Origin: an uncultured Bacteroidales bacterium
Lineage (GTDB): Bacteria; Bacteroidota; Bacteroidia; Bacteroidales; Paludibacteraceae
DNA: 33,903 nucleotides
Assembly (NCBI GenBank): GCA_902782665.1
Contig: CACZOA010000101.1
Coordinates: 1-33,903 of the forward strand
Direction of reading: 5' to 3'
Notes under the pieces: model-generated
What the model was told of the DNA's origin: nothing
The model's input: only the letters and a program-made list of their open reading frames with translations
The model's database searches: none
Made by a program: the position numbers and the translations under genes
Shown here: one piece after another, positions 1 to 33,903 of the stretch
How the letters are laid out: each line of letters begins with the position of its first letter
How positions within the stretch are numbered: position 1 is the first letter of the stretch

Positions 1-96
1 GTCTTTTTTTATGTCTTACAAAAATAACCGTCTTATTTCTATTTTTTGAAAACCTTTCCAGTGATGACCTCTGTCTCAGTCTTTACCTTTACAATC

Positions 97-414
97 TCAC
101 ATCAGTTCTTTAATATTCTCGATATCAAGATGTAGATTATCAGCAATTTCCGACAGAGTTTTGCCACTTTCCACAAGCATCTTGATTGTGTATCGAAGCA
201 TATCCTTCTGGTGTGCCAACTGTTCTTCCTGATGTGCCAACTGCTCTTCCTGGTGCGCCAACTGCTTATCTTTCTGAGCCAACGCTTTTTTCTGGGAAAG
301 AATCTTTGTGTCTAAGTTCTCCAACTCAGAATAAATTTCATCCTCGATATTCATAGTCATACGAATATCTGAGATTGTGGCTGCTTTTGCAAGTCGATTG
401 ATTTTACTTTTCAT
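97..414 (-). pseudogene. C-terminal remnant of an Rpn/PDDEXK_2-family protein (putative)
   Basis: This is a 105-residue frame with no recognisable catalytic domain. Its start (INRLAKAATIS) resembles the helical segment after the nuclease domain in Rpn-type recombination-promoting nuclease/putative transposase proteins of Bacteroidales. It continues into a Gln/Glu/His-rich heptad coiled coil (roughly residues 45-70) and ends in a small helix-turn-helix-like tail (GKTLSEIADNLHLDIENIKELM, about residues 84-105), also typical of that family. The nuclease core that should precede it is absent: the next gene upstream ends at 449 and a TGA lies in frame between them. It may be a decayed copy, or a short coiled-coil gene still translated from the ATG at 414. 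The family assignment is inference from tail architecture only. Confidence 0.4.
213..275 (-). repeat. Three tandem 21-bp units coding for heptads
   Basis: Three consecutive 21-bp units (213-233, 234-254, 255-275) each begin with a GTGCCAACTG-like core. The first two differ at only a few bases and the third is diverged at its end. They encode LAHQEEQ, LAHQEEQ and LAHQKDM in the remnant protein. In-frame 7-residue units of a coiled coil are prone to slippage, so copy number may vary between strains. Confidence 0.75.
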
Positions 415-448
415 AGTCTTTCCTTGTTGACCGCACCCATATCAATCA

Positions 449-2467
449 TCATTTTCCTTTCTTTCTAAACTTGAAGAGTTTCTTAAAGATACTTGGGGTT
501 TCTTCCGCCTCTTCCACGTCATCTTCTTCCTCTGTTGTCACTGATGCTCCTTTCTTCAACATCTTAGCAGCATCTCCGGTAAGCTCGACATTTTTGCAAG
601 ATATCTTTTCTTTCTCTTTTTCCGAAATGATTTCCGCATTCAGCATTCTGCCTGATATTGTGGAGAAATACTGCTCGTAGGAATCACGTAGTTTGCCTTC
701 GTCATCGAAACACCATTTGAATTTCTTCGGACGTGGGATGATCATCGCAAGGTAGATTGCCTCTTCTGCAGTCAGTTTTGACGGTTCTTTACCAAAATAA
801 AACTTAGCTGCCTCAGCCGCTCCATACACATTTGGTCCCCACTCTATCACATTGAGATAGACTTCATACATTCTGTCTTTTGATGTAAGCGCGTTGTTTT
901 CAATCAGCCACACTATCATCGCCTCTTCCGCCTTACGCTGAAGTTTCTTCTCTCGGTTTAGAAATACATTTTTCACAAGCTGCATCGAGATTGTACTTCC
1001 TCCTCTCGCAAATCTCTTTTCCTTGATATTCTTGATCATGCTTTCTCTCAACGCACTTTCCAAAAATCCTCGGTGACGGAAGAAACTTGGATCCTCGCTA
1101 AATAGCACCGCATTTCTCAAGTAGACGGAAATATCATCCAACTTACGGTAGTTTGGATTCGTCTCACTCACCAATATCTTGCGTTGCAGCACGTTCTGAT
1201 CATAAGCTAAATAGGTGAATGTGTCCTGCATCTTCCTGAGGTCGACGTTGCCGAACTTCGTGATCTTGAATCCTGGATACTTTTTCATCGAAGATGCGAA
1301 CTGCAAAGAATCAATATTGTCCATATCAAAACTGAACAATAAATGATAATCTATATCTCCTTCTACTTTTATTCCCTCCAAACTTGGCATCAAACCTCGT
1401 GGAATAGAAGAGAACAAATTATCGGCAGGAAATCTGTCTTTATTAAGTTTGATTGTCAAACCGAAATTGTCTCCTTTGTCGAGTTTCACGTATGGAGAAA
1501 ACTCAAGTTTTTCCAGACGCACCACCGTCGAGCTATCTAATTCTATACTATTCTTGTCGATATTCAAAAGGAAATCCGATGATGGAGAACCGCAATTCAA
1601 TGTCTGTGCGGATAGTCGCTCATGATAGATGGATAGATACTCTGCCGACGCGTTGCCTCTAATCTTAAACAGTCCGGCACTTTCATCTGCGTCTACCGAC
1701 ACCTTTACGAAAAAGATATTCGCGGCTATCTTGGCTCCGTACTTATATTCTATAAATGGTACTATAACTCTTGCTGTATCACTATTGGATTGGATATCCG
1801 CGGTAATTGTCTGATCATTACGCTGATATGTTCCGGTAAGAGACAGGTTCTGGATCTCATGCGTCATCTCCTGACAAATGACATCAGACTCAAACTTATC
1901 ATCCTTAATCTGGAATCTTGGAACGGCAATCTTCGCATAGAAAGAGTCAGACTCGACCGACAAATTAAAATCTGTAAGTGAGAAGCGTTCTGGCATCATT
2001 CTGAAAAACAACCCTGTAGCTTGATTGAATTTTTCGTAAATGCTTTTCTTACTGCCCTGCTCTGCATTTTCAGTCTCAACCTCCACACTATCCGCATCAC
2101 TTCTGTGCGATTTCATCTTATACACAACATCCACTCCAGCAATTCTCAAACTCACCAATTTGAGTTTTTTCTTCATCAAACTGCGTAGCTGGGCTGTCGC
2201 AGTGAGGCTGTCGACGGTAGCGATGGTATCAGTGATGTTTTTATCCGCGTCTACTTTATACAAGGAGATTCCATTGAACGTCATTGAAGAAAGATCATTG
2301 AATTTCAATCCTTCATACTTGACCTGGACTCCGTATTTATCACGGACATCTCCAAGCTCTTTATCCAACACCTTCTTCATGATGGTGTCAGAGAAAATGA
2401 ATACAGCACCGACAGCCAAAGCTATCAGCACAAATATCGTAATTATGAAATACAACAGTTTCTTCAT
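449..2467 (-). CDS. GT51 peptidoglycan glycosyltransferase with AsmA-like N-terminal region
   Basis: This 672-residue protein probably polymerises lipid II into glycan strands on the outer face of the inner membrane. Residues 5-25 form a single membrane anchor. Residues 30 to about 430 are beta-rich and open with an AsmA/TamB-like pattern (VKYEGLKFNDLSSMTFNGIS, then dTiatvdsLta). The GT51 domain follows: SEDPSFFRHRGF with catalytic Glu458, GGSTISMQ at 489-496, RKAEEAMIVWLIE, and YLNVIEWGPNVYGAAEAA before YFGKEP. There is no transpeptidase domain with SxxK/KTG motifs, so it is monofunctional in cross-linking terms but far longer than ordinary MtgA (about 240 residues). The C-terminus is acidic then basic. 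It lies 82 nt downstream of the double-ABC gene on the same strand. GT51 assignment is firm; the AsmA-like label is pattern-based. Confidence 0.9.
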   Translation of the reverse strand: MKKLLYFIITIFVLIALAVGAVFIFSDTIMKKVLDKELGDVRDKYGVQVKYEGLKFNDLSSMTFNGISLYKVDADKNITDTIATVDSLTATAQLRSLMKKKLKLVSLRIAGVDVVYKMKSHRSDADSVEVETENAEQGSKKSIYEKFNQATGLFFRMMPERFSLTDFNLSVESDSFYAKIAVPRFQIKDDKFESDVICQEMTHEIQNLSLTGTYQRNDQTITADIQSNSDTARVIVPFIEYKYGAKIAANIFFVKVSVDADESAGLFKIRGNASAEYLSIYHERLSAQTLNCGSPSSDFLLNIDKNSIELDSSTVVRLEKLEFSPYVKLDKGDNFGLTIKLNKDRFPADNLFSSIPRGLMPSLEGIKVEGDIDYHLLFSFDMDNIDSLQFASSMKKYPGFKITKFGNVDLRKMQDTFTYLAYDQNVLQRKILVSETNPNYRKLDDISVYLRNAVLFSEDPSFFRHRGFLESALRESMIKNIKEKRFARGGSTISMQLVKNVFLNREKKLQRKAEEAMIVWLIENNALTSKDRMYEVYLNVIEWGPNVYGAAEAAKFYFGKEPSKLTAEEAIYLAMIIPRPKKFKWCFDDEGKLRDSYEQYFSTISGRMLNAEIISEKEKEKISCKNVELTGDAAKMLKKGASVTTEEEDDVEEAEETPSIFKKLFKFRKKGK

Positions 2468-2549
2468 GCAACAATCAAATTAAGTTGTAACCCATTCACA
2501 AATACTTGTCAAACGGAAAAGTTCCACCAATTAAGTGAAAAACTTTGAG

Positions 2550-4040
2550 TTAACCTAATTTCTGAATCTCAAAATGTTTTGTGACACAAGACGGAATCTC
2601 CAATTTACGGTGTGTGACGTAAATCAATGTTTTCTCATCCTGAGCCGCATATTTCTCCACAATCTCACGCACACGTCGTTTGTTGGCAAGGTCTAATCCA
2701 TGAAGTGGCTCGTCGAGGATAAGCAGATCCGGATTTTTCACCATCGTTCTGCAGATTAGCACAAGACGTTGCTCTCCACCAGACACTTTCAAGAATGACT
2801 GCTCTGCTAGATGATCTATACCTAAAAGTTTCATCCATTGCAATGCCAACTCATATTGAGCATCCGTAGGAGTACGGAACAATCCGATCGTGTCGAAGAA
2901 TCCTGATGCCACAATCTTCTTGCATGGCTGGTCTTGACGGAAATAAAGATGCATCTCACTTGATATATATCCTATATGACGCTTGATGTCCCAAATACTT
3001 TCTCCTGTTCCACGCTGACGTCCAAACAATCTGATATCCAATGAATAAGCTTTCGGATTGTCTGCAGACAAAAGTGAAAGAAGAGTACTTTTGCCAGAAC
3101 CGTTTTGTCCGGACAAACTCCATTTCTCACCCTTCATAATACGCCAGTTAAGATCCTTGAACAATGTTCTGCCTGGATAAGAGACATTCACATTGGTCAT
3201 ACAGAACACCTCATCAAAATCTGGTTTCGACAACACAGTAGCCTGTAGCTCATCTGTTTTGAACTTACGTGGAGCGAACACCGTCGACCTAAGAGCCGAA
3301 TCGGCAAGATATTTATCCTTTTCAATTCCAGGAAGATATCTTTTATCTTTAACAGGAAGGATATGTGTGGCACAATCTGGGATCTCCTCCTCACTCGGAC
3401 ATGAGAAAATCATCATCTGACCATTTTGAGCAAGCAATGTGAAGAAATCATTGAGTTCCTTCATCATAGCAGGATCAAGTCCGATAAAAGGATTGTCGAC
3501 GAGGAGCAATTGAGGCGCAGAAATCAGTGATTCAGCAATAAGGAAACGACGCAATTCTCCACTGCTCAACATTATGATATGCTTATTGATGATATCGTTG
3601 ATTTTCATTTTCTCCATCAACGACTTTAACAAATCCTCATCAAGCATACGGTTTCCCTTCTTCTTTTCGACACTCATCTTCAACAGTTCACCAACCGTAG
3701 GAGCCAACTCATTATCCTGCGAGTTGAAACGCTGCTGATAATACATGTTGTTGTAGTCGGCAAGTTTATACGCGCTCTCAAAACACATTGTGCGGATCAT
3801 GTCGCTAGCGTACTTGATTCCCTCCGGACGATTGTTTGGATCAAAGAATCCGTATTTCAACTCACCACCACGAATACCGCTTTTACCTGAGATCAGATCC
3901 AAAAGCATTGTTTTGCCGGAACCATTCTCTCCAAGAATACACCAAACCTCGCCAGGTTTGACCTCAAAATTTATGTTATCAGGAAACTCGACTCCCCAGA
4001 TACGAGGAGCGACATCCTTCATTCTTAGTACAAAATCCAT
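2550..4040 (-). CDS. Double ABC ATPase, ModF/PhrA-like
   Basis: This soluble 496-residue protein carries two ABC ATPase domains and no membrane segments. Domain 1 has Walker A GENGSGKT (37-44), signature LSSGE (158-162) and a Walker B reading LLLVDNPFIGLD. There the catalytic Glu after Asp182 is Asn183, and the switch-His region reads IFSCPS with no His. Domain 2 is intact: Walker A GQNGSGKST (311-319), signature VSGGE (419-423), Walker B ILDEP with Glu444, and switch His477 in YVTHRK. The layout resembles E. coli ModF, whose role is poorly defined. No molybdate permease genes are nearby, so a link to molybdate is not supported here. It starts one base after the smpB stop, so the two genes are almost certainly cotranscribed. 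Confidence 0.88.
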   Translation of the reverse strand: MDFVLRMKDVAPRIWGVEFPDNINFEVKPGEVWCILGENGSGKTMLLDLISGKSGIRGGELKYGFFDPNNRPEGIKYASDMIRTMCFESAYKLADYNNMYYQQRFNSQDNELAPTVGELLKMSVEKKKGNRMLDEDLLKSLMEKMKINDIINKHIIMLSSGELRRFLIAESLISAPQLLLVDNPFIGLDPAMMKELNDFFTLLAQNGQMMIFSCPSEEEIPDCATHILPVKDKRYLPGIEKDKYLADSALRSTVFAPRKFKTDELQATVLSKPDFDEVFCMTNVNVSYPGRTLFKDLNWRIMKGEKWSLSGQNGSGKSTLLSLLSADNPKAYSLDIRLFGRQRGTGESIWDIKRHIGYISSEMHLYFRQDQPCKKIVASGFFDTIGLFRTPTDAQYELALQWMKLLGIDHLAEQSFLKVSGGEQRLVLICRTMVKNPDLLILDEPLHGLDLANKRRVREIVEKYAAQDEKTLIYVTHRKLEIPSCVTKHFEIQKLG

Positions 4041-4041
4041 T

Positions 4042-4494
4042 TTATCTCTTCATGTAACGATCGATATCCCTCTTAGCATCCTTCTCCTTGATGCTCTCAC
4101 GTTTGTCGTACTCCTTCTTACCACGTGCCAATGCGATCTCCAACTTGCAAAGACCTTTTTCGTTGATAAACAGCTTTGTAGGCACAATAGTCATACCATT
4201 ATCCTTCACTTCTCTCTGCAACTTGATAAGTTCCTTGCGATTAAGAAGAAGTTTTCTGTCACGACGTGGCAGATGGTTGTTGTATGATCCAAACGAATAT
4301 TCTGAAATGTTCATGTTCTTCACCCATAGCTCATTGTTGCCGGCAAAGAAACAGAAAGTATCCACCAGACTTGCCTTGCCCAAACGGATCGATTTTATCT
4401 CCGTGCCCACAAGCACAATTCCAGCAGTGAATTTATCAACCAGTTCATAATCGAAAGTCGCGCGCTTATTCTTTATAAGCACATCTTTTTTCAT
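4042..4494 (-). CDS. smpB: SsrA-binding protein SmpB
   Basis: SmpB binds tmRNA and delivers it to stalled ribosomes for trans-translation. The protein shows the family's landmarks: [32 protein letters not shown], and [13 protein letters not shown], followed by the basic tail [18 protein letters not shown] that enters the decoding channel. The start is placed at the ATG ending at 4494, giving 150 residues, the usual family length. AGGAAAG lies just upstream of it. A longer form from the ATG at 4521 (159 residues, nine extra residues MGNNKLGKL) is possible. No ssrA gene was recognised in the window. It sits between a Yip1-type gene and the double-ABC gene in one run of minus-strand genes. Confidence 0.95.
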
Positions 4495-4543
4495 CAACTT
4501 TCCTAATTTATTGTTTCCCATATTCTATGTAAAACCTTTCAGT

Positions 4544-5146
4544 CTAAATTTTAGCCAATGCTCCCCACGCCATATATGTAAGAGCATAAATAATGATAAA
4601 TGTAATAAGAGTTGAAGGAAAATGATATTTCCTATCCTCTCCAATAATGTCGACAAAATAAACATTATATCCCGACATTATAATATATGCGGAGTAAAAA
4701 TTTATAAATATCAGCACCGGAAACATGAACGGCAATACCGACAATATAGCGAATGATATAAAAACCAGTATCTCCGCATACGTCATGAATACAACCATAC
4801 GCTCGAAGTCAACCTGTTTTTTTGTCAGAAACTTTAGATAAAATCGTCCGACAAAAGCTGCTATCAGCAGTGAAATAGCAAGGATCACAGGCCATGACAA
4901 TGCGATCAATGTCTCTTCAAGCAAGTTGTAGCCAGAAATATAGAAGTTTTGTACAAGCACTCTCACCAACCCAAGCAGACAGATAAGCGCAAGCAAAGGG
5001 TAAAGCAATCGAGTCTGTGTGTCTGTCCACGTACGTTGCTCGTTCACCACTTTTTCCCATACGCTGTTGGGATCAATAATGAAATCGTAACACTCATGGT
5101 AGAGTGCGACATATTTATTCTTAATTGATTCAAAATTCATTTTCAT
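4544..5146 (-). CDS. Yip1-family multi-pass membrane protein
   Basis: This 200-residue integral membrane protein has a short soluble N-terminus (about 1-45, with FIIDPNSVWEKV typical of bacterial Yip1/DUF1282-type proteins). About five hydrophobic segments follow, at roughly 48-70, 80-105, 118-140, 142-165 and 175-197. Its role is unknown in bacteria; the family is defined by fold and topology. Its ATG overlaps the stop codon of the GSCFA gene by 4 nt (ATGA), which implies translational coupling. No catalytic motif is visible. Confidence 0.75.
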   Translation of the reverse strand: MKMNFESIKNKYVALYHECYDFIIDPNSVWEKVVNEQRTWTDTQTRLLYPLLALICLLGLVRVLVQNFYISGYNLLEETLIALSWPVILAISLLIAAFVGRFYLKFLTKKQVDFERMVVFMTYAEILVFISFAILSVLPFMFPVLIFINFYSAYIIMSGYNVYFVDIIGEDRKYHFPSTLITFIIIYALTYMAWGALAKI

Positions 5147-6135
5147 ACCATTTCAAGTCCACATCTGTTAATTAAATCCATTTTCTCTCTCTTGAAGTCG
5201 ACGTGATATTTTCCAGTCAACTCATTCATATTCATAATCAGTTTGGCGGCGAACTGTTTGGAGTTCGCACTTTGGGGATCAGACATACGATGGTTGACTC
5301 CATCCATTATCTTTTCCACACGTCTCATCAAAGCAATCTGATCTGCAGACATCGTCGTCTCAGAGAATTTCTCGAATATATAATCCACCGCCACAGACGA
5401 CGGATGAAGCATATCCTCTGCATAGAAACGATAATCACGCAAATCATCCATCATGATTTCGTATGACGGAAAATACTCAACCCTCTCTTTGTACTGTTTC
5501 ACAAGTTCATTGATAGCCAGACGCAACGTCGCCTTGCTCAGACTATTTTCATCCAACCCATCACGCAAATGTCTGATCGGGCTCACCGTCATCACAAAAC
5601 TGGCATCAGGATTTGTATCTGCAATCCTATCAATAAGTTTTTTGTAGACGGAAGTGATTTCATCCACAGTCAACAACTCACGCTTGAAAACACCAGCGTC
5701 TTCCTTATGGCAGTTTGCCACCACGAAGTTCTGTTCCTTATGGCGATAAACGAAGGCGGAGCCAAACGTGAGAAGAATGAAATCAGCAGTTTTCAAATAT
5801 TCGTTTGCATCACGGAGTGCGTTGTTGGCATTCAGTATTGTGTTCTGCAATTCTCCTGAAAAATCACTGTGAAGGAGAAAGCTGCGCCATATTCCGTCGC
5901 GACAGAAGAAATCATCCTCATTGAAATAATCAAGATCAAGTGATTTCTCAATCTGCATAGCTATCGAAAGCGGATTGAACGCAATGCCAAGGGGATTAAG
6001 CAACACATCGTATTTGCGATCAAGCAGACGTCTGCCCATCTCTGAAGAGAAGCATGAGCCAAGCGAGACAACTTTACTGTCGTAAGTCATCTTCTTAGCA
6101 AACGGCTTGATATTCACCAAAGTACGAAATTCCAT
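5143..6135 (-). CDS. GSCFA domain-containing protein
   Basis: The N-terminus carries the eponymous motif (VVSLGSCFSSEMGRRL), with further family-typical blocks such as NPLGIAFNPLSI, FILLTFGSAFVYRH and VSPIRHLRDG. GSCFA proteins are related to SGNH/GDSL-type hydrolases: the Ser/Gly near the N-terminus and the late DMLHPS segment with its His fit that fold, but the substrate is not known. The first ATG is at 6135, giving 330 residues (MEFRTLVNI). A TTG-initiated extension to 6159 would begin inside the terminator stem of the upstream gene, so it is rejected. The gene overlaps the Yip1-type gene by 4 nt. Confidence 0.88.
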   Translation of the reverse strand: MEFRTLVNIKPFAKKMTYDSKVVSLGSCFSSEMGRRLLDRKYDVLLNPLGIAFNPLSIAMQIEKSLDLDYFNEDDFFCRDGIWRSFLLHSDFSGELQNTILNANNALRDANEYLKTADFILLTFGSAFVYRHKEQNFVVANCHKEDAGVFKRELLTVDEITSVYKKLIDRIADTNPDASFVMTVSPIRHLRDGLDENSLSKATLRLAINELVKQYKERVEYFPSYEIMMDDLRDYRFYAEDMLHPSSVAVDYIFEKFSETTMSADQIALMRRVEKIMDGVNHRMSDPQSANSKQFAAKLIMNMNELTGKYHVDFKREKMDLINRCGLEMV

Positions 6136-6141
6136 ATATGC

Positions 6142-6173
6142 AAAAAATGCAGGGAGCAAAAGACACTCCCTGC
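6142..6173 (-). terminator. Rho-independent terminator after the OmpA-family gene
   Basis: An 8-bp perfect stem (6149-6156 GCAGGGAG with 6166-6173 CTCCCTGC, 9-nt loop) is followed on the minus strand by A then six T residues. It lies 25 nt past the OmpA-family stop codon and only 13 nt before the GSCFA start codon, so it may act as a partial terminator controlling read-through into that operon. Confidence 0.8.
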
Positions 6174-6197
6174 TTTTATAATTAGATAAATCTTCTA

Positions 6198-7130
6198 TTA
6201 TTCACCAGACAAAGCCTTCATCAACTCGTCCATATTCGGACTCAGGATGATCTCTGTACGGCGGTTCTTCTGACGAGCCTCCTTAGTGTCGGCAGGATCA
6301 AGAGGGACATACTCAGCGCGACCGCTTGCAGTGATACGCGCAGGATCAATATTCTTGTTGCCGATTAGAGCACGCACGATTGCAGTGGCACGCTTCACAG
6401 ACAAATCCCAGTTGTCGAACAAATATCCGTTACCTGTGTAAGGCACATTATCAGTGTGACCTTCGATCACAACGTGGATATCCTTATTCTCAACAAGGAA
6501 ATCACCAATGCTGTTCAACGCCTGAATACCCTTAGAATCAACGTCATAGCTACCAGACTTGAATAGCAACTTCTCATCCATAGAGACATAGACACGTCCA
6601 TTCTTGTTTACTACAGACAATCCCTTACCTTCGAAGTTAGTCAACGCGTCGCTCACTTTCTTCTTCAAACTCTTCATCAAAGAGTCCTGGCGGTTGACCA
6701 TAGCTGTAAGTTTCTGCATCTCCTTCTCTTTAGCAGAAAGGCTGTCTTCACGAGAAGCAAGTTTGTTCTGCATAGTCTGAAGCTGGTTCAACAAAGCCTT
6801 AACCTCACTCTCACTACGAGAATTCTTAAGCTGATCAGCAAGTTTCTTATTTAGATTTCTTAGGCTTTCAAGATCAGTCTTGTTCTGCGACAACAGTTTA
6901 CCCTTAGCCAAAGTATCTTTAGCCAAAGCGTCGATTGCATCCTGCAAATACTTTTTATTGGATTCAAGATCAGCAATAGTCTGCTTGTTCTCAGCCATTG
7001 TCTTAACACCTGCCTGTTTTGCCTTATAGCAATCATCAAGTTCTTCGCTTAGTTCAACGAACTTCTTCTTTGGCACACATGAGCAAAAAAGAGATGCGGA
7101 TAGGAAAAAATACAAAATTTTTCTCATCAT
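6198..7130 (-). CDS. OmpA-family lipoprotein with coiled coil
   Basis: This 310-residue envelope protein likely tethers the outer membrane to peptidoglycan. The N-terminus is a lipoprotein signal with a Cys at residue 18 (SLFCSC, then VPKKKF). Residues of about 25-170 form a long Lys/Leu/Gln-rich coiled coil. The C-terminal OmpA domain (about 185-300) contains IEGHTDNVPYT, NWDLSVKRATAIVRAL and RQKNRRTEI, which include the conserved Asp and Arg that hold diaminopimelate. The second ATG at 7127 is an equally good start. A candidate promoter (-7 element at 7166-7173) lies upstream and a strong terminator lies downstream, so it is probably monocistronic with partial read-through. Confidence 0.93.
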   Translation of the reverse strand: MMRKILYFFLSASLFCSCVPKKKFVELSEELDDCYKAKQAGVKTMAENKQTIADLESNKKYLQDAIDALAKDTLAKGKLLSQNKTDLESLRNLNKKLADQLKNSRSESEVKALLNQLQTMQNKLASREDSLSAKEKEMQKLTAMVNRQDSLMKSLKKKVSDALTNFEGKGLSVVNKNGRVYVSMDEKLLFKSGSYDVDSKGIQALNSIGDFLVENKDIHVVIEGHTDNVPYTGNGYLFDNWDLSVKRATAIVRALIGNKNIDPARITASGRAEYVPLDPADTKEARQKNRRTEIILSPNMDELMKALSGE

Positions 7131-7165
7131 TGTAATTATTAAGTTCTTCTAATTCTTTGTTGCTA

Positions 7166-7173
7166 CAAAAATA
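7166..7173 (-). promoter_or_regulatory. Candidate -7 element (TATTTTTG) for the OmpA-family gene
   Basis: On the minus strand this reads TATTTTTG, matching the Bacteroidota -7 consensus TAnnTTTG, about 35 nt before the start codon. A TTTG lies upstream but with only 15 nt spacing, so the -33 element is not convincing. Confidence 0.45.
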
Positions 7174-7183
7174 GGAAATAGAA

Positions 7184-7208
7184 TCCAACAAATTGCATTT
7201 TTGTTGGA
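7184..7208 (-). terminator. Hairpin between the AAA-ATPase-like and OmpA-family genes
   Basis: A perfect 9-bp inverted repeat (TCCAACAAA at 7184-7192, TTTGTTGGA at 7200-7208, 7-nt loop) lies about 45 nt after the AAA-ATPase-like gene stop. The stem is AT-rich and the following minus-strand tract is only TTCTATTTCC, so termination would be weak. An operator is an alternative, because it abuts the candidate OmpA-family promoter. Confidence 0.4.
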
Positions 7209-7251
7209 AATAAATATAAAAACGACACTTTAAGAAAAAGTTTCAGACATT

Positions 7252-8802
7252 TTAATCTTCAACTTTCCATCCTTCAATTGTACGTTCTTCACTGGAGAAG
7301 TTGACTCCGATCTTAACAATTGGTCTGCCGTCTGCACGGTATGGATCAGCGTAACCCTTCTCATTGATTTGAGCAAGAGCCTTTTCCGCACTCTCATCCA
7401 CTTTAAACTCAATGATAAAAATCTGTTTCGGAGAGAATAGAATGCAGTCGAGCCTGCCTTTAGCAGTGTTCACCTCAGACTGGGTATAGAAACCAAGCCA
7501 ACGGAAAAGTACGTAGATGACTGTCTGGAAATGTTTCTCGTTCTTATTGTTCAGCACGTTTGGAATCTGCACAAAAAACTCCTTCAACAGTTCGAAAGCC
7601 TCATCAATTTTTCCTGCTTTGAGTGCGAAGTAGAAATCGCACATATAGTTTTTTCCATCTGTGGCGGAGCATCCTACCCACGAAGGCATCATAACCTCCA
7701 GCATGGAAACTCGAACTTCAGAATTCGGATATCCAATCACATAACGGCTTGACTCTCTGTCGTAATCCTTAATTGTAAGATATCCGGCTTGGAAAAGCAA
7801 TGGATAGACGCTTCTGCTGTCTTCCTGCGACACATAGAAATCCGACTCAAAGAGTTCAACACTCTCAAAATCAAGTATCTGAGCGTTATGTTTACGTAAG
7901 TGGTCTATGACGTATGACGACGTGGCTGTTTCAAACCAGAAGTTTTTCAGCTCCATCTTGCTGAATGAAGAAATCACACTCAACGGATTGAATATGTCTT
8001 GTGAGTTTTTGGAAAAATGGTAACCGTCATATTTGGATTTAAGTCTCATCACCATTTCATCGAAAGTGCATCCCTCATTATGTGCAAAACACTCTATATC
8101 CTCTTTGAAATTCTCCATCAGTTCATCTACAGTGATACCACATATATCACAGAACTTATCATCCATGGAGATATTGTCCAAATTATTGAGTGTAGAGAAA
8201 ATTGACACCTGCGAAAAACGGGAGATGCCTGTGATGAAGACAAACTGCTCATATTGCTCGTTCACCTTCAACTGCTGATACAGTTCCTGAAGAACTGGTT
8301 TTACATCAGCTAATTTTCCATCGTGAAGATGAGCCAACAGCGGAGAATCATATTCGTCGATCAAGACCACAGCTTTGCGGCCGGTCTGCTTGTATGCCGC
8401 TTCAATTACGTTTTTGAAACGCTCGCCATTTCCTAATTTATCCGAAGATTTAATCGAATATTCTTTTTCATATTTGGAAATGGCATTTGAGATCGCATAA
8501 GACATGGATTCTACAGGAAGATCCTTATACGAACTCATATCAAACCTAAAGACGGGATATTTGATCCAGTCCTTCTCCAACCGGCTTATTTTCAGATCCT
8601 TGAAGAGATCTCTGTTTCCCTCGAAATATTGTTGGAGGGTGTTGATAAGCAAAGACTTGCCGAAACGGCGAGGACGAGAGAGGAACACAAATGTACGATT
8701 TTTTATCATCTCATACATTCGTTCCGTCTTGTCGACGTATGCATAACCATCCTCAATGATGGCCTTGAAATCCTGTCGTCCTATCGGATATGGCTTTATC
8801 AT
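7252..8802 (-). CDS. AAA-ATPase-like / PD-(D/E)XK nuclease-like protein
   Basis: This 516-residue protein is of the family widespread in gut Bacteroidales (AAA-ATPase_like followed by PDDEXK_9). The N-terminus has the diagnostic PIGRQDFKAIIEDGYAYVDK, then a Walker A of the form RPRRFGKS (43-50) and Walker B KAVVLIDEYDSPLL (about 138-151). The C-terminus has a nuclease-like core with Asp452 (GRLDCILF), Glu465 and Lys467 (IIEFKVD), a complete PD-(D/E)XK-type set. The biological function of the family is unproven; it is often scattered in multiple genomic copies and suspected of mobile or conflict roles. It is a single gene with its own candidate promoter (8829-8836), unlinked to flanking operons. 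All motifs are intact. Confidence 0.88.
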   Translation of the reverse strand: MIKPYPIGRQDFKAIIEDGYAYVDKTERMYEMIKNRTFVFLSRPRRFGKSLLINTLQQYFEGNRDLFKDLKISRLEKDWIKYPVFRFDMSSYKDLPVESMSYAISNAISKYEKEYSIKSSDKLGNGERFKNVIEAAYKQTGRKAVVLIDEYDSPLLAHLHDGKLADVKPVLQELYQQLKVNEQYEQFVFITGISRFSQVSIFSTLNNLDNISMDDKFCDICGITVDELMENFKEDIECFAHNEGCTFDEMVMRLKSKYDGYHFSKNSQDIFNPLSVISSFSKMELKNFWFETATSSYVIDHLRKHNAQILDFESVELFESDFYVSQEDSRSVYPLLFQAGYLTIKDYDRESSRYVIGYPNSEVRVSMLEVMMPSWVGCSATDGKNYMCDFYFALKAGKIDEAFELLKEFFVQIPNVLNNKNEKHFQTVIYVLFRWLGFYTQSEVNTAKGRLDCILFSPKQIFIIEFKVDESAEKALAQINEKGYADPYRADGRPIVKIGVNFSSEERTIEGWKVED

Positions 8803-8828
8803 AATGCTCTCTTATTCAATTTACTCTG

Positions 8829-8836
8829 CAAATATA
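8829..8836 (-). promoter_or_regulatory. Candidate -7 element (TATATTTG) for the AAA-ATPase-like gene
   Basis: Minus-strand TATATTTG matches TAnnTTTG and lies 26 nt before the ATG at 8802. The best upstream partner is a TTTC about 20 nt away, one base off the -33 consensus. Confidence 0.5.
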
Positions 8837-8886
8837 ATAATTTTGTGTTTGATTATGAAACAAATCCGATATCCGCTTCTAATCAA

Positions 8887-8919
8887 GAAAAAAGGGACAG
8901 GTCATTAAAACCTGTCCCT
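8887..8919 (-). terminator. Rho-independent terminator of the NAD salvage operon
   Basis: A ten-base-pair stem (8893-8902 AGGGACAGGT with 8910-8919 ACCTGTCCCT, 7-nt loop) is followed on the minus strand by a run of T residues. It lies about 30 nt past the nadE-pncA stop codon. On the plus strand the following tract is TAAAAATT, so it is directional for the minus strand. Confidence 0.88.
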
Positions 8920-8948
8920 AAAAATTCACACGTTTCAACGTTTTTTTA

Positions 8949-10199
8949 TCATTCCACTTTTACATCCAAGCCTTCCCAATCAATTTTAGCGTTCTCATCG
9001 ATTGCGACGGTGCCTGCCTTCTTCACCACAATCTTTGTGTTCGGATGTGTTTTGGCCGTCTCTTTAGCGCAACTCTGCACGCAATAGTCGAAGCACAGAC
9101 CGACAAGATGAAGCTCTTTCACATTGTCGACGTTTGGCAACACATCTATTCCATACTCCTCCACATTCGGATTGCATCCCTTGTTTAATGTGACACTTGG
9201 AATATTTACAGCAAGCAGTTCTGCATCTATCTCCGCACCTTTCTCTCCGGCGACGCAATGGTTTGGCCATGGTCCACCCTGAGGTTTGAAGCTGCAATGG
9301 TTTGTAGGATGCCAATCTTTAGTGTAGACGATGCTGTCGTATTTTTCTTTCTTCATCAAATCAATGATCGCTGCTTTGGCTTTTTTCCACTTTTCCATTC
9401 CCACTCCCATACTGCCATCGATGAAATCTTTCTGTGCGTCGACGATAGCCAACTCCTTCTGGTCTGGCACAAAGCAAGGGAGGTTGAGCAGTTTGCACTT
9501 CCAGCTCATACCGTTGATCTTCTTCTGGATTTTCTGAGCTGTCTCAGGATTCACGTCGTCGAAGAATCCTCTTGCCACCTTCTCCACTTCAGCATAGGTG
9601 AAACCTAGATTATCTTCGTCAGTCTTGCCACACATACCGTCGCTCGGAGCCTTCTTTACCAAATCCTCTGGCAAGCCCAATTCGATTCCCAATCTCACCA
9701 CGTCGCTGACATACAGATTAGCCAACGGAGCAAAATCACCAGCACCGTCGCCCCAGATAGTGAAATATCCCATGAGACGCTCGCTCTTATTGCCATTATT
9801 ACTGATTCTGCAATTACCAATAATCGCTGCCACACCATATAAAGTGGCCATTCTCAAACGAGAAGGAGTGTTTGTCTTGAATTGAGGAGTAGCCTCACCA
9901 GCCGTTTTTGCAGTTATCTCCTGAGCAAGAGCATCGTAAGCACCCTTGATATTCACCTCATAGTTTTTAATACCCAAAAACTCACAAACTCGTTTAGAAT
10001 CATTGATATCCGTCTGAACACCGTTAGGCATCATCACACCTACCACACGATCCTTACCCAAAGCAGCCACACATGCCGCAGCCACTACAGTACTGTCCTT
10101 TCCTCCACTGATACCTATAAGTGCTTTTGTATTCTCGTCACCATTCTTTGCGAAGTAGTCCTTGATCCAGGCTACCATCTGTTCTTTAAGTGTTCTCAT
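8949..10199 (-). CDS. nadE: NAD synthetase-nicotinamidase fusion (NadE-PncA)
   Basis: This 416-residue protein joins two NAD-salvage enzymes. Residues 1 to about 240 are ammonia-type NAD synthetase: the P-loop SGGKDS is at 31-36, with YFTIWGDGAGDFAPLANLYVSD (145-166) and KAPSDGMCGKTDEDNLGFTY (183-202). Residues of about 248-416 are a compact nicotinamidase of the isochorismatase superfamily: catalytic Asp254 (AIVDAQKDF), metal ligands Asp295 and His297 (KDWHP) and His314 (WPNHC), catalytic Lys340 and nucleophile Cys373 (GLCFDYCVQ). Both active sites look complete. No glutaminase domain is present, so ammonia would be the nitrogen donor; nicotinamide deamidation by the second domain itself releases ammonia. 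It is the last gene of the operon after pncB and the Nudix gene. The reading frame is continuous, with no stop or frameshift at the junction. Confidence 0.93.
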   Translation of the reverse strand: MRTLKEQMVAWIKDYFAKNGDENTKALIGISGGKDSTVVAAACVAALGKDRVVGVMMPNGVQTDINDSKRVCEFLGIKNYEVNIKGAYDALAQEITAKTAGEATPQFKTNTPSRLRMATLYGVAAIIGNCRISNNGNKSERLMGYFTIWGDGAGDFAPLANLYVSDVVRLGIELGLPEDLVKKAPSDGMCGKTDEDNLGFTYAEVEKVARGFFDDVNPETAQKIQKKINGMSWKCKLLNLPCFVPDQKELAIVDAQKDFIDGSMGVGMEKWKKAKAAIIDLMKKEKYDSIVYTKDWHPTNHCSFKPQGGPWPNHCVAGEKGAEIDAELLAVNIPSVTLNKGCNPNVEEYGIDVLPNVDNVKELHLVGLCFDYCVQSCAKETAKTHPNTKIVVKKAGTVAIDENAKIDWEGLDVKVE

Positions 10200-10260
10200 A
10201 ATCTTTTCCTCCTAATTTACTGGTTCCTATTAGAGTACAGTCATTCTTAACTCTTAATTC

Positions 10261-10812
10261 TTAAATCTTAATTTTCTCGAACATCTCCCAAGCAAGCCTC
10301 ATCATCAAACCAAAATCATCCTGTCTGACAATTGCATCCATGTCTGCCCTTTTCACGATCTCAGTTTCAAGAAACTCATCATCGTCAGGATTGTTTTTGC
10401 CGTAGCCATCCACCACCACATAGTAGCAAGTCATTCGATTCTCCATGAAAGCAGGGTTCGGGCTGCCCGTATAAAGTTGCTCCAGTTTGATGACATTCTC
10501 TTTTTTGATGCCAAGCTCCTCGTCCAATTCACGGTAGAGAGCATCAATAGCCTTTTCTCCGGCGTCCACCATTCCAGAAGGGAATTCCGTGATCTCCCTG
10601 TTGATGCCGTGACGGAACTGCTTGACCATCATGAAATTATCAGAATCAGCACCAAGTCGGACGACAGCACACACCCAATCAGGAGCCTGCATAGATATAT
10701 ATTTGCGTTCCACACCCTTCGGATCGATTTTCTTCGTTGTCACAAAGCTTCCGATCGGTGTTTTCATCACAACCTCTCTCTCCTTTATCTGCCAATTGTT
10801 CATACCATTCAA
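10261..10812 (-). CDS. Nudix hydrolase, ADP-ribose pyrophosphatase-like
   Basis: This 183-residue protein has a complete Nudix box at residues 80-102: Gly80, Glu86, the run RELDEELGI with Arg94, Glu95, Glu98 and Glu99, then Gly101. The preceding VKQFRHGI and EFPSGMVDAGE segments are characteristic of the ADP-ribose/NDP-sugar pyrophosphatase branch. It would hydrolyse a nucleoside diphosphate linked to another group, with Mg2+ bound by the box glutamates. Its position between pncB and nadE-pncA (16 nt and 61 nt gaps) suggests an NAD-related substrate such as ADP-ribose, NADH or NaAD, but this is inference from context. The ATG three codons in (MNNWQIKE) is an alternative start. Confidence 0.9.
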   Translation of the reverse strand: MNGMNNWQIKEREVVMKTPIGSFVTTKKIDPKGVERKYISMQAPDWVCAVVRLGADSDNFMMVKQFRHGINREITEFPSGMVDAGEKAIDALYRELDEELGIKKENVIKLEQLYTGSPNPAFMENRMTCYYVVVDGYGKNNPDDDEFLETEIVKRADMDAIVRQDDFGLMMRLAWEMFEKIKI

Positions 10813-10828
10813 ATTAATTGGTTTTCAA

Positions 10829-12076
10829 TCACATTTCAGCGTGGTTCATTCTCCAGTCGATGGCTCTTTGCAAGTAGTCGACATAGTCTGGATTCTTGCA
10901 CATACCCTTACCAGGAGTGTCAGAAATCTTTGCGACGTCGCCACCATTACAAAGCGTCGTCTTCATCACGATATTAAGCGGTGGCACATCAGTGTCGTTG
11001 GCGATGAATGTGCCGATACCGAATGCTGTCTTCGCTCTTCCCTCGAAATATTTCTTCAGTTTAGTGGCTTTCTCGAAATTCAAGCTGTCGCTGAAGAGAA
11101 GAGTCTTCGTCTTCGGGTCGATGCCAAGTTTCTTATAGTGAGCGATGATCTTATCACCCCACTCGAACGGATCGCCTGAATCGTGGCGGACACCGCTGAA
11201 CACAGTAGCGAACTCCTCGTCAAAATCACGAAGGAAGCAATCAGTAGTGATCGCATCAGTAAGAGCCGTACCGTTCTGCACCTTATACTCATTCACCCAA
11301 GCACGTAGAGAATAAAGATTAGAGTAGGCAGGATTGATTGATCTGTTTCCTTGTCCGACGCACATAATCCATTCGTGAGCCATAGTGCCCACAGGGATAA
11401 GATTATATTTGCGAGCGAGGAAGACGTTGCTTGTACCAACAAAGATAGACTTATTGTTCATCTTTGCGTTTTTCAAAGCCATCACCGCCATCTCCTGACA
11501 TTCAGCAGACAATCTGCGGCGTAGACCAAATTCAGAGAACGCGCCAAGTTCATAGATATCCTGCTCCAAAAGATTCACTTTCTCATCCAGTTTGCGACGG
11601 AATTGTTTCTTCAATTCATCATAATCGTAAGCCATACGGAAATAAACCTCGTTGACGATAGCCAAAGTAGGGATTTCATACATGCTTGTGTTCAACCATG
11701 TTCCTGTCGCCTCGATATTCAAGCCGCATTCAGCATTGTCGTCGATATGGAAATCCTCGAATCTAGGACGCCAGATACGAAGGAAATCAATATAAGAACC
11801 CTTAATCCATCCCTTCTTGACGATGTTTCCATTCTCGTCTTTTCTAGCTCCGATATTTCTCAGATAGCTCAACTCATCCTCCGTAAAAGTAAGTTTACAG
11901 TATTCCTGCAACTGACGTTTGATTTCCTCCACCATCTCAGGAGTGAATTTCACATCCTTGTTACGGCATTTGAAAGTCCAGGTAGTCTTATATCCTGGGA
12001 ACTGGTGGAAAATAGCCTGACCCATAGAGAACTTGTAAAGATCTGTCTCCAGCAGAGATGTAATTATTGTATTCAT
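10829..12076 (-). CDS. pncB: Nicotinate phosphoribosyltransferase PncB
   Basis: PncB converts nicotinate and PRPP to nicotinate mononucleotide, with ATP hydrolysis driving the reaction. The 415-residue length matches the bacterial type. Landmarks are the N-terminus LLETDLYKFSMGQAIFHQFP, the IPVGTMAHEW segment carrying the phosphorylated His, and the PRPP-binding region FSGVRHDSGDPFEWGDK with TLLFSDSLNFEKA. It is the first gene of the salvage operon, read from a near-perfect Bacteroidota promoter at 12113-12143, with the Nudix gene starting 16 nt after its stop. Confidence 0.96.
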   Translation of the reverse strand: MNTIITSLLETDLYKFSMGQAIFHQFPGYKTTWTFKCRNKDVKFTPEMVEEIKRQLQEYCKLTFTEDELSYLRNIGARKDENGNIVKKGWIKGSYIDFLRIWRPRFEDFHIDDNAECGLNIEATGTWLNTSMYEIPTLAIVNEVYFRMAYDYDELKKQFRRKLDEKVNLLEQDIYELGAFSEFGLRRRLSAECQEMAVMALKNAKMNNKSIFVGTSNVFLARKYNLIPVGTMAHEWIMCVGQGNRSINPAYSNLYSLRAWVNEYKVQNGTALTDAITTDCFLRDFDEEFATVFSGVRHDSGDPFEWGDKIIAHYKKLGIDPKTKTLLFSDSLNFEKATKLKKYFEGRAKTAFGIGTFIANDTDVPPLNIVMKTTLCNGGDVAKISDTPGKGMCKNPDYVDYLQRAIDWRMNHAEM

Positions 12077-12112
12077 AACTCTTCGATTTTTGTTTTCTTT
12101 TTAACTTCGTGT

Positions 12113-12143
12113 CAAAATTACACAAAATATTTTTAAATCCAAA
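12113..12143 (-). promoter_or_regulatory. Promoter of the pncB operon
   Basis: On the minus strand TTTG (12140-12143) is followed after exactly 19 nt by TAATTTTG (12113-12120). This is a full match to the Bacteroidota consensus TTTG-N19-TAnnTTTG, 36 nt upstream of the pncB ATG. Confidence 0.82.
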
Positions 12144-12316
12144 CAAAACCAATTATTTTTTTGAGAGGAATTGTTAATTAAATATAAAATGGCAGAGGAA
12201 TATTGTGAAAGGAGGCAATTTCATGATGAAATCTTTGTCGAAACGACATAAAGAAAACTTGAAAACAAGAAAGATAGAGTGAGAGGTATAATTAGAAAAG
12301 AGATGTGTAAAAAAGA

Positions 12317-12347
12317 TTTGTTGATTTGACATAAATTAATACTTTTG
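12317..12347 (+). promoter_or_regulatory. Promoter of the Wadjet operon
   Basis: TTTG (12317-12320), a 19-nt spacer and TACTTTTG (12340-12347) match the Bacteroidota consensus exactly, 21 nt before the jetA ATG. The leader would be very short. The remainder of the 292-nt gap between pncB and jetA holds the divergent pncB promoter and no other clear gene. Confidence 0.82.
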
Positions 12348-12368
12348 TCATAATTTTTCATCAAAACA

Positions 12369-13826
12369 ATGTCATTACAGGCTCAAATATTAAATACATT
12401 GGAAAAATCCCCGAGCATTGCTTTACTCAGGGCAAGAAGATGTAGTCTTATCCTTGACTTTTTGATAGGTATATACGAAAAAGAAACTGCAATTTCATCA
12501 GAAAACATCCATAATCGGTTGGCTGATTATCTAAATGACAATGGAATAGAAAACGATGATGAGAACAAAATAGAATTATCTGACACATATGAAGAGAAGG
12601 CTGTCAAATTTATAAAAACATGGACTGACAGCGGTTTCTTGACCAATTATAAAAACGAGGATGGCGAAATTTATTATGAATTGTCATCGCATACAAGCAA
12701 AGTGATTGATTGGCTTTCTGGTTTAAAGCGTGAAGAATATATTGGTACCGAGTCAAAATTCAAATCGATCATTACCCAACTTAGAGAATTGGTTGAATAT
12801 ACCAACGAAGATAAAGAAAAGCGTTTGCAACTTTTGGAAGATAAAAAACAAGAGATTGAGCATCAAATTCAACGTTTGAAAATTGGTGAAGATGTAAAGG
12901 TTTTTGAAGAATATGAAATTGTTCCGAGATTCAAACAAATCAACAAATTAGCAAAAGAATTATTGTCTGATTTCAAAGATGTGGACGACAATTTCAAAAA
13001 CATTATCAAAGAAATATATCAAAAACAGATTGACCCTACACTCAACAAGGGCGGTATTTTGCAATATACGTTTGATGCTTTGGACGAATTGAAATCAAGT
13101 CCACAGGGCAAAAGTTTTTATGCTTTTTGGGAGTTTCTACTTGCCCATGAAATGCAAAACGAATTGGAAACAATGATTACCGATTTGTTCAAAACATTAA
13201 AAGACAGAAATATAGAAACTAACGACAACTTTCTTGGCAATATGGTTTCTTACCTGTACGAATCAGGCAACAAAGTATATCAGACTAACGACAAAATGGC
13301 GGATAAACTTAGTCGCATTATTCGAGAAAATAACACTTCACGATCTGATATCACCAAGCAAATAATTCAAGACATCAAGAATTTGTTAATTGACATTTCC
13401 AAGGAAAATGGGAAACCTGACATTTCACTTTCAATAGACAATGGTATTGACATAAATATCCCATTCGACCGCAAAATCACTTTCGAGCAATCTGAAAATA
13501 TCGAATATACATTAAAACCGATTTCAAGCGAACTTAATATCAACGACTTGAATGAACTCGGAAAAATATTTGGCAATGTAATTATCGACAAGAAAATACT
13601 TGAACAGAATATCCGCACCGCATTGAGAGATAATGGACAAGTTTCTCTATCTGAAGTAATTGCACATAATCCTTTACAAAAAGGATTACCTGAACTTTTC
13701 GGTTATTTCGGTGTATTGAACCATTTTAAACATAAAACAATAAACGCCGAAAAACAACAGCCTATCGACTTCGATGTAGAACATAAAAAAAGAATACTAA
13801 TCCCCGAAATAATTATTTCAAGATGA
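12369..13826 (+). CDS. jetA: Wadjet protein JetA (DUF3375, kleisin-like)
   Basis: This 485-residue protein opens the four-gene Wadjet cassette. In Wadjet, JetA is the MukF-like kleisin that bridges the JetC heads and binds JetB. The start (LEKSPSIALLRARRCSLILDFL) is the DUF3375 hallmark. A winged-helix-like N-terminal region (about 1-125) is followed by a Glu/Lys/Gln-rich helical stretch (about 130-175). The rest is helical and ends in a region with ELFGYFGVLNHFK, also typical. The identification rests as much on order (DUF3375, DUF4194, SMC-like ATPase, DUF3322/DUF2220) as on sequence. Its stop overlaps the jetB start by 4 nt (ATGA). The composition appears more A/T-rich than the flanking housekeeping genes. 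Confidence 0.92.
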   Translation: MSLQAQILNTLEKSPSIALLRARRCSLILDFLIGIYEKETAISSENIHNRLADYLNDNGIENDDENKIELSDTYEEKAVKFIKTWTDSGFLTNYKNEDGEIYYELSSHTSKVIDWLSGLKREEYIGTESKFKSIITQLRELVEYTNEDKEKRLQLLEDKKQEIEHQIQRLKIGEDVKVFEEYEIVPRFKQINKLAKELLSDFKDVDDNFKNIIKEIYQKQIDPTLNKGGILQYTFDALDELKSSPQGKSFYAFWEFLLAHEMQNELETMITDLFKTLKDRNIETNDNFLGNMVSYLYESGNKVYQTNDKMADKLSRIIRENNTSRSDITKQIIQDIKNLLIDISKENGKPDISLSIDNGIDINIPFDRKITFEQSENIEYTLKPISSELNINDLNELGKIFGNVIIDKKILEQNIRTALRDNGQVSLSEVIAHNPLQKGLPELFGYFGVLNHFKHKTINAEKQQPIDFDVEHKKRILIPEIIISR

Positions 13827-14392
13827 ACGAAATAAAACCATATTCAAAAGCCGTAGTAAACTTATTGAAAAAGACGGTGGAAAAATCATCTCCAGTTTGG
13901 AACGATATTGTCAATTATCAATCTGACATTCAAGAATATCTTTCTGTTATTGGATTAGAGTTGATTGTTAAGGAAGACGAAGGGTTCGCATACATCAAAC
14001 AAATCGTTTTCGATGATGACACCACATTGAATTTGGTTTCAAGGCGGCAGTTAGGTTTTGATATTTCGTTGGTACTTATTGTATTGCGACAAATTTTGGA
14101 AGATTACGACAACAATCCGACAGAAACTCAATCATTCGACAAAATTATTACAAACAATGAAATTAAAGATGAGGTAAAACTTTTTTTGCCAGACAGTTAC
14201 AATAAAGCAAAATTGGAGAAGGATTTAGATCGTTATATTCAAAATGTTTGTGAATTAGGTTTCTTAAAAGAAATCAAACGCAACAACGATGAAATAAGAT
14301 ACAAAATCCACCGTATTATAAAAGAGAAGGTCACACTTCAAGATTTGGATACGTTTAAGAAAAATTTGGAGAAATATGCAGGAACAATATGA
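13823..14392 (+). CDS. jetB: Wadjet protein JetB (DUF4194, KITE-like)
   Basis: This 189-residue protein corresponds to the MukE-like KITE subunit that binds the JetA kleisin and DNA. It shows tandem winged-helix composition: a VNLLKKTVEKSSPVWNDIVNYQ start, the family-typical SRRQLGFDISLVLIVLRQILEDY, then DRYIQNVCELGFLKEI and a terminal YKIHRIIKEKV segment. It has no enzyme motif, as expected. It overlaps jetA by 4 nt and jetC by 17 nt, so expression is likely translationally coupled. Confidence 0.9.
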   Translation: MNEIKPYSKAVVNLLKKTVEKSSPVWNDIVNYQSDIQEYLSVIGLELIVKEDEGFAYIKQIVFDDDTTLNLVSRRQLGFDISLVLIVLRQILEDYDNNPTETQSFDKIITNNEIKDEVKLFLPDSYNKAKLEKDLDRYIQNVCELGFLKEIKRNNDEIRYKIHRIIKEKVTLQDLDTFKKNLEKYAGTI

Positions 14393-17300
14393 CTTATTCA
14401 CCACCGACGCTGGTTCAGCAGGCTACCGACTTGACTATTTTGAAATTTTAAATTGGGGAACGTTCCATAACCGTATATACAGAATTGCGCCACAAGGCAA
14501 CAACTCGTTACTAACAGGTGCCAACGCATCTGGTAAGAGTACGTTGATTGACGCACTTTTGACATTGCTCGTGCCTCTCAAAAAGGACAGATTTTACAAT
14601 CAGTCGTCGGGCATAGAAAAAAAAGGCGATAGAAATGAAGAAACATATGTTCTTGGCAATTACGGCAATATTCAAGCCGAAGGCGAAACCTCTGTGAAAA
14701 CTCAGCAACTTCGCGACAAATCTACATATTCAATAATATTGGCATCTTTTGCCAATAATCATCAAAAAATAGTAACATTATTTCAAATTCGTTATTTTGT
14801 AAACGGTGAACTGAAATGCATATACGGTTTTTCGCATAAACCATTAACAATCGAAAATGATCTTTCAATATTCAATGGTAGCAAAGGCGATTGGAAAAAA
14901 GCATTAGAAAAAAAATACAATGCCAATGCACCTAAACGTCAAATCGATTTTTATGATTCTATCAAGGATTATACCGACCGTTTTGTTAATGCGTTAGGCT
15001 TGCGTTCCAATAAGGCTTTGACGTTGTTCAATCAAATTGTCGGTGTGAAAGTTTTGAACGATTTAGACGAATTTATTCGCAACAATATGCTTGAACAGCG
15101 AGATTCGGAAAACGCATATACCAACTTGAACGAGAGTTTTGCCACTTTAATGGGTGCGAAAACAAAGATTGAAAAGGTCAAAGAGCAAATATCACAGTTG
15201 AAGCCCATTGACCAAAAGGCCAATCAATTGGAAGATATTAAATATGCACTTGACGAATTGCAAAAAAAACGCGAAATGTCGGTTTATTGGTTTGCACAGA
15301 AGAATGTGGAACTTGCCAAAGAAAAAATATCAGAACTCAATACCAAACTTGAAGATTTACAACAACAACTCAATAAACTAAATGAGGAAAAAGAACAATT
15401 AAAAGAAAAAGAGCGTGAACTGTCGTTATCGATAGAAGGTGATGATATTGGTAAGCAAATCAAAGCATTAAGCAACGAAATTGCTAACCTCGAAAAACAA
15501 AAGATTAACCGACAAAACAAACTTGAAGACTATAACAATAAAGTCATTGAAGTGGGTTTGCCCGAAAATCCATCGGAACAAGTATTCTCTGATAATCGAG
15601 AAAAAGCACGTTTGGCAAAGACAGAATGTCAGTCTGAGTATGATAATAAACAAGAGGATTTACGTTTGACTAAAAACAAAGCCGACGAAATAAATGAGGC
15701 CATTAAAAAAAATATGTCAACTCTTGAAATTATCCATAAGAACAAAAATAACATTTCGGGTCGAGAGGCAGAGATTCGGGAAATGATTTTGCAAGCGACT
15801 GGAGCTACAACTTCCGAAATCCCATTTATAGGAGAGCTCATTCGAGTAAAGGAAAGCGAAAAGACTTGGGAAAACACCATCGAAAAAATCCTACACAATT
15901 TTGCTCTAAGATTGATTGTTCCTGACAAATACTATAAGACAGTGAATCAATTTGTCAACTCCAAAAATCTAAATGGACGAATTGTTTATCAACGTTACAA
16001 AGAGACAGCATCACTGAAAGGATTTCAACACAGAGAGATGGCAGACAATTGTCTGCCAAACAAATTGGAATTTAATACAAAAAGTCAGTATTATGAATGG
16101 GTGGAAGATATAATTTACGAAAATTATAACTACACCTGCGTTACCAACTTAGAGGAATTTGACAAATACGCAGAAAAGACGGCCACAATGGAAGGCTTAA
16201 TAAAATCAGTAAACAACAAACACGAAAAAGACGACCGCAAGCATATCAACAGCCGAGAAAATTACATTTTAGGTTGGGAAAATAAAGAGAAAATGGCCTC
16301 TATACGTGCCACAATTAAATATTTACAAGACGAACAAAAGCAAAACACAAAAAGCATTCGCGAAATAGAGACTGCCAAAACAGCAATTGCTAAACGTAAA
16401 GAGTGTTTCGATTACATTTTCAATGTTTTCACCAAATATGACGACATTAATTGGGAGGAATACGCCCAAAAAATACAGAAAAAAACAGAAGACAAAACCA
16501 AATTGGAAGCCGCTAACGACAAGGTTAAGGCGTTGCAAGAGCAATTAAATGTTGTGAAGAAGGAGTTGTTAAAATTGGAAAAAGATACAATTCCGGCAAA
16601 GAATGAAGACATATATAAAATTAAAAATGTTGATATTGCTAATGCAAACAAACGCATTTACGAAAATATAGCATTGCTCAATAAGTTGGGCAATGTCGAT
16701 GTGTCTTCATTTGAATCCGAAAATTCACAATGGCTTGTTGTCGATTATAGTAATATCGAAAAAATGCAAAATAGTTTTCTATCAGAAATTGCACAGCAAG
16801 ATACAGCAAAGAAAAATGCAAAAAGCCAAATAGAACAAGAGGTTGCCACATTGATAAGGAAATTCAAAAACCCGTCGGAAGACATTACAAACAAATTCAA
16901 GGATTGGCGTTCAGACGTGCATACTCTGCCAGAAGCCGAAAATATACATCTTATAAGTGAGTACCAAAAGTTTTATAATCGTTTGGTTAACGAGGATTTA
17001 GTTCGTTTTGAAGATCAATTCAACAATTACCTACAGGAAACTGTAACAAATAAAGTTTCTGCTTTCAGAATGTTTTTTACCAATTGGGAAAAATCCATAA
17101 AAGAAACTATTGATATGCTTAATAAATCCCTAAAAGAGATTGATTTCAGCACATCACCTTCAACCTACATTCAACTTGAGAATACAAAAAAAATCAACAA
17201 TGACATTGCCGAATTTCGCAAAAAATTAGATGACGCAATACCAAATATACGAGAAGTAAATTCCAACATTGACGGCAGACGCCATCACTTTGAGACAAAA

Positions 17301-17798
17301 ATTCAACCTCTTATTGCCAATCTTCAAGATGAAACATGGCGAAAAAAAGTAATGGATGTTCGTAATTGGTTTTCATATAAAGCCGAAGAGTATTACAAAG
17401 AAACGGAGCAAAAGCACAAAACATATCAAAGTATGGGTCAACTGTCTGGCGGAGAAAAAGCACAACTCACATACACAATTTTAGGTTCAGCAATTGCTTA
17501 CCAATTTGGGCTCACAAAAGACGGACTACAAGCTAATTCGCTACGATTTATAGCTATTGATGAGGCATTTAAGGCACAAGACGAGGATAAAGCACGTTAT
17601 CTGATTTCGTTGTGCAAACAATTGCACCTGCAATTATTAGTAGTAACTCCAAGCGACAACATTCACATTGTACAAGATGACATTTCATTTGTCCATTATG
17701 TTGAACGCAATGGTAATGAATCGCGAATTTTCAACATGACAATACAACAATTCAAAGAAGAACGAGATAAATATCAAGCCGATGATAACACCAACTGA
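14376..17798 (+). CDS. jetC: Wadjet protein JetC (SMC/MukB-like ATPase)
   Basis: This 1140-residue SMC-like ATPase powers DNA loop extrusion in the Wadjet complex. Walker A is GANASGKS (48-55) near the N-terminus. Two long coiled-coil arms occupy roughly 265-470 and 640-1000, separated by a hinge-like globular region (about 480-640). The C-terminal head half carries the signature LSGGE (1023-1027) and Walker B FIAIDEAF with Asp1062 and Glu1063. All ATPase residues look intact, and the length is in the range of JetC proteins. It overlaps both neighbours by 17 nt (jetB at 14376-14392, jetD at 17782-17798). A RecF/SbcC-like repair ATPase is excluded by the gene order. Confidence 0.95.
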   Translation: MQEQYDLFTTDAGSAGYRLDYFEILNWGTFHNRIYRIAPQGNNSLLTGANASGKSTLIDALLTLLVPLKKDRFYNQSSGIEKKGDRNEETYVLGNYGNIQAEGETSVKTQQLRDKSTYSIILASFANNHQKIVTLFQIRYFVNGELKCIYGFSHKPLTIENDLSIFNGSKGDWKKALEKKYNANAPKRQIDFYDSIKDYTDRFVNALGLRSNKALTLFNQIVGVKVLNDLDEFIRNNMLEQRDSENAYTNLNESFATLMGAKTKIEKVKEQISQLKPIDQKANQLEDIKYALDELQKKREMSVYWFAQKNVELAKEKISELNTKLEDLQQQLNKLNEEKEQLKEKERELSLSIEGDDIGKQIKALSNEIANLEKQKINRQNKLEDYNNKVIEVGLPENPSEQVFSDNREKARLAKTECQSEYDNKQEDLRLTKNKADEINEAIKKNMSTLEIIHKNKNNISGREAEIREMILQATGATTSEIPFIGELIRVKESEKTWENTIEKILHNFALRLIVPDKYYKTVNQFVNSKNLNGRIVYQRYKETASLKGFQHREMADNCLPNKLEFNTKSQYYEWVEDIIYENYNYTCVTNLEEFDKYAEKTATMEGLIKSVNNKHEKDDRKHINSRENYILGWENKEKMASIRATIKYLQDEQKQNTKSIREIETAKTAIAKRKECFDYIFNVFTKYDDINWEEYAQKIQKKTEDKTKLEAANDKVKALQEQLNVVKKELLKLEKDTIPAKNEDIYKIKNVDIANANKRIYENIALLNKLGNVDVSSFESENSQWLVVDYSNIEKMQNSFLSEIAQQDTAKKNAKSQIEQEVATLIRKFKNPSEDITNKFKDWRSDVHTLPEAENIHLISEYQKFYNRLVNEDLVRFEDQFNNYLQETVTNKVSAFRMFFTNWEKSIKETIDMLNKSLKEIDFSTSPSTYIQLENTKKINNDIAEFRKKLDDAIPNIREVNSNIDGRRHHFETKIQPLIANLQDETWRKKVMDVRNWFSYKAEEYYKETEQKHKTYQSMGQLSGGEKAQLTYTILGSAIAYQFGLTKDGLQANSLRFIAIDEAFKAQDEDKARYLISLCKQLHLQLLVVTPSDNIHIVQDDISFVHYVERNGNESRIFNMTIQQFKEERDKYQADDNTN

Positions 17799-18915
17799 TA
17801 TAAAAAAGAAAGCCGAAAACAAATACACAACTTATTTACAGTCAATCGTTGAAGACATTCCTTTTCAACCAATTGAAATTATTGGTGATAAAAAACCCAA
17901 TAATGACACCAATAAGTTCGAACAAGAGTTGACTGAATTGATCAATCACTCGAAAGAGAAAAAAGGATATGGTTATTTCGTTAAATATCAAAAAATTAAA
18001 ACCAAACAACATGGGGAGCAAGATATTCCAACATCCATAAGTTTTAATACTGAATCCGACTATTTGAAATACATTAGTAAAGAAAAAGAAACGGCAAAAT
18101 TCAAAAATGACATTGCTGACATATTTGCCTCATTTCCAGAATTGAAAAATTGGGTCTGTAAATATCCAAGCAAGGTTATAGAAAATGATTGGAAAAGTTT
18201 GCTGAAAGTTTGTAAGTATTTTAGAGACACACCCAAACCGCAACTTTATATCCGAGAATTGCCCATAAATGTTCATACCAAATTTATTGAAAAAAATAAG
18301 GGCATTATCAAAGAGTTGCTTGACATTATTATCGCTGATTATATCAATGGTGAGGAAAAAGTTTTTGAAATCAGGTTCAATCTCAAATTCGACGAACCAA
18401 GTATTCGATTTAGAATACTAGACAAAAATGTCAGTCAATCATTGTTCAATGATCTAACAGATCTAAGTGTTCCAGTCAGTCAATTCCAACGACTAAACAT
18501 ACCCATTAAAACCGTATATATAGTAGAAAACAAAATAAATATGCTAACATTTCCATTGAGAAATGATAGTATTGTTATTTGGGGACACGGATTTGGTATA
18601 GAAGTTTTGAAAAATGTAAAATGGCTCAATAGTAAACATATTTATTATTGGGGAGACATTGACTCACAAGGTTTTGAAATTTTATCACAAGTAAGAACCT
18701 ATTTTCCTTCGACCATAAGTTTTATGATGGATAAAGAAACATTTGAACTCTTTAACGAAAAAGACAAAGGCACGAAATCAAATGTGACAACAGATTTGAA
18801 GTTAACGAAAGAAGAACAAGAACTATACGATTATCTTAAAACAAATGATTTAAGATTAGAACAAGAAAAAATTCCTTTTGAATACGCAAACAAAAAAATT
18901 TTTCAAATTAACTAA
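17782..18915 (+). CDS. jetD: Wadjet nuclease JetD (DUF3322/DUF2220, Toprim-like)
   Basis: This 377-residue protein is the DNA-cleaving subunit, related to the topoisomerase VI/Spo11 Toprim fold, that cuts small closed circular DNA held by JetABC. The N-terminal half (DUF3322) contains the family-typical FPELKNWVCKYPSKVIEN and YIRELPINVHTKFIEKNKG. The C-terminal DUF2220 has the Toprim acidic set: Glu249 in YIVENKIN, and Asp292 and Asp294 in GDIDSQGFEIL. The catalytic acidic residues appear complete, so the nuclease is predicted to be active. Its ATG overlaps jetC by 17 nt. The 94-nt stretch after its stop holds nothing recognisable before the palindromic repeat at 19010. Confidence 0.94.
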   Translation: MITPTDIKKKAENKYTTYLQSIVEDIPFQPIEIIGDKKPNNDTNKFEQELTELINHSKEKKGYGYFVKYQKIKTKQHGEQDIPTSISFNTESDYLKYISKEKETAKFKNDIADIFASFPELKNWVCKYPSKVIENDWKSLLKVCKYFRDTPKPQLYIRELPINVHTKFIEKNKGIIKELLDIIIADYINGEEKVFEIRFNLKFDEPSIRFRILDKNVSQSLFNDLTDLSVPVSQFQRLNIPIKTVYIVENKINMLTFPLRNDSIVIWGHGFGIEVLKNVKWLNSKHIYYWGDIDSQGFEILSQVRTYFPSTISFMMDKETFELFNEKDKGTKSNVTTDLKLTKEEQELYDYLKTNDLRLEQEKIPFEYANKKIFQIN

Positions 18916-19009
18916 AGGCGTTGAGAAATAAGCAAACAACAATTTTCACTAAGAAAGTATAGATGAAGAAGAACCAGAATTCCTAGATTAAAAACATCCA
19001 TCACTCTCC

Positions 19010-19050
19010 CCTATCACACGAATTTGAAATCCTCATTTCCGTGTGATAGG
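19010..19050 (+). repeat. Palindromic repeat copy 1 (34-bp core at 19012-19045)
   Basis: A perfect 11-bp inverted repeat (CCTATCACACG at 19010-19020, CGTGTGATAGG at 19040-19050) encloses a 5-nt one-sided bulge (AATTT) and an inner 5-bp stem GAAAT/ATTTC with a CCTC loop. The 34-bp core recurs in the same orientation at 20238-20271 with two changes, so the pair flanks fic. It lies between the convergent ends of jetD and fic, but no U-tract follows the stem on either strand. Confidence 0.85.
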
Positions 19051-19055
19051 AATTC

Positions 19056-20108
19056 TTACTCATGTTTTATAATTTCCCAATGGCCGCCTTTGTCTGGACC
19101 AACGCGGCGGATGATGCCACATTCCTGTAGCTTCTTTATATTTTTCTCCACACCGCGACGAGACAAGCCAACAATTGTAGTAAGTTCTTTTACAGTCACT
19201 TTCGGATTTTCCGCTATCTGTTTAATTATTTTCTCCACACTTTTCTCCACACTTTTCTGCGAACTTTCTACGACATTTTTCAGGGTAGTTTCTTTTCTCT
19301 CGTCAATATTTCCCTCTTCAGTCGATTTAAGAAATATGTCTATGTCATTACGCAAATGCTCAATATGCAACTGCGTCATGCTATCGACAAAGATGCTGAT
19401 ATCTTCATTATTTCTTGTGTCAACAAGTGCCTGGATATAAGATATTTTGTCCTCTTTGAGCACTCTCACTGGCAAAAGGTCGTATTCCATTTGCAACAAA
19501 TTCATCAGCAAACGGCTGGTACGTCCATTGCCATCTGCCCATGGATGAATGGTCACCAATTCGTAGTGAGCCCAAAAACTGAGTTCGTAGAGAGCACAAG
19601 GGTCTGTCTTGTCGACCAAAATGCGACGTTTGTTAAGTTCATCGCAAAAAGCGGCTAGGCGTGACGGCACTTTCAGGTATGACATATACGACGGACCTCC
19701 AAGCCCAGCACTCACATTCAATTTGCGCAACTCACCTCGTGCCGATGAAAAACTGCCTGTCATTGTGTTGTATTCGCTTCCAGTATGTTCCATTACTTTA
19801 GCAGCCAACGATATAAGCCAATCCACAGTTATAGGATCGTGTCGTTGGACCCATTTCATTCCATATTCGTATGCGGTCTTGAGGTCGAGGTTCATCATCT
19901 GCTCCTGTATTGTACGTTTGCTGCTGGTGATACCCTCGTCGAAAAGGAGTTGTGCCTCCACTTCGGTCACAGTACTGCCTTCAATGGCTGTGGAATGAGC
20001 AATAATGGAATAGAGATAGAATTTTTGAAAATCTATCTGTTCCGAAATGCCCAAATTCCTATATTGATTCAGCAATGTAATCAGTGTCTCTTTGTCTTGT
20101 TGCGTCAT
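19056..20108 (-). CDS. Fic-domain protein with N-terminal inhibitory motif and C-terminal winged helix
   Basis: This 350-residue Fic protein probably transfers AMP from ATP to a Ser, Thr or Tyr of a target protein. The catalytic motif is HPWADGNGRTSR (188-199), a match to HxFx(D/E)GNGRxxR with Trp in place of Phe. An inhibitory helix of the (S/T)xxxE(G/N) form is present upstream at residues 39-44 (STAIEG, Glu43), as in class II Fic proteins that self-inhibit. Residues of about 295-350 form a winged helix (VTVKELTTIVGLSRRGVEKN), suggesting DNA binding or autoregulation. It stands alone with no antitoxin gene, consistent with the built-in inhibitor. It lies between the Wadjet cassette and a DUF4010 gene, flanked by two near-identical repeats. 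The target is unknown. Confidence 0.93.
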   Translation of the reverse strand: MTQQDKETLITLLNQYRNLGISEQIDFQKFYLYSIIAHSTAIEGSTVTEVEAQLLFDEGITSSKRTIQEQMMNLDLKTAYEYGMKWVQRHDPITVDWLISLAAKVMEHTGSEYNTMTGSFSSARGELRKLNVSAGLGGPSYMSYLKVPSRLAAFCDELNKRRILVDKTDPCALYELSFWAHYELVTIHPWADGNGRTSRLLMNLLQMEYDLLPVRVLKEDKISYIQALVDTRNNEDISIFVDSMTQLHIEHLRNDIDIFLKSTEEGNIDERKETTLKNVVESSQKSVEKSVEKIIKQIAENPKVTVKELTTIVGLSRRGVEKNIKKLQECGIIRRVGPDKGGHWEIIKHE

Positions 20109-20237
20109 AAACCTTTCTCTTTTTCTTATGCCGTAGCCAATACCTTAAATCATGTAAATATACGATTTATTGTTTTAAATTCCACATGAAATTCAAAAGA
20201 AGTCATTTTAATATAGAATAGCATGCCCAGAAAAAAG

Positions 20238-20271
20238 TATCACACGAATTTGAAATCTTCATTTTCGTGTG
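20238..20271 (+). repeat. Palindromic repeat copy 2, flanking fic
   Basis: This copy matches the core at 19012-19045 at 32 of 34 positions, in direct orientation, 1226 bp away. The fold is conserved: outer stem CACACG/CGTGTG, the same 5-nt bulge AATTT, inner stem GAAAT/ATTTT and a 4-nt loop. One change turns a G-C pair into a possible G-U pair and the other lies in the loop. The outer CCTAT/ATAGG extension of copy 1 is missing here. Confidence 0.85.
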
Positions 20272-20346
20272 GCATGAGTGGTGATTCCTTCCCAAAATCC
20301 ATTAATATAACATTCCTCCCGTCGCCCCAATTTTTCGACGCTTTCC

Positions 20347-20377
20347 TTGGCATTAAGAGAAATATCCGCTATATTTG
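20347..20377 (+). promoter_or_regulatory. Promoter of the DUF4010 gene
   Basis: TTGG (20347-20350), a 19-nt spacer and TATATTTG (20370-20377) fit the Bacteroidota pattern, with one departure in the -33 box. The start codon is 38 nt downstream. Confidence 0.6.
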
Positions 20378-20415
20378 TTTAGAAGGATTCAAGAACATTT
20401 ATAATTCATACGGAT

Positions 20416-21702
20416 ATGGAATCGATTACAAATATATTCTCAACTGACATCATCAATTTTGCTGTTGTTGCTCTGATGTCACTGGTGATCGGGTTATCAC
20501 AGAGAAAACTATATGAAAAAAACAGCGATATATTGCACACTTTCGGTTCAGACAGAACTTTCACTCTGATTGGAATACTTGGTTATGTGCTTTATGTGAT
20601 GGGAAACGGAAGTCTCACTCCTTTCCTATATGGCGGAGCAACATTGTCTTTGCTCCTCAGCATCGCGTATGCCCACAAACTATTCATACGTCAGCGTACA
20701 GGAATCACGTCGATCATGATCGCCTTGATCACCTATTGCATCGCACCGATTATATATGTGTCGTCCATCACGCTGGCTATCCTCGTGGTCGTCACTGTGC
20801 TTGTCTTGGCGGAAATGAAAGACAAATTCACCGAGTTCACAAAGAAGATGAACGATGAGGAGTTTATCAACCTTGCCAAATTCCTTATTATCGCAGGCGT
20901 CATTCTTCCTATCCTTCCTAACAACGAGTTGATTGAGGGAACGGGTCTGACACCCTACACAATATGGCTTGCCACCGTCGTCATCTCAGGAATTTCATAT
21001 ATCAGCTATCTGGTGAAGAAATATCTGTTCCCCAACGGAGGCGTCATCATCACAGGTATTCTTGGCGGAATATACAGCAGCACAGCCACATGCATCATAT
21101 TGTCGAAGAAAGCGAAGGATCATTCTGGTGATTTGAAGGAATACATCGCGGCTATCTTCTGCGCCATCACAATGATGTATTTCAAGATATTTATCCTTTT
21201 GGGTATCTTCAACTATAATCTGATGCTCAAATACTGGTATCTGTTTGCCATCATGATCGTGGTATCTGCCGTTGTAGCATACTTCTTCTATCGTCAGAAA
21301 CCAAAGGCAGGAGAGAATGGCTCAGACACAAAAATTGAGGAAGAGGAGGAGAAGAATCCGTTGGAATTCAAAGTCGCCATTCTTTTCGCTATCCTATTCA
21401 TAGCATTCACGTTGGTGACAACTTACGCTTTGGTTTATTTCGGCGACAGCGGATTACGCATACTTTCAATCATCGTTGGTGTGACGGACATCAATCCGTT
21501 CATCATCAACCTGTTCCAGACCCAGCACAACGTGTCTGACGCACTTCTGATCCTTGCCACATTCCAGGCGATCATAAGCAACAACGTCGTCAAGATGCTG
21601 TATGGAATATTCTTCTCTGGCAAAAAACTGTTGAAGGATCTTTGCATAGGATTCGGAGTCATTTGCGCGTTCAACATCCTGCTTCTGATCATCGCATTGT
21701 AA
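20416..21702 (+). CDS. MgtC/DUF4010-family multi-pass membrane protein
   Basis: This 428-residue inner-membrane protein has about 11-12 hydrophobic segments. The N-terminal part (about 10-100) resembles MgtC/SapB, with VALMSLVIGLSQRKLYEKN and an RTFTLIGILGYVLY block. The C-terminal part (about 190-428) is DUF4010, with GVIITGILGGIYSSTATCIILSKKAK and NNVVKMLYGIFFSG near the end. A charged loop rich in Glu and Lys lies at about 292-315. Transport or ion-homeostasis roles are suggested for the family but no substrate is established. It is a single gene with its own promoter, 112 nt before purM. Confidence 0.82.
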   Translation: MESITNIFSTDIINFAVVALMSLVIGLSQRKLYEKNSDILHTFGSDRTFTLIGILGYVLYVMGNGSLTPFLYGGATLSLLLSIAYAHKLFIRQRTGITSIMIALITYCIAPIIYVSSITLAILVVVTVLVLAEMKDKFTEFTKKMNDEEFINLAKFLIIAGVILPILPNNELIEGTGLTPYTIWLATVVISGISYISYLVKKYLFPNGGVIITGILGGIYSSTATCIILSKKAKDHSGDLKEYIAAIFCAITMMYFKIFILLGIFNYNLMLKYWYLFAIMIVVSAVVAYFFYRQKPKAGENGSDTKIEEEEEKNPLEFKVAILFAILFIAFTLVTTYALVYFGDSGLRILSIIVGVTDINPFIINLFQTQHNVSDALLILATFQAIISNNVVKMLYGIFFSGKKLLKDLCIGFGVICAFNILLLIIAL

Positions 21703-21758
21703 AGTTAGGACGTTCAGCCCTTAACAATCCTCGACACTACAACCAAATATTAAATAAT

Positions 21759-21792
21759 TTTGAACAGATTCTAAAAAAATTGAGTAATTTTG
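21759..21792 (+). promoter_or_regulatory. Candidate purM promoter
   Basis: TAATTTTG (21785-21792) matches the -7 consensus. A TTTG at 21759-21762 is 22 nt upstream, slightly longer than the usual 19-21 nt spacer. The purM ATG follows after 22 nt. Confidence 0.62.
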
Positions 21793-21814
21793 CAGCAAAA
21801 TAAAACAATTTAAG

Positions 21815-22981
21815 ATGAGCGACAAGAGATATGCTATGCGTGGAGTGTCGGCCGGAAAGGAAGACGTACACAACGCGATCAAAAACATCGACAAAGGAAT
21901 TTTCCCTAAAGCATTCTGCAAAATCATCCCAGATATTTTAGGTGGAGACGCAGAATATTGCAACATTATGCACGCCGACGGTGCTGGAACGAAGTCATCG
22001 TTAGCTTATATGTATTGGAAGGAGACGGGAGATTTGTCAGTGTGGAAAGGCATTGCGCAGGACGCATTGATCATGAACATCGATGATCTTCTTTGCGTAG
22101 GTGCGACAGACAACATCTTGGTGTCATCTACAATTGGAAGAAACAAGCTATTGGTTCCAGGTGAGGTGATCAGCGCCATCATCAACGGTACAGATGAGCT
22201 ACTTGCAGAGCTACGTGAGATGGGTGTAGGTGTATACGCCACAGGTGGAGAGACAGCGGATGTAGGTGATTTGGTACGCACAATCATCGTCGACAGCACA
22301 GTCACTTGCCGTATGAAACGCAGCGACGTTGTCAACAACGCCAACATCAGACCAGGTGACGTGATCGTCGGTTTGGCAAGCTACGGCCAGGCAACATACG
22401 AGAAGGGATACAACGGAGGTATGGGAAGCAACGGTTTGACTTCCGCACGCCACGACGTCTTCTCAAAATATTTGGCTGAGAAATATCCAGAGAGCTACGA
22501 CAAAGCCGTTCCAGAAGAGTTGGTTTACTCAGGCGGATTGAAGCTTACAGATAAAGTTGAGGGATCCCCTATCGACGCAGGAAAGTTGGTTTTGTCTCCA
22601 ACACGTACATACGCTCCAGTCATCAAGAAAGTGTTAGACGAATTGCGTAGCGAGATCCACGGAATGGTACACTGCTCTGGTGGTGCCCAGACTAAGATCC
22701 TTCACTTCATAGACAATCTGAAAGTAGTCAAAGACAACATGTTTGATGTTCCGCCATTGTTCAAGACAATACAGCAGCAGAGCAATACTGAGTGGGCTGA
22801 GATGTACAAGGTGTTTAATATGGGACACCGTATGGAGATCTATCTCGACAAGAAGAATGCAGACAAGGTGATTGAGATTTCTAAGTCGTTCGGCATCGAC
22901 GCGAAGATCATCGGACACTGTGAGGAGTCTTCAAAGAAAGAGTTGATTATCAAGAGTGAGTTCGGAGAATTCCGTTACTAA
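21815..22981 (+). CDS. purM: Phosphoribosylformylglycinamidine cyclo-ligase (AIR synthetase)
   Basis: PurM closes the imidazole ring in purine synthesis, converting FGAM and ATP to AIR. The 388-residue protein has the family blocks MHADGAGTKSSLA (ATP and substrate site), DALIMNIDDLLCVGA, GVGVYATGGETADVGD and GLASYGQATYEKGYNGGMGS, ending in the PurM C-terminal domain with VHCSGGAQTKILHF. The length and the insertions around 200-290 are of the longer variant found in Bacteroidota rather than the 345-residue E. coli type. It has its own promoter and a terminator right after the stop. No other purine genes lie nearby. Confidence 0.93.
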   Translation: MSDKRYAMRGVSAGKEDVHNAIKNIDKGIFPKAFCKIIPDILGGDAEYCNIMHADGAGTKSSLAYMYWKETGDLSVWKGIAQDALIMNIDDLLCVGATDNILVSSTIGRNKLLVPGEVISAIINGTDELLAELREMGVGVYATGGETADVGDLVRTIIVDSTVTCRMKRSDVVNNANIRPGDVIVGLASYGQATYEKGYNGGMGSNGLTSARHDVFSKYLAEKYPESYDKAVPEELVYSGGLKLTDKVEGSPIDAGKLVLSPTRTYAPVIKKVLDELRSEIHGMVHCSGGAQTKILHFIDNLKVVKDNMFDVPPLFKTIQQQSNTEWAEMYKVFNMGHRMEIYLDKKNADKVIEISKSFGIDAKIIGHCEESSKKELIIKSEFGEFRY

Positions 22982-22993
22982 TAAAGCATAGTG

Positions 22994-23019
22994 GAGACGT
23001 GGAGGCATATCCACGTCTC
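22994..23019 (+). terminator. purM terminator hairpin
   Basis: A perfect 10-bp stem (GAGACGTGGA at 22994-23003, TCCACGTCTC at 23010-23019, loop GGCATA) begins 12 nt after the purM stop. The following tract is TGTTTATC, short but T-rich. Confidence 0.72.
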
Positions 23020-23153
23020 TGTTTATCAATGCAGTCCGAAAAAACATTCCACTCATATATCACCATTTTTTGGGACTAATATAGAGAAAAACATTTTAAC
23101 AAAAATTAAATATTTTTTTTGGAGAGAAATATGGAAATCTCCAATATATTTAA

Positions 23154-23161
23154 TAATTTTG
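23154..23161 (+). promoter_or_regulatory. Candidate -7 element (TAATTTTG) for the two-TM gene
   Basis: TAATTTTG matches the -7 consensus, 52 nt before the ATG at 23214. No TTTG lies at the right distance upstream, so the element is incomplete. The rest of the 232-nt gap after purM holds only the purM terminator and AT-rich sequence. Confidence 0.45.
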
Positions 23162-23213
23162 TAGCCAACAAAAGAAATAATTAACACAAAAATTTAATAA
23201 AATATGGGAACAG

Positions 23214-23987
23214 ATGCATAATATCAAAAAAGTATTCAACTTCACTAGAATATATTTAGGTAGTTGTTTGGGTACTACAGGATCAATATGTTCTATTGCA
23301 GGATTAGTAATGTGTTTTAGTAACAACAAAACAGCTATAATAATTGCGTTAACGATTGTTATTTTATGTCTACTCATCATTGTTTTTCAGATAATAAGAG
23401 TAATCAACAAGTTTATTGATGAGAATTCCTCTGAAGATTATAAGCGAATATCCACTTTTCTAATCTTCAAATCCAACGATGGAGTGAAATCCACATTTGA
23501 AGTTTACCGCACAATACAATGCAAAAGGTTGTTTCTCACAGAAATACCATATAATTTCAAATGGACAGGTGCGATTCCACCAAAAATCGAATCAGTATCA
23601 CAAAAGATTAGTCCTCTGATCCACAACGAAAACAAAAATGAATGGGATACGGCGAAAATAACATTCAATCACCCATTAAAATACAATGATTGTACAGTAA
23701 TCAGTATAAAAACAACCAATGAAGACACTGACAACACAGCCAAGCCATGGATAAGTTCAAGACTCGACACTCCTATTGAAGTGCTCGGTTTTAGAGTTTT
23801 ATTGTCTTACAAAAGCAATGAATACGCAAAGCCAGCATATTTCGAAAGGAAAAAGATCGTGTCTCAAATAGATGGAGATTTCGAATTCATTGAATCCGTG
23901 GAATTCGACAAAGATCATAAACTATACTATCATACAAAGACCAATCCAGAGCCAGGCTATATTTATAGGCTGAGGTGGGAAAAATAA
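23214..23987 (+). CDS. Unrecognised protein with two membrane segments and a soluble beta-rich domain
   Basis: I do not recognise this 257-residue protein. Two hydrophobic segments (about 15-35 and 40-62) form a hairpin near the N-terminus. A soluble domain of about 190 residues follows, rich in beta-prone and aromatic residues, with short motifs STFEVYRTIQCKRL, YNFKWTGAIPP, NHPLKYNDCTVISIKT and a terminal YIYRLRWEK. No enzyme motif or lipobox is visible. The A/T-rich composition resembles the Wadjet region more than purM, which suggests an accessory gene. It precedes the AlkD-like gene by 40 nt, so the two may be cotranscribed. A two-TM anchor plus a cytosolic domain is compatible with a sensor or membrane effector, but nothing here proves that. 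Confidence 0.7.
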   Translation: MHNIKKVFNFTRIYLGSCLGTTGSICSIAGLVMCFSNNKTAIIIALTIVILCLLIIVFQIIRVINKFIDENSSEDYKRISTFLIFKSNDGVKSTFEVYRTIQCKRLFLTEIPYNFKWTGAIPPKIESVSQKISPLIHNENKNEWDTAKITFNHPLKYNDCTVISIKTTNEDTDNTAKPWISSRLDTPIEVLGFRVLLSYKSNEYAKPAYFERKKIVSQIDGDFEFIESVEFDKDHKLYYHTKTNPEPGYIYRLRWEK

Positions 23988-24027
23988 GTCGGACACAAAC
24001 GGATAAATCCTCTGAAATTGACAGAAT

Positions 24028-24711
24028 ATGAATTGGAACGACGTCATAGTTTTACTGCAGGCAAACGTAGATAATGATTACCGAGATTTCTCAATCAAAC
24101 TGAGTCCCGGTGTAACAGCCATGTATGGTGTGAGATTGCCAATTCTCAAGCAGATAGCGAAAGATGTATGCAAAGGAGATTGGAAGTCGACGCTGATGGA
24201 GGCAAAAGACGACAGCATCGAAGAGCTGATGATCCAAGGCTACATCATCGGTTTTGCGAAAAGTGACTACGACACATTAATCAAATGTGTCGAGACGTTT
24301 GTCAAGAAGATCAAAGTATGGAGTGTATGCGACACCACCGTCGCAACATTCAAATTCGTGCGGAAAGAAAAAGAGAAGACGTGGGATTTCCTTGACTTTT
24401 ACGTTAAAGACGCTGATGTATGGAACCGTCGTTTCGCAGCAGTGATGATGCTCAGCCATTTCGTCGACGAGGAATATATCGACAGAGTGTTGGAAAGACT
24501 CTCAACCATGTCGCCGACAGGTTATTACGCTGAAATGGGAATAGCGTGGGCTATCAAAGGATGCTACTCCAAATTCCCAGAAAAGACAAAAGCGATCTTA
24601 GAAAAGAATATTTTGGCAAAAGAGGTGCAGAACAGGGCTATTCAAAAAATATGCGAGTCGCTCCGCACTTCAAAAGAAGAAAAAGAATATTTACGGACAC
24701 TAAAATCATAA
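24028..24711 (+). CDS. DNA alkylation repair protein, AlkD-like (HEAT repeats)
   Basis: This 227-residue all-helical protein of the AlkD/AlkC-like superfamily has HEAT-like repeats that cradle DNA. Family segments are GVRLPILKQIAKDVCKGDW, EELMIQGYIIG, VKKIKVWSVCDTT and WNRRFAAVMMLSHFVD, followed by MGIAWAIKGCYSKFPEKT. Members of the classical branch excise N3- and N7-alkylated purines with the conserved Asp and Trp in the concave face; this branch (DNA alkylation repair family in Bacteroidota and Firmicutes) has less tested activity. The next gene starts 4 nt after its stop, so they form an operon. Confidence 0.88.
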   Translation: MNWNDVIVLLQANVDNDYRDFSIKLSPGVTAMYGVRLPILKQIAKDVCKGDWKSTLMEAKDDSIEELMIQGYIIGFAKSDYDTLIKCVETFVKKIKVWSVCDTTVATFKFVRKEKEKTWDFLDFYVKDADVWNRRFAAVMMLSHFVDEEYIDRVLERLSTMSPTGYYAEMGIAWAIKGCYSKFPEKTKAILEKNILAKEVQNRAIQKICESLRTSKEEKEYLRTLKS

Positions 24712-24715
24712 AGGA

Positions 24716-25669
24716 ATGAAAAAGTTCAGATTCGTCATTCTCGGAGCAGGAAACATTGCCGAGAAATTCGCTGATGCAGTCAGCCAGATCAATGATTGTG
24801 AAGTTACGGCTATAGGAAGCAGAAGTGCGGAAAGAGCAGAGGCTTTCGCGAAGAAATTCAATATAGAAGCATCTTTCGGCAACTATGAAGAGATGTTGGA
24901 CACAATCCATCCGGACGCCGCTTATATCGCGACAACACACAATACACATGCCAAGCTGATCAAACTTTGTATCGGCAAAAACATTCCCGTGATATGCGAG
25001 AAGACAATGTGTATGAACGCGAAAGAGGCAGAGGAGGTTTGCTCTCTAGCAAAAGAGAAGAAGACTTTTCTCATGGAGGCTATGTGGAGCCGATTCCTTC
25101 CTGCTGTAAAGAAAGCTAAAGAGTGGATTGCGGAAGGTAAGATTGGCAAACCTGTGATGGCACAGCTCCAGATTGGCAACAGATACCAGTTTGCGGCCGA
25201 CAACCGTTTCTTCAGCAAAGAGTTAGGTGGAGGTGCCGCACTCGACCTTGGAGTCTACGGCTACCAGATCACCACATTCCTTGTAGGTGAGGAGGTGAAG
25301 GACGTCAATTGTCAGGCAAGATATTCACACACTGGCGTCGACACAACAGACCATATATCCATGCGTGCAGGCGACTGTCTGATAGACATCACAGCGACAA
25401 TCGAGACAAAGATAGACGAGAACCTTATCGTCTACGGAGAGAACGGAAAAATCATACTGCCACATTCCCAATGGGCCGACGAGTGTATTTATGAAAGCAC
25501 AGACGGCATAAAAGTTGTTTTCAGCGACAATGAGACGAAAAACGGTTTTGTCGGAGAAATACAAGAGACAATCAAATGTGTGCAGGAAGGAAAACTTCAA
25601 AGCGACATCGTCCCACATTCTTTGACAATCAACTGTGCAAAGGTGTTGGATATGATAACACAGAAATAA
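24716..25669 (+). CDS. Gfo/Idh/MocA-family oxidoreductase
   Basis: This 317-residue NAD(P)-dependent dehydrogenase has an N-terminal Rossmann fold (FVILGAGNIAEKFADAV, residues 6-22), then ATTHNTHAKL and ICEKTMCMNAKEAEE, where the conserved Lys of the usual EKP motif is kept but Pro is replaced by Thr. The C-terminal domain includes LMEAMWSRFLPAVKKAKEWI and ELGGGAALDLGVYGYQ, the pattern of the dihydrodiol dehydrogenase-like branch that acts on sugars or cyclic diols. The substrate cannot be told from sequence. It starts 4 nt after the AlkD-like stop and is followed by a strong terminator, so it ends the operon. No linked sugar-use genes were seen. Confidence 0.9.
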   Translation: MKKFRFVILGAGNIAEKFADAVSQINDCEVTAIGSRSAERAEAFAKKFNIEASFGNYEEMLDTIHPDAAYIATTHNTHAKLIKLCIGKNIPVICEKTMCMNAKEAEEVCSLAKEKKTFLMEAMWSRFLPAVKKAKEWIAEGKIGKPVMAQLQIGNRYQFAADNRFFSKELGGGAALDLGVYGYQITTFLVGEEVKDVNCQARYSHTGVDTTDHISMRAGDCLIDITATIETKIDENLIVYGENGKIILPHSQWADECIYESTDGIKVVFSDNETKNGFVGEIQETIKCVQEGKLQSDIVPHSLTINCAKVLDMITQK

Positions 25670-25676
25670 AAAAAAC

Positions 25677-25706
25677 GAGTGTCCACCGATAAAACGATGG
25701 ACACTC
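25677..25706. terminator. Bidirectional terminator between convergent operons
   Basis: A 9-bp perfect stem (GAGTGTCCA at 25677-25685, TGGACACTC at 25698-25706), extended by two inner pairs, lies between the convergent Gfo/Idh and thioesterase genes. The minus strand continues with G then a long T run, a strong terminator. The plus strand continues with ATCTTTTATAG, a weaker one. Confidence 0.87.
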
Positions 25707-25742
25707 ATCTTTTATAGTAATTCCAAAGAGGAATCTACTTAA

Positions 25743-26159
25743 TCACATGAACGAATCAAATTCGTAATCCTTTTTAGATCGGTATGCCAAACCTGTGACA
25801 ACTGCAAGAACCTCATTGTTCTGATTCTTCACTTTAATATCACAATATGGCAATTTATAATGGTTCACCACCTCCGCACACTCTGCATAAAGGTGGTCTC
25901 CCAACTGAGCGGATTTGACAAACGTGATGGTATTGGAAATACCTAACGACAATATGCCATGACAATTGGCGACAGCCGCAAACGCAAGGTCAGCCAAAGT
26001 ATACATCACCCCACCCTGACAAACTCCTGCAGCGTTCAAATGACATTCTTTCACTATCAGCTCTGCACATGCATAACCTTCACGAACTTCCGTCAGTTGA
26101 GCACCTATACTCTGAGCAAACTTGTCGCTACTGTTTAGTCGTTCAAGCAACGTCGCCAT
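25743..26159 (-). CDS. PaaI-family hot-dog thioesterase
   Basis: This 138-residue acyl-CoA thioesterase is of the PaaI type. The hot-dog signature is HLNAAGVCQGGVMYTLADLAF (about 40-60), followed by SLGISNTITFVKSAQLGDHLYAE and the terminal strand region YCDIKVKNQNNEVLAVVTGLAYR. PaaI enzymes hydrolyse hydroxyphenylacetyl-CoA and related aryl-CoAs, which fits this operon: it could release arylacetyl-CoA when the pathway stalls and recycle CoA. Its ATG overlaps the aminotransferase stop (TAATG), so the two are translationally coupled. It is the last gene of the aryl-acid run and is followed by a strong terminator. Confidence 0.9.
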   Translation of the reverse strand: MATLLERLNSSDKFAQSIGAQLTEVREGYACAELIVKECHLNAAGVCQGGVMYTLADLAFAAVANCHGILSLGISNTITFVKSAQLGDHLYAECAEVVNHYKLPYCDIKVKNQNNEVLAVVTGLAYRSKKDYEFDSFM

Positions 26160-27469
26160 TAATGATTCTTTTTAAATGATTCAATTCGCTCCTTGAACAA
26201 AGGTTCCTGCTCCTTCTTGAAGAACGATGTGCAGATACGTACACCCTGCTCATTAGATCCCATAGTATCCAATGGGAATACAGCGATTCCGTAGTACATC
26301 AATTCACGAGTCAACTCCAAATCATTCATGTTAGGATATTGGACAGTGAAGTAGAAACCATCAGCCAACGGAGCACCCATATCGTTGTCATAAACCAAAT
26401 AGAATCCATTTGAAAGAAGCACATCCTTCATGAATTTTGCACGACGTCCATACTCCTTAACATCATCCAAGAAGTTGTAACGTCCTTCACAAGCAGCCTC
26501 CATCAAAGCAGACATCGCATGCTGTACACTGTGTGTTGTTCCACTTGACAATGTGTACATCAAACGGTTGCAGAAGAAGTTACCGAACTCTCCCACTCCA
26601 AACTTGTCTGCCAATGGCTTGTAGACACGCTTATACAGCTTATTGCTGATACAAGTGACACCGATTCTCTGTCCGGCATAAGAGAATGCCTTCGAACCAG
26701 AAATCCACAAAACATAGTTGTCTGTATATTTAGCCACAGTAGCCTGATAAGGAGCCTCATAAGGATGAGACAAATCACGACGGAAATCCATCGCAAAATA
26801 AGCCAAATCCTCCAAAACAATCACATCATACTTATCTGCCAAACCAGCGATTCCTTTCAATTCCTCCTCTGTGAAGCAAACCCATGATGGATTATTAGGG
26901 TTTGAATAGACAATCGAGTTGATGTTTCCTGCAGAAAGGATCTCCTCAAGCTTCTTGATCAACGCGTCGCCACGGAAATCATGGATATCCAAACCGATAT
27001 GATTCAATCCAATGACATCACACTGTGTAGTCTGAACTGGGAATCCAGGCTGTATGAATAGAACTGTATCTTTCTTTGTGCCAGCACAAGCATGGTGAAT
27101 TGCCATAAAAGACGCGAATGTACCCTGCATACTACCTGTAGTAGGGATACAGCAAAGAGGATCGATATCAACGCCTATGAATGCCTTAACAAACTGAGAC
27201 GCAGCATTCTTGATACGTGGTATACCACCATTAGGAGGATAAATTGTCGCACAACCATTTGCCAACGCCTCCTGCTCTGCCTTCAATGCAATCTCTGATG
27301 GTTTCAAACCAGGGACACCCATCTCAAGATGAATGATCTGCTGTCCTGTCTTCTCCTCCAACAAACGCGACAACGCTTGAATATCACGAATTGTCGCATG
27401 TGAGAAATCACCCAATGCCATCGAATTAATGGCATCTGTCACTATTTGATAATCTAATGGTGTATTCAA
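26159..27469 (-). CDS. PLP-dependent aminotransferase, class I/II (aromatic amino acid, inferred)
   Basis: This 436-residue fold-type I aminotransferase binds PLP on Lys260 in SGSKAFSYAGQRIG. Other landmarks are YSNPNNPSWVCFTEEELKG, VLEDLAYFAMDFR with the Asp that pairs the pyridine nitrogen, and VRICTSFF with the carboxylate-binding Arg near the C-terminus. Context (IorAB, PaaK and an aryl-CoA thioesterase) suggests it interconverts aromatic amino acids and arylpyruvates; that specificity is inference. It follows paaK on the same strand after a hairpin, so it may have partly independent expression. Its stop overlaps the thioesterase start. Confidence 0.9.
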   Translation of the reverse strand: MNTPLDYQIVTDAINSMALGDFSHATIRDIQALSRLLEEKTGQQIIHLEMGVPGLKPSEIALKAEQEALANGCATIYPPNGGIPRIKNAASQFVKAFIGVDIDPLCCIPTTGSMQGTFASFMAIHHACAGTKKDTVLFIQPGFPVQTTQCDVIGLNHIGLDIHDFRGDALIKKLEEILSAGNINSIVYSNPNNPSWVCFTEEELKGIAGLADKYDVIVLEDLAYFAMDFRRDLSHPYEAPYQATVAKYTDNYVLWISGSKAFSYAGQRIGVTCISNKLYKRVYKPLADKFGVGEFGNFFCNRLMYTLSSGTTHSVQHAMSALMEAACEGRYNFLDDVKEYGRRAKFMKDVLLSNGFYLVYDNDMGAPLADGFYFTVQYPNMNDLELTRELMYYGIAVFPLDTMGSNEQGVRICTSFFKKEQEPLFKERIESFKKNH

Positions 27470-27495
27470 AACCTTTGATTTTTAGTTATTAATTA

Positions 27496-27515
27496 GGGGA
27501 GCAAAACTGCTCCCC
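27496..27515 (-). terminator. Hairpin between paaK and the aminotransferase gene
   Basis: A perfect 8-bp GC-rich stem (GGGGAGCA at 27496-27503, TGCTCCCC at 27508-27515, 4-nt loop) lies 14 nt after the paaK stop. The minus strand then reads TAATTAATAA with no T run, so it is more likely an attenuator or mRNA-stabilising stem than a full terminator. Confidence 0.55.
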
Positions 27516-27529
27516 CAACTTTTCAATTA

Positions 27530-28837
27530 TTAATTCTTAAACACACGTTTGTCGTTAACATGCTTTGCCTTACCTGTAGAACGTTCAATACTTCCTGGAG
27601 GCAAAATATGGATATTAGGCTTGATACCGACAAGACTCACGATACGGTCGTAAAGAGGCTTGATAAATGGCATCTGCTTAGCTGGGTTAGGAGAATAGAA
27701 CTCCTCACGAAGCTCAACATCCAAATCGAATGTATCCTCGTTGTTCTTACGATCAACAGTGATGAAGTAGTATGGAGTGTAAGTAGGGAACTCAGTCAAA
27801 ACTGTTTCAATCTGAGATGGGAACACATTCACACCACGGATGATCATCATATCATCTGAACGGCCCAAAATACGGTCCATACGAACAGCTGTACGGCCAC
27901 ACTTACATGGCTCGTAGATCAAACGAGTCAAATCACGAGTACGGTAACGAAGGATTGGCATAGCCTCCTTGCACAAAGATGTGAAAACCAACTCACCAAA
28001 CTCACCTGGAGCGACAGGCTCCAATGTGTCTGGATTGATGATTTCAGGGAAGAACATATCCTCCCAAAGGTGTGTACCGTTCTGGCACTCACACTCACCA
28101 CCGACTCCAGGTCCTGACATCTCAGTCAAACCATAGATATCGATAGCTTTGATACGAAGTTTATCCTCCAACTCCTTACGCATTCCCTCTGTCCAAGGCT
28201 CAGCACCGAAGAAACCGACACGAAGTTTCAAATCTTCAATGTTGACCTTATCACTCTTCTCAATACACTCAGCCAAGTGCAAAGCGTATGAAGGAGTACA
28301 GCAAAGAACTGAAGTACCGAAATCCTTCATCAACATGATCTGCTTCTCTGAATTACCGGCAGAGATAGGCAACTGAACAGCTCCACGCTTGTTTGCTCCA
28401 TCATGAGCACCCAAACCACCTGTGAACAGACCGTAACCGTAAGCCACCTGAACAATGTCACCATGACCGACATTACCAGCAGCCAACACACGAGCTACAC
28501 CCTCTGACCAATTTGCGATATCATTGTCAGTGTAAGTATCAACCACAGGTTTTCCTGTTGTACCGGAAGAGGCATGGATACGGCGCACATCTGTCATTGG
28601 CACTGCCTGCAATCCAAAAGGATACTCATCACGAAGATCATGCTTTGTAGTGAAAGGCAATTTATTAATATCGTCAATGCTTTTGATGTCCTCTGGTTTA
28701 ACTCCAAGTTCATCCATTTTTCTTCTGTAGAACGGAACCTTATCATAACAAGTCTTCACTGTTTTGATAAGACGCTCACTTTGTAATTTGCGCATGTCCT
28801 CACGACTCATGCACTCTATTTCCGGATTATGTATCAT
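27530..28837 (-). CDS. paaK: Phenylacetate-CoA ligase PaaK
   Basis: This 435-residue adenylate-forming ligase makes phenylacetyl-CoA (or another arylacetyl-CoA) from the acid, ATP and CoA. Landmarks are the ATP-binding HASSGTTGKPVV (about 88-99), the AMP-binding DIYGLTEMSGPGVGGEC block, RYRTRDLTRL, GRSDDMMIIRGVNVFP and the terminal IERSTGKAKHVND with the catalytic Lys. The length and motifs fit the anaerobic bacterial type. It lies 26 nt after iorB, forming iorA-iorB-paaK. In fermentative direction it could run in reverse for ATP synthesis only with difficulty (AMP-forming), so acid activation seems its natural role. Confidence 0.95.
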   Translation of the reverse strand: MIHNPEIECMSREDMRKLQSERLIKTVKTCYDKVPFYRRKMDELGVKPEDIKSIDDINKLPFTTKHDLRDEYPFGLQAVPMTDVRRIHASSGTTGKPVVDTYTDNDIANWSEGVARVLAAGNVGHGDIVQVAYGYGLFTGGLGAHDGANKRGAVQLPISAGNSEKQIMLMKDFGTSVLCCTPSYALHLAECIEKSDKVNIEDLKLRVGFFGAEPWTEGMRKELEDKLRIKAIDIYGLTEMSGPGVGGECECQNGTHLWEDMFFPEIINPDTLEPVAPGEFGELVFTSLCKEAMPILRYRTRDLTRLIYEPCKCGRTAVRMDRILGRSDDMMIIRGVNVFPSQIETVLTEFPTYTPYYFITVDRKNNEDTFDLDVELREEFYSPNPAKQMPFIKPLYDRIVSLVGIKPNIHILPPGSIERSTGKAKHVNDKRVFKN

Positions 28838-28863
28838 TTTTGTGATTTAATGAATATTAGATT

Positions 28864-29439
28864 TTATTTTTTCGACGCTTCAACACCACGGTCGAAAGCT
28901 CTCAAGTTAGCTTCAACAACAGCCTCACCCTTACGAGCGAATATCACACTGACAGCCTTACGCAACTGCTCAATGCTCAACACCTCGATATAAGGAGCAG
29001 CCATTCCCAAAAGCACCATGTTGGCACTCTTTGCGCTCTTCAACTCCGCAGCGATCGCCTCGATATCAAGCTGAACGTTTGGCAACGAATTCAACTCACT
29101 CTTCAAAGCTTCTTCATCAGGATAGTTAGGAATGTTGACAAAAGACTTGTTGCTTGTAACGATCATTCCGTCTGGTCTTAGATAAGTGATATAACGAAGT
29201 GCCTCCATTGGCTCCATGCTGATTATGACGTCAGCCTCACCTGTAGGAATCTGGTCACTCCAGATTGGTTCTGTAGACAATCTAAGATTACTCTGAACAT
29301 CTCCTCCTCTTTGGCTCATTCCGTGAACCTCAGCCTGCTTCAAATTGATACCAGCCTCAGTAGCAGCCTCACCTATGATAGTTGCGATAGAAAGGATTCC
29401 CTGACCTCCTACTCCGCAAAGTATAATATCCTTTTTCAT
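28864..29439 (-). CDS. iorB: Indolepyruvate oxidoreductase subunit beta (IorB)
   Basis: This 191-residue gamma-type subunit of the 2-oxoacid:acceptor oxidoreductase family has the N-terminal motif ILCGVGGQGILS and AEVHGMSQRGGDVQSNLR, both diagnostic of IorB. The central ISMEPMEALRYITYL and the terminal AFDRG segments also fit. With IorA it converts arylpyruvates and CoA to arylacetyl-CoA and CO2, or the reverse with reduced ferredoxin. It starts 9 nt after the iorA stop. Confidence 0.95.
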   Translation of the reverse strand: MKKDIILCGVGGQGILSIATIIGEAATEAGINLKQAEVHGMSQRGGDVQSNLRLSTEPIWSDQIPTGEADVIISMEPMEALRYITYLRPDGMIVTSNKSFVNIPNYPDEEALKSELNSLPNVQLDIEAIAAELKSAKSANMVLLGMAAPYIEVLSIEQLRKAVSVIFARKGEAVVEANLRAFDRGVEASKK

Positions 29440-29448
29440 TTCTTACTC

Positions 29449-31080
29449 TTATTTATTATTTTGCTTAGCACGTTCACGGGCATGGCGTGCTGCCACCTGA
29501 ATACATTCACGACGTGGGATAATGACACTCACTCCCTTATAATTGATCTCCTCACGCAAAATCTGTGTGATCTCTGGCATATTCTTTGGCAATGGAACAA
29601 CCACACGGACATGATCCGGATCGACACCCAAACCAAGACAGATAGCCTCATACTTGTTCAAGCCAGCGCTATCCTGTCCTCCTGTCATACCTGTTGTCAA
29701 ATTGTCGCTGATGATAATAGTGACGTTGCTGTTGTCGTTCACAGCATCCAACAATCCCGTCATACCACTATGTGTGAAAGTAGAGTCGCCAATCACAGCG
29801 ATTGCTGGCCAAAGTCCTGCATCAGCAGCACCCTTAGCCATTGTGATGCTGGCACCCATGTCGACACAACTTGCCAAAGCCTTGAATGGAGGCAATGCTC
29901 CCAATGTATAGCAACCGATATCACCGAACACACGTGCATTCTCATACTCCTTAACAACTTCACCCAAAGCTGTATAGACATCACGGTGTCCACAACCCTG
30001 ACACAACTGAGGTGGACGACCAGCCAAATTCTTTGCAGGCTTGAACAAAGGATTGTTCTCCTTACCTAATCCTAAAGAAACATTATCAGGATTCAACTCT
30101 CCTGTACGAGGAAGACGACCTGTCAAACGGCCCTCAACCTTATATGTAGTGTCAACCAACTTCTTTACTTCCTCCTCAACAACTGGCTGACCATCTTCTA
30201 CGACCAAAATCTCAGAGCATACCTCAGCCATCTGCTTGATACCCTCAACAGGCATAGGATACTGAGTAAGCTTCATGATCATATAGTTATCCTCATTGTC
30301 CTTGATACCATTCAAAGCCTCACGGACATAATTGTAACCGATTCCACAGGCAACGATACCGATCCATTTTCCCTTATCACTATTATTAATAGTAATAATG
30401 TCGTTTGTAGAAGACTCACAACTTGCCTTCATCATATCGTTCTGCTTGTCGATCAAATCCAAATAGTTACGACGAGCATTACCAGGCAAAAGCACCCAGT
30501 GTGCATTGTCAGTAGCAGGATTCAATTTGTTCTGATCTGCAGCCTTGCCAATCTCAACAGCAGCACGGCTGTGTGCCAAACGAGTAACTACACGAAGCAA
30601 AACAGGCTCTTTAAGTCTCTCAGAAAGTTCAAAAGCGCTGCTCATCATATCGTAAGCCTCCTGCTGGTTACTTGGCTCGAAGATAGGAATCATTGCAAAC
30701 TTACCATAGAAACGGCTATCTTGCTCATTTTGGCTGGAATGCATCGACGGATCGTCAGCCGCAAGAACGACCACGCCTCCATTGACACCAGTAATAGCAC
30801 TATTAACAAATGCATCAGCACATACGTTCATTCCTACATGTTTCATGCATACCAACGCTCTCTTACCGCAATAGCTCATACCCAAAGCTGCTTCCATCGC
30901 AGTCTTCTCATTAGTACACCAACGACTTCTGACACCTCGTTCAATAGCCTCCTTATTTGTTTGAATAAACTCCGTAATTTCGGTGGATGGAGTACCAGGA
31001 TAGGCATATACGCCACTTAACCCCGCATGTATCGCACCCAACGCAACGGCTTCATCACCAAGTAAAAGTTTTTTTTCCAT
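29449..31080 (-). CDS. iorA: Indolepyruvate oxidoreductase subunit alpha (IorA), lacking the ferredoxin tail
   Basis: This 543-residue TPP-dependent subunit has the pyrimidine-binding half first (LLGDEAVALGAIHAGLSG, YAYPGTPSTEI). The TPP/Mg half follows (LCQGCGHRDVYTALGEV, GDIGCYTLGALPPFKAL, AVIGDSTFTHSGMTGLLDAV). In classical archaeal IorA (about 640 residues) a C-terminal eight-iron ferredoxin domain with CxxCxxC motifs follows. Here the protein stops shortly after IIPRRECIQVAARHA with no such Cys cluster. Electrons would then pass to a separate carrier. It is the first gene of the operon, transcribed from a good promoter at 31145-31179. Confidence 0.93.
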   Translation of the reverse strand: MEKKLLLGDEAVALGAIHAGLSGVYAYPGTPSTEITEFIQTNKEAIERGVRSRWCTNEKTAMEAALGMSYCGKRALVCMKHVGMNVCADAFVNSAITGVNGGVVVLAADDPSMHSSQNEQDSRFYGKFAMIPIFEPSNQQEAYDMMSSAFELSERLKEPVLLRVVTRLAHSRAAVEIGKAADQNKLNPATDNAHWVLLPGNARRNYLDLIDKQNDMMKASCESSTNDIITINNSDKGKWIGIVACGIGYNYVREALNGIKDNEDNYMIMKLTQYPMPVEGIKQMAEVCSEILVVEDGQPVVEEEVKKLVDTTYKVEGRLTGRLPRTGELNPDNVSLGLGKENNPLFKPAKNLAGRPPQLCQGCGHRDVYTALGEVVKEYENARVFGDIGCYTLGALPPFKALASCVDMGASITMAKGAADAGLWPAIAVIGDSTFTHSGMTGLLDAVNDNSNVTIIISDNLTTGMTGGQDSAGLNKYEAICLGLGVDPDHVRVVVPLPKNMPEITQILREEINYKGVSVIIPRRECIQVAARHARERAKQNNK

Positions 31081-31144
31081 TACTGATTTATATATCTATT
31101 TATTTTTATTTTCGTTTTAACCACGTTTTTCCAACTTTAAAACA

Positions 31145-31179
31145 CAAAGATAATCATTTATTTACTATTTCAGCCAATA
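31145..31179 (-). promoter_or_regulatory. Promoter of the iorAB-paaK operon
   Basis: On the minus strand TATCTTTG (31145-31152) matches TAnnTTTG, and TATTGG (31174-31179) lies 21 nt upstream as a near-match -33 box. The iorA ATG is 64 nt downstream. Confidence 0.62.
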
Positions 31180-31324
31180 GTGCGCCGTTAATTTGTTTTG
31201 AACTAACAAATCGAGGCCAATATCTCATACAAATCGCGGAATTTATTCATTTAAATACATCACTCACTAAATCATTTACAAAAAGTGGAATACAAAAACG
31301 CATGTAATATTTCACAACAGATAT

Positions 31325-31355
31325 TTTCATTTTAAAGAATAAAACAATATTTTTG
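31325..31355 (+). promoter_or_regulatory. Candidate promoter of the repeat surface-protein gene
   Basis: TTTC (31325-31328), a 19-nt spacer and TATTTTTG (31348-31355) fit the Bacteroidota promoter with one mismatch at -33. The leader to the ATG at 31502 would be about 140 nt. Confidence 0.5.
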
Positions 31356-31501
31356 CAAAATCATTGTGGATTCTGTTTGTTTTCATTACGAATACATACA
31401 AAACACATTAAATTATTGCGAACAAATACCTGCGGAAATGCGAAAAGCAGATATTATTAAATTTTACTGAAAAACCACTAATAACTAATACATTATACAT
31501 C

Positions 31502-33903
31502 ATGAGATCTGGATTCATTACGTCATTAATGATGTGTCTAAGTCTGCCGTTTACACTTTCGGCTTTAGAGCGTGACAAAGACGGCTATTGTTTGATTCAC
31601 AATGCGGAGGAACTGGCGCAATACAGAGATTCCTGCAAAAGTAATCCCGAACTAAACGGACGTCTTGCCGCAGACATTGACCTAAACAAAGTGTGTGGAA
31701 TCATCAACGGAGACACAATTAATTGGGAACCTATTAATTCCCCCAAAAGTTCGTTCGACGGTGCAAACCATACCATCTCTAACTTTTACTACAACTCTCC
31801 TAATTCCAGCAATGTAGGATTCTTCAGTGAAATAAAACAAGTAGACAATTTGATTTTAAAGAATGCCTATGTAAAAGGAGATAAAGATATCGTTGGATTT
31901 GCCAAAGCAAAAAAAATAAACAATTGCCATTTCGAAGGAATTGTTGAGGGAGACGATAACATAAGTATCATGACATGCGACACTCTAACCAACAGCAGCA
32001 ATTATGGATGCTGTTTGGGCAAAAAAAATGCCTATGGAATGATTGCTAAAAAATATGTAGAGAACTGCTACAACAGAGGAGCAATCTACGGAACAAAATA
32101 CGTTGCCGCATTTGAAGGATCATATGATGGCAATCAAAGTAACCTCTATAATGTAGGGAAAACATTCTCTCATATTGGGGAATATGGATTATTGGACGAC
32201 TATAACAAAAACAATTTATCATATTGTTATGTGTTAGACACATTCTCAACTTATTCCGACAAACAAAAAATCGAACAAAAATACTACGATAAAAGTTTTT
32301 ACATTCTTCCTTTGACAAAGTTCGAAGATGGCAGTGTGACTGATTCTCTAAACCAATATGTAAAAGAACATCCAACCACAAATAATAATGTTCAACTTCT
32401 TTCATGGGTTCAAGGCAAAGATGGATATCCTCGTTTTGAAAATGTAGATCTACAACCAACTGAAATTCAAGTAGTAAAATTCTATGGTGCATACGAAGGT
32501 TTTAAGAGAATCGAAAACGGTTCTATCACACTTCCAAAATCAACAGACCCTATGTATGAGTTTGATTTTGAAGGATTTGACGGAACAGAATTAGACAAAG
32601 ACACAATCGTTGACGTTTATTATTCATTCAATACGACTTTAGAAAAAGACACTGACGGATTCTACCTTATTAAGGATGCCCAAGACCTGGTCACTTATAG
32701 GGAATTTGTGAATAAAGAATTGCCTATGAACGGCAGACTTGCAGCAGACATCGACCTCAGCACTGTTTGTGGTAAGGATAAAGGCAGTTGGAGCCCAATC
32801 CAAGCATTTCGCCAAATTTTTGACGGAGCAGGACATACAATTTCAAATCTATATATATCAACATATGGGGATCGTTGTTCCCACGGAGTTGCTCTATTTG
32901 CCGAAATTTATGTTGTCAAAAACTTAACTTTGAAAAACGCATACGTAAAATTGACAGATTATTATTTTAGCTCAACCCCAGCGGCTGGAATCGCAGGGTA
33001 TTGTAATCTAATGTACAATTGTAATTTTGAGGGTATAGTCATAGGTCTAGACGAAGCAAATGCCTTAGTCTCAGATTGTTATGAAATTATAAATTGCAGC
33101 AATTACGGTTTTTGCATGACAGAGAGTTCATATGATTCAGACTGTAATTGTAATAAAAATGCATCAGGATGGAATGCTCGTCATGTGCTAAATTGTTACA
33201 ACCGTGGAAAAATCATTTCTAATGGAATTTCTTCAGTTTGCAATTTTGGTTCCTCTATCAATTCTGCCAATTTTTATAATGCAGGAATACTAAAAGACAC
33301 AATCAGTGTACTTAATGGAGACAAAAACCCAACAGACAGAAATTCAGTAGTCAACAGTTTCAATCTAAGAAGAAAAGGTGACATCTACAAAGACTCGATA
33401 GCTACAAATTTGGATTTGTCTTCATTCACAAGTGGAGCGGTAACCGACTCACTAAACAACTATGTATCTCAAAACGGATACAAATTGAATTTTTTTGAGG
33501 ACAGGATTCAGAGAGACAATGAAGACTTACCTAAAATTGAATTACTCACATGGGTACAAGGAGAGGATGGATTCCCTCGTTTCAAAGATGTAGACCTTAA
33601 GCCTACAACTGCCTATATAATAAATTTTGTCGGCGCATACAACGCAAAAGTGATATCTTTTGACGGAACTGTAGAGTTGCCAAAGCCAGATATTGAAGGT
33701 ATCGACTATGTAATGGAAAATGGTTTTGACGGTAAAAACATAACATCTGACACAATCGTCAGCGTATCTGCTGTAACAAATAAATATTTTGAGCTTACAC
33801 AAGACACAGACGGTTTCTACCTTATCAACAATAAGGCTGATCTATGTTATTTCCGTAATGCAGTCAACAATGGTGCAACCAAGCTCAATGCTCGTATGAC
33901 CAA
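31502..33903 (+). CDS. Secreted multi-repeat surface protein, GLUG-like (partial, runs off the window)
   Basis: An ATG at 31502 opens a frame with no stop to the window edge, giving at least 800 residues. Residues 1-21 form a Sec signal peptide (core LMMCLSLPFTLSA). Units of about 360-385 residues then repeat, opening at residues 25, 383 and 768 with D-x-D-G-[FY]-x-L-I. Each contains NGRLAADIDL (52-61, 410-419), then W-x-P-I, FDGAxHTISN, NCxFEGIV and NCYNRG. The two complete units each include WVQGxDGxPRF (302 and 684) near the end. The NCY/GxI patterns resemble GLUG-type repeats of right-handed beta-helix or adhesin-like proteins. The third unit is cut by the window end, so the anchor or secretion domain is unseen. 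Location at the surface is inferred from the signal peptide and repeat class; the function is unknown. Confidence 0.85.
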   Translation, partial: MRSGFITSLMMCLSLPFTLSALERDKDGYCLIHNAEELAQYRDSCKSNPELNGRLAADIDLNKVCGIINGDTINWEPINSPKSSFDGANHTISNFYYNSPNSSNVGFFSEIKQVDNLILKNAYVKGDKDIVGFAKAKKINNCHFEGIVEGDDNISIMTCDTLTNSSNYGCCLGKKNAYGMIAKKYVENCYNRGAIYGTKYVAAFEGSYDGNQSNLYNVGKTFSHIGEYGLLDDYNKNNLSYCYVLDTFSTYSDKQKIEQKYYDKSFYILPLTKFEDGSVTDSLNQYVKEHPTTNNNVQLLSWVQGKDGYPRFENVDLQPTEIQVVKFYGAYEGFKRIENGSITLPKSTDPMYEFDFEGFDGTELDKDTIVDVYYSFNTTLEKDTDGFYLIKDAQDLVTYREFVNKELPMNGRLAADIDLSTVCGKDKGSWSPIQAFRQIFDGAGHTISNLYISTYGDRCSHGVALFAEIYVVKNLTLKNAYVKLTDYYFSSTPAAGIAGYCNLMYNCNFEGIVIGLDEANALVSDCYEIINCSNYGFCMTESSYDSDCNCNKNASGWNARHVLNCYNRGKIISNGISSVCNFGSSINSANFYNAGILKDTISVLNGDKNPTDRNSVVNSFNLRRKGDIYKDSIATNLDLSSFTSGAVTDSLNNYVSQNGYKLNFFEDRIQRDNEDLPKIELLTWVQGEDGFPRFKDVDLKPTTAYIINFVGAYNAKVISFDGTVELPKPDIEGIDYVMENGFDGKNITSDTIVSVSAVTNKYFELTQDTDGFYLINNKADLCYFRNAVNNGATKLNARMT

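Follow-up and report, generated by a model that had tools for sequence, protein, structure and literature searches.

A rare NadE-PncA fusion protein in one family of Bacteroidales: a probable bifunctional enzyme of NAD salvage

Nicotinamidase (PncA) and NAD synthetase (NadE) appear to be encoded by one gene in the DNA analysed here, a stretch of 33,903 nucleotides from an uncultured Bacteroidales bacterium of the Paludibacteraceae (hereafter the window). This raises the questions of whether the join is real, where it came from, and what a cell would gain from it. According to PMC3376133, single-domain NadE uses ammonia and the two-domain form is a fusion with a glutaminase. The protein of the window resembles glutamine-dependent NAD synthetase, as described in PMC3376133 and PMC6946656, in that an ammonia-freeing domain is joined to the synthetase, but its donor domain differs from the nitrilase-type glutaminase in family, in the side on which it is attached and in the amide donor.

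The fused gene and its neighbourhood

The continuous 416-residue frame described in a sequence-only reading of the window was confirmed as a single open reading frame with an ATG start, encoding 416 amino acids on the minus strand (8949-10199; Table 1). With hmmscan, the NadE half matches PF02540 (NAD_synthase) over residues 6-216 (E = 2.3e-48; 164.9 bits against a cut-off of 21); it passes TIGR00552 (nadE; 154.2 against 63.65) and falls under the narrower model NF010587 (174 against 255). The PncA half matches PF00857 (Isochorismatase) over residues 252-380 (hmmscan, E = 7.8e-7; 29.8 bits against 27) and 1ilw with phmmer at E = 7.5e-20. It scores far under the cut-off of the NCBIfam nicotinamidase/pyrazinamidase equivalog NF008623 (50.9 against 174), as do the free PncAs of loci L061 and L101 (37.0 and 68.6). 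No nitrilase-type glutaminase domain was found in the protein by Pfam scan.

Table 1. Coordinates of the NAD salvage genes, domains and hairpin in the window
Feature	Coordinates	Strand	Remarks
pncB, nicotinate phosphoribosyltransferase	10829..12076	-	first gene of presumed operon
NUDIX hydrolase	10261..10812	-	best NCBIfam match NudE, 48.3 bits, under cut-off of 169
nadE-pncA fusion gene	8952..10199	-	416 codons; stop 8949-8951
NadE domain, residues 1-246	9462..10199	-	P-loop SGGKDS 31-36; Glu140, Asp151 kept; Val164
PncA domain, residues 247-416	8952..9461	-	Asp254, Lys340, Cys373; Asp295, His297, His314
Terminator-like hairpin with T tail	8893..8919	-	about 30 nt past the fusion stop

The active-site residues that the sequence-only reading had named are all in place. 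The PncA triad and metal ligands align with those of solved nicotinamidases and are unchanged in 20/20 distinct fused homologues, and the P-loop lies where it had been read, the motif SGGxDS and the acidic pair Glu140/Asp151 being retained in all 20 as well. We take this PP-loop and the two acidic residues to be functional NadE residues. Compared with single-domain ammonia-dependent NadE (PF02540/TIGR00552; 2e18, 1nsy), the fusion shares family, fold, P-loop, Glu140/Asp151 and the lack of a glutaminase, but adds a C-terminal PncA, a lysine in the P-loop, a valine where the LYK motif has its lysine, and a loop of the PSDGMCGKTDE type. With nicotinamidase PncA (PF00857; 1im5/1ilw, 3pl1) it has in common the Asp-Lys-Cys triad, the Asp-His-His metal site and the DWHP and GGPWP-HC motifs, whereas unlike free PncA it lacks a start of its own, is joined at residue 247 and has a low score against the curated nicotinamidase model. 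The fusion joins two apparently intact salvage enzymes.

In both the alignment and the structure model the end of NadE runs directly, without a linker, into the first PncA strand. The junction is predicted to be ordered in model A2, for which NadE rows were added (blocks of residues 231-260 at pLDDT 84, 90 and 83; pLDDT 86.7 and pTM 0.77 overall, against pLDDT 79.4 in the preceding model A1). By fold, the model is closest to NH3-dependent NadEs, with 2e18 the top match of the NadE half in both sequence and fold; rank 2 in Foldseek is 3fiu, titled as the NMN synthetase of Francisella tularensis.

The NUDIX gene lies 61 nt upstream of the fusion and pncB 16 nt beyond it on the same strand, and the three look like an NAD salvage operon with the fusion as its last gene. 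The hairpin is weak evidence by itself, since the region has two such sites against 2.9 expected in shuffles. At the corresponding place in another fusion neighbourhood, L026, the NUDIX hydrolase is missing. Divergent from the operon, on the plus strand, lie the Type I Wadjet genes JetA1, JetB1, JetC1 and JetD1 (window 12369-18915), presumably a plasmid-defence operon. An association of the fusion with defence was rejected: L026, the only further fusion neighbourhood listed gene by gene, has no Wadjet genes beside the fusion, and we therefore treat them as chance neighbours.

Occurrence and origin of the fusion

A survey of the window's family covered 358 genomes: 41 gave a match at 1e-8, and 20 carry the full-length fusion in one stop-free frame, namely seven of the nine genomes of the window's genus (g1), twelve of genus g27 and one of genus g6. 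The 20 proteins, whose start codons were set to match that of the window protein, are distinct and, aligned alone, occupy 416 columns with zero gaps, at pairwise identities of 68-100% in NadE and 61-99% in PncA. Both halves are under purifying selection, dN/dS being 0.004-0.174 in 23 of 26 domain comparisons (13 pairs, both domains; the other three were not estimable). In the diverged pairs L001/L011 and L008/L011, dS reaches 2.1-2.7 in NadE and 1.7-1.9 in PncA with dN of only 0.05-0.11, and synonymous change so near saturation with so little replacement excludes chance and recent sequencing error. The concern that homologues would all prove to be split and the join an assembly error is thereby put aside: nothing was found in favour of such an artefact, and with the fusion present in 20 species-level genomes and with some pairs almost saturated at their synonymous sites, we reject it as virtually impossible.

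A contig search with six peptide patterns, which reaches close relatives only, gave seven fused loci out of 47, all in Bacteroidales records. Across 395 genomes of the phylum the window's own genome was alone in being fused among the matches listed, beyond which a fusion with a low score may lie. One-frame NadE-PncA was listed in none of 245 genomes of the Treponema ruminis family (71 match at 1e-20), 299 from the family to which the Lachnospiraceae genome G778 belongs (37 at 1e-30) and 398 genomes of the phylum of G778 (82 at 1e-30). No plasmid record out of 231 covers 80% of the fusion query; a single phage record of 52 reaches 90%, but as two genes, and the matches of the five IMG/VR loci are confined to the NadE half. 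The sequence-only reading had not counted the pairing among the commonly described architectures and had proposed a domain-architecture survey across Bacteroidales; within the searches made the fusion is rare, with fused homologues in only three genera of one family and none listed for the Treponema-family and Lachnospiraceae-family genomes. Distant, independent NadE-PncA fusions may exist elsewhere. As to whether the fusion is already well described, none of the open-licence PMC papers found by search describes one in its title or abstract; it is a real, conserved fusion of known enzymes, undescribed in the literature that could be searched.

Other NadE fusions were sought in ten Bacillota regions, opened for their long NadE frames or odd matches. 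In seven of them (L184-L190; 390-431 aa) the N-terminal part of the frame starts SACLLG; the two that were scanned, L184 and L190, contain a 2-thiouracil desulfurase (PF04463), and none carries PncA. In L142, from a Lachnospiraceae search genome, PncA is joined to a GNAT acetyltransferase and not to NadE (2456-3466), while L064 and L172 match both halves, yet as two separate genes. The second NadE of genome G355 (contig C113; L099, 3295-4440) is a 382-aa frame in which NAD_synthase spans 113-368, and the approximately 110 residues ahead of this domain match no Pfam family.

The origin of the fusion was examined with a NadE tree of 79 rows, built by a quick method and leaving out the truncated L064, and a PncA tree of 44 rows, both of which gave long-branch warnings; L064, L015 and L112 were omitted from some trial alignments, and conservation at the N-terminus of PncA was read from A1 and the PncA tree data. 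The fused rows fall together as a single clade in the NadE tree (SH-aLRT 93), next to a sister group of four Treponema/Spirochaetaceae NadEs (98; join 99). They are again one clade in the PncA tree (100/99), grouped with six Treponema-family PncAs (95/94), and the internal order of this group is weak, the branch that places the fused rows beside five of the six related free PncAs having only 86/73. Both trees give a single origin, in which neighbouring salvage genes appear to have fused once only, and we infer transfer from a Treponema relative. Four of the nearest free PncAs (L144, 4344-4940; L145; L146; L147) start, by eye, with a signal-peptide-like stretch and so may act outside the cytoplasm.

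Operons of the Treponema family, of the form pncB-nadE(-pncA), hold the same NadE clade and pathway genes as the fusion, but as separate genes. In L027, L029 and L030, pncB overlaps an unfused nadE; L141 has pncB, nadE and a NadD-like gene under its cut-off; and L140 has pncB, nadE, pncA and NrtR in this order, the sole pncB-nadE-pncA operon of this unfused kind that was found. The domain order of the fusion is the gene order of L140. The L140 PncA belongs to a different PncA branch from the fused one, and the exact ancestor of the fusion was therefore not found. A Lachnospiraceae operon (pncA-prs-NAMPT-like-nadE-NrtR) likewise has the same NadE clade and pathway genes, unfused. Two genomes without the fusion, G007 (g1) and G355 (g27), carry unfused pncA, PRPP-synthetase-like, NAMPT-like and nadE genes, and in a further one, G005 (g1), the 358-genome family survey found neither the fused nor the unfused form.

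The active site of the NadE clade

The fused NadE has Val164 where the other NadEs compared have the lysine of an LYK-T motif, which we take to be Lys186 of B. subtilis, a residue outside the curated criteria of the family. This lysine is absent from 20/20 fused proteins, from all 48 unfused bacterial members of the clade (chosen at >44% identity to the window NadE) and from eight of nine phage rows (seven distinct sequences), 76 of 77 rows in total, whereas 33/33 NadEs from outside the clade have it. Conversely, a lysine at the variable position of the P-loop (x of SGGxDS) occurs in 77/77 clade rows and in 0/33 outside. Six further clade rows agree and were excluded from the 77 because they had been picked by a motif containing the P-loop lysine; all five solved NadEs that were aligned have the LYK lysine and none has that of the P-loop. 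The pattern suggests that the P-loop lysine replaced the lost LYK lysine in its role, as judged against an outside set drawn nearly all from one phylum (31 NadEs of other families of the window's phylum, its own genome's glutamine-type NadE and one from the Pelagibacteraceae). The phage NadE of L175 (171-917) has both lysines, as expected of an intermediate.

The clade spans Bacteroidota, Spirochaetota, Bacillota and phage records. Gut phages (L174, Phage Phass-1, 1459-5897; L172, MT835544, 1065-6312) carry pncA, PRPP-synthetase and NAMPT-like genes with a NadE of the same clade. A small gene ahead of nadE in L172, L180 and L098 is macrodomain-like, with weak Pfam scores (19.8 against 22 in L180, none in L098). 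On a 233 kb IMG/VR viral contig (L177, 3484-6562; also L178 and L179), genes for a cytidylyltransferase, nadE, pncB and pncA are adjacent and perhaps form a whole nicotinamide-to-NAD salvage cassette; thymidylate synthase, dCMP deaminase and DHFR genes lie nearby.

In genome G013 (99% complete) the fusion is the only clear NAD_synthase match (159 bits); the next, at 32 bits, is GMP synthase, besides two of 19-20 bits. T. ruminis (G776, a single contig as long as a complete genome) and G777 each have one clear NAD synthase, an unfused NadE of the clade. For 13/13 genomes of genus g8 (78-96% complete), the matches listed included no larger NAD synthase of approximately 100 bits. Working NAD synthetases are thus very probably to be found within this clade. 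The best weak NAD_synthase match of G015 has 24.3 bits (C67), its C1 match being GMP synthase.

Proposed function and competing explanations

We consider it likely that the protein is a bifunctional salvage enzyme that arose through a single fusion event between two adjacent genes. In the proposed pathway: 1) the C-terminal half would convert nicotinamide to nicotinate and ammonia; 2) PncB, encoded two genes upstream, would make nicotinate mononucleotide; 3) the NadD of the cell would make nicotinate adenine dinucleotide (NaAD); and, 4) the N-terminal half would form NAD from NaAD, ATP and free ammonia. Both activities, and NaAD as substrate, are predicted from sequence. The benefit of the join would most likely be production of the first and last enzymes at a fixed 1:1 ratio, rather than a private ammonia route. 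This bifunctional reading draws on the intact domains and residues, the purifying selection, the pncB operon, the unfused gene orders, the single fused clade of both trees, the NadD of G000 and the lack in G013 of any other clear NAD synthase or isochorismatase-family protein; counted against it are the low NF008623 score, the missing LYK lysine, the branch of the L140 PncA and the long-branch warnings of the trees.

An alternative is that ammonia freed at Cys373 reaches the NadE half, of the same or a partner chain, unmixed with the bulk, which we regard as unlikely. The equal nitrogen balance speaks for it, as do the gap-free, linker-free alignment of the 20 fused proteins at 416 columns and the modelled order of the junction, and ammonia tunnels are known in glutamine-dependent NadE (PMC6946656). 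Contrary to the reading preferred above, alignment without a gap over 20 species and order at the junction would be compatible with a rigid contact between the domains that has a function. However, the donor domain is C-terminal to the synthetase and of another family than the nitrilase-type glutaminase, and unfused relatives of both halves exist. A second NAD synthase, in a larger frame of 640-671 aa, is present in 13 of the 14 fusion genomes looked at (the exception is G013), which counts against a need for the fusion; the separate 671-aa enzyme of G000 is of the glutamine type (PF00795 with PF02540; NF002730 at 820.5 against 473). Animal gut habitats, which the record titles of several relatives name, are moreover rich in ammonia. 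The unfused pncB-nadE-pncA operon of L140 means that gene neighbourhood accounts for the fusion without a hand-over, and 1:1 release and uptake of nitrogen, while sound chemistry, is no evidence of coupling. It is quite improbable that the amidation feeds itself, with ammonia from the PncA half passing to a NadE half whose phosphate site has been re-built around the P-loop lysine and the nicotinamide nitrogen being kept; no other amidotransferase-like enzyme is known to us that draws its ammonia from the first substrate of its own pathway.

NMN synthetase activity of the NadE half, or an acceptor other than NaAD, is very improbable. The second-ranked fold match (3fiu) and the clade-specific changes in conserved motifs would suit such an enzyme, but the best match in both sequence and fold is an NH3-dependent NadE (2e18), and the clade members that are sole clear NAD synthases in G013, G776 and G777 should make NAD. 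The Francisella-type NMN synthetase, furthermore, acts on NaMN and goes with NadM in place of NadD, whereas the NadD of G000 clears its NCBIfam cut-off (149.1 against 112.45); this genome also carries nadA. We give very little credence to one half being catalytically dead and regulating the other: the weak PncA family score and the lost LYK lysine would agree with this, against which the named triad, metal and P-loop residues are conserved in 20/20, dN/dS is low for both halves, and no isochorismatase-family protein other than the fusion was found in any of the four fusion genomes searched (G000, G013, G034 and G354).

If the replacement of one lysine by the other is confirmed, there may be two modes of ATP phosphate handling among NAD synthetases. 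The fusion itself puts the first and last steps of NAD salvage on one chain, and offers a clean test of whether ammonia derived from nicotinamide can be reused in place.
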